Origin: Pseudidiomarina aestuarii | GTDB lineage: Bacteria; Pseudomonadota; Gammaproteobacteria; Enterobacterales; Alteromonadaceae | Direction of reading: 5' to 3' | Assembly: GCF_003987355.1 (NCBI RefSeq) | Contig: NZ_PIPR01000001.1 | Span: 1,860,001 to 1,924,000 of the forward strand | Length of the DNA: 64,000 nucleotides | Shown here: positions 1 to 64,000 of the stretch, piece by piece | Numbering within the stretch: the first letter of the stretch is position 1 | How the letters are laid out: each line of letters opens with the position of its first letter | Made by a program: the position numbers and the translations under genes | Notes under the pieces: model-generated | What the model was told of the DNA's origin: nothing | Seen by the model: only the letters and a program-made list of their open reading frames with translations | Databases searched by the model: none

Positions 1-2
1 CC

Positions 3-302
3 GCAGCCCAAGCAATCAAGAAACTGATTCGCGAAGGTGACTTAGTCGGTCGCTTTGGTGGCGACGAATTTCTAGTTCTACTGCCCAACCAGAATTTAAG
101 CGAAGCTGAAGCTACCGCACAGCGATTGAAACGTGACCTACCTACTATTGAAGTCAATGGGCTACAATTACCCCTAACAGCAAGTTTTGGAGTGATTGAG
201 TTTCAAGCACATGAACAAGTTCAACAGGCACTCATTCGGGCTGACGACGCTTTACGCAGAGCAAAACATCTCGGTCGCAATAAGGTAGCTACAGCACCAT
301 GA
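3..302 (+). CDS. Diguanylate cyclase, C-terminal GGDEF fragment (5' end outside window)
   Basis: This is the last 99 codons of a gene that begins left of the window. The frame contains RFGGDEF at positions 51-71, the active-site loop of diguanylate cyclases, followed by the usual C-terminal end of the domain (ADDALRRAKHLGRN). Such enzymes make cyclic di-GMP from two GTP. The stop codon overlaps the ATG of the flavodoxin gene (ATGA at 299-302), so the two are probably translationally coupled. The sensory part and full length cannot be seen. Confidence 0.9.
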   Translation, partial: AAQAIKKLIREGDLVGRFGGDEFLVLLPNQNLSEAEATAQRLKRDLPTIEVNGLQLPLTASFGVIEFQAHEQVQQALIRADDALRRAKHLGRNKVATAP

Positions 303-769
303 ATATCGACATCCTAGTCGCCACCACCTCCGGCAATACCGAATACCTTGCCGATCAAATCGCTGAACAACTGCAACACGCAGGGTTTACCACTAGCCTT
401 CATTATGAACCCGACTACAGTGACCTACTTGAGGCGTTGCGGCAAAGCAACGAAGAAACCTTCTGGTTATGCTGTATAGCGAGTCATGGTGCGGGAGAAT
501 ATGCCGACTCAATGTTGGACTTTGCCGAACAAATGCATGCCGAAAAGCCGCAACTGGATGAACTTAATTTTACGGTTATTGCTGTTGGCGATAGCTGCTA
601 TGACACGTTTTGTTCAGCTGGTCGGGATTGTGATGCGTTGTTAGATAAGCTGCATGCGAAACGCGCAATTGAACGCCTTGAAATAGATATGGCTACGGAA
701 GATCCAGAAGAAAAAGCCGCTGAATGGCTTCCAAAACTAATCACATGGTTAAATAATAAACAGTCGTAA
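299..769 (+). CDS. mioC: MioC-like flavodoxin
   Basis: A 156-residue flavodoxin-fold protein expected to bind FMN and act in electron transfer. The N-terminal phosphate-binding loop is visible (ATTSGNTEYLA, residues 8-18), as are the MioC-type SHGAGEYAD and YDTFCSAG segments and the C-terminal TEDPEEKAAEWL. Enterobacterial MioC is about 147 residues and lies directly left of oriC, exactly as here, which supports this assignment over a generic flavodoxin. The start overlaps the stop of the upstream GGDEF gene. In E. coli mioC transcription enters oriC; the same geometry exists here, but any effect on initiation is inference. Confidence 0.85.
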   Translation: MNIDILVATTSGNTEYLADQIAEQLQHAGFTTSLHYEPDYSDLLEALRQSNEETFWLCCIASHGAGEYADSMLDFAEQMHAEKPQLDELNFTVIAVGDSCYDTFCSAGRDCDALLDKLHAKRAIERLEIDMATEDPEEKAAEWLPKLITWLNNKQS

Positions 770-1146
770 ATGTGTATAACCTCTGTTTAAGATCCCCTAA
801 GCTCTGTTTACTCCCCTGTGATAACTCTGTGTATAACTGTCATTGTGGATAACTACCGATCTTATCCACCGTTTGATCACGGGAACGATCATCATCTGAT
901 CACAGGGAATGAGATCGTTGTGATCCTTGTTGAATATGCGCTACAAACGCTTATCCACAGAAATTCTTTCCCTAGTAGTAGTAGTAATAAAAGATCAAAA
1001 ACAAGATCAAAACCTTTTATAAGATCTAACCCACTACAATCCCGCAGCATTTAAGCGTTTTGATCTGGATCAATTCACGCTAAAATACACGGCTCTGCGA
1101 TCCTCTCTGGGATCCCAAATTTTTTAAGACATTGAGACGGACCATT
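770..1146. other. oriC: Chromosomal replication origin (oriC)
   Basis: The gap between mioC and mnmG has every visible mark of a gammaproteobacterial origin. DnaA boxes: TTATCCACA at 951-959 (+) and 844-852 (-), TTATACACA at 771-779 (-) and 828-836 (-), and TTATCCACC at 862-870 (+). There are 14 GATC sites between 791 and 1114, against one or two expected, as in Dam/SeqA-controlled origins. An AT-rich stretch at about 985-1030 contains AGATCAAAA twice plus AAGATCT, resembling the 13-mer unwinding repeats of E. coli. No convincing ORF is present. IHF and Fis sites were not assessed. Confidence 0.92.
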
Positions 1147-3048
1147 ATGAGTAACCAGCACAACTTTCACCAACACTATGACGTCATTGTCATTGGCGGT
1201 GGTCATGCAGGAACTGAAGCCGCATTGGCTGCAGCTCGCATGGGTTGTCAAACATTGCTGCTCACGCACAACATCGAAACATTAGGACAAATGTCCTGCA
1301 ATCCAGCTATTGGTGGCATTGGTAAAGGTCATTTAGTCAAAGAGATCGATGCGTTAGGCGGTGCAATGGCAATTGCAGCCGATCGCGCTGGTATTCAATT
1401 TCGGACGCTCAATTCTTCCAAAGGTCCGGCAGTACGTGCTACGCGGGCTCAGGCTGATCGAGTTCTGTATCGAGCAGCTATTCGTGAACAACTCGAGAAC
1501 CACGAAAACTTAAGTTTGTTTCAACAAGCCTGTGATGATCTCGTTGTAGAAAACGATCGTGTAATCGGTGTCGTTACACAAATGGGATTAAAGTTTTCAG
1601 CAAAAACAGTTGTTTTAACCGTAGGTACTTTCCTTGGTGGTCAAATACATATTGGTCTCGACAATTATCAAGGTGGTCGAGCTGGTGACCCACCAGCGAA
1701 TGCTTTAGCCAAACGTCTGCGTGAGTTACCACTGCGTGTTGATCGACTCAAAACAGGTACACCACCACGGGTCGATGCAAAGACGATCGATTTCTCAGTC
1801 ATGCAAGAGCAACCGGGTGATTCTCCAACACCTGTATTTTCGTTTATGGGTGATGGCTCCGATCATCCACAACAAATTTCGTGTTACATCACGCATACCA
1901 ACGAAAAAACCCACGACATTATCAAAGGTGGATTAGACCGTTCACCGATGTATTCTGGCGTGATCGAAGGTATTGGTCCGCGTTATTGTCCGTCAATTGA
2001 AGACAAAGTAATGCGTTTTGCCGACAAGAATTCGCATCAAATCTTTGTAGAGCCAGAAGGTTTAACCACCAACGAAGTCTATCCAAATGGCATTTCAACC
2101 AGTCTGCCATTTGATGTGCAAGTTCAATTGGTTCGTTCCATAAAAGGATTTGAAAATGCGCACATTACCCGTCCTGGTTATGCCATCGAATATGATTATT
2201 TTGATCCTCGTGATCTGAAGCAGTCACTCGAAACCAAATATATTCATGGACTGTTTTTTGCTGGCCAAATTAACGGCACTACTGGCTACGAAGAAGCCGG
2301 TGCGCAAGGTTTAGTGGCGGGTTTAAATGCGGCATTGCAAGCGCAAGATAAAGAATCATGGGCGCCGCGGCGTGACCAAGCCTACATGGGCGTGTTGATC
2401 GACGATCTATCGACACTGGGTACCAAAGAGCCGTATCGGATGTTTACTTCACGTGCCGAGTATCGCTTGTTATTGCGCGAAGACAACGCCGATATGCGTT
2501 TAACTGAACAGGGTCGACAACTGGGCTTGGTTGATGATGCTCGCTGGGCACGCTTTAGCGAGAAAATGGAAGCTATCGAACAAGAGCAACAACGGTTGCG
2601 CAGTTTGTGGATCCATAAGGATCATCCAGCGGTGGATGCCGTGAATGAACATGTCAAAACGCCAATCACTCGTGAAGTAAACGGTGAAGATTTGCTGCGT
2701 CGCCCTGAAATGACCTATGCAGTCATGATGTCTATTCCAGCCTTGGGCCCTGGCTTAACGGATCAGCAAGCTGCTGAACAAGTGGAAATTCAAACCAAAT
2801 ACGCTGGTTACATTCACCGCCAACAAGATGAAATAGCCAAGCAGCAACGTCATGAAAATACTAAACTTCCGCTTGATTTTGACTACAAATCCATCAAAGG
2901 TTTGTCGAATGAAGTAGTGGCCAAACTGAATCAGCATCAGCCGGAAACGGTGGGTAAAGCCGCTCGAATTTCAGGTATTACACCTGCTGCGATTTCGATG
3001 CTGTTGGTCCATCTAAAAAAACAAGGATTGTTGCGCCGCAGCGCATAA
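1147..3048 (+). CDS. mnmG: tRNA uridine-5-carboxymethylaminomethyl modification enzyme MnmG
   Basis: MnmG (GidA) is the FAD protein that works with MnmE to install the cmnm5 group on wobble uridine 34 of certain tRNAs. The 633-residue protein starts with an FAD-binding motif ([12 protein letters not shown]) and carries the family signatures [10 protein letters not shown] and [17 protein letters not shown]; it ends in [11 protein letters not shown], almost as in E. coli (629 residues). The in-frame TTG at 1132 would add five residues, but the ATG at 1147 fits family starts better. It is first in a same-strand run with rsmG and parAB, immediately right of oriC. Confidence 0.97.
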
Positions 3049-3058
3049 AAGAAAACTT

Positions 3059-3679
3059 ATGCTAGAAATTTTAACCCGCTTGATTGAGCAATCAGGGGTG
3101 GCAGCGACGCCGCAACAAACCAAGATGCTGCTGACTTTAGTTGAGCAATTGAACAAGTGGAATAAGGCTTACAATCTAACGTCGGTGCGTGATCCTCGGC
3201 AGATGCTGAGCAGGCATATTGTCGACAGTATTGTGATCAAACCTTACCTCCAAGGAGAGCGGTTTATTGACGTCGGCACTGGCCCGGGTTTACCCGGATT
3301 ACCGCTCGCCATTATCATGCCAAATTGCCATTTTACATTGTTAGATTCACTGGGTAAGCGCATCCGTTTTATTCGCCAGTTTTGTCATGAAAATCAAATA
3401 ACTAACGTTACGGCAGTACAAAGCCGAGTAGAAGATTTTGAGCCTGAACAGAAATTTGATGGCGTGATAAGTAGAGCCTTTGCCTCGCTTAATGATATGC
3501 TCACTTGGTGTCATCAATTACCAACCGAACAAGGGCGCTTTTACGCCTTGAAGGGACAATACCCAACCGCAGAACTGGCTCAATTGCCGACTGGGTTTGT
3601 GGTCGAGCAGATAGAAAAACTGCAAGTTCCCGAAGCCGATGGCGAACGTCATTTGGTATTGATTAGAGCTGCGAACTAA
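3059..3679 (+). CDS. rsmG: 16S rRNA (guanine-527-N7)-methyltransferase RsmG
   Basis: RsmG (GidB) methylates N7 of G527 in 16S rRNA using S-adenosylmethionine. The 206-residue protein has the SAM-binding loop [15 protein letters not shown] (about residues 71-85), [11 protein letters not shown], and the conserved VISRAFASL stretch. Length matches the E. coli protein (207). It follows mnmG after 10 bp, the usual pairing, and is probably co-transcribed with it. Loss of this enzyme is known to give low-level streptomycin resistance in other bacteria. Confidence 0.96.
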
Positions 3680-3710
3680 AGCAAGCCAAGTAAACTAAGA
3701 GGTTATACCG

Positions 3711-4508
3711 GTGGGAAGAATCATAGCCATAGCCAATCAAAAAGGTGGGGTCGGTAAAACGACCACAGCAGTAAATTTGGCTGCCTCCATGGCCGCCACT
3801 CGGCGCAAAGTGCTATTGATTGATCTTGACCCGCAAGGCAATGCCACCATGGGTAGTGGCATCGATAAATACGATGTCGAAAACACTGCCTACGAATTAC
3901 TGGTCGACGAAAAGCCCGCCAGCGAAGTGATCATCAAAGAAACCAACGGTAAGTATCATTTGATTGCTGCCAATGGTGATGTCACCGCTGCCGATATCAA
4001 ATTGATGCAGGCATTTGCCCGTGAACAACGCCTCACCAATGCGTTGAAACCCGTACAAGACCAGTACGACTTTATTTTTATTGATTGTCCGCCCTCGCTC
4101 TCAATGTTAACCGTTAACGCCATGGCCGCTGCCGATTCAGTGTTGGTACCGATGCAATGTGAGTATTACGCGTTAGAGGGGTTAACGGCCTTGATGGATA
4201 CCATCGAGCGTCTCGCATCAGCAGTGAATCCACGACTGACCATTGAGGGCATTTTACGGACTATGTATGACCCGCGTAATCGCCTCGCGAATGACGTGTC
4301 TGAACAATTGAAAACGCATTTCGGTGATAAAGTGTACCGAACTGTAATCCCGCGTAACGTGCGCTTAGCAGAAGCGCCAAGTTTTGGTGCTCCGGCCATG
4401 TATTACGATAAATCATCAACGGGTGCCAAAGCCTATTTATCGTTGGCTGGCGAATTGATTCGCCGCGCAGAACAACAAAAGAAAGCCGAATCAACGGCTG
4501 AAGCCTGA
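3711..4508 (+). CDS. parA: Chromosome-partitioning ATPase ParA (Soj)
   Basis: ParA-type ATPase of the MinD/ParA family that moves ParB-bound origins. The deviant Walker A box [14 protein letters not shown] lies at residues 11-24, the Walker A' segment [12 protein letters not shown] follows, and the Walker B-like region is [11 protein letters not shown]. The 265-residue length is normal for the chromosomal type Ia form without an N-terminal HTH. The start is GTG at 3711 with AAGAGG upstream. It forms a pair with parB 14 bp downstream; the location near oriC fits a chromosomal system. Confidence 0.96.
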
Positions 4509-4522
4509 GGAAGAACAGTGCT

Positions 4523-5422
4523 ATGTCTGTGAAAAAACGAGGACTAGGGCGCGGCTTGGATGCCCTGCTAACCAACAATAAACAATCACGGGATGCTGAG
4601 TCCAGCGAAGCACCACAAACCGAATCACCGGTACAAAGTGATTTACGCAAGCTTCCCATCGAATGGCTGCAACCTGGCAAGTATCAGCCCCGTAAAGATA
4701 TGTCACCCGAAGCACTCGAAGATCTTGCTGCATCAGTCAAAGCACAAGGCATTATTCAGCCTATTGTTGTGCGCGAAATCAGCCATGAACGGTTTGAAAT
4801 CATTGCTGGAGAGCGACGTTGGCGTGCGGCTCAGTTAGCGCGGTTAAGTGAAGTTCCAGTGCTCATCAAACAAGTGCCTGATGAAGCGGCAGTGGCTATT
4901 GCACTGATTGAGAATATTCAACGCGAAGATCTGAACGCGATGGAAGAAGCCACCGCATTGCAGCGACTGTTGGATGAGTTTCGTTTGACCCATCAAGAAG
5001 TTGCCGACGCAGTGGGTAAATCACGCGCCACGGTAACCAATTTGTTGCGTCTGAATAATCTCGAAAAAGAGAGTAAAACTCTGCTTGAACGTGGCGACAT
5101 TGAATTGGGTCACGCTAAATTATTATTGGCTTTACAAGGTGATGCACAGAGTGATGCCGCTCGTGTGATCGCGGCCAAAGCAATGACCGTAAGAGAAGCA
5201 GAAAAATTGGTCCGTAGCTTGTTAGAGCCGGGCAAACCTAAGCCTGAACCGAAACAACCAGATGCCGACATACAGCGTCTCGAACAGCGCTTAAGTGAAC
5301 ATCTTGGCGCCGCCGTTGCAATCAACCATGGGCGTAAAGGTAAAGGTAAAGTTGTGATTAATTACAGCAATTTGGATGAGCTTGACGGAATTTTGCAGCA
5401 TTTGCAGCTTTCCGACAGCTAA
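4523..5422 (+). CDS. parB: Chromosome-partitioning protein ParB (Spo0J)
   Basis: ParB/Spo0J family CTP-dependent DNA clamp that loads at parS and spreads. The 299-residue protein has the N-terminal KRGLGRGLDALL segment that stimulates ParA, the ParB/Srx nuclease-fold domain with IIAGERRWRAA (about residues 92-102) and IENIQREDLNAMEEA, then an HTH (HQEVADAVGKSRATVTNLLRL) and a C-terminal dimerisation region. I looked by eye for a canonical parS palindrome near this gene and found none, so the loading sites probably lie outside the window or diverge from consensus. Confidence 0.96.
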   Translation: MSVKKRGLGRGLDALLTNNKQSRDAESSEAPQTESPVQSDLRKLPIEWLQPGKYQPRKDMSPEALEDLAASVKAQGIIQPIVVREISHERFEIIAGERRWRAAQLARLSEVPVLIKQVPDEAAVAIALIENIQREDLNAMEEATALQRLLDEFRLTHQEVADAVGKSRATVTNLLRLNNLEKESKTLLERGDIELGHAKLLLALQGDAQSDAARVIAAKAMTVREAEKLVRSLLEPGKPKPEPKQPDADIQRLEQRLSEHLGAAVAINHGRKGKGKVVINYSNLDELDGILQHLQLSDS

Positions 5423-5427
5423 CAAGT

Positions 5428-5455
5428 TTGCAATTAAACCGCAAATCTTTATACT
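5428..5455 (+). promoter_or_regulatory. Predicted promoter of the atp operon
   Basis: A -35 like TTGCAA (5428-5433) and a -10 TATACT (5450-5455) are separated by 16 bp, just after the parB stop and 32 bp before the atpI start. This is the only good sigma-70 pattern in the parB-atpI gap. It is a prediction from pattern alone. Confidence 0.5.
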
Positions 5456-5486
5456 ATCGCGGGCTTTTCAGCGAGGTTTTAGGCCC

Positions 5487-6760
<1,274 letters not shown>

Positions 6761-6803
6761 GTTTTTTGTTTTACGTGTTTTAACTTTTACTTTTAGCTCT
6801 TAA

Positions 6804-7055
<252 letters not shown>

Positions 7056-7102
7056 GGCTCGATACACATTTTCGAACAATGAACGAATAGGAGGGTGGGT
7101 CT

Positions 7103-7573
7103 ATGAACATTAATATGACCCTGATCGGTGAATTAATCGCGTTTATCGTCTTTGTGCTGTTCTGCATGAAGTTTGTTTGGCCACCGCTGAACAATGCGAT
7201 TGAAGCTCGTCAAAAGAAAATTGCTGACGGTCTTGCTGCGGGCGAACGTGCCGAGAAGGACCTCGAGTTGGCGCAAGCCAAAATTGCTGACGAACTGAAA
7301 GAAGCGAAAGCGCAAGCTGCCGATATCATCGCCCAAGCGAAAAAACGCGCGGACGAGACCATCGAAGACGGCAAAAAACGTGGTGAGCAGGAGCGCGAGA
7401 AAGTCGTTGCTGCAGGTCACGCAGAAGTCGAAGCAGAGCGGAATCGCTTACGTGAAGAATTGCGCAAGCAAGTGGCTGTTTTAGCTGTTGCAGGTGCAAG
7501 CAAAATTATCGGGCGCGAAATTGATAAAAACGCCCACAGTGACATTGTTGAAAAACTGGTCGCTGAACTCTAA
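7103..7573 (+). CDS. atpF: F0F1 ATP synthase subunit b
   Basis: Subunit b is the peripheral stalk. The 156-residue protein starts with one transmembrane helix (residues 5-27, [17 protein letters not shown]) and continues as a long charged, alanine-rich helix, as expected for the dimeric stator. Length is identical to the E. coli protein. A strong GGAGG lies just upstream at 7091. Confidence 0.97.
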
Positions 7574-7591
7574 CCAAAGGGGTTTGTGCAA

Positions 7592-8125
7592 ATGTCAGAA
7601 TTGACTACGGTTGCTCGCCCCTATGCAAAAGCAGCTTTTGATTTTGCAGTAGAGAACGGCGCGTTAGAAAAGTGGAACGACATGATTGCGTTTGCAGCTG
7701 CGGTTGCAACAGACGCAACTATGGCTACTTTTTTGAGCAGCGCTGAAACGCTGGAGAAGAAAACTGACGTTTATGTTCAGGTTTGCGGTGAGCAACTTGA
7801 TGAAAATGGTCAGAACTTTGTCCGTTTGATGGCTGAAAATGGTCGTCTGAAAGCGTTACCTGCGGTACTTGCCTTATTTGGTGAGTTACGTGCTGATTAC
7901 GAAAAAGAAGTTGTTGTAGAGGTTACTTCAGCAACTAAATTATTGAAAAAGCAGCAGGATGAACTCGTAAAAGCGTTAGAGAAACGTTTTTCACGCAAAG
8001 TTAAGCTGAATTGCACTGTCGATGAAAACATTGTTGGCGGCTTATATATCAAAGCCGGTGACACCGTCATCGACGGTACGGTGCGCGGCAAGATCGATCG
8101 CCTTGCACACGCACTGCAATCCTAA
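7592..8125 (+). CDS. atpH: F0F1 ATP synthase subunit delta
   Basis: Delta joins the b stalk to the top of the F1 alpha3-beta3 head. The 177-residue protein starts [16 protein letters not shown], the typical family opening, and ends with the signature [25 protein letters not shown]. The ATG at 7592 with AAGGGG upstream gives exactly the E. coli length; the TTG-led extension of two codons is not favoured. Confidence 0.97.
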
Positions 8126-8139
8126 TTGGGGACTTGAGC

Positions 8140-9681
8140 ATGCAACTGAATTCAAATGAAATCGCAGAGCTGATCAAAAAACGAATTGAGAAATTCGAAG
8201 TGGTCAGCGAAGCTCGTAACGAAGGTACCATTATCTCGGTTACCGACGGTATCATCCGCATCCACGGCTTAGCTGACTGTATGCAGGGTGAGATGGTCGA
8301 GCTTCCTGGAAATCGTTACGCTATCGCTTTGAACCTTGAGCGCGACTCTGTTGGCGCCGTGGTTATGGGTCCTTATGCGGACCTGCAAGAAGGCGTTAAA
8401 GTTAAATCAACTGGCCGGATCTTAGAAGTTCCGGTGGGTCGCGCATTGTTAGGCCGCGTCGTGAACACCTTGGGTGCTCCTATCGACGGTAAAGGCCCAA
8501 TTGATGCTGACGGCTTTGAGCCAGTTGAGAAAATCGCACCAGGCGTTATTGAACGTCAATCGGTCGACCAGCCAGTGCAAACTGGTTATAAATCTATCGA
8601 TGCGATGATTCCAATCGGCCGTGGTCAGCGTGAGCTGGTTATCGGTGACCGTCAAACAGGTAAAACTGCGTTGGCTGTCGATGCCATTATCAACCAGAAA
8701 GACTCTGGTATTAAGTGTGTGTACGTCGCTATCGGTCAGAAAGCGTCTACTATCGCAGCCGTTGTACGTAAGCTAGAAGAGCATGGCGCAATGGAAAACA
8801 CCATTGTTGTAGCGGCTTCTGCTTCTGAGTCTGCAGCACTTCAATACTTGGCAGCCTATTCAGGCTGTACCATGGGTGAATACTTCCGTGACCGCGGTGA
8901 AGATGCACTAATCGTGTATGATGATTTGTCTAAGCAAGCTGTTGCTTATCGTCAAATCTCATTGCTATTACGTCGTCCGCCAGGTCGTGAAGCCTACCCA
9001 GGTGACGTTTTCTATCTACATTCTCGTTTGCTTGAGCGTGCAGCTCGCGTAAATGCGGACTACGTAGAGAAATTTACAAATGGTGAAGTGAAAGGTAAAA
9101 CCGGTTCACTAACCGCTCTGCCAATTATCGAAACCCAAGCGGGTGACGTATCGGCCTTCGTACCAACTAACGTAATTTCGATTACCGATGGTCAGATCTT
9201 CTTAGAAACTGACTTGTTCAACGCGGGTATTCGCCCTGCCGTGAACGCTGGTGTATCGGTATCACGTGTAGGTGGTGCAGCACAGACGAAAATCATCAAG
9301 AAATTGGGTGGTGGTATTCGTTTGGCATTGGCTCAGTATCGTGAGTTGGCAGCATTCGCCCAGTTCGCATCTGATCTTGACGAAGCAACACGTGCTCAGT
9401 TAGAGCATGGTCAGCGCGTCACCGAACTGATGAAACAGAACCAATATGAGCCTATGAGCGTGGCTGATATGGCTGTGTCTATCTTCTCTGCCGAAAAAGG
9501 CTACCTGAAAGATGTGGCACAGGACAAAATCCTCGACTTCGAAAGTGCGTTAATTTCGTACATGCGTAGCGAGCACGCTGACCTAATGGCTGATATTGAT
9601 AAAACTGGCAACTATAACGACGACATCGAAGCCAAACTGCATGAAGGCCTGAAAACCTTCAAGAAAACGCAGTCTTGGTAA
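8140..9681 (+). CDS. atpA: F0F1 ATP synthase subunit alpha
   Basis: Non-catalytic nucleotide-binding subunit of F1. The 513-residue protein matches the E. coli length. Visible are the P-loop GDRQTGKTA (about residues 169-177), the signature [17 protein letters not shown] and the C-terminal helical region. It starts at the ATG 14 bp after atpH, with GGGGA upstream. The codon use looks like that of a highly expressed gene. Confidence 0.98.
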
Positions 9682-9740
9682 GCGCAACGTGGCTTCAGCT
9701 TGCTGAGGCCACACGTCGTTGAGTTAACAGGAGATTTATC

Positions 9741-10607
9741 ATGGCCGGCGGGAAAGAGATAAAAACCAAGATCGGGAGTATTAACAATACTCAGAAGATC
9801 ACCAGTGCGATGGAAATGGTCGCGGCGTCTAAGATGAAAAAGGCGCAAGAACGGATGGCTTCGAGCCGCCCGTACGCGGACAGCATCTACAAGGTGATCG
9901 GCCATGTTGCCCATGCAAACTTGGAATATCGTCATCCGTACCTAAACGAACGGGACGTGAAACGAGTGGGTTACATTGTCATTTCAACCGACCGAGGCTT
10001 GTGTGGTGGCTTGAATACGAACGAATTCAAAGCGGTCGTAAAGCATGCTAAATCACAACAAGACAATGGTGTTGAAGTTGACTTTGCAGCTATTGGCAAC
10101 AAGGCAACGGGTTTCTTTAAACGCTTTGGTGGCCGTTTACTGGCGCAAACTTCAGGTCTTGGTGATAAACCAACCGTGAACGATGTGCTCGGGACTGTGC
10201 AGGTAATGTTAGATGCTTTCGATGAAGGCAAAATTGACCGCCTGTACTTGGTGTACAACAAGTTTGTGAACACCATGCGGCAAGAGCCAACGATAGCGCA
10301 AATGCTACCGTTGCCAAAAGCCGAGTCTCGCGATGAGGTGCAGTCAGGTAGCTGGGACTACTTGTACGAGCCAGATCCACAGCCAATTTTAGAGTTATTG
10401 ATCCGTCGTTTCGTTGAAGCGACCGTGTATCAAGGTGTAGTGGACAACATCGCCAGTGAACAGGCAGCACGGATGGTGGCAATGAAGGCCGCTACCGACA
10501 ACGCCGAAGACCTGATCGATCAATTGCAACTGGTGTACAACAAAGCACGTCAGGCAGCAATTACCCAAGAAATTTCGGAAATTGTATCGGGCGCCGAAGC
10601 GGTTTAA
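9741..10607 (+). CDS. atpG: F0F1 ATP synthase subunit gamma
   Basis: Gamma is the central rotor shaft. The 288-residue protein opens with [32 protein letters not shown] and closes with a coiled helix ending [18 protein letters not shown], both diagnostic. E. coli gamma is 287 residues. A GGAG lies nine bases upstream of the ATG. Confidence 0.98.
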
Positions 10608-12032
<1,425 letters not shown>

Positions 12033-12048
12033 GAACCGGGAGGTTTAA

Positions 12049-12465
12049 ATGGCAGCTAAAACTGTACAGCTTGACGTGGTCAGTGCCGAAGAACGTTTGT
12101 TCTCTGGTGCAGTAGAGACCGTGCAAGTGACCGGTAGCGAAGGTGAACTGGGTATCTACCCAGGCCACGCCCCTCTTCTAACCACAATCAAACCAGGTAT
12201 GGTCCGTATTGTGAAAGAAGGTGGCGAGGAGCAAATCATCTACGTTGCTGGTGGTGTGCTGGAAGTGCAGCCTCACAACGTCTCGGTGCTTGCTGACTCA
12301 GCAGTTCGTGGTGATGAGCTGGATGAACAGAAAGCTCTGGAAGCTAAGAAACATGCTGAAGAAGCAATTGCAGATTCTAGTTCTGATCTGAGTTACGCAG
12401 AAGCGGCAGCAGAACTGGCACGAGCGTTGGCGCAGTTGCAGATTATTCGTAAAATCAAAAAATAA
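12049..12465 (+). CDS. atpC: F0F1 ATP synthase subunit epsilon
   Basis: Epsilon is the regulatory subunit of the rotor. The 138-residue protein has the N-terminal beta-sandwich ([38 protein letters not shown]) and a C-terminal helical hairpin that in this family can block rotation. It is the last gene of the operon and is followed within 30 bp by a terminator. Confidence 0.97.
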
Positions 12466-12487
12466 TCGGTGAAACGCTAAAAATATG

Positions 12488-12524
12488 AAAAGACTCGTAA
12501 GTTCACGCTTGCGGGTCTTTTTTT
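12488..12524 (+). terminator. Terminator of the atp operon
   Basis: An imperfect 12-bp stem (AAGACTCGTAAG against CTTGCGGGTCTT, with two G-U pairs) around a six-base loop is followed directly by a run of T. It lies 23 bp after the atpC stop. Confidence 0.85.
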
Positions 12525-12594
12525 CGCCTGTTAATTTTCTGTAATCCCGCTAGAATAGGGCATTCTGATTCACAACTGATTGATGGAAGGATTC

Positions 12595-13959
12595 ATGGCA
12601 TTGAGTGTAGTGGTTCTCGCCGCTGGCAAGGGCACGCGTATGCGTTCAGCGCTACCCAAGGTGTTACATCCTGTTGCTCATAAAGCTATGGTGCAACATG
12701 TGATTGATGCCGCTCGACACTTGGCATCGGACGCCATTCATGTGATTTACGGTCATGGTGCTGACGCACTGTTAGAGCGTCTACAAAATCAACAACTCAA
12801 TTTTGTTGAACAAGCTCAGCAACTCGGCACCGGGCATGCGGTGCAGCAAGTGCTACCGCATCTCAATGATGACGAGCAAGTGCTTATTCTCTATGGTGAC
12901 GTTCCCCTGACCCGAGTTGAAACCCTTGAAGCGCTGATTGAAGCAGGTGCGCAAACTGAACTCGCACTGTTGACTGTCACCCTACCGGATCCAACCGGTT
13001 ATGGTCGTATTTTGCGTGATGCAACAGGCAACATTACCGGCATTGTTGAGCAAAAAGACGCTAATCCTGAACAATTAAGAGTCAACGAAGCGAACACCGG
13101 GATGATGGTTGCTCAGGGTAAGGCGCTCAAGCGATGGCTGAGTCAGCTCTCGAATGACAATGCTCAAGGCGAATATTACCTCACTGATATTGTTGCTATG
13201 GCTGCCGCAGAAGGCGTGTCGATTGCCTCTACGCAACCACAAGATATTCATGAAGTTGAAGGCGCAAACAACCGTTTGCAACTGGCAGCTTTAGAGCGCG
13301 CTTACCAACAGCGCCAGGCAGAAGCGCTCATGCTAAACGGCGCAACGTTGCTTGATCCAGCTCGCGTAGATGTGCGCGGAAACGTCAGCATTGCCAATGA
13401 CGTCGTTATTGATGTGAACGTTATTTTTGAAGGCGAAGTGGAACTTGGCGAAGGCGTGATTATCGAAAGCCATTGTATCCTGCGTAACTGTCGCATTGGT
13501 GCTCATTCGCGGGTGAAATCCCATAGCATTGTTGAAGAGGCCGAGCTTGCCGAACGCTGTGAGGTTGGTCCTTATGCGCGTTTGCGCCCGGGGTCAGTAT
13601 TAGCCGAGGGAGCCAAGGTGGGCAACTTCGTCGAAATGAAAAAGACCCGCATGGGTAAAGGCTCGAAAGCCAATCATTTGACGTATTTGGGTGATGCCGA
13701 AATAGGTGAAGGCGTAAACGTTGGCGCGGGTACCATTACCTGTAATTACGATGGCGTGAATAAGTCTGTGACTCAAATTGATGATGGCGCCTTCATTGGC
13801 TCCAACAGTTCATTGGTGGCACCGGTTCGGATAGGTAAAAACGCGACCGTGGGTGCAGGCTCAACCGTGACTAAAGATATTGAAGATAGCGAGCTAGGTA
13901 TTGCTCGTGGTAAACAACGGAATATAAGTGGCTGGCAACGGCCTCAGAAAAAAGGATAA
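12595..13959 (+). CDS. glmU: Bifunctional GlmU: glucosamine-1-phosphate acetyltransferase / UDP-GlcNAc pyrophosphorylase
   Basis: GlmU acetylates glucosamine-1-phosphate and then makes UDP-GlcNAc for peptidoglycan and LPS. The N-terminal uridylyltransferase domain shows [18 protein letters not shown]; the C-terminal half is a left-handed beta-helix with hexapeptide repeats and the [26 protein letters not shown] active-site region. The third ATG (12595) is preferred because GGAAGG lies six bases upstream and [11 protein letters not shown] matches family starts; 454 residues against 456 in E. coli. It lies seven bases before glmS, so both steps of GlcNAc supply are linked. Confidence 0.97.
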
Positions 13960-13966
13960 GACCTCT

Positions 13967-15799
13967 ATGTGTGGAATTGTTGGCGCAACCTCAGAACGCC
14001 GGATCAGTGATATCTTGCTGGAAGGCCTAAAACGCTTAGAGTATCGAGGTTACGATTCTGCGGGCTTAGCCGTCCTCAATGCGGATGGTGATATTGAGAC
14101 GATTCGTCGGACGGGTAAAGTACAGGCATTGCGTGATGCGGTTGGCGACTCGCCACTGGATGGCACTACTGGTATCGCTCATACGCGCTGGGCAACCCAC
14201 GGCGGTGTTACTGAAGCCAACGCGCACCCACATATTTCTTCGGACTGCATTGCAGTAGTCCATAACGGCATTATTGAAAACCATGACAAGCTCCGCGAGA
14301 AATTGCGCGGCTTGGGTTATACCTTTGTGTCGGATACTGACACTGAAGTGATTTGTCACTTGGTACATCATGAACAGAAATCCCATAAAGATCTCTTTGC
14401 TGCTGTTCAAGCCGCTGTGCGTCAGCTCGACGGCGCTTATGGCACGGTAGTCATGGATTGTCGCGAGCCAGGTCGCTTGGTCGTGGCGCGCTCAGGCAGC
14501 CCTTTGGTTATTGGTCTTGGCATTGGCGAGAACTTTATTGCGTCTGATCAATTGGCTTTGCTGCCGGTTACACGCAAGTTTATGTACCTTGAAGAAGGTG
14601 ACATGGCTGATGTAACGCGCACGGACGTTAAAGTATACGACCAAGCTGGCGAGCGTGTTGAGCGCGAAGTAATTGAGTCGGATGGTAACTATGATGCTGG
14701 TGGCAAAGGTAACTATCGCCACTTTATGCTGAAAGAAATTCATGAACAACCGGTTGCAGTGCGTAATGCACTAGACGGGCGCCTTGTCGATGGCACGGTA
14801 AGCGAAGATGCCTTTGGGCATGGCTCATTGGAACTGCTGAAAGACATTAAGCACGTCCAAATTGTGGCGTGTGGTACTTCATATCATGCCGGTATGGTCG
14901 CGCGTTATTGGCTGGAAGCTATGGCAGGCGTGTCGTGTAATGTCGAAATCGCCTCAGAATTCCGTTATCGCCAGTCATACGTGCATCCGAATAGCCTGTT
15001 GGTCACCATTTCGCAGTCAGGCGAAACCGCCGACACTTTGGCCGCATTGCGCTTATCCAAACAGCTCGGCTACAAAGGCAGCTTAACCATCTGTAACGTA
15101 CCAACATCATCGATGGTCCGCGAATCCGACCTCGCCTACATGACCCGTGCCGGCACCGAGATTGGCGTTGCCTCAACCAAAGCTTTTACCACACAGTTAG
15201 TTGGTTTCTTGATGCTGGTGCTTGCTTTAGGTCAGACGCGTGGCATGCGTGACGAACATCGCGTCGCCATTGTCAATGCGCTGCAAGCGCTGCCAGCCAA
15301 ACTCGAAGAAGCCTTGTTGCTGTCTGACAAAATTGAAGCCCTTGCGCCTGAATTCGCAGACAAATTTCACAGCTTATTCTTAGGTCGTGGCTCGCAATAT
15401 CCTATCGCAATGGAAGGCGCACTAAAGCTGAAGGAAATCTCGTACATTCACGCCGAAGCCTATGCAGCAGGTGAGCTCAAACATGGCCCATTAGCGCTGA
15501 TTGATGCAGACATGCCAGTTATTGTCGTCGCGCCGAATGACGAACTGCTCGAGAAGTTGAAGTCTAATGTTGAAGAAGTTCGCGCTCGTGGCGGCATCAT
15601 GTACGTATTCGCCGACAAAGACGCCCACTTCGCCAGTGATGACAGCATGCGCGTCATCAACGTTACTCACTGCGACGAGCTGATTGCACCGATTGTCTAC
15701 ACCATCCCGCTGCAACTGCTTTCCTACTTCGTCGCCATCATCAAAGGCACCGACGTCGACCAGCCGCGCAACCTGGCAAAATCTGTCACCGTGGAATAA
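13967..15799 (+). CDS. glmS: Glutamine-fructose-6-phosphate aminotransferase (isomerising)
   Basis: GlmS makes glucosamine-6-phosphate from fructose-6-phosphate and glutamine. The 610-residue protein begins MCGIVGA, so Cys2 becomes the N-terminal nucleophile of the glutaminase domain; two SIS sugar-isomerase domains follow and the end is [15 protein letters not shown], the invariant C-terminus. The overlap seen with a longer frame into glmU is not real coding. The last ~40 codons correspond to the Tn7 attachment site recognised in many bacteria. I saw no glmS ribozyme upstream; that is a Gram-positive trait. Confidence 0.98.
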
Positions 15800-15813
15800 C
15801 ACTATTTACGTTG

Positions 15814-15838
15814 AAGGGGCTCTAAGGAGCCCCTTTTA
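15814..15838 (+). terminator. Terminator after glmS
   Basis: A perfect nine-base stem (AAGGGGCTC with GAGCCCCTT) around a TAAG loop, followed by TTTT, lies 15 bp after the glmS stop. It closes the glmUS unit and separates it from the accessory block to the right. Confidence 0.85.
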
Positions 15839-15952
15839 CTATCTAAATCCCGCTTGTGAAATCCCTTGCAACGCGAGTTAATGTACCGTACTTTTGTCTA
15901 CATAATTTAAACAAAATTGTGTTCAAGCAAAATCACGGATGACATTAATCTT

Positions 15953-16705
15953 ATGAAGCTTCTCATTGTTTTTATCTCACTCCTCCTGCTGGGTGGCTGC
16001 GCTACAGCAATAGATAAGCCTGCTGTCGAGCCTGAACCTGACTTTGTTGGTGTTAGAGATGGTCACCTAGTGTATCGAAGTGGCATCTCTAAAGAGGCGA
16101 ATCAAGCGCTATTTGAGGCATACGAGAATGCCGCCGATAAACCTGAGCGCCTATTAGTCTCGAGCCGAGGTGGAGAAATCGGTCTAGGATTAGAGCTCGG
16201 CAACTGGGTCAAGGACAATAATCTTGATGTTGAGGTTATGGACGTGTGCGCCTCGTCTTGTGCGAACTATATTTTCCCTGCAGCTAAAACAAAATATCTG
16301 CGAAAGGACTCTGTATTGCTATGGCATGGTAGTGCGTGGCAAGAGGTTTGGGGGTTGGATGAGGAAGCAGAAAAAGGATTTCACGAATATCTCGATCCGA
16401 TGCGAGATCGAGAGACGCAATTCTACGCCGAGCTAAATGTGGATAATGCGCTTCCCGTTTATGGTCAGCATGAAATTGGATTTCTGGACGTTATTGTTCA
16501 CACCTTTAAGAACGGTTTTGGTTCAACGGTTGGATATGACTATTCGCTCGAAGATATGAAGCGATTCGGGTTATCGAATATCGTTCTTATCGACGGCGAA
16601 TGGGATTGGCGCAAGTACAAACCCAACAACACGAAGCGCGTCCTAAGGCTCGCCGTTAGCGACGACTACGAGTTCAAGCTTCGTCGATATGAACGTGGCG
16701 AATAA
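15953..16705 (+). CDS. Lipoprotein with ClpP/crotonase-like fold (COG3904-like)
   Basis: A 250-residue exported lipoprotein: MKLLIVFISLLLLGGC gives a lipobox with Cys16. The centre resembles predicted periplasmic ClpP-fold proteins: LLVSSRGGEIGLGLELGNWV (glycine-rich oxyanion-type strand) then DVCASSCANYIFPAA, where the Ser before Cys occupies the nucleophile position of that fold, and KYLRKDSVLLWHGS. Protease activity is only inferred and the substrate is unknown. The start at 15953 is chosen because it gives a clean signal peptide; longer in-frame extension adds non-signal residues. It is the first gene behind glmS. Confidence 0.7.
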   Translation: MKLLIVFISLLLLGGCATAIDKPAVEPEPDFVGVRDGHLVYRSGISKEANQALFEAYENAADKPERLLVSSRGGEIGLGLELGNWVKDNNLDVEVMDVCASSCANYIFPAAKTKYLRKDSVLLWHGSAWQEVWGLDEEAEKGFHEYLDPMRDRETQFYAELNVDNALPVYGQHEIGFLDVIVHTFKNGFGSTVGYDYSLEDMKRFGLSNIVLIDGEWDWRKYKPNNTKRVLRLAVSDDYEFKLRRYERGE

Positions 16706-16803
16706 TTATTAACCAATCCATTAATATGACTAGATGTTTGTATAGAACGCTAGGGTTTTTGGGTATTTCGCCGATTTAAGTACGCATCAAGGAAGAGAGT
16801 GAA

Positions 16804-17271
16804 ATGATCATAAAACTTAAGAAAGCGCTGATTCTGATTGGTGCCTGGGCGTTCTATTCAATTGTGATTATCTGGGGGCTCTTCGTGCTGTTATTAGAAG
16901 GGTGCAGCGCAGTTTGTTATGACGAGGTGGTGGAGCGTGTGGCATCTCCGAATGGTGAGCAGGTGGCTGAGATTACTATTGGTGATTGCGGTGGGGCTAC
17001 GACTGATTTCTTTGGCTCGGTGAATGTGGTTAGTGGAAACCCTGAACTGCAGGGCGACAAACTGTTTGGTTTTTCCGGTCACCCACGGGAGAGCGGTCTG
17101 GAAGTAAAATGGATCAGCGACAATGAGCTCGAGATCAGCGTGTCTAGCTTACAAAAAGTCCGAAGTATCAATCCAAATGGGCGCAATAGCACAAAGCTGA
17201 AAGTCACTTACGCCCAACGGCCGCAAACAACGAATAGTCTCCAGGTGCGGAGTACCCAAGTTGCTCATTGA
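16804..17271 (+). CDS. Unrecognised single-pass membrane protein
   Basis: A 155-residue protein with one N-terminal hydrophobic helix (residues 10-31) and an exported domain with ASPNGEQVAEITIGDCGGATTDFFGSV, a pattern (SP-G...CGAxT) seen in small uncharacterised exported proteins. GGAAG lies seven bases before the ATG at 16804. The next gene overlaps its stop. I do not recognise a function. It belongs to the small-gene block behind glmS. Confidence 0.6.
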   Translation: MIIKLKKALILIGAWAFYSIVIIWGLFVLLLEGCSAVCYDEVVERVASPNGEQVAEITIGDCGGATTDFFGSVNVVSGNPELQGDKLFGFSGHPRESGLEVKWISDNELEISVSSLQKVRSINPNGRNSTKLKVTYAQRPQTTNSLQVRSTQVAH

Positions 17272-17704
17272 CCCCTTCCGAAATGCTTTGCTTGGCAAAC
17301 CTGTATCTCACGTTTGGGTGGGATACGGGAGTGCGTTATTTGTCGAGTTTGGTTCGCTGACAACCAGAGTCAGACGCGATGGTACTGACGGAAATCCAGT
17401 TGGCGAATTTACGTTGATGATTGAATGGAGTTGGCGTATCGAAAAGCCACGCTCTATTCTCGGCGGCAGCTGCAGCTCGGAGCGACGATGGCCGAAAATA
17501 ATATCAAAGCTATTAGGCGGTATTGTTCAAGAGGTCGATACTTTTGGCGCTCTTCCTGAGATCCAAATTAGTTTGTCCAATGGCTTGCGTATACTTTCCT
17601 TTATGACGGACTCGGGACAGCCGGATTGGGCTCTTCTCTCTGAGCGAGATGGCTTGGGTACGCTGTTTGTTAAAAGCGGTAGACTTTGCTTAGAAAAAGA
17701 ATGA
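17261..17704 (+). CDS. Unrecognised 147-residue protein
   Basis: A soluble-looking protein without signal peptide. The frame opens at a TTG (17261) that overlaps the stop of the previous gene and closes in an ATGA overlap with the next, so the three are probably one transcription unit. Visible segments are LGKPVSHVWVGYGSALFVEFG near the N-terminus and LFVKSGRLCLE at the end, reminiscent of small immunity-type proteins, but I cannot name a family. The true start could be a little different because no ATG is available nearby. Confidence 0.5.
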   Translation: MLIDPFRNALLGKPVSHVWVGYGSALFVEFGSLTTRVRRDGTDGNPVGEFTLMIEWSWRIEKPRSILGGSCSSERRWPKIISKLLGGIVQEVDTFGALPEIQISLSNGLRILSFMTDSGQPDWALLSERDGLGTLFVKSGRLCLEKE

Positions 17705-18015
17705 AACAACTCAAAGTCTTACCCATTGGTATTTATGCGGGGTTAGCGGCTGCGATGGTGGGTCTTTTGATGTTTTCGGTTAGCTGGTATCTGTGGGATG
17801 TAATTGACGGTCCATTACCCGGTTATGAATTTGTGTTAGCTCCCGGCAACCTGACACTGATCTACATTTGGCATCCTCTCTTCACCGAGGAAATAAATTT
17901 TTGGCCAAAGCTCTTGCTGCTCTTGCTGGGACAGTTTTTTGTCGTCGCACTGGCGAGCGCATGTGTAATGCGTGTGTTTAGGAAACTTCGGATGAATCAC
18001 ACGCAACATGATTAA
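17701..18015 (+). CDS. Small two-helix membrane protein, unrecognised
   Basis: A 104-residue protein beginning MKQLKVLPIGIYAG with two clear transmembrane segments (about residues 8-30 and 65-90) and a charged C-terminal tail. It starts inside the ATGA overlap with the previous gene. No family recognised. Oddly, the same frame stays open for 42 codons past its TAA stop (18016-18141), which could be a remnant of a longer protein. Confidence 0.5.
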   Translation: MKQLKVLPIGIYAGLAAAMVGLLMFSVSWYLWDVIDGPLPGYEFVLAPGNLTLIYIWHPLFTEEINFWPKLLLLLLGQFFVVALASACVMRVFRKLRMNHTQHD

Positions 18016-18281
18016 CCGGTAACTCACGTGATTGATCAGCAGATTACTCAGCGTGTTCCCGTCAGCGCGGATCAAATCGATGTTCCGATTGCTATGTTTG
18101 ACGCCTGTGTAGAGACTATTTCACTGAGGGCTTCGGATATATAAAAGCTGGTGTTTTAACACACTGCGGATAATTATGACCATACAAGTATTGAGCTCGT
18201 TGTGACCTTGAAAGCAGAAATTGCTCAACATATACGCCTGTTCCGCATGACAGAGAGTTATTTGGACGAAAGAGAGAGAAG
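18016..18281 (+). pseudogene. Possible coding remnant between small accessory genes
   Basis: No intact gene lies here. The frame of the preceding gene continues open to 18144 and includes IDVPIAMFDACVETISLRAS. A second frame, open from about 18166, reads DNYDHTSIELVVTLKAEI. Together these look like pieces of a decayed protein gene, but neither piece has a start signal I trust and I recognise no family. Confidence 0.25.
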
Positions 18282-18866
18282 ATGGAACTTATACAAAAGA
18301 AAGACTCAATTAAGCACACCTTTTCTTTTCACGATGAGCACTTCAATTTTGCTTATCAAGAGAAGTTAGGCTCAGGTGATACTGATGTTGAGTATGCCGA
18401 TTTTCCGCAGAAGTCATCCGTTCAGATCGAACAAAACGAATGGCTTCGTAACGTTGGTTATCTGTGGGTTTTGCTTGGCATTTTTCAAATCGGTTACGCA
18501 ATTTACTCGGATGGCTCGCTGTCAGGAAAAGGTTTCTGGTTAGTCGTTGGAGCGGCTTGCGTGCTGTGGTAATTACGAACAAAAATAAAATACTCTGTAT
18601 TTCGAGCGGAAAGCGGCAATATATTTGTTATTCAAGATGGTCTTCACGATTCAATCATCGACGAAATTAATTCTCGTCGAAAAGCTCAGTTACTTCGGTG
18701 GTATGGCGACCTAAATCCAAACAATGAACTGCAACAGGAAGTCAATAAGTTCAAATGGTTAGTTGAGCAAGGCGCATTGACGAAAGACGAATCAGATCAA
18801 AAAATTGCGCAGGCTGAACTGCTGAGGATGAGTTCACCTGGTAATCCGTCCGAACGTCTCAACTAA
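18282..18866 (+). pseudogene. Membrane protein gene interrupted by one in-frame stop
   Basis: The frame from the ATG at 18282 (GAGAGAGAAG upstream) encodes 96 residues ending GFWLVVGAACVLW, then TAA at 18570-18572, then the same frame stays open for 97 more codons to the stop at 18864-18866. The downstream part reads naturally as the rest of the protein: KYSVFRAESGNIFVIQDG, then DEINSRRKAQLLRWYGDLNP. It would be a 194-residue protein with two transmembrane helices and a cytosolic tail. A single nonsense change, or a sequencing error, explains it. The function is unknown. Confidence 0.75.
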
Positions 18867-18897
18867 CTTCTTCCCACCACAGAGAAAAATAAGTTTT

Positions 18898-19179
18898 ATG
18901 AAACGAGCGAATGGGTTTTACTTTGGATCGGTAATTGGCTTTTTGAGTTACCTTATCAACGAGTCATTTATTGTTCAGGATAAGATATCTGGAATTTTAT
19001 CAGTTCTGATTGAGTCCTTATTTTTCGGATTATTTGTGGGCATATTGATGATGTTTGGATTGTCAGCTTTAGCCGGGAGAGCACATAGTGATACGAATTG
19101 TTCAAGTGACTTTGCGGATTTAAAACCGAATCCTAAAAAGGAAATTCATTTTAGACCCCCAGGGAAAGAGAAAAAATGA
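18898..19179 (+). CDS. Small membrane protein, unrecognised
   Basis: A 93-residue protein with two hydrophobic helices (about residues 7-25 and 33-58) followed by a hydrophilic lysine-rich tail (PKKEIHFRPPGKEKK). No good Shine-Dalgarno is visible (AATAAGTTTT precedes the ATG). It lies 31 bp after the broken gene, in the same block of small genes. No function can be assigned. Confidence 0.45.
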   Translation: MKRANGFYFGSVIGFLSYLINESFIVQDKISGILSVLIESLFFGLFVGILMMFGLSALAGRAHSDTNCSSDFADLKPNPKKEIHFRPPGKEKK

Positions 19180-19294
19180 AATCTCCAGCATGCAAGGTCA
19201 CACTGATTTTTGCGGCACGAGGATATAGATGCATCTGCGCGGTTTCTGGATTAGGATAGCGAAATAAGAATAAGTAGAAAGGAAGCATGACGCT

Positions 19295-20500
19295 TTGGTG
19301 CTACCCAAAAGACCTGAGAATGTGCACTGGTTAACGGGGCAATTTCGGGACGCTCAGAAAGAACGCTATTACCGCGACTCTATTCAAGCGCAAGTGCGCT
19401 TTGAGACGTGTTTGGCTCTCATCCTTGCTGCTTGTATTTTTGGCATGTTCGCAATTACCGACTACTTTTTATTGGGCCTGACCCGAGAATATTATCTGTT
19501 GGTTGCCATGCGTATTACGGTGGTCAGCTTAAGTGTAATTCTCGCCTTCATTATTGCTCGGTGGGGTAGTTACTCGGAGCGTCCATGGTTGCATGCGCTG
19601 CCCCTATGGATTATCGCCATAGGTATTATTCTGATTGTGCCGTTGCGGCCAGAGAGTTTGGGCTCGCAAGTTACGGCGGTTGCAGTGGCAACCATGGCGT
19701 TTTATCTACTGATCCCCAACTTATTAACCGTTGCCACTTCAGCAAGTCTGTTTTTATGTGTTGGCTTCTTGGTTGCTGCCGTCGAATTCGCGGGTATCAC
19801 TCCTGCGGTCACTTTGCGGATCGGTTTACTTATGGTTATGGCCAATTTAGTTGGCTTCTCAGCGTTGCTACGACTGGAAAATCTGCAGCGCAAACAGTTT
19901 GCTTTGTTGCAAGAAGAGCGCGAGCAGAATGACCATCTGCTGACCGAAATAGCGCGTAGAAAATCACTTGAAGCACAGTTGCGACAGCTAGCTGAGAAAG
20001 ATGCGTTAACAGGATTGAATAACCGCAGTCATTTTATGCAGCGAGCTGGCGAACTGCTGCAGCTAGCTGCAGCTGAAAAAATTCCGTTCAGCTTGTTCAT
20101 GGTCGATGTCGATCACTTCAAAAAAATCAACGATACCCTAGGTCATACTCACGGTGATCGCGTGTTAAAACAAATTGCTGAAACCCTCGCTGATTCGATG
20201 CGCCCCACCGATATTATTTGTCGCTTTGGTGGCGAAGAGTTCGTGGTTGCGCTTCCTGACACAGCTGCCGATGACGCTCAACTCCTTGCGGAATGCTTGC
20301 GCAAGAATATAGCTTCATTAGCTCTGCAAGATGAAATGGGCGAACTGATGCTCAGTATCACCGTAGGTATTGCCGTCGCACAAGACGGTGAAACCGACCT
20401 CGAAGCCCTCATCAAACGTGCTGATGACCTGCTCTATACCGGCAAACGCGACGGGCGCAATCGCGTGGTGCTGGCTGTTGACAAGGCTTCCAATTCATAG
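19295..20500 (+). CDS. Membrane-bound diguanylate cyclase
   Basis: A 401-residue protein: an N-terminal block of about six transmembrane helices (residues 35-195, MASE-like), a short coiled linker (LLQEEREQNDHLLTEIARRKSLEAQLRQLAEKD) and a C-terminal GGDEF domain. The active-site loop is RFGGEEF and the product-inhibition I-site is intact, RPTD nine residues before GGEEF, so it should make c-di-GMP under feedback control. No ATG is in frame; the start is TTG 19295 or GTG 19298, with AAGGAAG about 10 bases upstream. An out-of-frame ATG at 19287 soon hits a stop. Confidence 0.88.
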   Translation: MVLPKRPENVHWLTGQFRDAQKERYYRDSIQAQVRFETCLALILAACIFGMFAITDYFLLGLTREYYLLVAMRITVVSLSVILAFIIARWGSYSERPWLHALPLWIIAIGIILIVPLRPESLGSQVTAVAVATMAFYLLIPNLLTVATSASLFLCVGFLVAAVEFAGITPAVTLRIGLLMVMANLVGFSALLRLENLQRKQFALLQEEREQNDHLLTEIARRKSLEAQLRQLAEKDALTGLNNRSHFMQRAGELLQLAAAEKIPFSLFMVDVDHFKKINDTLGHTHGDRVLKQIAETLADSMRPTDIICRFGGEEFVVALPDTAADDAQLLAECLRKNIASLALQDEMGELMLSITVGIAVAQDGETDLEALIKRADDLLYTGKRDGRNRVVLAVDKASNS

Positions 20501-20616
20501 ACCTCTCTCGACTCCTGTCGTTGAAATGATGTAAATCCCTCAATTAGTGCTAGAGTCAATCAAACGGCTGCAACCGGTCCTCGGTTTGCGTGGCTCACCC
20601 TGTCGGAGAAACAGTT

Positions 20617-21012
20617 ATGGCGGTTGCTAGAGAATATTTTCACTTACGTCCTGAGGTGGAGAAAGCTTACGGGTATACCCATGCGTTGCGCATTGGAAAT
20701 GACATCAAAATTTCTGGTGCCGTCAGCATGGACGACCAGGGAAACCCTACGGCTGTTGGTGACATCGAACAACAAATGAAGAATGTCTACGCCGACTTGC
20801 AGAAAATTCTGGAGCACTTTGGTTGTACCTTCGACGATGTCACCGTTGAAAACGTCTTTACTACGAATATGGCTAAATTTTTAGAGGCGTCCGCTTATCG
20901 GAGTGGGCTCTATACGACTCATTTTCCAACCGGATCTTGGCTTGAAGTGAAAGGACTGGCATTACCTGAGTTCATGGTCGAGATTGAATTAGAGGTGCAT
21001 TGCTCTCGATAG
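20617..21012 (+). CDS. Rid-family (YjgF/UK114) protein lacking the RidA arginine
   Basis: A 131-residue trimer-forming Rid fold protein (ISGAVSMDDQGNP, DIEQQMKNVYADLQKILEHFG, VEIELEVHC). RidA proper hydrolyses reactive enamine/imine intermediates using a conserved arginine in RSCVEVARLP. Here that stretch reads TGSWLEVKGLALP, so the arginine is absent and the protein belongs to one of the Rid subfamilies of unknown activity. The ATG at 20617, with CGGAG upstream, is preferred over an in-frame GTG 27 bp earlier. It is followed after 33 bp by a SnoaL-like gene. Confidence 0.85.
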   Translation: MAVAREYFHLRPEVEKAYGYTHALRIGNDIKISGAVSMDDQGNPTAVGDIEQQMKNVYADLQKILEHFGCTFDDVTVENVFTTNMAKFLEASAYRSGLYTTHFPTGSWLEVKGLALPEFMVEIELEVHCSR

Positions 21013-21045
21013 GCGATAGGATGGAAGACAGATAAAGGAACCGAT

Positions 21046-21441
21046 ATGACTAGTAACTTGGAATTAGCACAGAATGTCTATAAAGCATTCGCGAAGGGCG
21101 ATATCCCCGCCGTGTTAGCAGGCTTTGCAGCCGATATTCGTTGGGTAGAAGCTGAAGGTGGTCCTTATGGTGGCATTTTTGTGGGTCCAGATGCGGTTCT
21201 CGACAACGTCTTTATGAAGCTTGGTGGTGAGTGGGATGGATTCGCAGCCGTACCGAATGAGTTTGTGACCGAAGGCGCAACAGTCATCGCGCTAGGCGAA
21301 TATAGCGGCACCTACAAAGCGACGGGGAAAAGTTTCAAAGCGCCATTCGCTCATGTCTGGAAGTTCAAAGACGGTAAAGTCACTTCGTTCCAACAATATA
21401 CGGATACCGCGGTTCATCAACGCCCACTGCAAGCTGATTAA
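21046..21441 (+). CDS. SnoaL/NTF2-like protein
   Basis: A 131-residue alpha+beta-barrel protein of the SnoaL-like/ketosteroid-isomerase superfamily: NVYKAFAKGDIPAVLAGFAADIRWVEAEGGPYGG near the start and AHVWKFKDGKVTSFQQYTDT near the end. Members include isomerases, cyclases and binding proteins, so no reaction can be named. It is probably co-transcribed with the upstream Rid protein (gap 33 bp, AAGGAA upstream of the ATG), which hints at a shared role in small-molecule metabolism. Confidence 0.75.
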   Translation: MTSNLELAQNVYKAFAKGDIPAVLAGFAADIRWVEAEGGPYGGIFVGPDAVLDNVFMKLGGEWDGFAAVPNEFVTEGATVIALGEYSGTYKATGKSFKAPFAHVWKFKDGKVTSFQQYTDTAVHQRPLQAD

Positions 21442-21502
21442 TGTTGATGTAATCTAATGTGAAAAGATTTCGGATAGTGATGAGATTTGGTTAAGGATGC
21501 CT

Positions 21503-22444
21503 ATGAAACAATGGATTGTTGTACTAATTGTGTTGGTCATTGGAGTGGCTGCTTATGGTTGGTGGTTTGGCGCGCCAGAAGAGCCAGCGGTTAGTACCGC
21601 GCAGATTGCGCAGCCGGTTGTGCAAGAAGAACAACCAACACTGGCCGAGCCAAAATCCGTCGAGTCCCCAAAGCCCCCATCCCAAGAACTGGATTTGACG
21701 CAATTTATCGATGTTCGAGGTCCCGATCTAGGTCTTGCACTAGTTCGGTCGACACCTGATTTTCATAAGCGTGTGGAGTTGTTGTTAGCTCTGATAGAAG
21801 AGCAACATTTAAACGTTAATGAAACGATAGACTGGATAGTCGGCAACGAGACAATTACACCCATTTGGGTGGCATTTGAGATCAGTCGCGGCAACATTAC
21901 AACAGCACAGTTTCAACGGTTTTTGGACTTAGGTGCAACACTGCAGCGCAATGATTTCTACGAAGACGAGATCGGGTATGTGATGAATAAGGATATTCTG
22001 TCGACCTGGTACGATGAAGCGGGCCTTGGGCCGGAAGATCATCAATACATGTTTGACCTGGCGCTACTACGGGGAAATGCGGAGTTAGCGGAATTAGTTT
22101 GGGTAGATAAGGGTGGTCGCTTTGATCAAGTGCAACTTTCAAAAGAGTCAGTGCAGAATTTCATGAACGACTATCAAGGTGTTCAACCTCTAAACGAGGA
22201 AAAGCTGGCAGACTTGGTAAAGGGAACGACATACGGGGATGTAATATTCGAAGCCATTATCACACGTCATTTGAATAAGATTGCTCGGATTGAACTGCTG
22301 AAAGATTATGGCAATTTGAACTCGTCTCAGAGAGAACAACTTGAACATTCCGAATCTGTAATGCTCAGTGACCTCGATATCATGCGGAGAATTCTGGCAA
22401 AAGCCCGAGAGCATTTTGCAGAGCAAGCGAAAGCTCAAGACTGA
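21503..22444 (+). CDS. Unrecognised membrane-anchored protein, paralogue of the protein at 23270
   Basis: A 313-residue protein with one N-terminal helix (WIVVLIVLVIGVAAYGWWFG), a proline-rich linker (residues ~32-60) and a helical periplasmic domain. The core matches the neighbour at 23270 block by block: SRGNITTAQFQRFLDLGA / TQGNLTVEHFDRFLAAGA, GLGPEDHQYM / GYGPEDHKEM, DYGNLNSSQRE / RYGNLDDEQRA. The second of two close ATGs (21503) is chosen because AAGG lies just before the first. No family is recognised. The two copies flank a SOUL protein gene. Confidence 0.65.
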   Translation: MKQWIVVLIVLVIGVAAYGWWFGAPEEPAVSTAQIAQPVVQEEQPTLAEPKSVESPKPPSQELDLTQFIDVRGPDLGLALVRSTPDFHKRVELLLALIEEQHLNVNETIDWIVGNETITPIWVAFEISRGNITTAQFQRFLDLGATLQRNDFYEDEIGYVMNKDILSTWYDEAGLGPEDHQYMFDLALLRGNAELAELVWVDKGGRFDQVQLSKESVQNFMNDYQGVQPLNEEKLADLVKGTTYGDVIFEAIITRHLNKIARIELLKDYGNLNSSQREQLEHSESVMLSDLDIMRRILAKAREHFAEQAKAQD

Positions 22445-22509
22445 GTTGAGCTAAGATCCAACATGTAGCGTATTAATTGCAATGAACAATTGAAGCAATA
22501 GGTAAAGGT

Positions 22510-23136
22510 ATGCTGATACGTTGGTTGATGGCATTGATAACGCTAACTATGGTGGGCACGGCAATGGCTACAGAAGAGCCGAAATACGAAGTGGTCGGCA
22601 AGTTTGGTGATATTGAGCTGCGTTTGTATGAGCCCATGATCGTCGCTGAAACCTGGGTTGACGGTTCAATGGATGACGCTTCCGGTCGCGGCTTTCGCCT
22701 GATTGCTGACTATATCTTTGGCAATAATACAGCTGTTGCAGGTGGTTCACGCGAAATTCCAATGACCGCACCGGTTACTATGGAACCCGAATCGAAAAAA
22801 ATTAGCATGACAGCTCCGGTAACCATGGAAGAGCAAGAGGGTCGCTGGCGCGTACATTTTGTCATGCCAAGTTTGTACACCATGGAAACATTACCTGCAC
22901 CGAACAATGACGCCGTTAAATTGCGCGAAATCCCGGAAAAATATTATGCCGTGATTCAGTTTTCTGGCTTCGCTGGTGAGGAGAAAGTCGCGAAGAAAAC
23001 GGCAGAGTTGATGGCCTTTCTTGCCGAACGTGAACTTGAGCCATTGTCGGCTCCAGAGCTAGCCCGTTATGATCCTCCGTGGACATTGCCCTTTTTCCGC
23101 CGCAATGAAGTCATGGTTGCTTACGCCGCCCAATAA
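22510..23136 (+). CDS. SOUL heme-binding family protein, exported
   Basis: A 208-residue protein with a signal peptide (cleavage near AMA-TEEPKYEVV) followed by a SOUL/HBP domain: YEVVGKFGDIELRLYEP, then the family pattern IPMTAPVTME occurring twice, and a C-terminal PPWTLPFFRRNEVMV. SOUL proteins bind heme or porphyrin in eukaryotes; bacterial members are poorly characterised, so heme binding is inference. It stands between two paralogous unknown genes and is followed by a repeat/hairpin stretch. Confidence 0.85.
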   Translation: MLIRWLMALITLTMVGTAMATEEPKYEVVGKFGDIELRLYEPMIVAETWVDGSMDDASGRGFRLIADYIFGNNTAVAGGSREIPMTAPVTMEPESKKISMTAPVTMEEQEGRWRVHFVMPSLYTMETLPAPNNDAVKLREIPEKYYAVIQFSGFAGEEKVAKKTAELMAFLAERELEPLSAPELARYDPPWTLPFFRRNEVMVAYAAQ

Positions 23137-23170
23137 TTCCTAATTATTCCCCAATATTCCTAATTATTCC
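23132..23170. repeat. Short direct repeat with internal palindrome
   Basis: ATTCCTAATTATTCC occurs at 23136-23150 and again at 23156-23170, a 20-bp period. Within it AATAATT-CCT-AATTATT (23132-23148) is a perfect seven-base inverted repeat. It lies just inside the 3' end of the SOUL gene and the following gap. No function is known; it may be an operator or a slipped duplication. Confidence 0.6.
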
Positions 23171-23174
23171 TGGT

Positions 23175-23199
23175 TTCCACTGGCTTTTGGCCGGTGGAA
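23175..23199 (+). terminator. Hairpin after the SOUL gene, no T-run
   Basis: A ten-base stem (TTCCACTGGC with GCCGGTGGAA, one G-U pair) with a TTTTG loop lies 39 bp after the SOUL stop. There is no poly-T tail, so it may protect the mRNA 3' end or act as a weak terminator rather than a strong intrinsic one. Confidence 0.4.
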
Positions 23200-23269
23200 T
23201 CAGGTATGGTCACATTTCAACAAGTTCGCAACAATCAGAACTCGACTTTCACCGAAGGAATTTTTGATC

Positions 23270-24223
23270 ATGAAAGCTGTAATAGGTGTTGTACTAGCAT
23301 TGATGTTGGCAGTCGGTATCTACATATCTCTGACCAATGATGCTGCGCAACCCACGTTAGTAGCCTCGCCAGAGCTTAAACCGTTGACTCCAAGTGGAAC
23401 AGCTGAACAAGTCAAGCAGTCGCCAACTGAATCTACCGCGTCTGGTGATAGCAAAGTGGCGCCTGAGCCCACTCCGTCAGCAAAAATACCTGATGAGCTC
23501 GCCGCCATTGCGGAGTTGAGCGGACAGGAATTAATGTCGGAACTGATGAAGTACAGTGGTGACGTTCAGTCGACCGTTGAAAATGTTTTATTGTTGATTG
23601 AAGCTGGCTTAATCAGTGTTGACGAGCGGCTCTTTGAGTTTGGGGGGAATCGAGCACTGACCCCGATGGGGATGGCAGTCATGCTGACACAAGGGAACTT
23701 AACAGTAGAGCATTTTGATCGATTCCTAGCGGCTGGCGCGGAACTTTATCGCGATGATATGAATTCAACTTTTATTGCAATGGTCGATCAACCCGAGGTT
23801 ATGAGTGTTTGGTACAAAGAGTTGGGTTATGGGCCTGAAGACCACAAAGAGATGCTAAGTGGTGGGCTGGTGATGGGAAATGCTGCGCTAACAGAGATGA
23901 TTATGCAGGAGAAAAATGGCGAATTAGATCAACTCGAGTTTGAAGAATTTCCAGTCAAGATGGTCATGGCGCAACTCAAAAGTTTGGAATCAGTAAGCCG
24001 CGAAAAGTTAGTCGAAAACCTCGGAAATGCCGAAGAGGGCACCGAGCAAATTGCCGCGGACATGGCGATTGCGCGATTGCAGAACAACCTCGACCAAATT
24101 GAAATTTTACGGCGTTATGGCAATCTTGATGACGAGCAACGCGCAAACTTAGATGCTGCTTATGAAAACGCTCAAAACGCAATTGATATTGTGACTGATA
24201 TTGTTGCCAACATTGATAGTTAA
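23270..24223 (+). CDS. Unrecognised membrane-anchored protein, paralogue of the protein at 21503
   Basis: A 317-residue protein: N-terminal helix (AVIGVVLALMLAVGIYISL), a proline/serine-rich linker to about residue 70, then a mainly helical domain with repeated short leucine-rich blocks (LLIEAGLISVDERLFEFGGN, TQGNLTVEHFDRFLAAGA). It aligns in order with the protein at 21503, so the pair arose by duplication. The ATG at 23270 follows GAAGGA with good spacing. The repeats recall ankyrin-like helices, but this is not firm. Confidence 0.65.
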   Translation: MKAVIGVVLALMLAVGIYISLTNDAAQPTLVASPELKPLTPSGTAEQVKQSPTESTASGDSKVAPEPTPSAKIPDELAAIAELSGQELMSELMKYSGDVQSTVENVLLLIEAGLISVDERLFEFGGNRALTPMGMAVMLTQGNLTVEHFDRFLAAGAELYRDDMNSTFIAMVDQPEVMSVWYKELGYGPEDHKEMLSGGLVMGNAALTEMIMQEKNGELDQLEFEEFPVKMVMAQLKSLESVSREKLVENLGNAEEGTEQIAADMAIARLQNNLDQIEILRRYGNLDDEQRANLDAAYENAQNAIDIVTDIVANIDS

Positions 24224-24335
24224 GAAAGACAGGACGAGATTAGCTGGTATGACTTGCAGATCTCAATTTCGTGTCTCATAGTGACTAAGATCAATAGCAT
24301 CGAATTCGCCTGATTATCATTAAAAGTGCAGGACT

Positions 24336-25334
24336 ATGCCTTCACGACAGCAACTTAAGCAAGTTATCAAAATTCAATCTGAAACCGCTAAGCTTGGGCT
24401 CGACCTTGGTCGAGTCATGCAATTCGTGGTTGAAGAAACGCTGCCTTTGGTCGGTGCTGAGGGCGCTGCCATCGAATTAGCCGAAGATGGGCAAATGGTC
24501 TATCGTGCCGCATCTGGAATTGCAGAGCCGCACTTGGGGTTGCGTCTCAACATGGAAACTAGTTTGTCGGGTCACTGCGTACAAACTGGAGAGATCCTGC
24601 ATTGTTCAGATTGCTTAAGCGATGATCGTGTTGACAAAGCAGCCTGCGCGCGGATGAATTTGCGTTCAATGATTGTATTACCGCTTACCTTTCAAGACAC
24701 CACGGTGGGTGTGTTAAAAGCGATGTCGACGAGTGTTGATAAGTTTTCAGAGGATGATATCGAAGCCATTGGCATGCTGTGTGATTTAGTCGCAGCCAGT
24801 ATGTATTATTCGGTGAAATACGATATTGATAAATTAGTTTACCGCGCTACCCACGATTCATTAACTGGCCTAGCAAATCGTTCGCTATTTATGGATAACC
24901 TTAAAAATAGTCATCAACAAACCGAACTAGGTTACACCTCTTTGGGGTTGTTGATGCTTGATTTGGACGGTTTAAAGCAGGTCAATGACGAGCTAGGTCA
25001 CCAAGCCGGTGATGCCATGATCTTAGAGTTCTCCAAACGCTTGAAGGGTGCAACTCGCAGCACGGACACGGTCGCTCGAATTGGTGGTGACGAGTTCGCG
25101 GTGTTACTGCTGCCATTCGATAAGAGCGATCAGCTCACCGCGTTTACCGCTCGCATTCATGAAGCACTTGCTAAGCCGTTAGCCTATAACGACCGATTAA
25201 TTTCGATCCAGGCAAGTATTGGGAGCGCTGAGCTGCCTTCCGATGGTATCGACTTTAACCAGTTGCTTGAAGTGGCTGATCAGCGAATGTATGAAAATAA
25301 GCGTCGTCGTAAGATGAGCCAAACACCTGAATAA
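24336..25334 (+). CDS. GAF-GGDEF diguanylate cyclase
   Basis: A 332-residue soluble protein. Residues ~10-160 form a GAF domain (LVGAEGAAIELAEDGQMVYRAASG; LSGHCVQTGEILHCSDCL), and residues ~170-328 a GGDEF domain with RIGGDEF and an I-site RSTD nine residues earlier, so c-di-GMP synthesis with feedback inhibition is expected. The GAF ligand is unknown; several cysteines (SDCLSDDRVDKAACAR) could allow redox or metal sensing, which is inference. Confidence 0.88.
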   Translation: MPSRQQLKQVIKIQSETAKLGLDLGRVMQFVVEETLPLVGAEGAAIELAEDGQMVYRAASGIAEPHLGLRLNMETSLSGHCVQTGEILHCSDCLSDDRVDKAACARMNLRSMIVLPLTFQDTTVGVLKAMSTSVDKFSEDDIEAIGMLCDLVAASMYYSVKYDIDKLVYRATHDSLTGLANRSLFMDNLKNSHQQTELGYTSLGLLMLDLDGLKQVNDELGHQAGDAMILEFSKRLKGATRSTDTVARIGGDEFAVLLLPFDKSDQLTAFTARIHEALAKPLAYNDRLISIQASIGSAELPSDGIDFNQLLEVADQRMYENKRRRKMSQTPE

Positions 25335-25351
25335 ATGCTGTAAAAATAAGC

Positions 25352-25385
25352 AAAAAAATAGGGGCACCGCAAGCGATGCCCCTAT
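25352..25385 (-). terminator. Bidirectional hairpin between convergent genes
   Basis: A perfect nine-base stem ATAGGGGCA (25358-25366) with TGCCCCTAT (25377-25385) contains an inner CGC-AA-GCG stem. On the minus strand it is followed by seven T (complement of 25352-25358), making it a strong terminator for the membrane-protein gene to the right; it may also stop the GGDEF gene from the left. Confidence 0.8.
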
Positions 25386-25459
25386 CTTCTAGCAGAATCT
25401 CCCTGGCTGTTCTCCCTCAAGACCTAATCCAAAGAATCCTACTAAAAGCCGGTTTTAAC

Positions 25460-26836
25460 CTACGCAAACCCGAACAATGGTGGGAATGCAAATACCACAA
25501 TGGCTGCCCAAATGGCATATACGGGTATGTAGTTGGTTTGCCAACGTTCAATGGAATTGAACCCACTCTCATGGCGTAAAAAGCGTACGTAATGCCATGC
25601 ATAGCCACTTAAACTAACCAGTAAAATCAAATTCTCGCCCAATGCGGCAACCCGATTCGGGGTGTAACCCATATCGAATATTCGTCCTGCAATTGCAAGG
25701 AGCGCCAGCACATCGACCAACAGAGCCGATATAATTAATGCCAGAAGTAGGACATCAAAGTAGCCAGTGGGTTCACCCGGATCCCGAGACGATACGGCAT
25801 AAAGCACTAAACCCAAAACTAAAATGAGTAACAAATCGAGTCCGATGAGCACATCACGTTGCACATCAAAGCCTTTTCCGGTGGCTAGCATGGTGACCAA
25901 GAAGGCAACTAAAAGCAGCGTAAAGAGTGGTGTAAACACTCGCGTTAGTACCGGGGCCATATTCTCAATGGCAGCCTGCTTCGACTCAACCAGCCAGCCC
26001 GCGACAATAATCGCGCCCATAGCGCCAGCGGGCAGAATCCATTCCTGCGCGAACCACTCCACGTCGAACCCAATGAAACTAAACATACCAATGGTAAACG
26101 CCGTGAGAACACCGCCACCCAACGCCATCAGCACGTAATAGATAACAAACTCACCAGAGAAGCGGATAAAGTCCATGCGCCTTGATTGCGTGCACCACCA
26201 ATCTCCGCTGTACATCACCCCTACCGCAAACCACATCACAATTGGCAAGTGTAATATTGCCAAAATTTCGGTCGAGCCTTGTGGCTCAAACGGAAAGCCG
26301 TTCATGGCTAACGCTAGCACGGTAACAATACCGGCCAAAATCACTATTCCTTGTTTGCCTAGCTGGCGCTTCCAAACAAAATAAAGCGCTAAAAATGGCA
26401 GACAGAACAGTGGCAAATTGTGCGCATAAAGTGGTGTCGAAGGGTCTTCAAAAACCACTCCAAAAGCAGCAGGCAACTTAAAAGCGATGGCAGCGCCAAC
26501 CGCCAGCATCAGCACCACAATAAGTTCCAGATTGAACCAGTTCGCCCCAGTTTCCTGAGGCGCCAGAACTAAATTGCGCCATAAGCGTCCAGAGTGCACC
26601 TCGGCATATTCACGAGAAACCGATTCAATATCACCGACCCGTTTCACCGCTATCAAGAACGCTTCATCGTCATCGAGACCGGAGTTTCCCAAATGTTCAA
26701 TCTGGCCTCGTAAGTGGTCTTCCAGTTCATCAATGTCTTGCGCATTAATGACGGCCCGTTGCGCTAAAAAGTTCTTCCACTCGGAAATTTTTGTTTCAAG
26801 GTCAAAAGCATCAGCATTAAGCGGGTTGGTAGCCAT
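25460..26836 (-). CDS. Multi-pass membrane protein with permease-prefix domain
   Basis: A 458-residue protein. The first ~90 residues (FDLETKISEWKNFLAQRAVINAQDIDELEDHLRGQIEHL... DDDEAFLIAVKRVGD) match the permease-prefix type domain often paired with PadR regulators. About ten transmembrane helices follow. The start ATG at 26836 has AAGGAAG upstream and overlaps the end of the padR gene by 20 bp, so translation is probably coupled. The family's role is unclear; membrane stress or envelope adjustment has been suggested for related pairs, and no substrate can be given. Confidence 0.7.
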   Translation of the reverse strand: MATNPLNADAFDLETKISEWKNFLAQRAVINAQDIDELEDHLRGQIEHLGNSGLDDDEAFLIAVKRVGDIESVSREYAEVHSGRLWRNLVLAPQETGANWFNLELIVVLMLAVGAAIAFKLPAAFGVVFEDPSTPLYAHNLPLFCLPFLALYFVWKRQLGKQGIVILAGIVTVLALAMNGFPFEPQGSTEILAILHLPIVMWFAVGVMYSGDWWCTQSRRMDFIRFSGEFVIYYVLMALGGGVLTAFTIGMFSFIGFDVEWFAQEWILPAGAMGAIIVAGWLVESKQAAIENMAPVLTRVFTPLFTLLLVAFLVTMLATGKGFDVQRDVLIGLDLLLILVLGLVLYAVSSRDPGEPTGYFDVLLLALIISALLVDVLALLAIAGRIFDMGYTPNRVAALGENLILLVSLSGYAWHYVRFLRHESGFNSIERWQTNYIPVYAIWAAIVVFAFPPLFGFA

Positions 26837-27191
26837 GATCATCACTTCCTTGCATCTTGTCGTTAAACTCTTTCCAAACTTTATTCAGCGCTTCATTGAC
26901 GAGCTCCCATTGTTGGCGCTGTTCAACAATGACCTGCTTTCCCGCTGGGGTAATTGCATAGTATTTGCGTTTGCGGCCCGTATCAGCCACGCGCCAGAGC
27001 GAGCGTAAGTAGCCTTGATGTTCAAGTCGGTGCAGCAGTGGATACATCATGCCATCCGTCCAGGTGAGCGCTCCGCCCGAAAGCTCTTCTACTCGCTTCA
27101 CAATCTCGTAGCCGTACGTTTCACCCTCAGCAATAATGGCCAACACTAGAGGTGTAGAGGATGCGGCCATTAAGTCTTTTGATAGATTCAT
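26817..27191 (-). CDS. PadR-family transcriptional regulator
   Basis: A 124-residue PadR regulator: winged helix with LVLAIIAEGETYGYEIVKRVEEL and DGMMYPLLHRLEHQGYLRSLW, then RKRKYYAITPAGKQVI. PadR proteins repress a neighbouring gene and let go on binding a ligand. It is first in an operon with the permease-prefix membrane protein. A nested palindrome lies just upstream (27197-27247), fitting autoregulation. Confidence 0.9.
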   Translation of the reverse strand: MNLSKDLMAASSTPLVLAIIAEGETYGYEIVKRVEELSGGALTWTDGMMYPLLHRLEHQGYLRSLWRVADTGRKRKYYAITPAGKQVIVEQRQQWELVNEALNKVWKEFNDKMQGSDDHGYQPA

Positions 27192-27196
27192 TATTT

Positions 27197-27247
27197 ATAC
27201 CTAGCACTGTTATGTATAGAGCAAGTATACATAGTAGCTCTAGGTAT
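27197..27247. promoter_or_regulatory. Nested palindromic operator upstream of padR
   Basis: Two perfect inverted repeats share one centre at 27222: inner arms TATGTATA (27211-27218) and TATACATA (27226-27233), outer arms ATACCTAG (27197-27204) and CTAGGTAT (27240-27247). The inner element contains the ATGT...ACAT half-sites typical of PadR operators. It begins six bases upstream of the padR start codon, so bound PadR would cover the promoter or leader. Confidence 0.75.
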
Positions 27248-27274
27248 GCAAATAGGATTGTGTGCTAAGTTAGT

Positions 27275-27312
27275 AGTGAACAGTGAACAGTGAACAGTGA
27301 ACAGTGAACAGT
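27275..27312. repeat. Tandem 7-bp repeat (AGTGAAC)x5.4
   Basis: Five exact head-to-tail copies of AGTGAAC plus three more bases run from 27275 to 27312, ending 15 bp before the start of the next gene. Copy number of such short tandem repeats often changes by slippage. A seven-base unit would shift frame or spacing with each change. Confidence 0.95.
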
Positions 27313-27327
27313 AAAAGGGAAAGCATC

Positions 27328-27966
27328 ATGTTACGGAAAATGGGGATATTTCTAGCAGCCTTAGCTTTCGGAGTTGCGGCGATTGCCGAGGAAATGCGAG
27401 CAATTGAATACGAGGCAATGTACGAGCAGTTTGTCGCGAGAGCTGAACAAGGTAAGTATGTCAAAGCAACGCCAGGCTTTACCGTGAGAGATACTGAGCT
27501 TGATTTATCGACGTTGACAGTGATTATTGAGACTCCACAGGGTGAGCGCATTGATGTGGAAATTGAGCCCGCACTTGGTGCCTCGAACTTTCCTATTGAT
27601 AAGACTCTAATTGGTAGCAAGGTTCTCACCAATGCTCCGTCCGGAACTCTAGGATTCATATTGGTATATCAACTCGAACTTGAATTAACCGAAACATGGT
27701 CACGAGATGATGTCGTCGGCAGTATCGAGGAGTTTCAAGAAATCAGAGACCAGCTTGGCTTTTTTGCGCGATTAGTAGCACCCGATTTAGCAGGCTTTAT
27801 TGTTATGTTTGATAACGACGAAGCTCCTACTGCGACTTTTGCAGGTGAAACTATCGAGGGAAAAGACTCGCAATTACTCCTTCCCATAGAGTCAGTTCGA
27901 GAAGATGATTTTTCAGAAATTATATTTTCATCGGTGCCAAGCGAAATCTATTTTTACCTGAATTAG
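27328..27966 (+). CDS. Unrecognised exported protein
   Basis: A 212-residue protein with a signal peptide (MLRKMGIFLAALAFGVAAIAEE). The mature part has short beta-type segments (LDLSTLTVIIETPQGERIDVEIEP) and no motif I recognise. The ATG at 27328 follows AAAAGGGAAAG with good spacing; a longer frame from GTG at 27304 would begin inside the tandem repeat and lacks a signal-peptide start. The seven-base tandem array directly upstream may affect its expression. Confidence 0.6.
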   Translation: MLRKMGIFLAALAFGVAAIAEEMRAIEYEAMYEQFVARAEQGKYVKATPGFTVRDTELDLSTLTVIIETPQGERIDVEIEPALGASNFPIDKTLIGSKVLTNAPSGTLGFILVYQLELELTETWSRDDVVGSIEEFQEIRDQLGFFARLVAPDLAGFIVMFDNDEAPTATFAGETIEGKDSQLLLPIESVREDDFSEIIFSSVPSEIYFYLN

Positions 27967-28074
27967 CCAATGAAAGACTGGCTCGAGTCGGCAGCGTGAC
28001 GCAATAAAGTCGTCACGCACGGGTCAGCTCATGGCATACCATAAGCGCATTGATGGGTTATTGAGAACAAGCAG

Positions 28075-28596
28075 ATGAGACTAAACGGCGATAAGATCAA
28101 ATCTCTGCGTATGGCAAAGGGATGGTCACAAGAGCAGCTGAGCGAAGCGAGCGGACTCAACTTGCGGACGATTCAGCGTTTGGAAAAAGGTGGTGTGGCA
28201 GCTCTGGAGTCAGGTCGAGCTCTAGCAGCGGTTTTCGAAGTCGATTTATCGACACTCATTGTAGACGAAGAGCAAGCGACCAAGCCTGCAGCGTTTCGCA
28301 AGGCGATTGAGCATGCATTCACTCACTATGCTGAGTTCAATGGAAGCAGCAGTCGCTCGCAGTATTGGTGGTTCTTTTTGTTTGTGTTGATAACCGTAGG
28401 TGTGGCGGATTTGATTAACGTGGTGCTAGCCAGCGTAGTCACTTTATTACTGGCATTGCCATTGCTAGCAGTGGGGACGAGGCGTTTGCGCGATGGTGGT
28501 CATAGCCCGTGGTGGCAGTTGTTATTAATTGTACCGTTTGGGCAAGTCGTCGTATTGATTTTATATGCGATGCCAACACTCGAAGAGCGCCCATAA
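28075..28596 (+). CDS. XRE-family HTH / DUF805 fusion protein
   Basis: A 173-residue protein joining two families. Residues 1-60 are a Cro/XRE-type HTH (KIKSLRMAKGWSQEQLSEASGLNLRTIQRLEKG). Residues ~82-170 are a DUF805 membrane domain (AFTHYAEFNGSSSRSQYWWFF, then RRLRDGGHSPWWQLLLIVPFGQ). The result is a membrane-tethered DNA-binding protein candidate. DUF805 has no known function. It is followed at once by a hairpin terminator shared with the convergent BON gene. Confidence 0.8.
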   Translation: MRLNGDKIKSLRMAKGWSQEQLSEASGLNLRTIQRLEKGGVAALESGRALAAVFEVDLSTLIVDEEQATKPAAFRKAIEHAFTHYAEFNGSSSRSQYWWFFLFVLITVGVADLINVVLASVVTLLLALPLLAVGTRRLRDGGHSPWWQLLLIVPFGQVVVLILYAMPTLEERP

Positions 28597-28618
28597 AAAA
28601 GCCCGCCGAAGCGGGCTT
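28594..28618 (-). terminator. Bidirectional hairpin terminator
   Basis: AAGCCCGC (28599-28606) pairs with GCGGGCTT (28611-28618) around CGAA. On the minus strand the stem runs into six or more T, so it terminates the BON lipoprotein gene; on the plus strand it lies directly after the DUF805 fusion stop. Confidence 0.85.
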
Positions 28619-28631
28619 CCAGGGAGAACTC

Positions 28632-29033
28632 TTAGTTTCGAACTTCGATATCGTTCGAGATTGACTCGACACCTTTGATACCCTCAGCAAGTTGCTCGGC
28701 TAAGTCACGTTCCGCATCACTCATGACAACACCGCTTAGAACCACATTCCCATTAATGGTTTCAACATTAATATCTAATGCGCTCACTTGTTCAGCTTCT
28801 GCGAGTGCAGTTTTAATCCGAGCGGTAATCGCAGCATCACTCATGTAATCACCGGCTTTTTCTGCACTGCCACGTGCGTATTCAGCAGCAGCTTTACCTG
28901 CTTCCTGAATTTGCTCAGCAGCATCATTGGTCGTATCTTGCACGCGTTGCGAGTCTTCCTCACTGCAACCCGCAAGGGCCAATGAACCGAGGGTCACGGC
29001 GCCGACTATCATGATCATTCTTGTAAATTGCAT
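28632..29033 (-). CDS. BON-domain lipoprotein
   Basis: A 133-residue lipoprotein: signal sequence with lipobox LALAGC (Cys23), a helical linker, then one BON domain (SDAAITARIKTALAEAE, VETINGNVVLSGVV, AEQLAEGIKGVESISNDIEV). BON proteins such as OsmY and DolP act at the outer membrane or bind phospholipid, often under osmotic or envelope stress. The ATG at 29033 is preceded by AGGAGG. Confidence 0.85.
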   Translation of the reverse strand: MQFTRMIMIVGAVTLGSLALAGCSEEDSQRVQDTTNDAAEQIQEAGKAAAEYARGSAEKAGDYMSDAAITARIKTALAEAEQVSALDINVETINGNVVLSGVVMSDAERDLAEQLAEGIKGVESISNDIEVRN

Positions 29034-29141
29034 CACTAACCTCCTGTGTTTGAAGCACGTTCATCAAAAACGTTACTACTTAGTATAGACACTCCACTCT
29101 CGGTCATAGCATATTTACCCATTCTTTGCGGTCGCTCACGT

Positions 29142-30092
29142 TTACTTAGCTGTATTCGCCAGACGAATCAGATAATCTGCAAGTGCGCCCATGCCAGTTC
29201 GTTCACCGCCAGCGCGCTGTTCAGCGCCACTGTTGTAGTTGGTATTCGTGTTGACGTCGTACACATACAGTTGACCCGCTTCATCTTCTATAAACTCTAT
29301 ACCGGCGACATCCACATGTGCTTGCTGCATAAAGGTTTTGAGCTTCTCGATCACGTCATGGGTATTGTAGCGATCAGTCAGGGTAAATTTATGCTCATTG
29401 GCTACAGGTTCCTCTGTTGTCGGACAGAATGAATCACCAATATCGCAGACATCTGCAGGGCACAATTCAAATCCGTCTTCGGTATTCACTTGCACCGTGT
29501 AAATGAACTGACGACCAACAAATTCGGCGCGAGTGATGTAAGGCGCTTGCGGGCGTACGTATGCTTGCAACAACCAAATTCCATCGAGTGGTTCGGCGTA
29601 GTCGGTGCCACTGACAAATTGCTCAAGTGCAGCTAATGAGTCGTAACGTGCAACGCCAAGGCCCTTTCCGCCACGGTTTGGTTTTAAGATGAGTGGCCAC
29701 TGATTAAATGCAGTTGCAGCGGCAACAATTTGGTCGCGCCCAACTACGGCGCGCGTTGCGGGAACCTTGAGACCTGCTGCTTCTAACGCACGATATTGCG
29801 ACAACTTACAGGTTTCGAGTGCCAATGCTGGGGTGCCATTAACAACCGTTCGACCATATTTTTCCAACCAAGTGAGCGCCATACGAGTTAACTCCGGCGC
29901 GAACCTATGGCCACGAGTGTGTGATGAGGCACTCATGCGGTTGTAATAAACAGCATCGTCAGGAACACTGTCATACGCAATCACACCGCTATCTAAAAAC
30001 CATTCTTTGGCTTCCACGCCGCGTGCTTTAAACGCAGCATGAAGAGGCACAACCCATTCTTCATTTTCATGCATGATCACAATTGGACGCAT
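29142..30092 (-). CDS. ATP-grasp (RimK-like) ligase
   Basis: A 316-residue ATP-grasp enzyme. Visible are a pre-ATP-grasp N-terminal region, the nucleotide loop LILKPNRGGKGLGVARY, and the metal-binding end VAGIEFIEDEAGQLYVYDVNTNTNYN. The family joins an amino acid or peptide to a carboxylate via an acyl-phosphate; the substrate here is not evident. The internal ATG at 30092 has GGAG nine bases upstream and gives a clean beta-strand start (MRPIVIMHENEEW). It is a single gene between convergent/divergent neighbours. Confidence 0.75.
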   Translation of the reverse strand: MRPIVIMHENEEWVVPLHAAFKARGVEAKEWFLDSGVIAYDSVPDDAVYYNRMSASSHTRGHRFAPELTRMALTWLEKYGRTVVNGTPALALETCKLSQYRALEAAGLKVPATRAVVGRDQIVAAATAFNQWPLILKPNRGGKGLGVARYDSLAALEQFVSGTDYAEPLDGIWLLQAYVRPQAPYITRAEFVGRQFIYTVQVNTEDGFELCPADVCDIGDSFCPTTEEPVANEHKFTLTDRYNTHDVIEKLKTFMQQAHVDVAGIEFIEDEAGQLYVYDVNTNTNYNSGAEQRAGGERTGMGALADYLIRLANTAK

Positions 30093-30244
30093 GTATTCGT
30101 ACTCCAAACTCAAACTGACAGATGATTAGTGTAACTTACTGCGTAAAAATCCTTTGGATCTTCGCGTTATAAGTTATGAGTGAGATATTTCCTGCTAAGA
30201 TAAGCACTTCAATGAACCTTCACTGAACAACAAAGGGCGCTACC

Positions 30245-31279
30245 ATGAAATGGATGATATACGGAGCCAATGGCTACACGGGTGAACTGGTGTTGCAATA
30301 TGCCAAGACCCTGGGCGAACAGCCGGTATTAGCTGGCCGTAATCGCGCAGCTATTGAAGCGCTGGCGGAACAACATCAGTTACCAGCGTGCGTTGTTGAC
30401 TTAGCCGATACCGCAGCACTGCAAAAGGCTTTAACCGATGTTGATTTAGTTGTTCACTGTGCGGGGCCTTTTGATGTCACCGCCAAACCGATGATTGAGG
30501 CTTGCTTACAAACCAAAACACACTACCTAGATATTACCGGTGAGCTGAATGTGTTCGAATACGCGCATAGTCGTCATGATGATGCAGTGCGCGCGGGTAT
30601 TGTCCTGTGTCCCGGTGTTGGCTTCGATGTTATTCCAACGGATTGTGTTGCCGCCCAGCTGAAAGAAAAGATGCCTGATGCAACGCATCTGACGCTAGGT
30701 TTTGATTCCGCGTCACGCATGAGCCGAGGCACAGCAAAAACCAGTGCGCGTAAGCTCGGTGACGGCGGCGCCGTTCGAAAGGATGGCAAGATCATGTCGG
30801 TGCCATTGGCTTATCGCACCCGAAAAATTGATTTTGGTGGTGGCGAAAAATTGGCAATGACCATTCCGTGGGGCGATGTATCGACGGCTTATCATACGAC
30901 TTCTATTCCGAACATTGAGGTGTATATTCCAGCCTCACCGCGGCTGGTGAAACGTTTGCAGCGAATGAATTGGTTTCGCTGGTTGCTGCGCATGAAACCG
31001 GTACAACGCTGGCTTGAGAAAAAAATTGAACAACAACCCGCAGGTCCTGATCAAAAGCAGCTCGAAAATGCGACCACCCACGTTTGGGGTGAAGTTCGCA
31101 ATCAGGCTGGCCAAGTTGAGACATTGCGTCTAGAAGTATTGAACGGCTATAAGCTAACGAGTCGTGGAGCCGTTGATGTCGCAATGCATGTGCTTGGCAA
31201 TCAACCTACCGGCGGATTTTATACACCGTCGAAGCTTTGTGGCGCTCAGTTAGTTAACCGCTATGTCGTCGACCGATAG
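30245..31279 (+). CDS. Saccharopine dehydrogenase-like / trans-acting enoyl-reductase-like oxidoreductase
   Basis: A 344-residue NAD(P)-binding protein. The Rossmann motif is YGANGYTGELV (residues 5-15), followed by PVLAGRN and VVHCAGPFDVTAKPMIEAC, ITGELNVFEYAH, and CPGVGFDVIPTDCVAAQL, typical of saccharopine-dehydrogenase-fold enzymes related to mycobacterial trans-acting enoyl reductases. The true substrate is unknown. It is followed after 29 bp by pldA, so a lipid-related role is possible but is inference. Confidence 0.75.
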   Translation: MKWMIYGANGYTGELVLQYAKTLGEQPVLAGRNRAAIEALAEQHQLPACVVDLADTAALQKALTDVDLVVHCAGPFDVTAKPMIEACLQTKTHYLDITGELNVFEYAHSRHDDAVRAGIVLCPGVGFDVIPTDCVAAQLKEKMPDATHLTLGFDSASRMSRGTAKTSARKLGDGGAVRKDGKIMSVPLAYRTRKIDFGGGEKLAMTIPWGDVSTAYHTTSIPNIEVYIPASPRLVKRLQRMNWFRWLLRMKPVQRWLEKKIEQQPAGPDQKQLENATTHVWGEVRNQAGQVETLRLEVLNGYKLTSRGAVDVAMHVLGNQPTGGFYTPSKLCGAQLVNRYVVDR

Positions 31280-31308
31280 AATAAAGGATTGAAGAAAAAG
31301 GAATTCTT

Positions 31309-32262
31309 ATGAAACGTTCTTTTTTGCTGGGATTACTGGTTGCCGGTATCATCGGTAACGCGTCACTCGTTCATGCACAAGATACTGCTGAAGAGGAGTT
31401 CGATGGCGTTGAAGAACTCGAAGAAGAAATCAGTGTGGTCGATCTAATTGGTACATTCTGGGAGCTTGGAGCCGAACAAAAGCGAGGTGTCTATGAGCTG
31501 CGCACTTACCGCCCCAACTTCATCCTGCCGGTGCACCATAGCTCAGATATTAATAAGCAGCCGACCTCACCCACACGCGGTGACTCAGAACGCATTGAGA
31601 ACTACAAACCGAACGAAGTAAAACTGCAGTTATCGCTTCGGACGAAGATTTTTGAGGATATCTTTCTACCAAATGGCGATATTTGGGTGGCTTATTCACA
31701 GACCTCACTCTGGCAAATGTATAACTCGGATGATTCATCGCCGTTTCGCAGCACCGACTACAATCCCGATGTGTTTTATGTGCTTCCCGTAACGCAAGAA
31801 TTCGATTTCTTGCCGGGTAAAGCACAAGTGCGGATGGCTAAGTTTGGCTTTGCGCATCAATCAAATGGTCAGCGTAAGCCCGATAGTCGCAGTTGGAACT
31901 ACTTTCATTTCGGCGGCGTCGCGGAATATGGTGATGTCATCTGGGAGAGCTCTTACAAGCTGCGAGTGAATGAAACGGGTGATGATGACGATAATCCCGA
32001 TTTAGTGAACTACCGAGGTAACTTCGAAAATACCTTTTCGTGGATCAATGGCACCAGCACATATAGCCTCAAGCGCACGTCGCCATATTTGAGCTTTAGT
32101 CGTGGTTCTTGGCAAGTTGATTACACGCGTCCGGTGAGTTCAAAGAATCCCGACGGTTTACGTTTTTATATCCAAATATTCTCAGGTTATGGCGAATCTT
32201 TGCTGGACTATAATCACCGTCAAAACCGAATTGGTTTTGGATTTCTACTTCTCAATATATAA
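31309..32262 (+). CDS. pldA: Outer-membrane phospholipase A
   Basis: PldA (OMPLA) is a beta-barrel that hydrolyses phospholipids misplaced in the outer leaflet. The 317-residue protein has a signal peptide (cleavage near VHA-QDTA), an acidic N-terminal stretch and the catalytic segment GFAHQSNGQRKPDSRSWN with His183, Ser185 and Asn197. The end IQIFSGYGESLLDYNHRQNRIGFGFLL is a typical last-strand sequence. The acidic 25-residue N-terminal extension is unusual against E. coli. It leads a likely pldA-DUF4442-yjdM run. Confidence 0.93.
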   Translation: MKRSFLLGLLVAGIIGNASLVHAQDTAEEEFDGVEELEEEISVVDLIGTFWELGAEQKRGVYELRTYRPNFILPVHHSSDINKQPTSPTRGDSERIENYKPNEVKLQLSLRTKIFEDIFLPNGDIWVAYSQTSLWQMYNSDDSSPFRSTDYNPDVFYVLPVTQEFDFLPGKAQVRMAKFGFAHQSNGQRKPDSRSWNYFHFGGVAEYGDVIWESSYKLRVNETGDDDDNPDLVNYRGNFENTFSWINGTSTYSLKRTSPYLSFSRGSWQVDYTRPVSSKNPDGLRFYIQIFSGYGESLLDYNHRQNRIGFGFLLLNI

Positions 32263-32270
32263 GTGACAGT

Positions 32271-32747
32271 ATGACTGACAATTACTTATTGAAGCTCTAT
32301 CACAAGGTCTTGAAATGGCCCTTTGGGCGGCAATTGTTTTCGCGTCTGTTCGCCAGTAAAGCGCCCTATTTCAAAAGCATTAAGCCGCTCATTATTGAGT
32401 TACGGCCAAATTTCTGTGAGCTCACTATACCGAAACGCAAAGCGGTTCAAAATCATATTGGTACCGTTCATGCTATCGCGCTGTGTAATGGCCTAGAAAT
32501 GGCGATGGGTGCGGTTGCCGAAGCCAGTATTCCGAAGCACTTACGCTGGATCCCAAAAGGCATGACTGTGAATTACACCGCGAAAGCCGACAGTGATATT
32601 CGTATTACTGCTGAAGCTGATCCAAATGGCTGGAAAGTAGGTGATCTCGATGTGGCAGTGAATGGTTATCGGCAAGATGGAACGACTGTTATTACCGGTA
32701 CTATCACTATTTATATTTCGGAAAAGCCAGCAAGGAAGTCGTCATGA
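32271..32747 (+). CDS. DUF4442 hotdog-fold protein (PaaI thioesterase-like)
   Basis: A 158-residue protein with the DUF4442 pattern: [49 protein letters not shown] and the strand [14 protein letters not shown]. The hotdog fold and the NHIGTVHA stretch suggest acyl-CoA thioesterase-type chemistry, which is not demonstrated for this family. It begins eight bases after pldA and overlaps yjdM by four bases, so the three are probably one operon. Confidence 0.8.
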
Positions 32748-33079
32748 GTGCATTACCCGCGTGCCCCCAATGTGGATCTGAGTACGCTTACGAAGACGGC
32801 GCGTTACTCATTTGTCCGGAGTGTGGACATGAGTGGAATGCGAGCGAGCCTCTTGCTCAAGGAAAGGTATTTCGCGATGCCAATGGCAATGAATTGCAGG
32901 ATGGCGACACCGTGACCGTGATCAAAGATCTAAAAGTAAAAGGCTCGTCTTTGGTGGTAAAGGTCGGCACTAAGGTGAAGAATATTCGTCTGACTGAAGA
33001 GGGTGATCATGACATTGACTGTAAAGTGGATGGCATTGGTCCAATGAAACTGAAAACCGAATTTGTGAAGAAAGCTTAG
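32744..33079 (+). CDS. yjdM: PhnA/YjdM-family zinc-ribbon protein
   Basis: A 111-residue protein with an N-terminal zinc ribbon (Cys7-x2-Cys10 ... Cys24-x2-Cys27: CPQCG ... CPECG) and a C-terminal SH3-like domain ([31 protein letters not shown]). It is the YjdM/PhnA family, named after a phosphonate gene neighbour in E. coli although a direct role in phosphonate use is doubtful. It starts inside the ATGA overlap with the DUF4442 gene. Confidence 0.88.
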
Positions 33080-33081
33080 GT

Positions 33082-33651
33082 TCACTCAAGCAGCGCACGG
33101 AGTTCGCTTTCAATGGCAAACACGTGCGCATCATGCGCCTCGAGCTCGCGCAGCGCCTCAGCAAGTTTCAGTAAATACTCACTGTTGGGTCCACTCGGAC
33201 CTTCAGAGTGTGCAATATGCGCCGCGATTTCCGCTTCCGTTGCAGCGCCTAAGTATGCCTCATTATCGGGACCTGCTACATAAACAAGTCCTTCTACCGA
33301 CTGGCCATCGTCAAGCCATTCAAACTCTGTGAAAAACCTGAGGTAGCCATTTTTTTCACGATGGTCGAGATGAGCAAACACCGCTGGTGTGACTTCATAG
33401 GCCATTCCAATACAGTTGGCTTCAGGTGCTTCTATTAAAGTCGCAACACGACCGGGTGACACGGGTGTTCCACGGTGGTCATGAGACCCCTGCCAAAAGC
33501 GTCGCTCCCACCCATGAATACGGGCGGGTCGTCGCTGTAGGTAAGGAAAATCGGCTTTGTAGATCAACGAGCCATAGCCGAATAGCCACACGGAATCGAG
33601 GTGATCGAGTGGCTGAGCTTGTTGATTTTGCTCAATAGTATTGTGCGACAT
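33082..33651 (-). CDS. ChaC-like gamma-glutamylcyclotransferase
   Basis: A 189-residue protein of the ChaC family, which cleaves glutathione to 5-oxoproline and Cys-Gly. Visible are the GYGSL motif (VWLFGYGSLIYKADFP), RRPARIHGWERRFWQGSHDHRGTP, and the catalytic-glutamate region HLDHREKNGYLRF. The ATG at 33651 (MSHNTIEQ) is chosen because homologues start near here; longer upstream frame is unlike the family. A TATACT -10-like box lies 11 bases before this ATG with no Shine-Dalgarno, so the message may be nearly leaderless. Confidence 0.85.
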   Translation of the reverse strand: MSHNTIEQNQQAQPLDHLDSVWLFGYGSLIYKADFPYLQRRPARIHGWERRFWQGSHDHRGTPVSPGRVATLIEAPEANCIGMAYEVTPAVFAHLDHREKNGYLRFFTEFEWLDDGQSVEGLVYVAGPDNEAYLGAATEAEIAAHIAHSEGPSGPNSEYLLKLAEALRELEAHDAHVFAIESELRALLE

Positions 33652-33731
33652 AATGGCACTGAGTATAACATGAGGTAGCACGCGGTTCAGTGAACGAAAG
33701 TGCATAAGGTGTAACCAAACGAGGCAGCGCA

Positions 33732-34184
33732 ATGGAACATAAAATACCACCCCCAATAGTTATGGTCATTGTTGGATTACTGATGTGGCTCACTGCACAT
33801 TGGTTCCCGATGGAGGCCTGGCACTTTACCGATTTGCAGGGTGCTGCGAGCGCCTTTTGGGCGGTTGGTGCCTTGGTTGCTGTTGCTGGAGTGGTGGAGT
33901 TTCGGCGCGCCAAGACTACCGTAAACCCACTGAATCTCGACAAATCTACGCAGTTGGTTTCGGGTGGCATTTATCGTTTTACTCGCAACCCAATGTATTT
34001 AGGTATGTTACTCATTCTGGTTGGTTGGGCTATTCACCTTCAGCACATTGGCGCATGGCCATGGCTTATTGGCTTTATTCTATTCATCAACCGCTTTCAA
34101 ATTGAGCCGGAAGAACGGGCTATGACCAAACTATTTGGTGAGTCTTACGTTGACTATTGTAACTCAGTCCGACGCTGGTTTTAA
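33732..34184 (+). CDS. Isoprenylcysteine methyltransferase-like membrane protein
   Basis: A 150-residue protein with four to five transmembrane helices and the ICMT/PEMT-type C-terminal signature GIYRFTRNPMYLGMLLILVGW ... EPEERAMTKLFGESYVDYCNSVRRWF, which binds SAM in the archaeal and eukaryotic relatives. Bacterial substrates are unknown; lipids or membrane small molecules are likely. Its last 21 bases overlap the end of the convergent gene. Confidence 0.8.
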   Translation: MEHKIPPPIVMVIVGLLMWLTAHWFPMEAWHFTDLQGAASAFWAVGALVAVAGVVEFRRAKTTVNPLNLDKSTQLVSGGIYRFTRNPMYLGMLLILVGWAIHLQHIGAWPWLIGFILFINRFQIEPEERAMTKLFGESYVDYCNSVRRWF

Positions 34185-35261
34185 TGATTCAACAATGCGC
34201 CAGCGAGCTAATGCTGGCGCGGTCAAGCTAGTCAAATACAAGTGCTCACCCACTTCAATTGCCCCCGTGGTTTGCGGATAGTTAGTAGCCGGATCTTGCA
34301 AGTTCTCTAGTACTCGGCCATCGCCATCAATGGCAATCACGTGCGCATAATCTGTAGCTTTAGGGCGCAAAAAAGCCGGTAAGCGCTGTGCAATTTTACG
34401 CACGCCAGGGTATGCCGCCATGTTGTCGAGGAAATCGTTCCGTGGTGATACCAAGCCGACCCAATAGCGACCGTCGTTACCGCGATTCACGTTGTCGGGA
34501 AAACCTGGCAGGTTATCAAGAATGATCTCCATGGTTCCTTGCTGCGGACCATTCAGCCAATACTTAAGTATCCTGTATTGTCCGGTTTCGACCAGAAGTA
34601 AGTAGTTACTATCATGGCTTACCGCCACACCATTGGCAAACTGCAATCCATCCAATAGTACGTCTGTCTGGTTGGTGGCCGGATTGTAGCGGAGCAAACG
34701 ACCATTCCCGCCGTGTTCCATGATATCGAGCAAACTAGCTTCATAAGTTCCACCGAACTCTTCAGCACCAAATTTAGTCGAAGCATCGGAAAAGTAAATC
34801 ATCCCTTCGGCATCTACATCCACATCATCCGCGTAGCGAATAGGGCTGCCTTCCGCCTCATTAGTCAGTGTTTCTACCACGCGGTCGTTGGTGATCCGTA
34901 AGAGCCCACGATAGGCGTCTGCCACCAGCAGTCTCTGGTTACGATCAAATTCAATACCGAGCGGACGGCCATGGGTTTGCGCAAAAAGCTCCCATTCATT
35001 GGTGTTCATAGCGCGACGTAAAATGGCGCCGCTTTTAACCGTAATGTAGAGATTTCCGTCGCTATCCAGCGCCAAATCCTCCGGCCCCGACTCGCCACCA
35101 AGAGACTCGAGCTCAATGGAGGTGAGCTCCGAGTTTCGTTCGAAAGCGCCGGTGTAGCCTTTGTTCTGTGGCGCATTCCATGCTTGTGGTTGAATGGCAA
35201 CAGGCCATGTGAGTAAGTACAGGATCACTAGAACGATAATACCGAGTGCCCACTTCCACAT
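34164..35261 (-). CDS. Strictosidine-synthase/SMP-30-like beta-propeller, membrane-anchored
   Basis: A 365-residue protein with an N-terminal membrane helix (LGIIVLVILYLLTWPVAI) and a six-bladed propeller of the strictosidine synthase/APMAP/gluconolactonase group: GPEDLALDSDGNLYITVKSG, GRPLGIEFDRNQRLLVADAYRGLLRI, YADDVDVDAEGMIYFSDAS, LPGFPDNVNRGNDGRYWVGLVSPRN. Calcium-dependent lactonase or esterase activity is plausible from the fold; the substrate is unknown. It is a single gene, tail-to-tail with the methyltransferase. Confidence 0.8.
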   Translation of the reverse strand: MWKWALGIIVLVILYLLTWPVAIQPQAWNAPQNKGYTGAFERNSELTSIELESLGGESGPEDLALDSDGNLYITVKSGAILRRAMNTNEWELFAQTHGRPLGIEFDRNQRLLVADAYRGLLRITNDRVVETLTNEAEGSPIRYADDVDVDAEGMIYFSDASTKFGAEEFGGTYEASLLDIMEHGGNGRLLRYNPATNQTDVLLDGLQFANGVAVSHDSNYLLLVETGQYRILKYWLNGPQQGTMEIILDNLPGFPDNVNRGNDGRYWVGLVSPRNDFLDNMAAYPGVRKIAQRLPAFLRPKATDYAHVIAIDGDGRVLENLQDPATNYPQTTGAIEVGEHLYLTSLTAPALARWRIVESLKPASD

Positions 35262-35383
35262 GTATAGATCTCCGAGAGTAATTAAGTGCTGATTTAGACT
35301 AGTCTATTTACTTAAATTGAGCAGCAAAAAAGTCAACATATGCTATAACTTAGTTCTACATGATTCAGCGAAAGGACCTATGC

Positions 35384-37981
35384 TTGCGCGGTTATTTTTT
35401 ATACCAAATTAAATGTCTAGTTTGGATAGTCATAGTGCTGCTTTTGACAGGCACAGTGCAAGCACAATCAACGCCTTTGATTCGTATTGGGGTTTATGAA
35501 AACCCACCTAAATTAAGTTACACCGACTTTCAAATGACCGGTATTTTTGGCGATGTCATCTTCGCAGTGGCTGAGCGCGAGGGTTTTCAACTTGAGCCGG
35601 TTTCGTGTGATTGGCAGCAATGTTTGGAAATGCTGGAACAAGGCCAGATTGATCTGATGCCTGATGTTGCGATTGACCAATTGCGTAGTCGTCGGTTCGC
35701 ATTTCATCGGGTGCCCGTGCTACGCAGTTGGTCCCAGTTGTATGGCTCTGATGATGTGAACGTTCGTAACTTGCTCGATTTAGATGACTTACGCATTGCG
35801 GTATTAAAAGACTCGGTCCAAGACTTGTACTTGCGGAATTTAACCGAGAGCTTTGATTTAAGTACCATTTGGGTCAGTGTCACAAGTTTTGAAGCAGGCT
35901 TTCAAGCTGTTGTTGAGGGGCGTGCCGACTTAGTGGCCGCCAACCATCATTTCGGTGACATGCGAGCTCGACAACTTGATCTATTTGCTACGCCCGTTAT
36001 TTTTCAGCCGTCGAGGCTTTATTTTGCTGCCTCGCGCGGTGGTCCCGCAGAACCGTTGTTACCCATAATCGACAGTTATTTGGAAGCGTGGCAGCAAGAC
36101 CCGAGTTCACCCCTCAATCAATCTCTGGAGAAATGGGGACTGTATGCACCTCCGGCGGCAATTCCAGACTATGTCATTGTAGCGTTGATCGCTTTTGGTC
36201 TTGCGCTGATCGGTGCGTTAGCGTTTGTGTTTACATTGAGAGGCCGAGTGCATGTGAAATCCACTCAGCTTCAGCTTTCGGAAAACCGCTTCAGCACCAT
36301 ACTCAACAGTGTCGAGGCCTACATCTATATCAAAGATCGAGATTTGCGGTACCAATATGCGAATCGTATGGTAGCTGATCTATTGCAAACCACCGAAACC
36401 GATATTATTGGTAAGACAGATAACGATTTCTTCGACGAAAAGACGTGCGCCAATTTACGAGCCAATGATTTGCGGGTCATTAAGAAAGGCGAACGAGTCT
36501 CTGACGAAGAGACAAGCGTAACGGCTACGGGTGAAAAGCGTAGATTTTTGTCCACTAAAATTCCGTTAATGGATGCCCGTGGCAATGTTTACGCATTAAG
36601 CGGTATCTCAACCGATATTACGCAGCATTTGCATATTCAAGAGCAGCTCAATCATGCTCGCTTCTACGATACTGTTACAGGCTTAGCGAATCGGCGACTC
36701 CTATTAGACCGACTGGAGCATGCGCTAGCAAATGCGCAGCGAACTCACTATGAGGGCGCTTTGTTAGCGATCGATTTACATGATTTTTCAGTGGTGAACG
36801 ATGCTTTCGGACATCAATTCGGTGACCAATTGTTGCAAGAAGTGGCGCGCCGAATAGAGCGCCTGATTGACGAGGCAGATACGGCTGCACGACTCGGTGC
36901 CGATGATTATGTGGTGGTGCTTGAGAATCTCAATGGTGATCGCGAGCAAGCGATACTGGATGCTCGGCAATGGGCTCATGCGCTCATCGAGCTGTTACGT
37001 GAACCCATTGAGATAAAGGGCAAACAATATGTCACGTCAGTCAGCATTGGCGTCGCTATGTTTTCAGACACCGAAGGCGGCGTTGAGGTATTACTGAGAA
37101 ATGCTGATTTAGCGTTAGCCGATGCCAAGCTCGAGGGACCGCATACCATTCGGTTCTTTAACCCGTCCATGCAAGAAAATGTGAGTCGACGCCTGCATTT
37201 AGAGTCAGCCATGCGCAATGCTCTTGAAAACAACCATTTTCACTTCTTTGTGCAACCCCAGGTCGACAGCCAGCACCATGTCACTGGTGTTGAGCTATTA
37301 ATGCGTTGGTCTGATGCAGAGTTGGGCTATGTGCCACCCAGCGAATTTATTCCAGTGGCTGAGGCAACTGGTTTGATTGTGCCTATGGGCGAGTGGTTGT
37401 TGAGTGAGGCTGCACGCCTCATGCAGCGCTGGCAAGAAGATCCGCTCCTACGTGATCTCACCGTTGCGGTGAATATTAGTGCGAAGCAGTTCCGCCATGC
37501 CGGCTTTGTCGACATGATCAAACGCCTGATTCAGCAACCTAATGTGAATGCTTCATTGCTTGAGTTGGAAATCACGGAGAGCATGTTGATCGAGGATGTG
37601 CAAAACACGGTTCGTCGTATTTCCAAACTCAATGAGTGGGGCGTGCGTTTCTCGTTGGACGATTTTGGCACAGGCTATGCATCATTGTCCTACTTGAAGC
37701 AATTACCGATTTACCAATTGAAGATCGACCAATCATTCATTCGTGACATTCTCACAGACACCAACGATGAAATTATTGTCAGCACTATTCTTGGCTTAGG
37801 TCGGAGTATGGGGCTGGAGGTGATTGCAGAGGGGGTCGAAACGGCTCAACAAGCTCGGCGTTTAAACGAAATGGGTTGTGCGAAATACCAAGGATTTCAT
37901 TTCGGCAGACCGGCCTCCCCAGTTGAGTGGGAGGCGCGGCTGCGTGAAAGTAGACTGACTATTTATGCAGGTGGTAGTTGA
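35384..37981 (+). CDS. Periplasmic-sensor PAS-GGDEF-EAL protein, probable c-di-GMP phosphodiesterase
   Basis: About 865 residues: signal sequence, periplasmic SBP_bac_3 domain (IRIGVYENPPKLSYTDFQMTG), transmembrane helix (IVALIAFGLALIGALAFVFTL), PAS domain, GGDEF domain, EAL domain. The GGDEF loop is RLGADDY, so cyclase activity is unlikely. The EAL domain keeps ELLMRW, ITES, DDFGTGY, KIDQSFI and AEGVE, so c-di-GMP hydrolysis is likely. Frame opens at ATG 35360 without an RBS; TTG 35384 has AAGGA eight bases upstream and is preferred. Its end overlaps the next convergent gene by 19 bp. Confidence 0.88.
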   Translation: MRGYFLYQIKCLVWIVIVLLLTGTVQAQSTPLIRIGVYENPPKLSYTDFQMTGIFGDVIFAVAEREGFQLEPVSCDWQQCLEMLEQGQIDLMPDVAIDQLRSRRFAFHRVPVLRSWSQLYGSDDVNVRNLLDLDDLRIAVLKDSVQDLYLRNLTESFDLSTIWVSVTSFEAGFQAVVEGRADLVAANHHFGDMRARQLDLFATPVIFQPSRLYFAASRGGPAEPLLPIIDSYLEAWQQDPSSPLNQSLEKWGLYAPPAAIPDYVIVALIAFGLALIGALAFVFTLRGRVHVKSTQLQLSENRFSTILNSVEAYIYIKDRDLRYQYANRMVADLLQTTETDIIGKTDNDFFDEKTCANLRANDLRVIKKGERVSDEETSVTATGEKRRFLSTKIPLMDARGNVYALSGISTDITQHLHIQEQLNHARFYDTVTGLANRRLLLDRLEHALANAQRTHYEGALLAIDLHDFSVVNDAFGHQFGDQLLQEVARRIERLIDEADTAARLGADDYVVVLENLNGDREQAILDARQWAHALIELLREPIEIKGKQYVTSVSIGVAMFSDTEGGVEVLLRNADLALADAKLEGPHTIRFFNPSMQENVSRRLHLESAMRNALENNHFHFFVQPQVDSQHHVTGVELLMRWSDAELGYVPPSEFIPVAEATGLIVPMGEWLLSEAARLMQRWQEDPLLRDLTVAVNISAKQFRHAGFVDMIKRLIQQPNVNASLLELEITESMLIEDVQNTVRRISKLNEWGVRFSLDDFGTGYASLSYLKQLPIYQLKIDQSFIRDILTDTNDEIIVSTILGLGRSMGLEVIAEGVETAQQARRLNEMGCAKYQGFHFGRPASPVEWEARLRESRLTIYAGGS

Positions 37982-38967
37982 AGCGTTAGCCGCTGTGGCA
38001 GAACGTTCACAAGTCCAGCGCGAACATGATGCCAAAACACCGAGAGCAACAATAGGCCCGTACCAATAACCAACCCGATAATCGCGGTGCCGAGGTCAAC
38101 AATACCAAAGCTATTCAAAACGTTACTGAATACGTAAATCACATAAGCCAGTGCTGAAACCATCAGCGCTCGGCGGTCAATGACCAATGAAACACAACCA
38201 ATCACCAAATACAGCGCAATCGTGATCAACGCTTGGGTGACACCAATAGAGAAGTCTCCCTGAGCCAGCGTGCTAAAGATTGGGTGCACTAGTAGCGGAG
38301 CCGCAAGTAAGTGAAGCCAAAAAGCCACGTCAGAGCGGCGCGTTTGTCGCTCAAGATCGGAGCGATCCCATTTTAACGCAAGGGCAAACACCAAGAGTCC
38401 TGAGACAAAGAGTGCTCCCTTCAATAACGTGTCGGAAAACGCAAAAGTCATTGCCAATAGAGACATAATGACGCCAATGACGGCAGCAATTCCGGCTGCG
38501 AGCGTGATGGGTACTTGAAAGCGAAACCAATGTGCAGTGGCCACAAGCGCGGCAACAATAAAGGCAACCAGCGGTGCTTGAGGTCCCTCTTGACTAAATA
38601 CTGGCATCAGGCTCATTAAGGTGCCGAAAAACGCGCCAGTTAAACAGGCGCCCAAGAATACAATGGAGGGGAGTGCCATGCGGCGAATGCGCGTGAAATA
38701 CTCCGCCATACCCCAACCCGCAACCAGCACAAAGAGACCGCCTAGCCAAGGCGCGGCAGTATTCCCTAAGGTCCACAATGCGGCGAGTGCAAGCACCGCG
38801 GCAATCACAACAAAGATATCGTTAAAGCCTGTGATCAGTCGAAAGTGCTCTTCATCCGCAATGGAGGTTGAGCGATTTTTTTCCACATAATGTCGAAAAG
38901 CGCTCGCAGTCGCCTCCGGCACAACACCCTCGCGCACTGCATTGGATAAGTCGTCTTCGGTATACAT
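37963..38967 (-). CDS. Multi-pass membrane protein (DUF2157/DUF4401-like)
   Basis: A 334-residue protein with a short soluble N-terminal part (YTEDDLSNAVREGVVPEATASAFRHYVEKN) and about ten transmembrane helices. This layout resembles the DUF2157/DUF4401 families of unknown function. The ATG at 38967 is preceded by AGGAGTAAGTAT, and a longer upstream frame is rejected. It converges with, and slightly overlaps, the EAL gene. Confidence 0.6.
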   Translation of the reverse strand: MYTEDDLSNAVREGVVPEATASAFRHYVEKNRSTSIADEEHFRLITGFNDIFVVIAAVLALAALWTLGNTAAPWLGGLFVLVAGWGMAEYFTRIRRMALPSIVFLGACLTGAFFGTLMSLMPVFSQEGPQAPLVAFIVAALVATAHWFRFQVPITLAAGIAAVIGVIMSLLAMTFAFSDTLLKGALFVSGLLVFALALKWDRSDLERQTRRSDVAFWLHLLAAPLLVHPIFSTLAQGDFSIGVTQALITIALYLVIGCVSLVIDRRALMVSALAYVIYVFSNVLNSFGIVDLGTAIIGLVIGTGLLLLSVFWHHVRAGLVNVLPQRLTLQLPPA

Positions 38968-39053
38968 ATACTTACTCCTAATAAGGTAGGTACATAGCCA
39001 TGTACGAATACCCACTGTCAGTTTTATACTGGCACGAATGTTTCATATCTGCG

Positions 39054-39076
39054 AATAGTAAGCGTAACAAACTATT
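39054..39076. promoter_or_regulatory. Inverted repeat upstream of the CDF exporter gene
   Basis: AATAGT (39054-39059) and ACTATT (39071-39076) form a perfect six-base dyad with an 11-base spacer, flanked by GC on both sides. It lies 40 bp before the metal-exporter start. A site for a metal-responsive regulator is possible, but no regulator gene is adjacent. Confidence 0.3.
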
Positions 39077-39116
39077 GCATCTTTTTTGACTAGGCCAAGC
39101 TGCGGCAAGGAGACCT

Positions 39117-40025
39117 ATGAGCTCACATCATCACCATCATCATGGTGGGCATCATCATCATCATCATGATGCTGCTAGCGGACGCATTGGCTGGGCCTTT
39201 GTCATAAACCTGTGCTTCACCATTATTGAGTTTATTGGAGGCATCTTAACCAACTCCACTGCAATTATGGCCGATGCCATTCACGACTTAGGCGACAGCC
39301 TAGCGCTGGGCAGTGCATGGTTATTGCAAAAGCTTGGGCAAAAAGACGCGAACCAATCACTCACATATGGCTACCGCCGACTCTCATTAGTAGCTGCATT
39401 CATTAATGCGGTGGTGCTGGTGGTTGGCTCTATCGTTATTCTAACGATTGCGATTCCTCGGCTGTGGGATCCGGTCATGCCACATGTACAAGGAATGTTG
39501 TGGCTGGCAGTGTTAGGCATGCTGGTTAATGGTTATGCGGCCTATAGGCTCAGCGCAGGTAAAACACTGAATGAGCGGGTCATGAACTGGCATCTTATTG
39601 AAGATGTGCTGGGTTGGGCCGCTGTGCTTGTCGTGTCTATTGTATTGATGTTTGTGGACCTGCCGATACTGGACCCAATTCTATCCATTGCGTTTACCCT
39701 GTTTATTCTGGTCAATGTAGTAAGGGCTTTGGGCTCGACGATAAAAATTTTCCTGCAAGCTACACCAGATCCAGCTTTGTATCCAGCCATTGAGGAACGG
39801 TTGCGAGCGTTAGAACCAGTCGCTGATGTACATCACTTGCACATTTGGTCTCTTGACGGTGAACATCACGTCTGTACCGCACACTTGGTGCTGCGCAGCG
39901 AGCTGACTGCAGCTCAGCAACTGGCGTTGAAACAGGACGTGGCGGACCAGCTTAAACCTTTTGAGCTGGCGCATACCACCATTGAGTTTGAATTGCCCGA
40001 CGAATTGTGTCGCGATGCCGATTAG
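39117..40025 (+). CDS. Cation diffusion facilitator (zinc-type) exporter with His-rich N-terminus
   Basis: A 302-residue CDF family H+/metal antiporter with six transmembrane helices. The metal site shows MADAIHDLGDS in helix 2 (His and Asp) and HLIEDVLGW in helix 5 (HxxxD), the zinc/cadmium pattern, and the C-terminal ferredoxin-like domain has VADVHHLHIWSLDGEHHVCTAHL. The N-terminus carries two six-histidine runs separated by two glycines (residues 4-17), a probable metal-binding arm. GGAG lies before the ATG. Confidence 0.92.
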   Translation: MSSHHHHHHGGHHHHHHDAASGRIGWAFVINLCFTIIEFIGGILTNSTAIMADAIHDLGDSLALGSAWLLQKLGQKDANQSLTYGYRRLSLVAAFINAVVLVVGSIVILTIAIPRLWDPVMPHVQGMLWLAVLGMLVNGYAAYRLSAGKTLNERVMNWHLIEDVLGWAAVLVVSIVLMFVDLPILDPILSIAFTLFILVNVVRALGSTIKIFLQATPDPALYPAIEERLRALEPVADVHHLHIWSLDGEHHVCTAHLVLRSELTAAQQLALKQDVADQLKPFELAHTTIEFELPDELCRDAD

Positions 40026-40030
40026 ACGAG

Positions 40031-41500
40031 TTACATCCAGCGCCGCCGGTCGCTAGCAACAGCATGTACGTACCGAGCTTGTAACTCGAGTGCTTGATTC
40101 AATGGGTAGTACTCCAATGTTTCCGAGCCTGCCGCCGTATGAACTTTGACATCCGCAAAGCCAAGCAGACGTAACCAAGGTGACTCGGCAACATCAATAT
40201 GCTGTGCTTTATAAAGTGGATACCACGTTTCACGGCGGCCAAACACTCCGCGGCGAACCACCAGCCAGCCATCGATTTCAGCGTAGGTTTTGTAGTGCCA
40301 GCGCGCTATTGCATAGGCTTGTAGTAACAGCCATACCGCAGTAATTACAGTCAGCGCCAGGACAAAAGAGTCCGCTTGGAAGTAAAAAATAACCGCAGCC
40401 ACCGCAAAGAGAATGGCCAACCATAACGCCGGCGAAATAAGGCTCAGTTGTGAGAAACGATGGAACGTTGCCTGGTTGCTATCCGGTAAGCGCAACCAAT
40501 CACGCCATTGCTGCACTTGCTCTGGTCTCAAAACCGGAATGGTGAACTGTGTTTTGGCTTGCCCTTGTCCTGCAGCCATGGGCTGTAATTGTCCTACTCG
40601 TAGGGTTGAACGCTCCAACAAGCGAGCCCGCAAATTCTGATGAAAACGCACTTTCTGCAGTTTATGGTAGCGAAAACTTAACGTCCGAATACTCAGTAGT
40701 CCGCCACGTGCCTGAAAGCGATTATCGCGAACCGACACCGTAAGATTATGGTACTGAACGACACTGAGAAATATTGCAGCAATAAAGAGCAGTGCAATAA
40801 AGCCAGTTACTATGCCGCCGTAGATCCACCAATTGCCTTCTTGTAAAAAGCTAAAGTTAGCCACCAACCAGTCACCGGCTTGGTCATAAAAGTCGTCGAG
40901 TTGACTAAGCGGGTACAGTAACAGCGCCAGCAATAGGAACACACGGTTATCAATAATGCCGGCGCGAATCAGCTCGCCGACGCTGAACGTCTGTTGTTCA
41001 CTATCAGCGAGATCAACCTGCTCGCCCTGCTCGCTAGTCTCAGTGCGAAGGGTCTGAGCCAACATCTGCTGGCGCAACTCTAGGGCATACGCGACTTTCA
41101 GCCCGGGGATTTCGACTTCTTTACCCGCTGAGCCAGCGCTATCGACCCGCAGAACTGTGCGGCCAAGTGGTCGAAAATACCAAGTCTCATGCAATTCCGC
41201 TTGCTGAATACGGTCATACTTAAGGGTGAGGTTCTTCTTACTAAATACCCCCATGCGGATGTGCACAGCGTCATCCGTTACTGCAAACAAGAAAAAGCGA
41301 TGCGTCAAAATAGCATTGATGATGGTAAACACAATATAGCCACCAGCTAGCGCGTAGGGCAGCCATTTTTGTTCACTAACTAAGATAACCGTCAGTAGCG
41401 GAATAAAATTCGAGAAATTTGTCACCAACTGCTTAAAGGCTTTGAGCAAGAAGAACACCACGGTGACCAGCGGTGTCCGTTGCCAAACAAGCTCAGTCAT
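40031..41500 (-). CDS. YdbT-like bacterial PH-domain membrane protein
   Basis: A 489-residue protein with several transmembrane helices and repeated bPH2 (DUF304) domains, e.g. IRMGVFSKKNLTLKYDRIQQAELHETWYFRPLGRTVLRVDSAG and ARGGLLSIRTLSFRYHKLQKVRFHQN. It pairs with the smaller YdbS-like gene upstream; the ATG at 41500 overlaps that gene's stop by eight bases. In Bacillus, the YdbS/YdbT pair gives resistance to certain antimicrobial peptides; any such role here is inference. Confidence 0.8.
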   Translation of the reverse strand: MTELVWQRTPLVTVVFFLLKAFKQLVTNFSNFIPLLTVILVSEQKWLPYALAGGYIVFTIINAILTHRFFLFAVTDDAVHIRMGVFSKKNLTLKYDRIQQAELHETWYFRPLGRTVLRVDSAGSAGKEVEIPGLKVAYALELRQQMLAQTLRTETSEQGEQVDLADSEQQTFSVGELIRAGIIDNRVFLLLALLLYPLSQLDDFYDQAGDWLVANFSFLQEGNWWIYGGIVTGFIALLFIAAIFLSVVQYHNLTVSVRDNRFQARGGLLSIRTLSFRYHKLQKVRFHQNLRARLLERSTLRVGQLQPMAAGQGQAKTQFTIPVLRPEQVQQWRDWLRLPDSNQATFHRFSQLSLISPALWLAILFAVAAVIFYFQADSFVLALTVITAVWLLLQAYAIARWHYKTYAEIDGWLVVRRGVFGRRETWYPLYKAQHIDVAESPWLRLLGFADVKVHTAAGSETLEYYPLNQALELQARYVHAVASDRRRWM

Positions 41501-42002
41501 TCTGTGCCTCGTCAACATCTGCGATAGGCTCAGGCTCATGAGCAATAGTTTGCATCAATTCCGCTTTGATTCGTTCTGCTTCGGCGAGTGCGAGTCCTGG
41601 AATGCTTAAGTCGGCACCGCCGCTACCGGCTGTAAATACCGCCACGCGACCTAAACCAAAGAATCGGTCAGTAAGCCCCTGTCGAACTTCGGCGTGTTGG
41701 ATGCGGTTTAACGGCACCGCGCGGGAGTTGCGCCACAAGGCGCCACGGCGCAGGTGCAAGGCTTCAGAAGTTTCAGCGTAACCGGTAAAGCGATAGCGCC
41801 GAGGAGCCCAGAAAAAGGTGAAGAAGAGCGTGACCAGAGTCCAAATAATGCCAACTATCCAAAGCGAATCAAACCAACTCGCAGTGCGATTAAAATAGTA
41901 AATCGGTAGGAAAATGGCACTGATCAGCACCATGTCAATGAGGCTTAAAAGTTGTAATTGTTTTTGGTAAGCAGGCTCAACATGTCGCCAGGCAATCGTC
42001 AT
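41493..42002 (-). CDS. YdbS-like bacterial PH-domain membrane protein
   Basis: A 169-residue protein with two transmembrane helices (residues ~18-70) followed by one bPH2 domain (YAETSEALHLRRGALWRNSRAVPLNRIQHAEVRQGLTDRFFGLGRVAVFTAG). The ATG at 42002 has GAGGAAGAG upstream; the longer frame would run into the divergent gene's promoter. It is first in the ydbS-ydbT operon. Confidence 0.8.
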   Translation of the reverse strand: MTIAWRHVEPAYQKQLQLLSLIDMVLISAIFLPIYYFNRTASWFDSLWIVGIIWTLVTLFFTFFWAPRRYRFTGYAETSEALHLRRGALWRNSRAVPLNRIQHAEVRQGLTDRFFGLGRVAVFTAGSGGADLSIPGLALAEAERIKAELMQTIAHEPEPIADVDEAQND

Positions 42003-42093
42003 TTTGATCTCTTCCTCGGTTGAATCGCTATTGAACGTCCATATGTAGTAGAGAGCATACTGCAATTTAATCACTGACCGATAGGAGTAACCC

Positions 42094-42774
42094 ATGAAAA
42101 TCTTAATGATTTTGACTTCGCATTCTGAACTAGGCGACAGTGGACATAAAACGGGGTTTTGGGCAGAAGAGTTTGCGGCGCCTTATTACGCCTTTAAGGA
42201 CGCCGGAGCAGAAATTACATTAGCCTCACCAACAGGCGGTCAACCACCCATTGATCCAAACAGTCAGCAGGCGGATGCACAGACCAATGCAACCGTTCGT
42301 TTATTTGAAGATGAGGCCGCATTGGATCAATTAGCGACCACTCTCAAGCTCTCTGAAGTGGATGCAAAAGAATTTGATGCCGTGTTTTACCCAGGTGGAC
42401 ATGGTCCGCTGTGGGACTTAGTCGACAATAAGGAATCAATTCGCTTGATCGAAAACTTCTGGCAGCAGGACAAGCCAGTTGCAGCGGTATGTCATGCCCC
42501 AGCGGTGCTGGTGAATGCCAAGGCTTCATCGGGCGAACCTCTGGTGAAGGGCAGAAAAGTGAGTGGCTTTACCAACTCTGAGGAAGAAGCGGTTGGACTG
42601 GCAAATGTCGTGCCGTTTTTACTGGAGAATCGCTTACGTGACTTAGGTGGTGACTACCAAAAAGTTGCGGATTGGCAGCCATTGGCGGTTGTTGATGGAC
42701 GCTTGATCACAGGCCAAAATCCTGCGTCATCGGAGGCTGTCGCTGCAGAGTTGATCAAACAACTCCGCAGCTAA
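42094..42774 (+). CDS. DJ-1/PfpI-family protein (class I amidotransferase-like)
   Basis: A 226-residue protein of the DJ-1/PfpI superfamily close to HchA-type glyoxalase III/deglycase proteins: ILTSHSELGDSGHKTGFWAEEFAAPYYAFKDAGAEITLASPTGGQPP, FDAVFYPGGHGPLWDL and the nucleophile elbow AAVCHAPAVL with its cysteine and following histidine. Breakdown of methylglyoxal without glutathione is the likely reaction class. It is divergent from ydbS with a gap of about 90 bp. Confidence 0.87.
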   Translation: MKILMILTSHSELGDSGHKTGFWAEEFAAPYYAFKDAGAEITLASPTGGQPPIDPNSQQADAQTNATVRLFEDEAALDQLATTLKLSEVDAKEFDAVFYPGGHGPLWDLVDNKESIRLIENFWQQDKPVAAVCHAPAVLVNAKASSGEPLVKGRKVSGFTNSEEEAVGLANVVPFLLENRLRDLGGDYQKVADWQPLAVVDGRLITGQNPASSEAVAAELIKQLRS

Positions 42775-42783
42775 ACACCTCGG

Positions 42784-44790
42784 CTAGTAGCGGCGGGTGA
42801 CGGATACACCCGCCCGCAGTTCGCGCCCGACACCGGGCTCGAAAGCGCGGCCACTGCCCTGATTTACTACCACCGAACCGACGTAATCTCGATCCCCAAC
42901 ATTGTGTAACTTGAGCCATGGGGATATGGACCACTGCTGTCCCACATGCTCGTACTGCACAGCAAAGTGCCAAAGCACATGACTGGGTGCAATGACCGCA
43001 TTATCATCAGTTGCAACAACATCCCCGCGGTAGTCCATGGCTAATTGCACTCGGAGGGGGTGCGGCAATGGTTGCCAGTTCAACTGCCCATAAGCTTGCT
43101 GCTCGGCAATACCCGGTAAACGATTGCCGTCACTGTAGGTCGCATCCAACCACGTGGCGGAGAAACGTGCATCGAGCGTGTCACTCAAGGTCCAATCGGT
43201 TTGCAGCTCAACGCCGCGGCGCTCCGTACGTTCAGCATTCACATACGTCGTCCGACCGTCGTTGCTCTGATCCACCACAATTTCGTCGCTGGTATCGATT
43301 TGAAAGGCACTGAGTTGTCCGCGCAATTCGGGACGCTGCCATTCAATGCCCGCTTCCCACTGCTGATTCTTGGCGGGACCTAAGTCTTCATTAATACCAG
43401 TGGCATCATTTTGGTAAGCCAGTTCTGTCAATGTTGGAGTTTCGAACCCGCGTCCGCGAGCAATGAATAGACTCCAGTCATCATTGAGCTGGTAACTCGC
43501 ACCGAGACTCCAACTGGTGGCTTGCATCGACAATGCGCCGCTATCTTCCGGGTTCACACCAGGCACCACAAAATAATCGTCAACACTGAAGTCGACTTCG
43601 TTGTAGCGCACCCCTGCTTGCCAGCTAAGAGCTTCGGTCTGTTGCCACTCGGCAAGGGTAAACAGTGATTGACTGGTAACAGTACCCAATTCATCGCGAC
43701 GCACATCGCCACGGCTACCAAAGTCATTTACATAACCAAAGCGACGATCATCTTGGTCGGCCCAAGCTCCACCAATGGTTAACTTAATGGTGTTCGCGAG
43801 CGGCATGGTCATTGCCGCATCAATTCCTGTAAACGCACGCCGCAAATCAATGACTGCCCCTGAACTGGTGAGGTCACTGCCGGGAAATGGAAGATATTGT
43901 TCGATGTCCCGCCAACCGCGCCAAGCGCTGACATGCCACTGTTGCTCTGCACCAGTGCCAAGGACTGTAGCGGAAACTTGCTGGTGATGAATGGATTTAC
44001 GGGTATTGAAGCGACTCGCACCACCGAAAGTTTGCTCAGGGTCAGCACGCCAGTCTGTTGGGGTGAGTGAACCAGGATCTTGGAGTAACGGTGCATCATT
44101 GTCATCAGCGCGGACAATGAGCCGCATGTCGTCGGTAAGTTGTCGATACCAACGCAGTGCTAACTGATCGCGCTCAGCGCTATTCTGGTCACGCGGACCA
44201 TCGGTCCGCAGTCGAGCGCCAACCACACGTATCGCGTCGCGCTCACCTACCCAATCATTTTGTACCAGCCAGCGTGACGTAGAGTTTGCGCCAGCTAATG
44301 CGTCAACACGCAGTTGGCTTATTTCAGGAGTCTGACTGCGCCAATCAATAACGCCGCCTGCAGCATTGCCGTAGATACTCGCTAGCGGTCCGCGTAATAC
44401 CTGCACGTTATTGGCTTCGTCGAGTAAGATGCTGGATGTCTGTGCTTGCCCATCTGGCATTGATAATGGAATACCATCCAGACGCAATAATACGCCTCGT
44501 ACGCCAAACGCAGAACGGGCGCCAAAACCGCGTAGTGTAATGCGGGTGTCTTGCGCATAGTTTGCGCGCTGGTCACTCTGTACTCCGGCGATACCTTGCA
44601 GCAGCTCGCCAGCATCAATGCGTAATCCGGGCAATTGTTCGTCAGTACTAAGATTACTGACTGCCGCTGCCGTATCACGTTGTGATTGTGGCGCCGCTTC
44701 GGTCACCACAATCACTTCATCGGCTTGTTGTTGGGCGTATCCAGAACTACTAGCACCGGCAACAGCCAGTGCTATCAGGACATGTCGCAT
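42784..44790 (-). CDS. TonB-dependent outer-membrane receptor
   Basis: A 668-residue receptor: signal peptide (cleavage near GYA-QQQ), TonB box-like DEVIVVTEA, plug domain with RITLRGFGARSAFGVRGVLLRLDGIPLSMPDGQ and VQVLRGPLASIYGNAAGGVI, then a barrel ending RELRAGVSVTRRY with a terminal aromatic residue. The substrate cannot be read from sequence. Its Shine-Dalgarno overlaps the stop of the upstream PQQ sugar dehydrogenase gene, so the two are one operon. Confidence 0.9.
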   Translation of the reverse strand: MRHVLIALAVAGASSSGYAQQQADEVIVVTEAAPQSQRDTAAAVSNLSTDEQLPGLRIDAGELLQGIAGVQSDQRANYAQDTRITLRGFGARSAFGVRGVLLRLDGIPLSMPDGQAQTSSILLDEANNVQVLRGPLASIYGNAAGGVIDWRSQTPEISQLRVDALAGANSTSRWLVQNDWVGERDAIRVVGARLRTDGPRDQNSAERDQLALRWYRQLTDDMRLIVRADDNDAPLLQDPGSLTPTDWRADPEQTFGGASRFNTRKSIHHQQVSATVLGTGAEQQWHVSAWRGWRDIEQYLPFPGSDLTSSGAVIDLRRAFTGIDAAMTMPLANTIKLTIGGAWADQDDRRFGYVNDFGSRGDVRRDELGTVTSQSLFTLAEWQQTEALSWQAGVRYNEVDFSVDDYFVVPGVNPEDSGALSMQATSWSLGASYQLNDDWSLFIARGRGFETPTLTELAYQNDATGINEDLGPAKNQQWEAGIEWQRPELRGQLSAFQIDTSDEIVVDQSNDGRTTYVNAERTERRGVELQTDWTLSDTLDARFSATWLDATYSDGNRLPGIAEQQAYGQLNWQPLPHPLRVQLAMDYRGDVVATDDNAVIAPSHVLWHFAVQYEHVGQQWSISPWLKLHNVGDRDYVGSVVVNQGSGRAFEPGVGRELRAGVSVTRRY

Positions 44791-44792
44791 AA

Positions 44793-45926
44793 TTACTCCG
44801 CAGGCTTGATTTGAACTAATGAGCCATTACGGTCATCGGTAATGACGTAAATATAGCCATCGGGACCTTGCTCAATGTCGCGAATACGACCGACGCGGTC
44901 AGTCAGCAGCGCCTCTTCGTGCATGATCCGCCCGTCTTCCATATCTAAGCGCGCTACTTGCTGGCCGCGTAACGCACCAACAAATAGGTCGCCTTGCCAT
45001 TGCGGGAACGCGTCGCCGGTGTAGAACATCATGTTTGAGGTAGCGATTGACGGCACCCAGTAATAAAACGGTTGTTCGGTTCCGTCTTTGTGCGTTTCGC
45101 GAGTAATGATGCTGTTGTCATAATTGACGCCATAGGTCACTACTGGCCAACCATAGTTACTGCCAGCCTCAGGGATGTTGATCTCATCACCGCCTTTCGG
45201 ACCGTGTTCGACTGTCCATAACTCCCCGCTATCCGGGTGCAACGCTGCACCTTGTACGTTCCGATGCCCGTACGACCAAATTTCAGGTAACGCACCATCG
45301 GTATCAACAAATGGATTATCTTCTGGGACGCCGCCATCCGGCCATATACGGACTACTTTGCCGTGGTGATTATCCAGCGTTTGCGCATCTTGCATGCGCG
45401 AGCCACGGTCACCTAAGGTAATGTAGAGGTGTCCTTCGGGTGAGAACACGAGGCGCGAGCCGAAATGCTGGCGACTGTTGTATTTCGGGGCTCCGCGAAA
45501 AATAACTTCAACATTTTCGAGACCATTATCACCGAGTTCGCCGCGTGCAACGGCTGTGCTGTTGCCGTCACCGCCAGCAGGGTCTGCCTCAGAGTAGCTT
45601 AAATAGACCAATTGGTTTTCGGCGAAGTCAGGATCTATCGCGACATCAAGTAAGCCGCCTTGGCCGACCGCCACAACTTCCGGAACACCGGTTAAAGTGC
45701 GTGTCGTGCCGTCGAGTTTCACGTGTTTCAGTGCGCCACCTTTTTCGGTGATGAGCAAGCTGCTGTCAGGCAAAAAAGCCATGCCCCAAGGATTAGCCAA
45801 ACCATCAACTAATGCATTCACTTCAATAGAATAGCGCTCGGTCTCGAGAGTGGCTGCTTGCGTCGTGCCGATTGATGCTGCTACCGCCGCTGCCAATAAA
45901 CTACTGAGAATTGGTATGGTCTTCAT
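44793..45926 (-). CDS. PQQ-dependent soluble aldose dehydrogenase, YliI-like
   Basis: A 377-residue exported beta-propeller of the Asd/YliI glucose-sorbosone dehydrogenase family, which oxidises aldose sugars with PQQ. Visible are the signal peptide (MKTIPILSSLLAAAVAASIGTTQA), GLANPWGMAFLPDSSLLITEKGG, GQGGLLDVAIDPDF, NSRQHFGSRLVFSPEGHLYITLGDRG and VEHGPKGGDEINIPEAGSNYGWP, including calcium and PQQ contact residues of the family. The ATG at 45926 follows CAAGGAGT. I see no PQQ biosynthesis genes here; PQQ may come from outside, perhaps through the receptor. Confidence 0.88.
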   Translation of the reverse strand: MKTIPILSSLLAAAVAASIGTTQAATLETERYSIEVNALVDGLANPWGMAFLPDSSLLITEKGGALKHVKLDGTTRTLTGVPEVVAVGQGGLLDVAIDPDFAENQLVYLSYSEADPAGGDGNSTAVARGELGDNGLENVEVIFRGAPKYNSRQHFGSRLVFSPEGHLYITLGDRGSRMQDAQTLDNHHGKVVRIWPDGGVPEDNPFVDTDGALPEIWSYGHRNVQGAALHPDSGELWTVEHGPKGGDEINIPEAGSNYGWPVVTYGVNYDNSIITRETHKDGTEQPFYYWVPSIATSNMMFYTGDAFPQWQGDLFVGALRGQQVARLDMEDGRIMHEEALLTDRVGRIRDIEQGPDGYIYVITDDRNGSLVQIKPAE

Positions 45927-46122
45927 AGGTACTCCTTGCTGAATACAGTCATAAGTGTGATTGTAAATATAGAGCAAATCCCTAATTGGATTAAATTTTT
46001 TACGTAATACTTGGCATAAATTCGTCCAATGTCCGAGTATGTAAGGTAGACGACTTATCGATTCAGTCGTTTTGTTTCGGTTCGACGTTCGTATTTTCTT
46101 ATCACAAGAAAGGAGCACGACC

Positions 46123-46539
46123 ATGCAAAATCGTATTGCAAAAAGTATCGCCGTAGCAGTTATCGCTACGCATCTAGCCGCTTGCGGAACCATCCTCTAT
46201 CCAGAACGTAAGGGACAAGTTAGTGGAAAGATTGACGCTGGTGTCGCTGCGCTAAATGGTATCGGCTTGTTATTTTTCCTGGTACCGGGCGTGATTGCGT
46301 TTGCCGTGGACTTTAATAACGGCACCATTTACTTGCCAAATTCGACGAGTGTGGATGGCGAAGATGACGGTTTACGCGTCGTTCAAGCGCATCCGAATTT
46401 AACGCCGAATGAACTGCAAGAAATTATCGAAAAGGAAGTTGGTGAACCGGTTGATTTGAGTAAAGCGCAAGTGGAATCGCGCACTGCTCCAGATCAAGCG
46501 AGTATTCAACAAGAGTTAAACACTCGTACTGCTCCGTAA
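46123..46539 (+). CDS. Small lipoprotein, unrecognised
   Basis: A 138-residue lipoprotein with signal sequence and Cys21 in HLAAC, then TILYPERKGQVSGKIDAGVAALNGIGLLFFLVPGVIAFAVDFNNGTIYLP, which contains a hydrophobic segment and resembles small YceK-like envelope lipoproteins. The C-terminal half is hydrophilic. The ATG at 46123 follows AAAGGAG. The upstream 196-bp gap is a divergent promoter region shared with the sugar dehydrogenase gene. Confidence 0.7.
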   Translation: MQNRIAKSIAVAVIATHLAACGTILYPERKGQVSGKIDAGVAALNGIGLLFFLVPGVIAFAVDFNNGTIYLPNSTSVDGEDDGLRVVQAHPNLTPNELQEIIEKEVGEPVDLSKAQVESRTAPDQASIQQELNTRTAP

Positions 46540-46551
46540 CTGGGCTTATTG

Positions 46552-47466
46552 CTACTGGAGCAACCGCTCCGGTAGCAAATCCGCGATACACTCCGCGAGC
46601 TTTCTGAACGTTTGACGGCGATTAGTCGTCGGCCGATAAACCAAACCGATTTCCCGACTCGCTTGCTGTCCTTTGGGCTGCAGGGCGACCAAATCAGTCC
46701 CATTCAAGATACCGCGGTCTATGGCCATTTGCGGAATAAAGGTGGCACCTCGGCCGGCGTCAGCCATTTGCACTAGGCTATGTAAACTCGTTGCTGTAAA
46801 TGGATTGATTTTCACCGACTCGGCGAGTTCACAAGCGGCAACAGCATGCCCAGTTAAACAATGTTCGCGTTCCAGCAGAAAGATTGACTGGTCGGGTAGT
46901 TGTGAGTAATCGATGGGCTCTGCTAACGACTCAGCGAGCTGTTTGTGCATCACCAATTTAAACGGGTCGCGTCCGAGCACATAAGATTGATTTCCTTGGA
47001 TATCCATGGGTAGTGCGAGAACGACTACATCGAGCTCACCGTTTCGAAGTAAGTGCAGCAAATTTGCCGTTGTATCTTCACGAATATTCAAACTCAACTT
47101 ATTGTAGTTGCGCTGCAAACTCTTGCTTAAGTCGCCGAGAATAAATGGCGCTATGGTTGGAATACAGCCCATCCGTAAGGGGCCTTCCATAATTTTGCCT
47201 TGGCTTTGTGCGAAATAAAGCAATTCTTCGGTCGCGGTCAAGATTCGGCGAGCCTGATCGACTACTTCCTCACCCATTCCGGTAAATAAAAATGACTTAT
47301 GATCACGTTCAATGAGCTGGCAGCCTAATTGCTCTTCTAAATTCTGAATGCCGCTGCTCAGTGTTGACTGACTGACATGACAGGCTTGCGCCGCACGATT
47401 AAAATTTTGGTGCTGATGCAGTGCGAGCAAGTAGCTGAGGTTTTTTAAGCTGGGTAATTTACTCAT
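46552..47466 (-). CDS. oxyR: Hydrogen-peroxide sensor OxyR (LysR family)
   Basis: OxyR senses peroxide by forming an intramolecular disulphide and switches on katG, ahp, dps and related genes. The 304-residue protein (E. coli 305) starts at the ATG 47466 and has an N-terminal HTH (FNRAAQACHVSQSTLSSGIQNLEEQLG). The redox cysteines are Cys203 and Cys212 in EREHCLTGHAVAACE, with the eight-residue spacing of E. coli Cys199/Cys208. The divergent gap carries a possible OxyS-like RNA. Confidence 0.93.
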   Translation of the reverse strand: MSKLPSLKNLSYLLALHQHQNFNRAAQACHVSQSTLSSGIQNLEEQLGCQLIERDHKSFLFTGMGEEVVDQARRILTATEELLYFAQSQGKIMEGPLRMGCIPTIAPFILGDLSKSLQRNYNKLSLNIREDTTANLLHLLRNGELDVVVLALPMDIQGNQSYVLGRDPFKLVMHKQLAESLAEPIDYSQLPDQSIFLLEREHCLTGHAVAACELAESVKINPFTATSLHSLVQMADAGRGATFIPQMAIDRGILNGTDLVALQPKGQQASREIGLVYRPTTNRRQTFRKLAECIADLLPERLLQ

Positions 47467-47502
47467 AGTTACTCTCGCGTGATCGGATGAAAAAAATGAA
47501 TT

Positions 47503-47518
47503 GATAATTCCGATTATC
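47503..47518. promoter_or_regulatory. Palindrome in the oxyR divergent region, possible OxyR operator
   Basis: GATAAT-TCCG-ATTATC is a perfect palindrome 37 bp upstream of the oxyR start and about 42 bp before the -10 of the predicted divergent RNA. Its ATA...TAT half-sites resemble OxyR half-sites, but the spacer is one base shorter than the usual OxyR element. OxyR autoregulation from a shared divergent site is known in E. coli. Confidence 0.4.
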
Positions 47519-47571
47519 ATAATCCCCTTTATTCGTTTTCACAAATCAAAGCGGCGCTCTATACTTAGCGC

Positions 47572-47666
47572 CTTGTTGAAATCCATGTTGTTCTTATCCC
47601 TGAATTTAGGCACTCCCCCACACTGATAGTGCCCTCTGGTGTCGTTACATACGGCACCTTTTTTTT
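47572..47666 (+). ncRNA. Putative OxyS-like small RNA divergent from oxyR
   Basis: The 380-bp gap between oxyR and the amidohydrolase has no convincing ORF but has the signals of a short transcript. A -10 TATACT (47560-47565) with a weak -35 TTTTCA (47536-47541) predicts a start near 47572. A first hairpin GGCACT...AGTGCC spans 47609-47633. The second, GGTGTCG with CGGCACC (47638-47658), runs into eight T (47659-47666), a good intrinsic terminator. Length ~95 nt and position match E. coli OxyS (109 nt, divergent from oxyR); primary sequence similarity to OxyS was not established. Confidence 0.5.
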
Positions 47667-47768
47667 ACCTGTTTTTTGGCTGTTTTTTGTCTAGTCATTG
47701 TCACATCGCTGTCACATCTGGCCGTTATAGTGTGTCTCGACTTCCCTGAGATCTGGTTGTTACCTTGG

Positions 47769-47798
47769 ACCCGTGCCTGCGAGCACGGGTTTTTTTTG
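47769..47798 (+). terminator. Second intrinsic terminator between oxyR and the amidohydrolase gene
   Basis: ACCCGTGC pairs with GCACGGGT around CTGCGA and is followed by about eight T. No protein gene precedes it on this strand. It could be a backup terminator for the putative small RNA, the end of a second short RNA (a TATAGT -10-like box lies at 47726-47731), or an attenuator in the leader of the amidohydrolase, which starts 48 bp later. Confidence 0.85.
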
Positions 47799-47845
47799 CT
47801 AGGCTAGAGGCATTCTTGCTATTGCTAGCTCAGTCAAGGAAACTT

Positions 47846-49075
47846 ATGCAAATCAACCTCGAACGACTCCAGCAAAACCTCCACGACCTCAATGAAATAG
47901 GCTACAACCCGGAAGATCGAGGGTTCTATCGCATCGGCTTTTCCGATGCAGACATGCAGGGTCGTCAGTGGCTTATGGAGCGTGCGCGTAGTCTTGAGCT
48001 CGATACTTACATGGATGGCGCAGGCAACGTCTTCTTCGGCACGGGTGCGCGTGACCAACCAATGATTTTAATGGGTTCTCACATTGATACTGTGCCGGCG
48101 GGCGGCTATTTCGATGGCTCGTTAGGCGCGATGGCTGCATTGGAAGTCATCGAAACCATGCGTGAGCACTATCCGCAGCTCGATACCCCCATCTGGGGAG
48201 TAGCTACCGCCGAGGAAGAAGGTCGGTTCGGTGGAATGTTAGGTGCGCAAGCGATGAGCGGCAAGCTGACCCCTGATTGGTTGCAAGAGGCGCATGACGC
48301 AGACGGCGTATATTTAAAAGACGCAATGGCAGCGCAAGGACTCGACGTGATGAAGGCGCTCGAAGCTGCAATTCCGCCGGAACGGCTCAAGGCGTTTGTG
48401 GAGCTACATATCGAACAAGGCCCCGTTCTCTTTCAAAAAGACTTACAAATTGGCGTGGTTGAGGGGATTTCCGGAGTCTTTAAATGGATTGTTCATTTAA
48501 AAGGCAAAGCGGATCATGCGGGAACTGCACCGATGGATATGCGCAGTGACGCGTTCATGGGTTTGGCTGATTTTGCTCATGAAATCGAGCGAATTATCGC
48601 TGAAAATGGCACCGACAAGTCGCGTATTACTGTAGGCAAAGTTGAGTTAAAGCCAGGGCATCCGCACACAGTGCCGGGTGAAGCTATTTTTACGATAGTC
48701 GGTCGTGATATGGACAACGACATCATGACTGATCTTGCGAATGCGTGTCGACGCGCGTTATCGGCAATCGCTCGAAAACATCGACTGATGTTTGAATATG
48801 AGCAAGTGAGCTGGTTAGCACCCAAACCTTGTTCTTCGCGCCTGGTTGACTTAATTGAACAGCAAACCCAACATCGTGGTTACAGCTATTTACGCATGCC
48901 CAGTGGTGCCGGTCATGACACGCAGTTTATGTCTGAGGTGACGGATGCCGGGCTCATTTTTATCCCCTCCATTAATGGCGTCAGTCACGCCCCTGATGAA
49001 TGGTCACATTGGCGTGATGTCGAGGCCGGAGCAAATATTCTCCTCGACACTGTGCAGGCTATTAGTAAAGCCTAG
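47846..49075 (+). CDS. M20-family amidohydrolase (N-carbamoyl-L-amino acid hydrolase / allantoate amidohydrolase type)
   Basis: A 409-residue metal-dependent hydrolase of the hydantoinase/carbamoylase family. Metal ligands are visible in ILMGSHIDTVPAGGYFDGSLGAMAALE, AEEEGRFGGMLGAQAM and FVELHIEQGPVL; DHAGTAPMDMRSDA is the dimerisation-domain motif and SGAGHDTQFM the last histidine region. Whether it acts on allantoate, ureidoglycolate or carbamoyl amino acids cannot be told. The ATG at 47846 follows CAAGGAAAC. It stands alone, behind the terminator at 47769-47798. Confidence 0.87.
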   Translation: MQINLERLQQNLHDLNEIGYNPEDRGFYRIGFSDADMQGRQWLMERARSLELDTYMDGAGNVFFGTGARDQPMILMGSHIDTVPAGGYFDGSLGAMAALEVIETMREHYPQLDTPIWGVATAEEEGRFGGMLGAQAMSGKLTPDWLQEAHDADGVYLKDAMAAQGLDVMKALEAAIPPERLKAFVELHIEQGPVLFQKDLQIGVVEGISGVFKWIVHLKGKADHAGTAPMDMRSDAFMGLADFAHEIERIIAENGTDKSRITVGKVELKPGHPHTVPGEAIFTIVGRDMDNDIMTDLANACRRALSAIARKHRLMFEYEQVSWLAPKPCSSRLVDLIEQQTQHRGYSYLRMPSGAGHDTQFMSEVTDAGLIFIPSINGVSHAPDEWSHWRDVEAGANILLDTVQAISKA

Positions 49076-49100
49076 TAATTATTTGAGAGGAAGTAATGGG

Positions 49101-49727
49101 TTACGACTTAAGTAGTTTATGTTTAGCAGCAAAGTGAATCAGTTCGGCGGTATTGTTTACACCGACTTTCTTTAGGACTTTACCACGGTGATTTTCGGCA
49201 GTTTTAGTCGACATGGCTAGCAACTCAGCAATATCTCGAGTCGAGCGCCCCTCAATCATAAGATGAAACACCTCTCGCTCCCGTCGTGTTAGTCCATTGA
49301 TGACGGTAGCCCCAGAGTGACTTAAGTTTGAAGCGCTATGACTGCTTTTAGGAAAGACTTTTTTACCTGCTGCTACGAGCTTAATATCCTTTATAAGTTC
49401 AGATGTAGGTGCATCTTTGAGCACATATCCATAGGCGCCAGCTTGTTGCATCGCGTCAACATACTCTTGTTCACTATGCATACTGAGAGCAATAATTTTT
49501 GTATCTGGGCGTTGTTGCAATATTTTATCGAGCGCTACGAAACCATTCATCACCGGCATAGAAATATCAAGGAGAACAACATCAGCAGCGGTTCTTAAAA
49601 CTGCTAAGCTCAGTTCGACTCCATTGGAGCATTCGGCGAGTACTTTGAACTCTCCACTGTGTTCGAGCGCACTTGCGATAGCTTGCCGTACCATCGTGTG
49701 ATCATCGGCAATGATGATGCGAATCAT
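49101..49727 (-). CDS. NarL/LuxR-family response regulator
   Basis: A 208-residue response regulator: receiver domain with ADDH and phosphoacceptor Asp54 (VVLLDISMPVMNG), then a LuxR-type HTH (LTRREREVFHLMIEGRSTRDIAELLAMSTKTAENHRGKVLKKVGVNNTAELIHFA). It overlaps the histidine kinase gene by four bases (ATGA) and is therefore its partner. It is the last gene of the signalling operon, and would convert the upstream kinases' input into transcription. Its targets are unknown. Confidence 0.93.
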   Translation of the reverse strand: MIRIIIADDHTMVRQAIASALEHSGEFKVLAECSNGVELSLAVLRTAADVVLLDISMPVMNGFVALDKILQQRPDTKIIALSMHSEQEYVDAMQQAGAYGYVLKDAPTSELIKDIKLVAAGKKVFPKSSHSASNLSHSGATVINGLTRREREVFHLMIEGRSTRDIAELLAMSTKTAENHRGKVLKKVGVNNTAELIHFAAKHKLLKS

Positions 49728-50461
49728 ACTGAGTGTCCTTCGCCAGGTATGCGAATATAGTACTCAGTCCCTTGTTCTGGGGCAGAACGCATATCTAACT
49801 CTGCACCAAATGCTCGGCATCGATCTGCCAAGCTATGCAATCCGAGACCTGAGTGTGATGAAACCTCAAACCCGATACCGTCATCAGCAACAACCACTTG
49901 AATGCCCCCTGCTTGCCGTTGAATGATCACCTGCATAGTTTTTGCGTGGGCATGTTTGACTGTATTAACACAGATTTCTTGTAGTAGTCGAAACACGAAT
50001 AATTCAAGATCTTTGGATAACCGCTCTGGTAACTCAACATTAACTTGATAAGTGATTCCTGCTGGCTCGAGTAATTGTCGAGCCAACCAAGAAACTGCAG
50101 CACTCAATCCCAAATCACTGAGAATGGTAGGGTGAAGCATGCGCGCGATATCGCGCGCGGAATCGACGGCAAGTGTTGCGGTTTCAATGAGCGATTCACG
50201 AAGAGGCTCGTTGGAGTTTAGGTGCTGTAATTGAGTTTTTAGGCTCGTTAAAACTTGGCCTAAACCATCATGAAGTTCTCTTGATAATTGAGCACGCTCA
50301 TGTTCTTGCTGTAACCATAAGCGCTGAGCTATTTGATTTAATTGTTCCTCTTCACCAATCAATTGTTTGCGTAAGTCTGCCTGCTGCTGTCGAAGCTCGG
50401 TAAGCAGAGAAAGGAGTTCATTGTTGTCTGAGGAAATTTTGATATTGTTGTTGTTGTCCAT
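49724..50461 (-). CDS. Sensorless cytosolic histidine kinase (HisKA_3 type)
   Basis: A 245-residue NarX/DesK-like kinase. After a coiled coil (residues ~12-55) come the phosphoacceptor His64 in QLSRELHDGLGQVLTSLK and a HATPase domain with ADDGIGF and GLGLHSLADR. There is no transmembrane helix and no input domain, so the signal must come from another protein, most likely through the coiled coil. Its 5' end overlaps the Ser/Thr kinase gene by 44 bp, which suggests the two proteins act together. Confidence 0.92.
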   Translation of the reverse strand: MDNNNNIKISSDNNELLSLLTELRQQQADLRKQLIGEEEQLNQIAQRLWLQQEHERAQLSRELHDGLGQVLTSLKTQLQHLNSNEPLRESLIETATLAVDSARDIARMLHPTILSDLGLSAAVSWLARQLLEPAGITYQVNVELPERLSKDLELFVFRLLQEICVNTVKHAHAKTMQVIIQRQAGGIQVVVADDGIGFEVSSHSGLGLHSLADRCRAFGAELDMRSAPEQGTEYYIRIPGEGHSV

Positions 50462-53400
50462 CGGTCATTTGCTCAAAAAGTCGCTGTTGAGCCTCCATGG
50501 CCGCGGTTTCTAAAATAGCACGTTCCGAGTGTGTTGAGATGCGCTGATAATATTCAGCATTTCGCCAGTATAGAGGATAGCGCTTTAAAAGCATAAGAAG
50601 TTCAGCGAGCGCTGTATCATCTTGATGAATGAGCGCAATTAAGTAATCCATGCGAGTCGCGTACATCGTTGGCGAGACGAAATCAGCTAGAAAATCCCAG
50701 GCAGGATGAGTGGTTGGAATGCCAATACGAGAGATTATATCAGCAGCAATTCGAGCTTTTAGTACTTGACTGTAAGGACCGTCAAGCAGCCTTGTCAAAA
50801 CGTCCTCTAATGGACCTTTTTCTTGAGTGTTTTCGATGTGATTTAATCGCGCTTGCAGCCATTGCTGGGCAATCCGTTGTTCATGGTTTAGTTGTTTACT
50901 AAGTTGCATCAGTTCTGCAACAAAGGGCTCAGCCGATTCTTTGTCAGCTAAGTCGATACTCATTTCTGCAGCCCACAACAGCGCCTCTACGAGTCCTCGT
51001 GAGTCATCAATTTGACGAGCGCTCGCAATCGCATCATCAATGTGTTGGCGTGCGACCTTGAGTTGACTTTGAGCAAACTGCAGTCTGCTTAAAAGCAAGT
51101 AGGTGGCAATCTCTGCTTCAGGTGTGCGTTCTTTATTTTGCAGAATGTCTACAAGTATTTGTTCAGCTTGTCGATATTGCCCGCGCAATAATAATAGTTG
51201 CGTATAGCTCAATTGAGTACTGTGCAGTGTAGCTAAATCTTTGACTTCATTGAAAACTTGAATTGCTTGGCGCCAATACACCTCAGCTAAGCTAAAGTCT
51301 CCTAAGAGAAAGTGCATAAAAGCAACATTATTGACGCTTTGCGCTTGTAAATAATCATCGCTCTCCTGCAATCGTATATCTAAAGATGTTTTGTAGTGTT
51401 TGAGCGCTGCGACATAAAGCCCCTGTTCTTCGAGTAATAAGCCTCGCTCATTCTCAATGTGTGCTATTGCCAGCTTGTCGTTCAATTGTTCAAGAACAGT
51501 TCGGGCTTCGCGAAGTAGATCATCAGCCTCTTGGTAATTTGCCTCTATAGCCCGAACTGTTGCTAAGTTTGCCAGCGTAGTGGCTCTATCTCGGGGGTGC
51601 GTAGTGGCATCGCGGAATTCGAGAGATTCTGTAAAGTAGCGACCAGCAGTAGAGAATTCGGACATGCGTAGGTGAGCAACGCCAAATGCATTTAGAACGA
51701 GACCTTGGCCATAATCATCCTGTAGTTGTCGAAATCGAACGAGTGATTGGGTGAGCTCATTTTCAATGGCCGATTTCGTTTCACTCTGGATAATCTTAAT
51801 TCTAGCAAGTTCAAACCACCAATAAGGTTGGTTCGCATCGACCTCAAGTGCTTGTTGATAGAGGTTTTTAGCTTGCGTTAAATCGTTCATTAAAAATGCT
51901 AGGTTGGCACGCTCGGCAAGTAGGTCAGGACGAGGTTCTGTGCGTTCAAGTAATGCATCAAGACGTGCTGCTGCAGTTTCGTAGTCATCGTTTAATTGCG
52001 CTAATAAAGCTTGTCCGCGGAGTAACCAGAGATTATTTATTGTTGGGCTTTCAATCAGCCGACTCAATGCATCCGAAGCAATTGTAGAAGCATCGAAATC
52101 AAGAGCTATTTGCGCAACGTAATACCAAACTTCAGGCTGAGTCTTACTACTGGTTTGCAATGCAAGGAGTTGTTCCTCGATAGCTTTTTCGGAATCTTCT
52201 CGGAATGCCTTTTGTAATTCTTGTAAATCAAAACTTGCAGCACTGTTGAGTGGAGCTGATATGGGGTCGTCTTGCAAAACCTCTGTAATGTTTTGCAACA
52301 CCGGCTCAATAATATCGCTTAATCGATATTCCGCGAGAGAATAAGTCTGCGTAAACCAATCGCGTTCTCCCGGCATACCTCGTAATGAAATGCGAATAAC
52401 ATTGTCTTGCTCGAGCTTGTACCTTTCAATAATCAGCAAAAACTCTGACTCTAGTAATTGCGTAATACGAGCACGATCGGAGGTATCGCTCAGCGGCGAG
52501 AGACCAAGATTTTCCTCAACAAGACGGACTTGCTGTGGGTCAATTGAATAAACACTACTGTGAGATTGTAAACCAAGATGAATCAAACGAGCGAAGTCGA
52601 CCATTGATGGTTGCTGATAATCGGTGATAATAGTGATGGTTTTTAGTTGATCAGTCTGAGTACTCTCTGAAATAGTCAAGTCACTGTCGGTTTCATTCAG
52701 CCATATACCACCGATTAAACACGCAACAAGCACCGCAACTCCGACTAAAACTCGTCCCTGTGGATTGTGCGAGATTGAAGTATCTAGTTCTTTTCGTACT
52801 TGAGCGAGAGGAGGGCGCTGCGCAGGATCGATGGCTTGAAGTGCGACGCTAAGTGAACTCATTTTACGTCGCCAGCTGCGATCCGAATGAGTCATTGTTG
52901 AACATATGGCTTCGATCACTTTACCGAGACTGTATAGATCGCTCGCTGCCGAAATTTGTCTGTGCTTCCGAACTTCGGGAGCAATCCAAGTTATTGAGCC
53001 TTGCTCTTGATGAGGAGCGGTCAAATATTTACTAATACCGAAATCAAGAAGTACTAAGCGTCCACTCGTATCTATTAAGATATTATCTAACTTGATATCG
53101 CCGTGGATAATATCATTGTCATGACAGGTTTTTAATGCGTCCACAAGTTGTGTTATCCACTGCGCGGCATCATTTTGGTCGGGCTTATTACTTAGTGCGG
53201 TCTGCAAAGGTGTGCCGTTGACAAAGGCCATGGTATAAAATACTAAATGGGCCGTTTGATAAAATTCATAAACATTCACAATGTGGTTATGGTTTAACTG
53301 ACGGGCCATCAATACTTCGTTACGCAAGTTCTCAATTGCGTTTGATGATAAGACGTTGGCTTGAGGGATGAGTTTAATTGCAACGGTAATATCGAGTATT

Positions 53401-53531
53401 CGGTCATGAGCTTTGTAAACTCTCGCTTGACCTCCTTCACCGAGGAGAGCAAGCAACTCAAAGCGATCGACAAGTACTTGGCCTACACCCGATTGTTCAG
53501 CGCTCGTGAGTTGCTGAGTTTTCTCGGACAT
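50418..53531 (-). CDS. Ser/Thr protein kinase with transmembrane helix and TPR domain
   Basis: A 1037-residue Hanks-type kinase. Residues 22-250 carry the glycine loop LGEGGQARVYKA, Lys53 in VAIKLI, the catalytic loop HGDIKLDN (Asp145, Asn150), DFG (163-165) and APE (185-187). The loop is HGD, not HRD, so it is a non-RD kinase. A transmembrane helix follows (260-278), then a long region with about a dozen TPR-like repeats (~470-900; ALKHYKTSLDIRLQESDDYLQAQSVNNVAFMHFLLGDFSLAEVYWRQA). The TPR part would lie outside the membrane if the kinase is cytosolic. It is followed by a histidine kinase and response regulator. Confidence 0.92.
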   Translation of the reverse strand: MSEKTQQLTSAEQSGVGQVLVDRFELLALLGEGGQARVYKAHDRILDITVAIKLIPQANVLSSNAIENLRNEVLMARQLNHNHIVNVYEFYQTAHLVFYTMAFVNGTPLQTALSNKPDQNDAAQWITQLVDALKTCHDNDIIHGDIKLDNILIDTSGRLVLLDFGISKYLTAPHQEQGSITWIAPEVRKHRQISAASDLYSLGKVIEAICSTMTHSDRSWRRKMSSLSVALQAIDPAQRPPLAQVRKELDTSISHNPQGRVLVGVAVLVACLIGGIWLNETDSDLTISESTQTDQLKTITIITDYQQPSMVDFARLIHLGLQSHSSVYSIDPQQVRLVEENLGLSPLSDTSDRARITQLLESEFLLIIERYKLEQDNVIRISLRGMPGERDWFTQTYSLAEYRLSDIIEPVLQNITEVLQDDPISAPLNSAASFDLQELQKAFREDSEKAIEEQLLALQTSSKTQPEVWYYVAQIALDFDASTIASDALSRLIESPTINNLWLLRGQALLAQLNDDYETAAARLDALLERTEPRPDLLAERANLAFLMNDLTQAKNLYQQALEVDANQPYWWFELARIKIIQSETKSAIENELTQSLVRFRQLQDDYGQGLVLNAFGVAHLRMSEFSTAGRYFTESLEFRDATTHPRDRATTLANLATVRAIEANYQEADDLLREARTVLEQLNDKLAIAHIENERGLLLEEQGLYVAALKHYKTSLDIRLQESDDYLQAQSVNNVAFMHFLLGDFSLAEVYWRQAIQVFNEVKDLATLHSTQLSYTQLLLLRGQYRQAEQILVDILQNKERTPEAEIATYLLLSRLQFAQSQLKVARQHIDDAIASARQIDDSRGLVEALLWAAEMSIDLADKESAEPFVAELMQLSKQLNHEQRIAQQWLQARLNHIENTQEKGPLEDVLTRLLDGPYSQVLKARIAADIISRIGIPTTHPAWDFLADFVSPTMYATRMDYLIALIHQDDTALAELLMLLKRYPLYWRNAEYYQRISTHSERAILETAAMEAQQRLFEQMTDGQQQQYQNFLRQQ

Positions 53532-53632
53532 ATGCGAATCTCCACGGTACTTGCTGGCGGCAATGGCAGTCTGGGACTTTCAACATAACATAGTTCATAG
53601 TGATGCGGCAGTAATTCTCTTCGAAAGTCTAG

Positions 53633-54487
53633 TTATCCGGCCAGCAGCTGTTGGAGGCGTTCTTCCACCCATTGAAGTTGCAGGTCAATTTGTGCAAAAG
53701 CTAGTTGCGAACTAAGTTGCTGCGCAAATAAGCTGAGAACCGATACATCATGGTCGGTAAAGTAGTGGTGCTGGTGCACATTATCGGCGTAGAAAACGCC
53801 AATAATGCAGTTCGAATACGATATAGGAACCGCTATTGCGGCTTTAATAGAGTGCTCAATAACGCTCCTTTGATCACGTAAGTGTTGGTGTGTTTGAGCA
53901 TTATTGACCGCGACTACGGATCTTGAATTGATCGCTTGCTTGATGAGTGTTTTACTCCCAGAGAAGTGTCCCGGCTCCAACCAATCTGGAAAACCAATGC
54001 ATTGATCAATTCGTGACTTGTCGTTGAGTAAAATCAGTGCAGCTCGTTCACTATGTAAGATATTTTGAGCTCCTTGCTGGGCTTGCGTCAGAAGTCTTTT
54101 CAGGTCGTGCGACTGAATACAATCTTGACGAATAGTTCGCAGTTGTCTGTGTTGCCAAGCGCGGTGCTGCAAGTCGGTTGTCAGCTGTTTATGTGTTAAT
54201 GGCTGCAGTTCAAGTGAGACGGAGCCGATTTTAATCACCGAACGCTCGTGAATGATTTGCTCGGATATTTTACGCTCATCGAAAAAGCAGCCATTAGTGC
54301 TATTCAAATCAGTTATCAACCAATCGCCATCGTGATAACGAACATGTGCATGTCGACGTGAGACACTGCGATCATCAACAACGATATCGCAGTGTTTATC
54401 GCGACCGATAAGATACAAACGCTGCTCAAAGAGAGAACGCTGATCTGCAAATCGGTCCTGATATAAGATTCGACACGTTAATGGCAT
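53633..54487 (-). CDS. FHA-GAF protein
   Basis: A 284-residue protein. Residues ~22-95 form an FHA phosphothreonine-binding domain (LIGRDKHCDIVVDDRSVSRRHAHVRYHDGDWLITDLNSTNG, with GR, SRRH and NSTNG motifs). Residues ~120-275 form a GAF domain (SERAALILLND, AAIAVPISYSNCIIGVFYADN). It lies three bases after the secreted-protein gene and about 100 bp before the Ser/Thr kinase, so the FHA domain probably reads that kinase's output. Confidence 0.9.
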   Translation of the reverse strand: MPLTCRILYQDRFADQRSLFEQRLYLIGRDKHCDIVVDDRSVSRRHAHVRYHDGDWLITDLNSTNGCFFDERKISEQIIHERSVIKIGSVSLELQPLTHKQLTTDLQHRAWQHRQLRTIRQDCIQSHDLKRLLTQAQQGAQNILHSERAALILLNDKSRIDQCIGFPDWLEPGHFSGSKTLIKQAINSRSVVAVNNAQTHQHLRDQRSVIEHSIKAAIAVPISYSNCIIGVFYADNVHQHHYFTDHDVSVLSLFAQQLSSQLAFAQIDLQLQWVEERLQQLLAG

Positions 54488-54490
54488 AAC

Positions 54491-55336
54491 TCAGGGTAGC
54501 GTCCGTAAGCTAAAACGTAGCGTTCTGGTCATACTCAAAAGTCTACCGCGGACATTAATGATGTCAGCTGATGAGCGCCAAACATCGGGATACAAAGTTC
54601 CATTGTCGGCCTCGAGCACATCAATGAGCGCGGTGACCTCCTGTAGCGCAACATTCGTGTTACCCTGCGCAACAGCAGAACTGATGGCGCTCACGGCTGA
54701 ACTCAATTGTCCTGCCACTTGGACATCGAGTAAGCCCGCAACGTTCTGGCTGAAACTATCTAAACGATTCACTTTCTCATTGATAACTGTCGCCGCGGAA
54801 CGCAGGTCAGCGAGGATAATAAAATCGGAAAACTGCCCACCTGTACCACGAACGCGGTAGCTACCTGAACCAGTCATCGTGGTAATATCTTCGAACACTT
54901 CAGTTCCATGGGAGTGGAACAAACGTAATGGTGTTCCCTCTGTGTAATGCAGCGTTTTCGTGTACAGTTCAATGTTTGCGGTGCCACTAAATGCAAATCC
55001 TTTGTTAGGGTCGGGTTCAACCGAAATCAACACTGGGAAAGTGCCCGGCAACGTAGTTAATAAACTGTCAGGTAGACGGCTGAGTAAACTGGGATCGTTT
55101 AAACTCAGAAGCTCTGCTGTGATCTGAAAGTTATCTGGTGTTAAGCCGATAGCATTATCAAATTTGATTGAAAAATCTAAAGAGACCGTTGATGACAATT
55201 CAATATCAGCGCGTACCTGATTTGCTGCTTGATTAAATGTTAATTCAACATTCGCCAAAGCATTTGCTGAAAAAAGCAGCGGCAATGCGATTAGAGGCAA
55301 ACGGACTTTCAAAAGAATTTGTCTTATAAACGACAT
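54491..55336 (-). CDS. Unrecognised secreted protein
   Basis: A 281-residue protein with a signal peptide (cleavage near ALA-NVELTF), a beta-rich half (VSLDFSIKFDNAIGLTPDNFQITAELLSL) and a helical C-terminal half (LDSFSQNVAGLLDVQVAGQLSSAVSAISSAVAQGNTNVALQEVTALIDVLE). I do not recognise a family. Position directly before the FHA gene (three-base gap), at the head of the kinase operon, makes it a candidate extracellular partner or sensor ligand for the TPR kinase; that is inference. Confidence 0.7.
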   Translation of the reverse strand: MSFIRQILLKVRLPLIALPLLFSANALANVELTFNQAANQVRADIELSSTVSLDFSIKFDNAIGLTPDNFQITAELLSLNDPSLLSRLPDSLLTTLPGTFPVLISVEPDPNKGFAFSGTANIELYTKTLHYTEGTPLRLFHSHGTEVFEDITTMTGSGSYRVRGTGGQFSDFIILADLRSAATVINEKVNRLDSFSQNVAGLLDVQVAGQLSSAVSAISSAVAQGNTNVALQEVTALIDVLEADNGTLYPDVWRSSADIINVRGRLLSMTRTLRFSLRTLP

Positions 55337-55441
55337 AATGACACCTCAATTCAGTTATTCTGCAAAGTTACGTTTGTAATATTTTGAAACAATTTAGCGT
55401 TACTTGGTGAAAAAGTCACCTATTCATGTTCAATAAAACAG

Positions 55442-55468
55442 AAAAAAGAGGCTCCAGATTGGAGCCTC
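55442..55468 (-). terminator. Terminator after the subtilase gene
   Basis: GAGGCTCC (55448-55455) pairs perfectly with GGAGCCTC (55461-55468); on the minus strand it runs into six T (complement of 55442-55447). It lies just after the subtilase stop, so the protease is mostly transcribed separately from the kinase operon that follows. Confidence 0.9.
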
Positions 55469-55484
55469 AAAGGGACTTACAACC

Positions 55485-57965
55485 CTACAAACTTCCCAAG
55501 TATTGCGAATATAATCGTCCCGCCGTCAAAGCATACCCTGCTCGTGTCATCTCTTGTCCCGGAGAAAAGCTTGCCGTGAGTCGCGGCTGCAAGTCAAAAG
55601 GCCCTTGTTCGACTGTAAAGTCAACATTTAAGAGTGATAGTTGAATTGCAAGCTGCACATAGCCTTTTCGGTCAGCTGGAATTTCATCTTGGTCGGCAAG
55701 CACGATAGAGTCATCGCGATAATTCACTACAATGTCTTGCTCAGGGTCAAAACTGCGAGCGACATCCTCTAATCCAAGTACTTGAACAAGTGTATAAGCT
55801 AAATCCAGTTTGGATACCGTACCGCGAGGCTCAAAGTTGCCATTTGTGCTCTCTAACACAGGCGCTTGCGTTTGCGCATTATCCTTCAGTGCCCCGCCAG
55901 TTGCACTTACAGCTTTAGCAACGGCCGTGTACTCTCTGGGTACATTAAAGAGCTCAAGTTGATCCTCGTTCAGTAGATCGCGATACTGGCGAATCGCCGC
56001 GCCCATCACTAGATATTGCGAAAGGTCTTGTCGCAAGATCGCTCTGTCTGGCTGAAACTTACCGTTATTTAAACCATCAACCAAACGCTCGCTTACTGCA
56101 AACTCGATTGCATTTTGTAGCGGGTGTCCCTCAATATCATCGACTCCTTCGTATCCGCCGCCAAGCTCGAATGATACTTGACCACTAACTACCTCAGGTA
56201 CGCCCGGACCGTTCGTTAATCCGAGCGGGTCAGGATTTACGCCAGATAAGGATGTGAGGCCAAATACATAGAGTTGCCAAGTACCTGATTGACCAGGTGC
56301 CGCTACCCGCATGCCGGTATCTAGAGCCGGTAAGGTTAAATTGCCAGAAAATTCTGTTCCATCCGGTGCGACTAGTACGAGTTTAGTCGTATTAGCAAGA
56401 TTCTCGGCGCTCGCCTTGACCCATGTCACATCGTTGCCGACTTCAAAACTAAACGTTTCTGGCTCGCCAACGGGGCTGTAAAGAACTTCAAATGGTTCCA
56501 CGCGATCTGAGCTGATTGTTATAGCATTGGCATTGAACGTATTCAGGTTGTTTACACTAGACGCATAGTCCAAATTCTCGCCAAGAGCTGCTGCTACAGC
56601 TGCTTTTGCGTTAATATATCCACCACCAACTTCCCATTTCTCGAACCCCGGCATATTAGTCGCGGTTTCTTGTATCAACTGTTTGATTTCAAGAATGGAG
56701 AGATCTGGGTTTGCTTCCATCATCAACGCAATAATGCCAGCGACGTGAGGCGTAGCCATGGATGTTCCCGAGATCATGGTATAAAACGGTAAGTACTCTG
56801 TTTCAATAGCCTCAATGTCAGCATCGCCGCCATTTGCGACTAAGTTTGTGCTGGCGCGCGTAGAGATAATATTCACGCCAGGAGCAACAATGCTGACTTC
56901 ATTGTTATAAGTCCATTCGGTATTATCAGGCATGGTAAAGCTTCCGCTTTCGCCCTTTAATCCGCGAGATGAAAAGCCTGCTAAGTTACCAAACTTATCT
57001 CCTGCGCCAACCGACATACCCCAAGGAATTTGAGCATAAGGATTGTGACTGTCCTCACCAGGGCCAGAGTTTCCGGCTGCAAAGACAGACATTATCCCGA
57101 GTTTGTATGCCTTATATGATGCGATACTAACCGGATCATCTGGACTAAATTTACCGCTTGAGCCCCAAGAGTTACTCATAATTCGAATCGGAGAGTTGAA
57201 AGAAAATACATTGTTGATCGCATAATCATAGCCCCCGACAGCATCGAGAATAGCGATGGCAGCACCCGAGCCATAGCCAACTAAATCTGCACCTGGAGCT
57301 GCACCCATGTACTTACCATCAGACATCACTCCGGACCCCGCGATAGTTCCCGCGCAGTGGGTTCCATGCCCACTGTTTGTATCGGTATTGATTTGGCTTT
57401 CGAGAACGATCCCATCAGTTACGGGAACTATACTCAACGCCTGAGCATGAGTTAGACCCTGCGCATTCTCAACTACCGTATCGCCAAACAGAAGATCTTG
57501 ATGTGCTGCATCGATACCGGAGTCATTGACTACAATGGTGACCCCTGTTCCATCAAAAGTCGTATTATTGCGTTGAAAAAATTCGTTGCTTTGTAATTGA
57601 TCTACGCCAGTAATTTGGCGCGCATCCGCGTTAAAGTATTTCAGCGGGCGATTTAACCATATTGAGCGGACGTCAGATTTTTTAGCGATTTGCTCGATTT
57701 GTTGTGGTGTTGCGAGAACCCCAATAATGGGAAGTGAGGAAAACTGAACACCTTCTGTAATGTCAAGGTCCAGTAGCTCAGTTAACTGAGCTTCTGAAAC
57801 AGGCTCAAGTTGGTTATAAGTAACTACCACCATAACTTGTTCAGTCGTGGACAAACTCGGTAACTTAGCTTGCAGTTGTTCGCCGATTGCGGCTTCCGCG
57901 GCTGCTTGGCCGGGTGCAATTGCGAGTGTCAATGCGGCAATAGTCGAGAGAGTGAATTTTTTCAT
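55485..57965 (-). CDS. Secreted S8 serine protease (subtilase) with S-layer-homology-like repeats
   Basis: An 826-residue exported protease: signal peptide (to about residue 24), inhibitor-like prodomain (~30-110), and a subtilisin catalytic domain with Asp148 (VVNDSGIDAAH), His200 (NSGHGTHCAG), oxyanion Asn299 (AAGNSG) and Ser402 (SGTSMATPHVAG). The C-terminal ~200 residues contain two S-layer-homology-like segments (AVSERLVDGLNNGKFQPDRAILRQDLSQYLVMG; YVQLAIQLSLLNVDF...TRAGYAL). Such repeats usually anchor proteins to cell-wall polymers in Gram-positives and are unusual here. It stands upstream of the kinase operon. Confidence 0.92.
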   Translation of the reverse strand: MKKFTLSTIAALTLAIAPGQAAAEAAIGEQLQAKLPSLSTTEQVMVVVTYNQLEPVSEAQLTELLDLDITEGVQFSSLPIIGVLATPQQIEQIAKKSDVRSIWLNRPLKYFNADARQITGVDQLQSNEFFQRNNTTFDGTGVTIVVNDSGIDAAHQDLLFGDTVVENAQGLTHAQALSIVPVTDGIVLESQINTDTNSGHGTHCAGTIAGSGVMSDGKYMGAAPGADLVGYGSGAAIAILDAVGGYDYAINNVFSFNSPIRIMSNSWGSSGKFSPDDPVSIASYKAYKLGIMSVFAAGNSGPGEDSHNPYAQIPWGMSVGAGDKFGNLAGFSSRGLKGESGSFTMPDNTEWTYNNEVSIVAPGVNIISTRASTNLVANGGDADIEAIETEYLPFYTMISGTSMATPHVAGIIALMMEANPDLSILEIKQLIQETATNMPGFEKWEVGGGYINAKAAVAAALGENLDYASSVNNLNTFNANAITISSDRVEPFEVLYSPVGEPETFSFEVGNDVTWVKASAENLANTTKLVLVAPDGTEFSGNLTLPALDTGMRVAAPGQSGTWQLYVFGLTSLSGVNPDPLGLTNGPGVPEVVSGQVSFELGGGYEGVDDIEGHPLQNAIEFAVSERLVDGLNNGKFQPDRAILRQDLSQYLVMGAAIRQYRDLLNEDQLELFNVPREYTAVAKAVSATGGALKDNAQTQAPVLESTNGNFEPRGTVSKLDLAYTLVQVLGLEDVARSFDPEQDIVVNYRDDSIVLADQDEIPADRKGYVQLAIQLSLLNVDFTVEQGPFDLQPRLTASFSPGQEMTRAGYALTAGRLYSQYLGSL

Positions 57966-58072
57966 CTTGAATCCCTACCGTTCGGTATTGTGTATTATTT
58001 AAACGGCCTTTATCGTCACAAGTACATGCATGCACTGATATAGGGGTTTCCCCCCAATTTGAGCCAAGAGTT

Positions 58073-58081
58073 TGGTATAAT
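58073..58081 (+). promoter_or_regulatory. Extended -10 promoter for ccoG
   Basis: TGG-TATAAT is an extended -10 element 32 bp before the ccoG start codon; no good -35 is present, as is common for extended -10 promoters. It lies in the 147-bp divergent gap shared with the subtilase gene. Confidence 0.5.
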
Positions 58082-58112
58082 GGCGATAGTGTCCTGTCAT
58101 GAGAGTTGTACG

Positions 58113-59528
58113 ATGGAACAGAAAGTGAAGGTGCTGGCTGCCGACCAGGTTAAAATTCATCGGCCCGATCCAAACGAGCGTGATAATCATTATGCGCCGC
58201 GTAATCGCATCTATGTGCGAGACGTCAAAGGTAGCCTTGAATGGTTTCGGCGCAGCTTTGGTTTTATTCTGCTCGCGCTTTTTATTCTTATCCCATGGCT
58301 CCAATTTAACGGCGAGCAAGCTGTATTGCTGGACATCGGTAATCAGCGTTTTCGTATTTTCGGCATGACGTTGTGGCCACAAGATCTGACCATTCTTGCG
58401 TGGATCGCCATTGTCGCCGCATTCGCATTGTTCTTTGTGACCACCTTATATGGCCGCGTATGGTGCGGTTTCATGTGTCCACAAACCACGTGGACCTTCA
58501 TCTTTATGTGGTTCGAGAAAAAAATTGAAGGCAGCCGCAATCAGCGCATGACCCTGGATCGTCGTCCTTGGGATGCCAATAAGGTTGTGCGAAAAGTAGC
58601 GAAACACACCTCGTGGTTGGTGGTAGCACTGTTGACCGCACTTATTTTTGTCGGCTACTTCACCGATATCCGCCAGCTGTTCGCTGAATTCTTCACTTTG
58701 GAAACGGGTTTTTGGGCAACGTTTTCGGTGCTGTTCTTCACTTTTTGTACCTATGGTAATGCGGGCTGGATGCGTGAAATTATGTGCACGCATATTTGTC
58801 CTTATGCTCGGTTCCAATCGGCTATGTTTGACCGCGATACGGTGACCGTCAGTTATGACGCGAATCGCGGTGAGCCGCGGGGTGGCCGCGCTCGCAAGGT
58901 CGATCCGAAAGCCGTTGGGTTAGGTGATTGCATTGACTGTAACTTGTGCGTGCAAGTGTGCCCAACCGGCATCGATATTCGTAACGGCTTGCAGTATGAG
59001 TGTATTAATTGCGGTGCCTGTGTAGACGCCTGCAACGGTGTGATGGACAAAATGAATTACGCACGCGGGCTGATTCGTTTTACCACAGAGCGCAACCTAC
59101 AAGGTGGGCGCACGCGGAAGTTGCGGCCGAAAGCCATTGGCTATTTTACTGTGATGATTGCGATGACCGCCCTCCTCATCTGGGATATTGCCACCCGGGT
59201 GCCGCTTGAGCTCGATACCTTGCGTGACCGCAATCAACTCTACTCTATCAACATGGATGGTTGGGTTGAGAACGTTTACACCTTAAAGATTTTGAACAAA
59301 TCACAATTGCCAGAAAGCTTTACCGTGACAGTCAGCGGTTTCAGCGACTTCTCGTTAACGGGTCAAACGCAACTGACTATTTCAGGCGGTGAGGTTGCAA
59401 CCGTTCCAGTTACCTTAGCCGTGAATCCAGATGAGGTGACTGAACGGGTGCAGTCGGTGACGTTTAAAGTCACAAATCCAGATGGAACCGTGCAGCAAGA
59501 GCACACCACGAGTTTCATTTATGAATAA
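58113..59528 (+). CDS. ccoG: Cytochrome c oxidase accessory protein CcoG
   Basis: CcoG (RdxA-like) is a membrane ferredoxin that helps deliver copper to cbb3-type cytochrome oxidase. The 471-residue protein has transmembrane helices, GRVWCGFMCPQTTWTFIFMWFEKKIEG, two 4Fe-4S cysteine clusters (CIDCNLCVQVCP and CINCGACVDACN) and the C-terminal Ig-like domain of the family. The ATG at 58113 (MEQKVKVLAADQ) is preferred; upstream residues are not family-like. No ccoNOQP or ccoS genes are next to it, so it is separated from the oxidase operon. Confidence 0.92.
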   Translation: MEQKVKVLAADQVKIHRPDPNERDNHYAPRNRIYVRDVKGSLEWFRRSFGFILLALFILIPWLQFNGEQAVLLDIGNQRFRIFGMTLWPQDLTILAWIAIVAAFALFFVTTLYGRVWCGFMCPQTTWTFIFMWFEKKIEGSRNQRMTLDRRPWDANKVVRKVAKHTSWLVVALLTALIFVGYFTDIRQLFAEFFTLETGFWATFSVLFFTFCTYGNAGWMREIMCTHICPYARFQSAMFDRDTVTVSYDANRGEPRGGRARKVDPKAVGLGDCIDCNLCVQVCPTGIDIRNGLQYECINCGACVDACNGVMDKMNYARGLIRFTTERNLQGGRTRKLRPKAIGYFTVMIAMTALLIWDIATRVPLELDTLRDRNQLYSINMDGWVENVYTLKILNKSQLPESFTVTVSGFSDFSLTGQTQLTISGGEVATVPVTLAVNPDEVTERVQSVTFKVTNPDGTVQQEHTTSFIYE

Positions 59529-60525
59529 TGAAAATGAAGATTTTAGTTTCAGTGGGCTGACGCCTGATGTTATCGCCAATGCTCTAGAAAGTGTCGGGGT
59601 TGACCCTATGTCGGGGCTACTGGCGCTGAACAGCTATGAAAATCGGGTGTATCAGTTTATTGCCGATGATCAGCGTCGTTATGTCGCCAAATTCTATCGT
59701 CCGGCTCGCTGGACCACCGCGCAGATTTTAGAAGAGCATTTGTTCACAGCCGAGCTAGCTGAAGCAGAAGTACCGGTAGTCACACCACTGCAATTGCACG
59801 GCAAAACCTTGCATGAGTACGCCGGTTATCGTTTTACCGTGTTCCCCAGTATTGGTGGCCGTGCGGTTGAACCGGGTGACTTAGAGCAGCTCGAGCGTAT
59901 TGGGCAGCAAATTGGACGTTTACATGCGGTGGCTCAGCAAGGCACGTTTAAGGAACGTTTGAGTATCAATCGGCAAGAGTATGTCACGGATGCTCTCGTT
60001 ACTTTGCGACAGTCACCTTTGTTACCCGAGAACCTACATGAAGCCTTTTTTGCGATTGCTGAACCACTGGCAGCCGCAGTGCACGACGTTGATTTTAAGG
60101 CATTTGCACAGCAACGATTGCACGGGGACTGTCATTTAGGCAATATGCTCATACGCGACCAAGAGCTGACGTTCGTCGATTTTGATGACGCAAGAACAGG
60201 TCCAGCGGTGCAAGATTTGTGGATGATGTTGGCTGGCGATGATCGTCATCAGCGGGCCCTGCAGTTGGATGCCCTGCTGAGTGGTTATGAAATGTTTTGT
60301 GAGTTTGATGAAAATGAAGCAGCTTTAATTGAACCCTTACGCACTTTTCGTATCTTACACTACATGGCTTGGTTGGCTCGGCGCTGGGATGACTCAGCTT
60401 TTCGTCGGGCATTCCCATGGTTTGCTGAGCAACGCTATTGGGAACAACAGATTTTAACCTTAAAAGAGCAGTTCGCCGTATTGCAAGATGAGCCAATTGG
60501 CGCACAGCCGAACTTTAATCGTTAA
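59521..60525 (+). CDS. srkA: Stress-response kinase SrkA (YihE)
   Basis: SrkA is an APH-fold Ser/Thr kinase of the Cpx stress response. The 334-residue protein shows the family opening (FSGLTPDVIANALESVGVDPMSGLLALNSYENRVYQF), the Lys in YVAKFYRPARW, the catalytic loop QRLHGDCHLGNML and the metal-binding FVDFDDA. The start overlaps the end of ccoG by eight bases; the longer frame inside ccoG is rejected. It lies just before dsbA, the same order as in E. coli, where both are Cpx-regulated. Confidence 0.93.
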   Translation: MNNENEDFSFSGLTPDVIANALESVGVDPMSGLLALNSYENRVYQFIADDQRRYVAKFYRPARWTTAQILEEHLFTAELAEAEVPVVTPLQLHGKTLHEYAGYRFTVFPSIGGRAVEPGDLEQLERIGQQIGRLHAVAQQGTFKERLSINRQEYVTDALVTLRQSPLLPENLHEAFFAIAEPLAAAVHDVDFKAFAQQRLHGDCHLGNMLIRDQELTFVDFDDARTGPAVQDLWMMLAGDDRHQRALQLDALLSGYEMFCEFDENEAALIEPLRTFRILHYMAWLARRWDDSAFRRAFPWFAEQRYWEQQILTLKEQFAVLQDEPIGAQPNFNR

Positions 60526-60549
60526 CGCTTAAGAACAGGAAGTATCCTT

Positions 60550-61161
60550 ATGAAAAAGTTATTGTTTGCGGTAGTTGCCTTGATGATGTTTCCCGTGGCA
60601 GCGCAACAATTTGAAGAAGGTGTGCATTATGACATCGTCTCCGAAAAGGCGACGGATAAACCAGAAATTCGTGAGTTTTTCTCTTATTTCTGCGTGCACT
60701 GCTATCGATTTGAGCCAATTGCACAAGCAATGAAAGCAGAATTCCCTGATGCTTTCGACAAAGCGCATGTGTCTTTCATCAATTACGCCGGTATGGGTGT
60801 TGATATGTCGCGCGCTTATGTAGTGGCGAAGCAGTTAGGCAAAGAAGATCAAATTGGGCAAGCCATTTTCAATCGCAACTTTGTGCAACAAGACATGATC
60901 AATAGCAAAGAAGATCTGGCGGAAGTATTCGCGGCTATCGACATGTCGGCTGAGGAACTTGAGAAAGCAATGAACAGCTTCTCAGTACGCGGTATGGCCA
61001 ATAAAATGGACCGTGATGCGGGTAACCTGCGTGTGAACGCAACGCCAACCTTTATTGTCAACGGCAAGTACAAAATGAACCCACAAGGGTTTCAGGGTAC
61101 TGAAGATTTCCAAGGTGACTTTTTGCGTTTAGCCGGTTATTTGCTCGAACTCGATCAGTAA
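60550..61161 (+). CDS. dsbA: Periplasmic disulfide oxidoreductase DsbA
   Basis: DsbA puts disulfides into exported proteins. The 203-residue protein has a signal peptide (cleavage near PVAA-QQFEEG), the thioredoxin-like active site FFSYFCVHCYRFEP and the cis-proline ATPTFIVNGKY. The active site is CVHC instead of the usual CPHC; changing the residue between the cysteines is known to alter redox potential. It lies 24 bp after srkA with AGGAAG before the ATG, so a srkA-dsbA operon is likely. Confidence 0.95.
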   Translation: MKKLLFAVVALMMFPVAAQQFEEGVHYDIVSEKATDKPEIREFFSYFCVHCYRFEPIAQAMKAEFPDAFDKAHVSFINYAGMGVDMSRAYVVAKQLGKEDQIGQAIFNRNFVQQDMINSKEDLAEVFAAIDMSAEELEKAMNSFSVRGMANKMDRDAGNLRVNATPTFIVNGKYKMNPQGFQGTEDFQGDFLRLAGYLLELDQ

Positions 61162-61177
61162 CAGACACCTATAGTTA

Positions 61178-62089
61178 TCATGAACGGCGCTCTGCTATTT
61201 TAGCGAGCGTCGTTTTTATTTTCTCGTCCTTCACTTCCCAGCGCCTATTCAACCAGTCCTGAAAATGCTTCTTATAGGCTGCATCCTGAAAGTAGTCACC
61301 AATTAAGCTTTGCTCAACCGGCAAGGTTTCAACATGCACGTAGACATCCCGCAGCTGCCCAGTAAGCAAGTTCCACACGGTTGGACGGTCACTTGGCGGA
61401 TACACAATAGTGATGTCTAAAATAGCATCAAATTGCTGCCCCATTGTTTGTAGCGTGAAAGCAGTACCGCCTGCTTTGGGCGGTAATAAATATTGGTAAG
61501 GCGACTGCTTCTCGCGATGTTTCTCAGGGGTAAATCGAGTGCCCTCACAGAAGTTGATCACAGTAGTGGGAATGTGGCGAAACTTCTCGCATTTGCGCTG
61601 TGTGGTTTCAATATCCTTGCCTTGCAGATGCGGTTTGCGAGCAATAACGTCGCGGCTGTAGCGTCGCATAAATGGCATATCCAGCGTCCAGCAGCCGAGC
61701 CCAATCACGGGTACCCAAAATAATTGTTGCTTCAAGAAAAAGCGCGGCATGGGCATATAGCGACAGGCTAAGTGCATTAATACCAGAATATCGACCCAAC
61801 TGCGGTGGTTGCACAGAATCATGTACCAGCGATCACGATGCAGCAGCGTATCCCCTTCAATGTGCCAACGCATCGGCTGCGTCAAACGAAACATCAGTGA
61901 CATCGCATATCCCCACACCCGGAAGAGTGTATTTGCCGCCGTCGAAATACTGCGTTGAACCACAGGGATAGGGAGCAGCAACTTCGGAATACCAATCACA
62001 ATAATGGCGCTGCCGATAATCGCTGTGGCTACGGCACCGAAACAAAAATTTATGATCAGACGAAATGGAAGTAAGAGCTTGGTTCCCAT
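61178..62089 (-). CDS. yihG: YihG-like acyltransferase
   Basis: A 303-residue membrane acyltransferase of the PlsC superfamily. The catalytic HX4D motif is NHRSWVDI, followed by FFLKQQLFWVPVIGLGCWTLDMPFMRR and the acceptor-binding FCEGTRF. YihG-type enzymes act on lysophosphatidic acid or lysophospholipids at the inner membrane. Two N-terminal helices are present. Location beside dsbA matches the E. coli neighbourhood. Confidence 0.87.
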   Translation of the reverse strand: MGTKLLLPFRLIINFCFGAVATAIIGSAIIVIGIPKLLLPIPVVQRSISTAANTLFRVWGYAMSLMFRLTQPMRWHIEGDTLLHRDRWYMILCNHRSWVDILVLMHLACRYMPMPRFFLKQQLFWVPVIGLGCWTLDMPFMRRYSRDVIARKPHLQGKDIETTQRKCEKFRHIPTTVINFCEGTRFTPEKHREKQSPYQYLLPPKAGGTAFTLQTMGQQFDAILDITIVYPPSDRPTVWNLLTGQLRDVYVHVETLPVEQSLIGDYFQDAAYKKHFQDWLNRRWEVKDEKIKTTLAKIAERRS

Positions 62090-62172
62090 AGCTTTCCTTG
62101 CACAGATGACATGAATTTCTATGATACTTCATTCGTGTTTACTTGCCAGTAGAGAAAAAAACAGCTAATTTA

Positions 62173-62192
62173 TACTGTATATATATACAGTA
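62173..62192. promoter_or_regulatory. LexA box (SOS box) upstream of imuA
   Basis: A perfect palindromic SOS box, CTGT-(AT)4-ACAG at 62175-62190 with flanking TA on both sides, ends 20 bp before the imuA start codon. It is identical to the E. coli consensus and should bind LexA tightly, so imuA-imuB is expected to be strongly repressed until DNA damage. Confidence 0.95.
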
Positions 62193-62212
62193 TTTTGAGG
62201 GGGTGAATCGCT

Positions 62213-62920
62213 ATGGTCGCAACTGCAACAAACCTGCAGCAATTGGTGCAAAAAGGCTGGGTCTGGCAAGGGCAACAAACGCCATTACAGAAAACCTCTA
62301 CCGATTTTTTAGATAGCGGCTGGCCAGAGCTTAACGCACAACTCGGTGGTGGTTGGCTGCGGGGGAGTGTGAATGAAATTCAAATTGAAGTTGGCTTTCG
62401 TGGCGAGTTAGGTTTGGTATTGCCCCTGCTGCAACGTTCGAATGAGCGCCCACATGTTTGGGTGAATCCACCTGCCCAGCCTTACGCCCCTGGTTTACAA
62501 AGCCAAGGCTTAGTGCCGCAACAACAATGGTGTATTCAAGAAGCTGATCACACCAAGGCACTGTGGGCTATAGAGCAATGTATTCAGTCGCAAAGTGTTG
62601 GACTGATACTGGCGTGGTTGCCGCAGCTTAATGCAGCGCAAGTGCGTCGGTTGCAGCAAGTCACGGAGCAAGCACAACAGCTGGTGTTTATTTTTACGGA
62701 TTGCCAGCAAGAGCCTGAGGCGAGAGCTTATGTGAATCGACTCCGGTTACATTGGCAAGATGAGTTGCAGATAGAAGTATTGAAGCGCCGTTTTGGCTGG
62801 CCACTACCGCCTTTCCCTTGTGCTTTACAACGCTTACTTCCAGAACGGCGGCTAGTTAAGAAGTCAGCGCATAACAATACTTCTCATGCGGTCACAGGGA
62901 CTACCCGGTTGACATTATGA
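62213..62920 (+). CDS. imuA: Translesion-synthesis accessory protein ImuA
   Basis: ImuA (SulA/RecA-like) works with ImuB and DnaE2 in damage-induced mutagenesis. The 235-residue protein has a degenerate RecA-type core (STDFLDSGWPELNAQLGGGWLRGSVNEIQIEVGFRGELGLVLPLL) without a Walker A lysine, then a beta-rich region ending VLKRRFGWPLPPFPCALQRLLPERR. It has GAGGGGG before the ATG and ends in an ATGA overlap with imuB. A perfect LexA box precedes it. Confidence 0.88.
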   Translation: MVATATNLQQLVQKGWVWQGQQTPLQKTSTDFLDSGWPELNAQLGGGWLRGSVNEIQIEVGFRGELGLVLPLLQRSNERPHVWVNPPAQPYAPGLQSQGLVPQQQWCIQEADHTKALWAIEQCIQSQSVGLILAWLPQLNAAQVRRLQQVTEQAQQLVFIFTDCQQEPEARAYVNRLRLHWQDELQIEVLKRRFGWPLPPFPCALQRLLPERRLVKKSAHNNTSHAVTGTTRLTL

Positions 62921-64000
62921 GTGCGCGAGTAAATGGCTGGTTGTATGTGCATGCCCCCTACTTGTTGTTAGATGAGCAGTTAGCCGCGCAGGCCGAAAAC
63001 GAACGCGAACAACCTCAAGTATTATTGCAGCAACAGGGCTCTACAGGTCCGCGTGTGGTTCAGTTAAATGCAGCAGCGCAAACGGCGGGTATTCAGCGTG
63101 GCATGGCTATGGTTACCGCGACCACTTTAGTGCCAGACCTTATTTGTCGTGATTATCAGCACAACCGTGAACAATGGTTACTGCAGCAGCTGGCGCAGTT
63201 GTTGTATCAAGATGTGGCACAAATTGCCTTGCAGCCACCCCAAGGGCTGTTGTTTGAAGTGCGTAGCTTGTTGCGTTTGTATGGCGGTTGGCAGGCATTG
63301 CAGAAGCAACTGCAACAACGCTTACAAGAGGCTCCTATTCGCTACTATTGGGCGAGTGGGTATAGCCCGTTGGCTGCACGTCTGTTGGCGCAAGCAGAAG
63401 TCAGTGTGCTTAGCGCTGATCCACAAGTGACCACCGCAGCGTTGGCACAGTTACCTATTCAGGCGAGTGGCTTAGAGACTCGTGCGCAGCAACGCTTACT
63501 GGATGTTGGCATGACCACCTTAGGAAGCTTGTTACAGCGAAGCAATAGCGCTTTAGGTGCACGCTTTGGTAAGGACATCACACATTATTTAGCGGAGCTG
63601 CGCGGTGATTTTTCGCCACCACAGCGTTATTACCGACCACCAGCACAATTTTATCAGCGTATTGACTTACTTAGCGAGGTAGAAAGCTGGCCCCAACTCG
63701 TCTTTGCATTAAAACGCTTGTTACAGCAATTAGAAGTGTTTTTACAGGGGCGGCAACTTAGTACGCGTAACTTACGTTTGCAGGCGTATCATCGCGATCA
63801 AGCGCCAACCGTGGTGGTGATTCAGTTTGCGCATGCTGTTTGGCAGCAGCGCGACATGTTGCAGTTGTGCCAATTACATCTCGAGCGGCAAGTGCTTCCT
63901 TTCCCTGCGTTGGAACTGAGTATTCGAGTCCGTGAGCTAGAAAACCGTCAGGCGCATGCGAATAGTTTACTGCCAGTGCAACAAGAGTTGCCTGCGGTCG
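62917..64000 (+). CDS. imuB: ImuB, Y-family polymerase-like mutagenesis protein (3' end outside window)
   Basis: The frame from the ATG at 62917 runs to the window edge (361 codons visible). It has the Y-family layout: WLYVHAPYLLLDEQLA at the N-terminus, PQVLLQQQGSTGPRVVQLNAAAQTAGIQRGMAM, and a helix-hairpin-helix thumb region (RAQQRLLDVGMTTLGSLLQR). The acidic catalytic residues of active polymerases are missing from the first strand (VHAPYL instead of DxDxF), as expected for ImuB, which acts as an adaptor. A downstream dnaE2 is predicted but not visible. Confidence 0.88.
   Translation, partial: MSARVNGWLYVHAPYLLLDEQLAAQAENEREQPQVLLQQQGSTGPRVVQLNAAAQTAGIQRGMAMVTATTLVPDLICRDYQHNREQWLLQQLAQLLYQDVAQIALQPPQGLLFEVRSLLRLYGGWQALQKQLQQRLQEAPIRYYWASGYSPLAARLLAQAEVSVLSADPQVTTAALAQLPIQASGLETRAQQRLLDVGMTTLGSLLQRSNSALGARFGKDITHYLAELRGDFSPPQRYYRPPAQFYQRIDLLSEVESWPQLVFALKRLLQQLEVFLQGRQLSTRNLRLQAYHRDQAPTVVVIQFAHAVWQQRDMLQLCQLHLERQVLPFPALELSIRVRELENRQAHANSLLPVQQELPAV

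Follow-up and report, generated by a model that had tools for sequence, protein, structure and literature searches.

In most known cases in which bacterial Ser/Thr kinases act on two-component systems, the partners are encoded separately and the input takes the form of cross-talk. In DegS-DegU, the histidine kinase DegS is of the HisKA_3 type, DegU is a NarL-type regulator that controls the subtilisin AprE, and the Ser/Thr kinases are encoded elsewhere; to our knowledge, the DegS-DegU operon has no gene for an FHA-GAF protein, a DUF6689 protein or a TPR receptor kinase. The Esp system of Myxococcus (EspA, PktA5 and PktB8) couples FHA, a histidine kinase and Ser/Thr kinases, with the FHA domain being part of the histidine kinase EspA itself. 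Hanks-type kinases of Bacillus subtilis are reported to phosphorylate the cytosolic DegS in vitro and thereby to enhance phosphotransfer to DegU (PMC3033389). In Xanthomonas citri, the transmembrane Hanks-type kinase PknS has a transcription factor of its own as partner, EcfK, which is an ECF sigma factor; the output of this pair is a type VI secretion system (PMC13147305).

The locus described here lies in a stretch of 64,000 nucleotides (the window) from the 2.64 Mb genome of Pseudidiomarina aestuarii and consists of five genes, for a secreted DUF6689 protein, an FHA-GAF protein, a Hanks-type Ser/Thr kinase (STK), a histidine kinase (HK) and a response regulator (RR) (Table 1). It resembles DegS-DegU in having a cytosolic kinase with its regulator and a Hanks-type kinase that would act on the cytosolic kinase (PMC3033389). 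However, DegS has an input domain that holds the phosphorylated serine, and the histidine kinase found here has none. As in the cyanobacterial HstK-type Ser/Thr-His kinase fusions (cited in PMC1262709), Ser/Thr and His kinase domains are brought together. Those are single fused proteins, whereas this locus divides the domains between genes and has a receptor in the membrane and a regulator of its own. Some more specific assignments were rejected. The unit is not of the PknS-EcfK type, as the regulator gene encodes a receiver-GerE protein and not an ECF sigma factor; the FHA-GAF protein is neither an EspA (38.8 bits against a cut-off of 1400) nor a TagH, the FHA protein of the type VI Ser/Thr pathway (48.0 bits against a cut-off of 120.25).

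Table 1. Features of the locus, with positions counted from the first nucleotide of the window.
Feature	Position	Strand	Description
RR, NarL/FixJ-type response regulator	49101-49727	-	208 aa; Response_reg PF00072 85.9 bits, GerE PF00196 56.8 bits
HK, soluble histidine kinase	49724-50461	-	245 aa; HisKA_3 PF07730 and HATPase_c PF02518
STK, transmembrane Hanks-type Ser/Thr kinase	50418-53531	-	1037 aa; Pkinase PF00069 136.9 bits and TPR
FHA-GAF protein	53633-54487	-	284 aa; PF00498 72.0 bits, PF01590 48.8 bits
DUF6689 secreted protein	54491-55336	-	281 aa; PF20396 245.6 bits, signal-peptide-like start
Terminator-like hairpin with T run	55448-55468	-	Between subtilase and DUF6689 genes; 9-bp stem, 6 G-C pairs, then TTTTTT
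S8-A, secreted S8 subtilase with SLH-like repeat	55485-57965	-	826 aa; PF00082 128.2 bits, PF00395 31.0 bits
Palindrome TAGGGGTTTCCCCCCA	58041-58056	n/a	76-91 bp before S8-A

A preliminary description, made from the window sequence, had placed five open reading frames with these domains on one strand, and the ORF and Pfam analyses agree with it on every one of them, all on the minus strand, as well as on a 44-bp overlap between the STK and HK genes; the HK and RR genes overlap by 4 bp. The boundary that it gave to the operon, 49101-55336, proved too tight, since it omits the subtilase gene and the palindrome listed in Table 1. A terminator-like hairpin separates the subtilase gene from the DUF6689 gene, which suggests a separate promoter for the five-gene operon. 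The hairpin scan found six hairpins overall against a mean of 6.4 in shuffled sequences, that is, no excess. Similar hairpins are visible between the subtilase and DUF6689 genes of the loci L075-L078.

The DUF6689 family was used to find the unit in other genomes, so the counts that follow tell what accompanies DUF6689. The family is present in 6 of the 148 genomes searched at the level of the order, 15 of 196 in the family and 3 of 398 in the phylum, which together make 20 different genomes. Outside the window genome there are 20 loci, and in every one of them the DUF6689, FHA-GAF, STK, HK and RR genes follow each other in the same order and on the same strand, and their proteins are 24-61% identical to those of the window. 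One genome (G614) holds two loci of the five-gene unit. A separate genome scan for DUF6689 gave 41 loci, 40 of them complete; the exception is a metagenome-assembled genome of the Parvularculaceae (Alphaproteobacteria), in which the edge of the contig falls within STK. Removing nine duplicates with identical kinase proteins from a total of 62 loci left 53 distinct ones, including the window, and 52 of these have the five genes together. G563 and Pseudidiomarina marina have identical STK proteins (L066 and L077). The unit occurs in the Alteromonadales and in the Kangiellales, with Kangiella among the complete loci. A reverse search with STK, in which at most five candidates per genome were scored, found matches extending into the TPR ectodomain in 6 of the 148 genomes of the order, and these are the six with DUF6689. 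In each of the 51 loci examined besides the window, the STK gene overlaps the HK gene; the overlap lengths are upper limits because the first possible start codon was used. The arrangement of the five genes is thus far beyond chance, and it is a conserved unit. It had been proposed that one unit combines Ser/Thr and His-Asp phosphorylation, a proposal that would have been in trouble if the genes were mostly apart in relatives; they are not, 52 of 53 loci being intact and the last one cut by its contig. No description of this gene set was found in the open-licence literature that was searched. This is a real conserved module; its parts are of known kinds, but we have not found their combination described.

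The catalytic residues of STK (Gly loop, Lys, Glu, HxDxKxxN and DFG) are intact in all 53 homologues, and its kinase fold resembles that of PknB/Stk1. An AlphaFold2 model (m188ac72bfe42, mean pLDDT 86.3) has the kinase, one transmembrane helix at about 257-277, an alpha/beta domain at 297-418 and a TPR superhelix at 430-1036. A simple hydropathy scan of 62 sequences found one hydrophobic stretch in 54, two in five and none in three. With one membrane helix and a predicted extracytoplasmic sensor, STK has the features of a Hanks-type receptor kinase, and the alpha/beta and TPR part is presumed to be a periplasmic ectodomain, the side of the membrane being predicted. The FHA-GAF protein has the residues of an FHA reader (GR, SxxH, NG): G28, R29, S43, H46 and G66 are kept in 51-52 of 53 homologues, where the exceptions at R29, S43 and H46 are alignment gaps that probably reflect short gene models, and at position 65, 33 of the 53 have Asn and 16 have Thr. 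Presumably this protein is a phosphothreonine reader or adaptor.

The histidine kinase keeps H64 of the H box and N166, D193, G195 and G197 of the N, G1 and G2 boxes in all 52 homologues, and the response regulator keeps D9, the phospho-accepting D54 and K104, also in 52 of 52; with a receiver that has the Asp and Lys and with a GerE domain, the latter is of the NarL/FixJ type. The view of HK as a kinase without an input domain held up in the wider comparison: the simple hydropathy scan found a hydrophobic stretch in 0 of 61 homologues, and the 52 distinct ones are 228-273 aa long, which leaves no room for such a domain. HK is therefore not an orthodox sensor histidine kinase, the sensor or transmembrane input region being absent. 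The NCBIfam models closest to its core are those of the UhpB/MctS/NarQ type (UhpB, 120.6 bits); HK has no membrane or sensor part of the kind found in these kinases, and its scores are far under their equivalog cut-offs (408 and more). The NCBIfam matches listed for HK and RR include no DegS or DegU name, and the library may have no such models. In residues 1-62 of HK, no position has Ser or Thr in at least half of the 52 homologues; therefore, a fixed phosphosite in the input region, as in DegS, is unsupported, and if STK acts on HK it may do so via the FHA-GAF protein or at another site. The residues A45, R47, W49, Q52 and E53 are conserved and may bind a partner.

The preliminary description did not mention the subtilases that accompany the unit, their common palindrome or the name of the DUF6689 family. 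When the flanking genes were clustered, one family was present in 48 of the 53 loci. In 47 of 53 distinct loci, a subtilase gene lies on the same strand within 700 bp upstream of DUF6689; 46 of these are of the S8-A type (>55% identical) and one (L055) is of the S8-C type. A member of the subtilase family also lies within 700 bp downstream of the unit in 39 of 53 loci (35-53% identical, mostly 40-44%), and 38 loci have subtilases on both sides and five on neither. Two of the loci without a subtilase (L104 and L113) are cut by the contig downstream, yet both have nearly 10 kb upstream without one. The catalytic residues D148, H200 and S402 are present in 97 of 97 subtilases. With S8-A of the window as the query (E<=1e-30, scoring at most the best six, five and two candidates per genome in the three genome sets), the family was found in 6 of 148, 13 of 196 and 2 of 398 genomes. 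Each of these is positive for DUF6689, and the search found the family in no operon-negative genome of these sets. Conversely, 17 of the 20 operon-positive genomes have the family, and the remaining three, G513, G659 and G291, do not. The window genome has two more members, S8-B and S8-C, on contigs other than that of the operon. We propose that S8-A is the output, and the sixth part, of the module.

The palindrome before S8-A also precedes S8-B and S8-C, although neither is linked to the operon. The exact 16-mer TRRGGGNNNNCCCYYA has three matches in the window genome, one before each of the three subtilases, against none for the reversed control; this pattern was derived from these same three sites, which had already been seen. 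In its relaxed form, RGGG-N3-5-CCCY, the palindrome lies upstream of 87 of 96 subtilases, as compared to 1.28 expected from mononucleotide shuffles; the remaining subtilase of the 97 (L101) is too close to the start of its contig to be counted. The relaxed form is required for this count, the exact 16-mer preceding just 28 of 94 subtilases. The palindromes with a four-base centre comprise 73 sites, at a median of 92 bp before the gene and with a consensus of about TAGGGG-WWWW-CCCCTATA. In 1.05 Mb of loci there are 37 exact matches, 29 of them within the 28.2 kb before subtilases. In two genomes of the same genus, G594 (three matches) and G563 (two), all exact genome-wide matches are within 300 bp of a subtilase start, and three of these five sites, which belong to subtilases distant from the operon, came to light only after the pattern had been defined. 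Four genomes of the same genus without the operon have 0, 1, 1 and 0 exact matches; G584 and G291 have the operon and no exact match. Just 4 of 53 loci have the palindrome in front of DUF6689, which places the operon itself mostly outside the control of this operator. In L073 and L074, which have no adjacent subtilase, it is DUF6689 that the palindrome precedes. We propose that the palindrome is the operator of the response regulator of the operon.

Exact sites elsewhere in the genomes give a less even pattern. Among the matches listed, which cover 38 genomes (the sites of G122 and G135 not being included), operon-positive genomes have 30 further sites, 13 before a gene, nine inside ORFs and eight neither, and operon-negative genomes have 26, of which five are before a gene, 19 inside ORFs and two neither. 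The set of 30 leaves out the sites linked to the system: those that precede an S8 gene or DUF6689, and one site each in G516 (C33:193900, 3 bp short of the RR gene end) and G107 (C1:183006, about 430 bp before DUF6689), both close to the operon. The contrast between 13 of 30 and 5 of 26 sites before genes has a Fisher p of 0.085. Seven of the eight sites of G531 are TAGGGGAGC-like repeats with no ORF start close by, and without the eight sites of this genome the count becomes 13 of 22 (p 0.007). An earlier partial count, 12 of 17 versus 2 of 20 (p 2e-4), overstated the contrast seen with the fuller sets of 30 and 26 sites. Four of the 13 sites before genes precede exported-looking peptidases of other families or subfamilies, S8 in L210, L215 and L217 and S15 in L216; others precede genes for a TonB receptor, a molybdopterin enzyme, a response regulator or proteins that match no Pfam family. 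No S8 gene lies downstream of any of the 26 sites listed for operon-negative genomes. These palindrome tests overstate significance because the genomes are related and known sites had served to define the pattern.

We suggest that the locus encodes a hybrid of a receptor kinase and a two-component system, in which input from a receptor Ser/Thr kinase reaches a soluble histidine kinase and, through the regulator of the latter, governs exported subtilases; we give this scheme an even chance of being correct. The association of the subtilases with the unit and the palindrome that they have in common indicate that exported proteases are what the relay probably controls. The alpha/beta and TPR ectodomain of STK would sense something outside of the cytoplasm, probably jointly with the secreted DUF6689 protein, and the kinase domain would autophosphorylate and then recruit the FHA-GAF protein as an adaptor, presumably through binding by its FHA domain. 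STK would alter the activity of HK, the soluble kinase encoded by the overlapping gene, and HK would in turn phosphorylate RR. The regulator would then bind the GGG-N4-CCC palindromes that lie some 75-115 bp upstream of the subtilase genes, and its predicted effect is to switch these genes on.

Other arrangements of the same parts have to be considered. The two kinases might serve parallel branches, such that STK and the FHA-GAF protein do one job (for example, directly on the regulator or on protease secretion), HK answers a separate cytoplasmic signal and the regulator integrates both. This would fit with the lack of a common Ser/Thr position at the start of HK, with its five conserved residues if they bind a partner, and with the many inputs that DegS is reported to integrate (PMC3033389). 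The overlap of the STK and HK genes in every locus compared and the lack of room for an input domain in all 52 HK homologues argue against it, and so we consider parallel branches possible though not probable. A proteolytic circuit, in which the subtilase is the input and acts on DUF6689 or on the TPR ectodomain to trigger the kinase while the relay adjusts the subtilase as feedback, is unlikely in our opinion. In its favour, all three partners (subtilase, DUF6689 and kinase ectodomain) have a predicted location outside the cytoplasm, and the subtilase gene is beside DUF6689 in most loci; however, the three genomes that have the operon and not the subtilase family would lack the input.

The palindrome might also be bound by another regulator, with RR acting elsewhere and the subtilases accompanying the operon in some other way, for example, if the operon senses or processes their products. 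The scarcity of the palindrome before DUF6689, the same three genomes without subtilases and the contrast that is non-significant over all fetched sites are all in keeping with this idea. On the other hand, NarL-type regulators typically bind short palindromes, the two loci without an adjacent subtilase have the palindrome before DUF6689 instead, and among the sites listed it is only in operon-positive genomes that further sites precede other peptidases (4 of 30, with no S8 gene in 26). We therefore judge a different regulator to be rather unlikely. It is extremely improbable that common descent alone kept the gene string together and that its members are functionally uncoupled. DUF6689 was the means of finding the loci and a few genera supply many of them, but the gene order is kept at 24-61% identity in two orders while the flanking genes vary by clade, and the unlinked subtilases that share the palindrome already disfavour coincidence.

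If the hybrid of receptor kinase and two-component system is correct, the coupling between the two kinds of phosphorylation looks hard-wired, with a receptor STK, a presumed phosphothreonine reader, an input-less HK and a regulator that are inherited as one string. The predicted output, the subtilases, and the predicted operator, the palindrome, are additions to what the preliminary description contained. The operator and the small target set, three subtilases in this genome, make the coupling directly testable in culturable marine bacteria, and the proposal supplies a regulator for a family of exported subtilases.

The unit also gives DUF6689 a functional context. The preliminary description listed this protein as a secreted one of unknown family; it belongs to PF20396, with a score of 245.6 bits against a cut-off of 27 and a match to positions 12-273 of the 275 in the model. 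A term search of the open-licence literature found no paper on DUF6689. The structure model (m38b31eda544f, mean pLDDT 90.0) has a signal-peptide-like start, a beta domain at about 27-177 and a FIMAH-like four-helix C-terminus at 181-278; a FIMAH match is present in 4 of 42 members, the best at 2.6e-5. Ser170 is conserved in 53 of 53 homologues and Phe169 in 52 of 53. Counted back from the alignment end points, and not by residue-level superposition, Ser170 falls on Ser969 of rat NLRP1 and Ser912 of BAI2, and a fold of the GAIN/ZU5/FIIND type for the beta domain is a speculative suggestion. One could imagine that DUF6689 is a secreted bacterial GAIN/FIIND-like domain with self-cleavage, present or past, at Phe169-Ser170, that the freed last strand and FIMAH-like tail serve as a tethered or released agonist of the TPR receptor kinase, and that the adjacent subtilase makes or removes this ligand. 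We consider this highly doubtful; if true, it would be a bacterial counterpart of the Stachel signalling of adhesion GPCRs, feeding a Ser/Thr-to-His-Asp relay over exported proteases. A catalytic histidine placed as in GAIN or NLRP1 is not conserved throughout the family: the GAIN-like position 168, two before the candidate nucleophile, is His in 1 of 53 homologues (L074), and His143, which lies 27 residues before Ser170 with an NLRP1-like spacing, is present in 31 of the 53.

Among the genomes searched, the family of the window's secreted S8 subtilase is found only alongside the operon. The window genome encodes three paralogous members, each on a separate contig, and two of the three have SLH-like repeats. 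Two other genomes have an additional cluster at a distance from the operon; the palindromes there come in pairs between divergently oriented genes, and one match per cluster has an internal stop. In another genome (G614), the whole operon is present in two copies, L067 and L073, one with subtilases and one without, and in the latter the palindrome lies upstream of the DUF6689 gene.

Subtilase genes of the window genome and S8-A-like clusters remote from the operon
Feature	Location
S8-A	window 55485-57965
Second paralogue (L183)	
Third paralogue (L184)	
G621, three S8-A-like genes	C1:630456-637927
G562, three S8-A-like genes	C59:26846-34305

The palindrome, the proposed operator of the response regulator, also occurs elsewhere. 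In Alteromonas relatives (loci L085, L086, L088 and L094), it is present again some 3.4-3.5 kb past the regulator gene on the downstream side. It lies there close to where a gene for a small secreted-looking protein begins; this gene, whose product has about 170-220 aa and whose family is represented in 14 loci, is possibly a further target. In operon-positive genomes, it also precedes other exported-looking peptidases (S8 with PPC, S8 and S15; L210, L215, L217 and L216), and these sites suggest a protease regulon broader than the subtilase family.

A TGTAACN4TGTAAC direct repeat about 35 bp before DUF6689, in Pseudidiomarina relatives only (L076-L080, five of the 53 loci), may be a promoter or a second regulator site. 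The repeated TAGGGGAGC-like palindromes of genome G531 (L251-L253 and L255-L258), most of them flanked by T and A runs, are terminator-like, have no ORF start close by and are probably a distinct repeat family.

Finally, only one of the 53 DUF6689 homologues (L074) has the GAIN-like motif His-Phe-Ser at the putative cleavage position, with His as residue 168; this protein is a candidate for self-cleavage.
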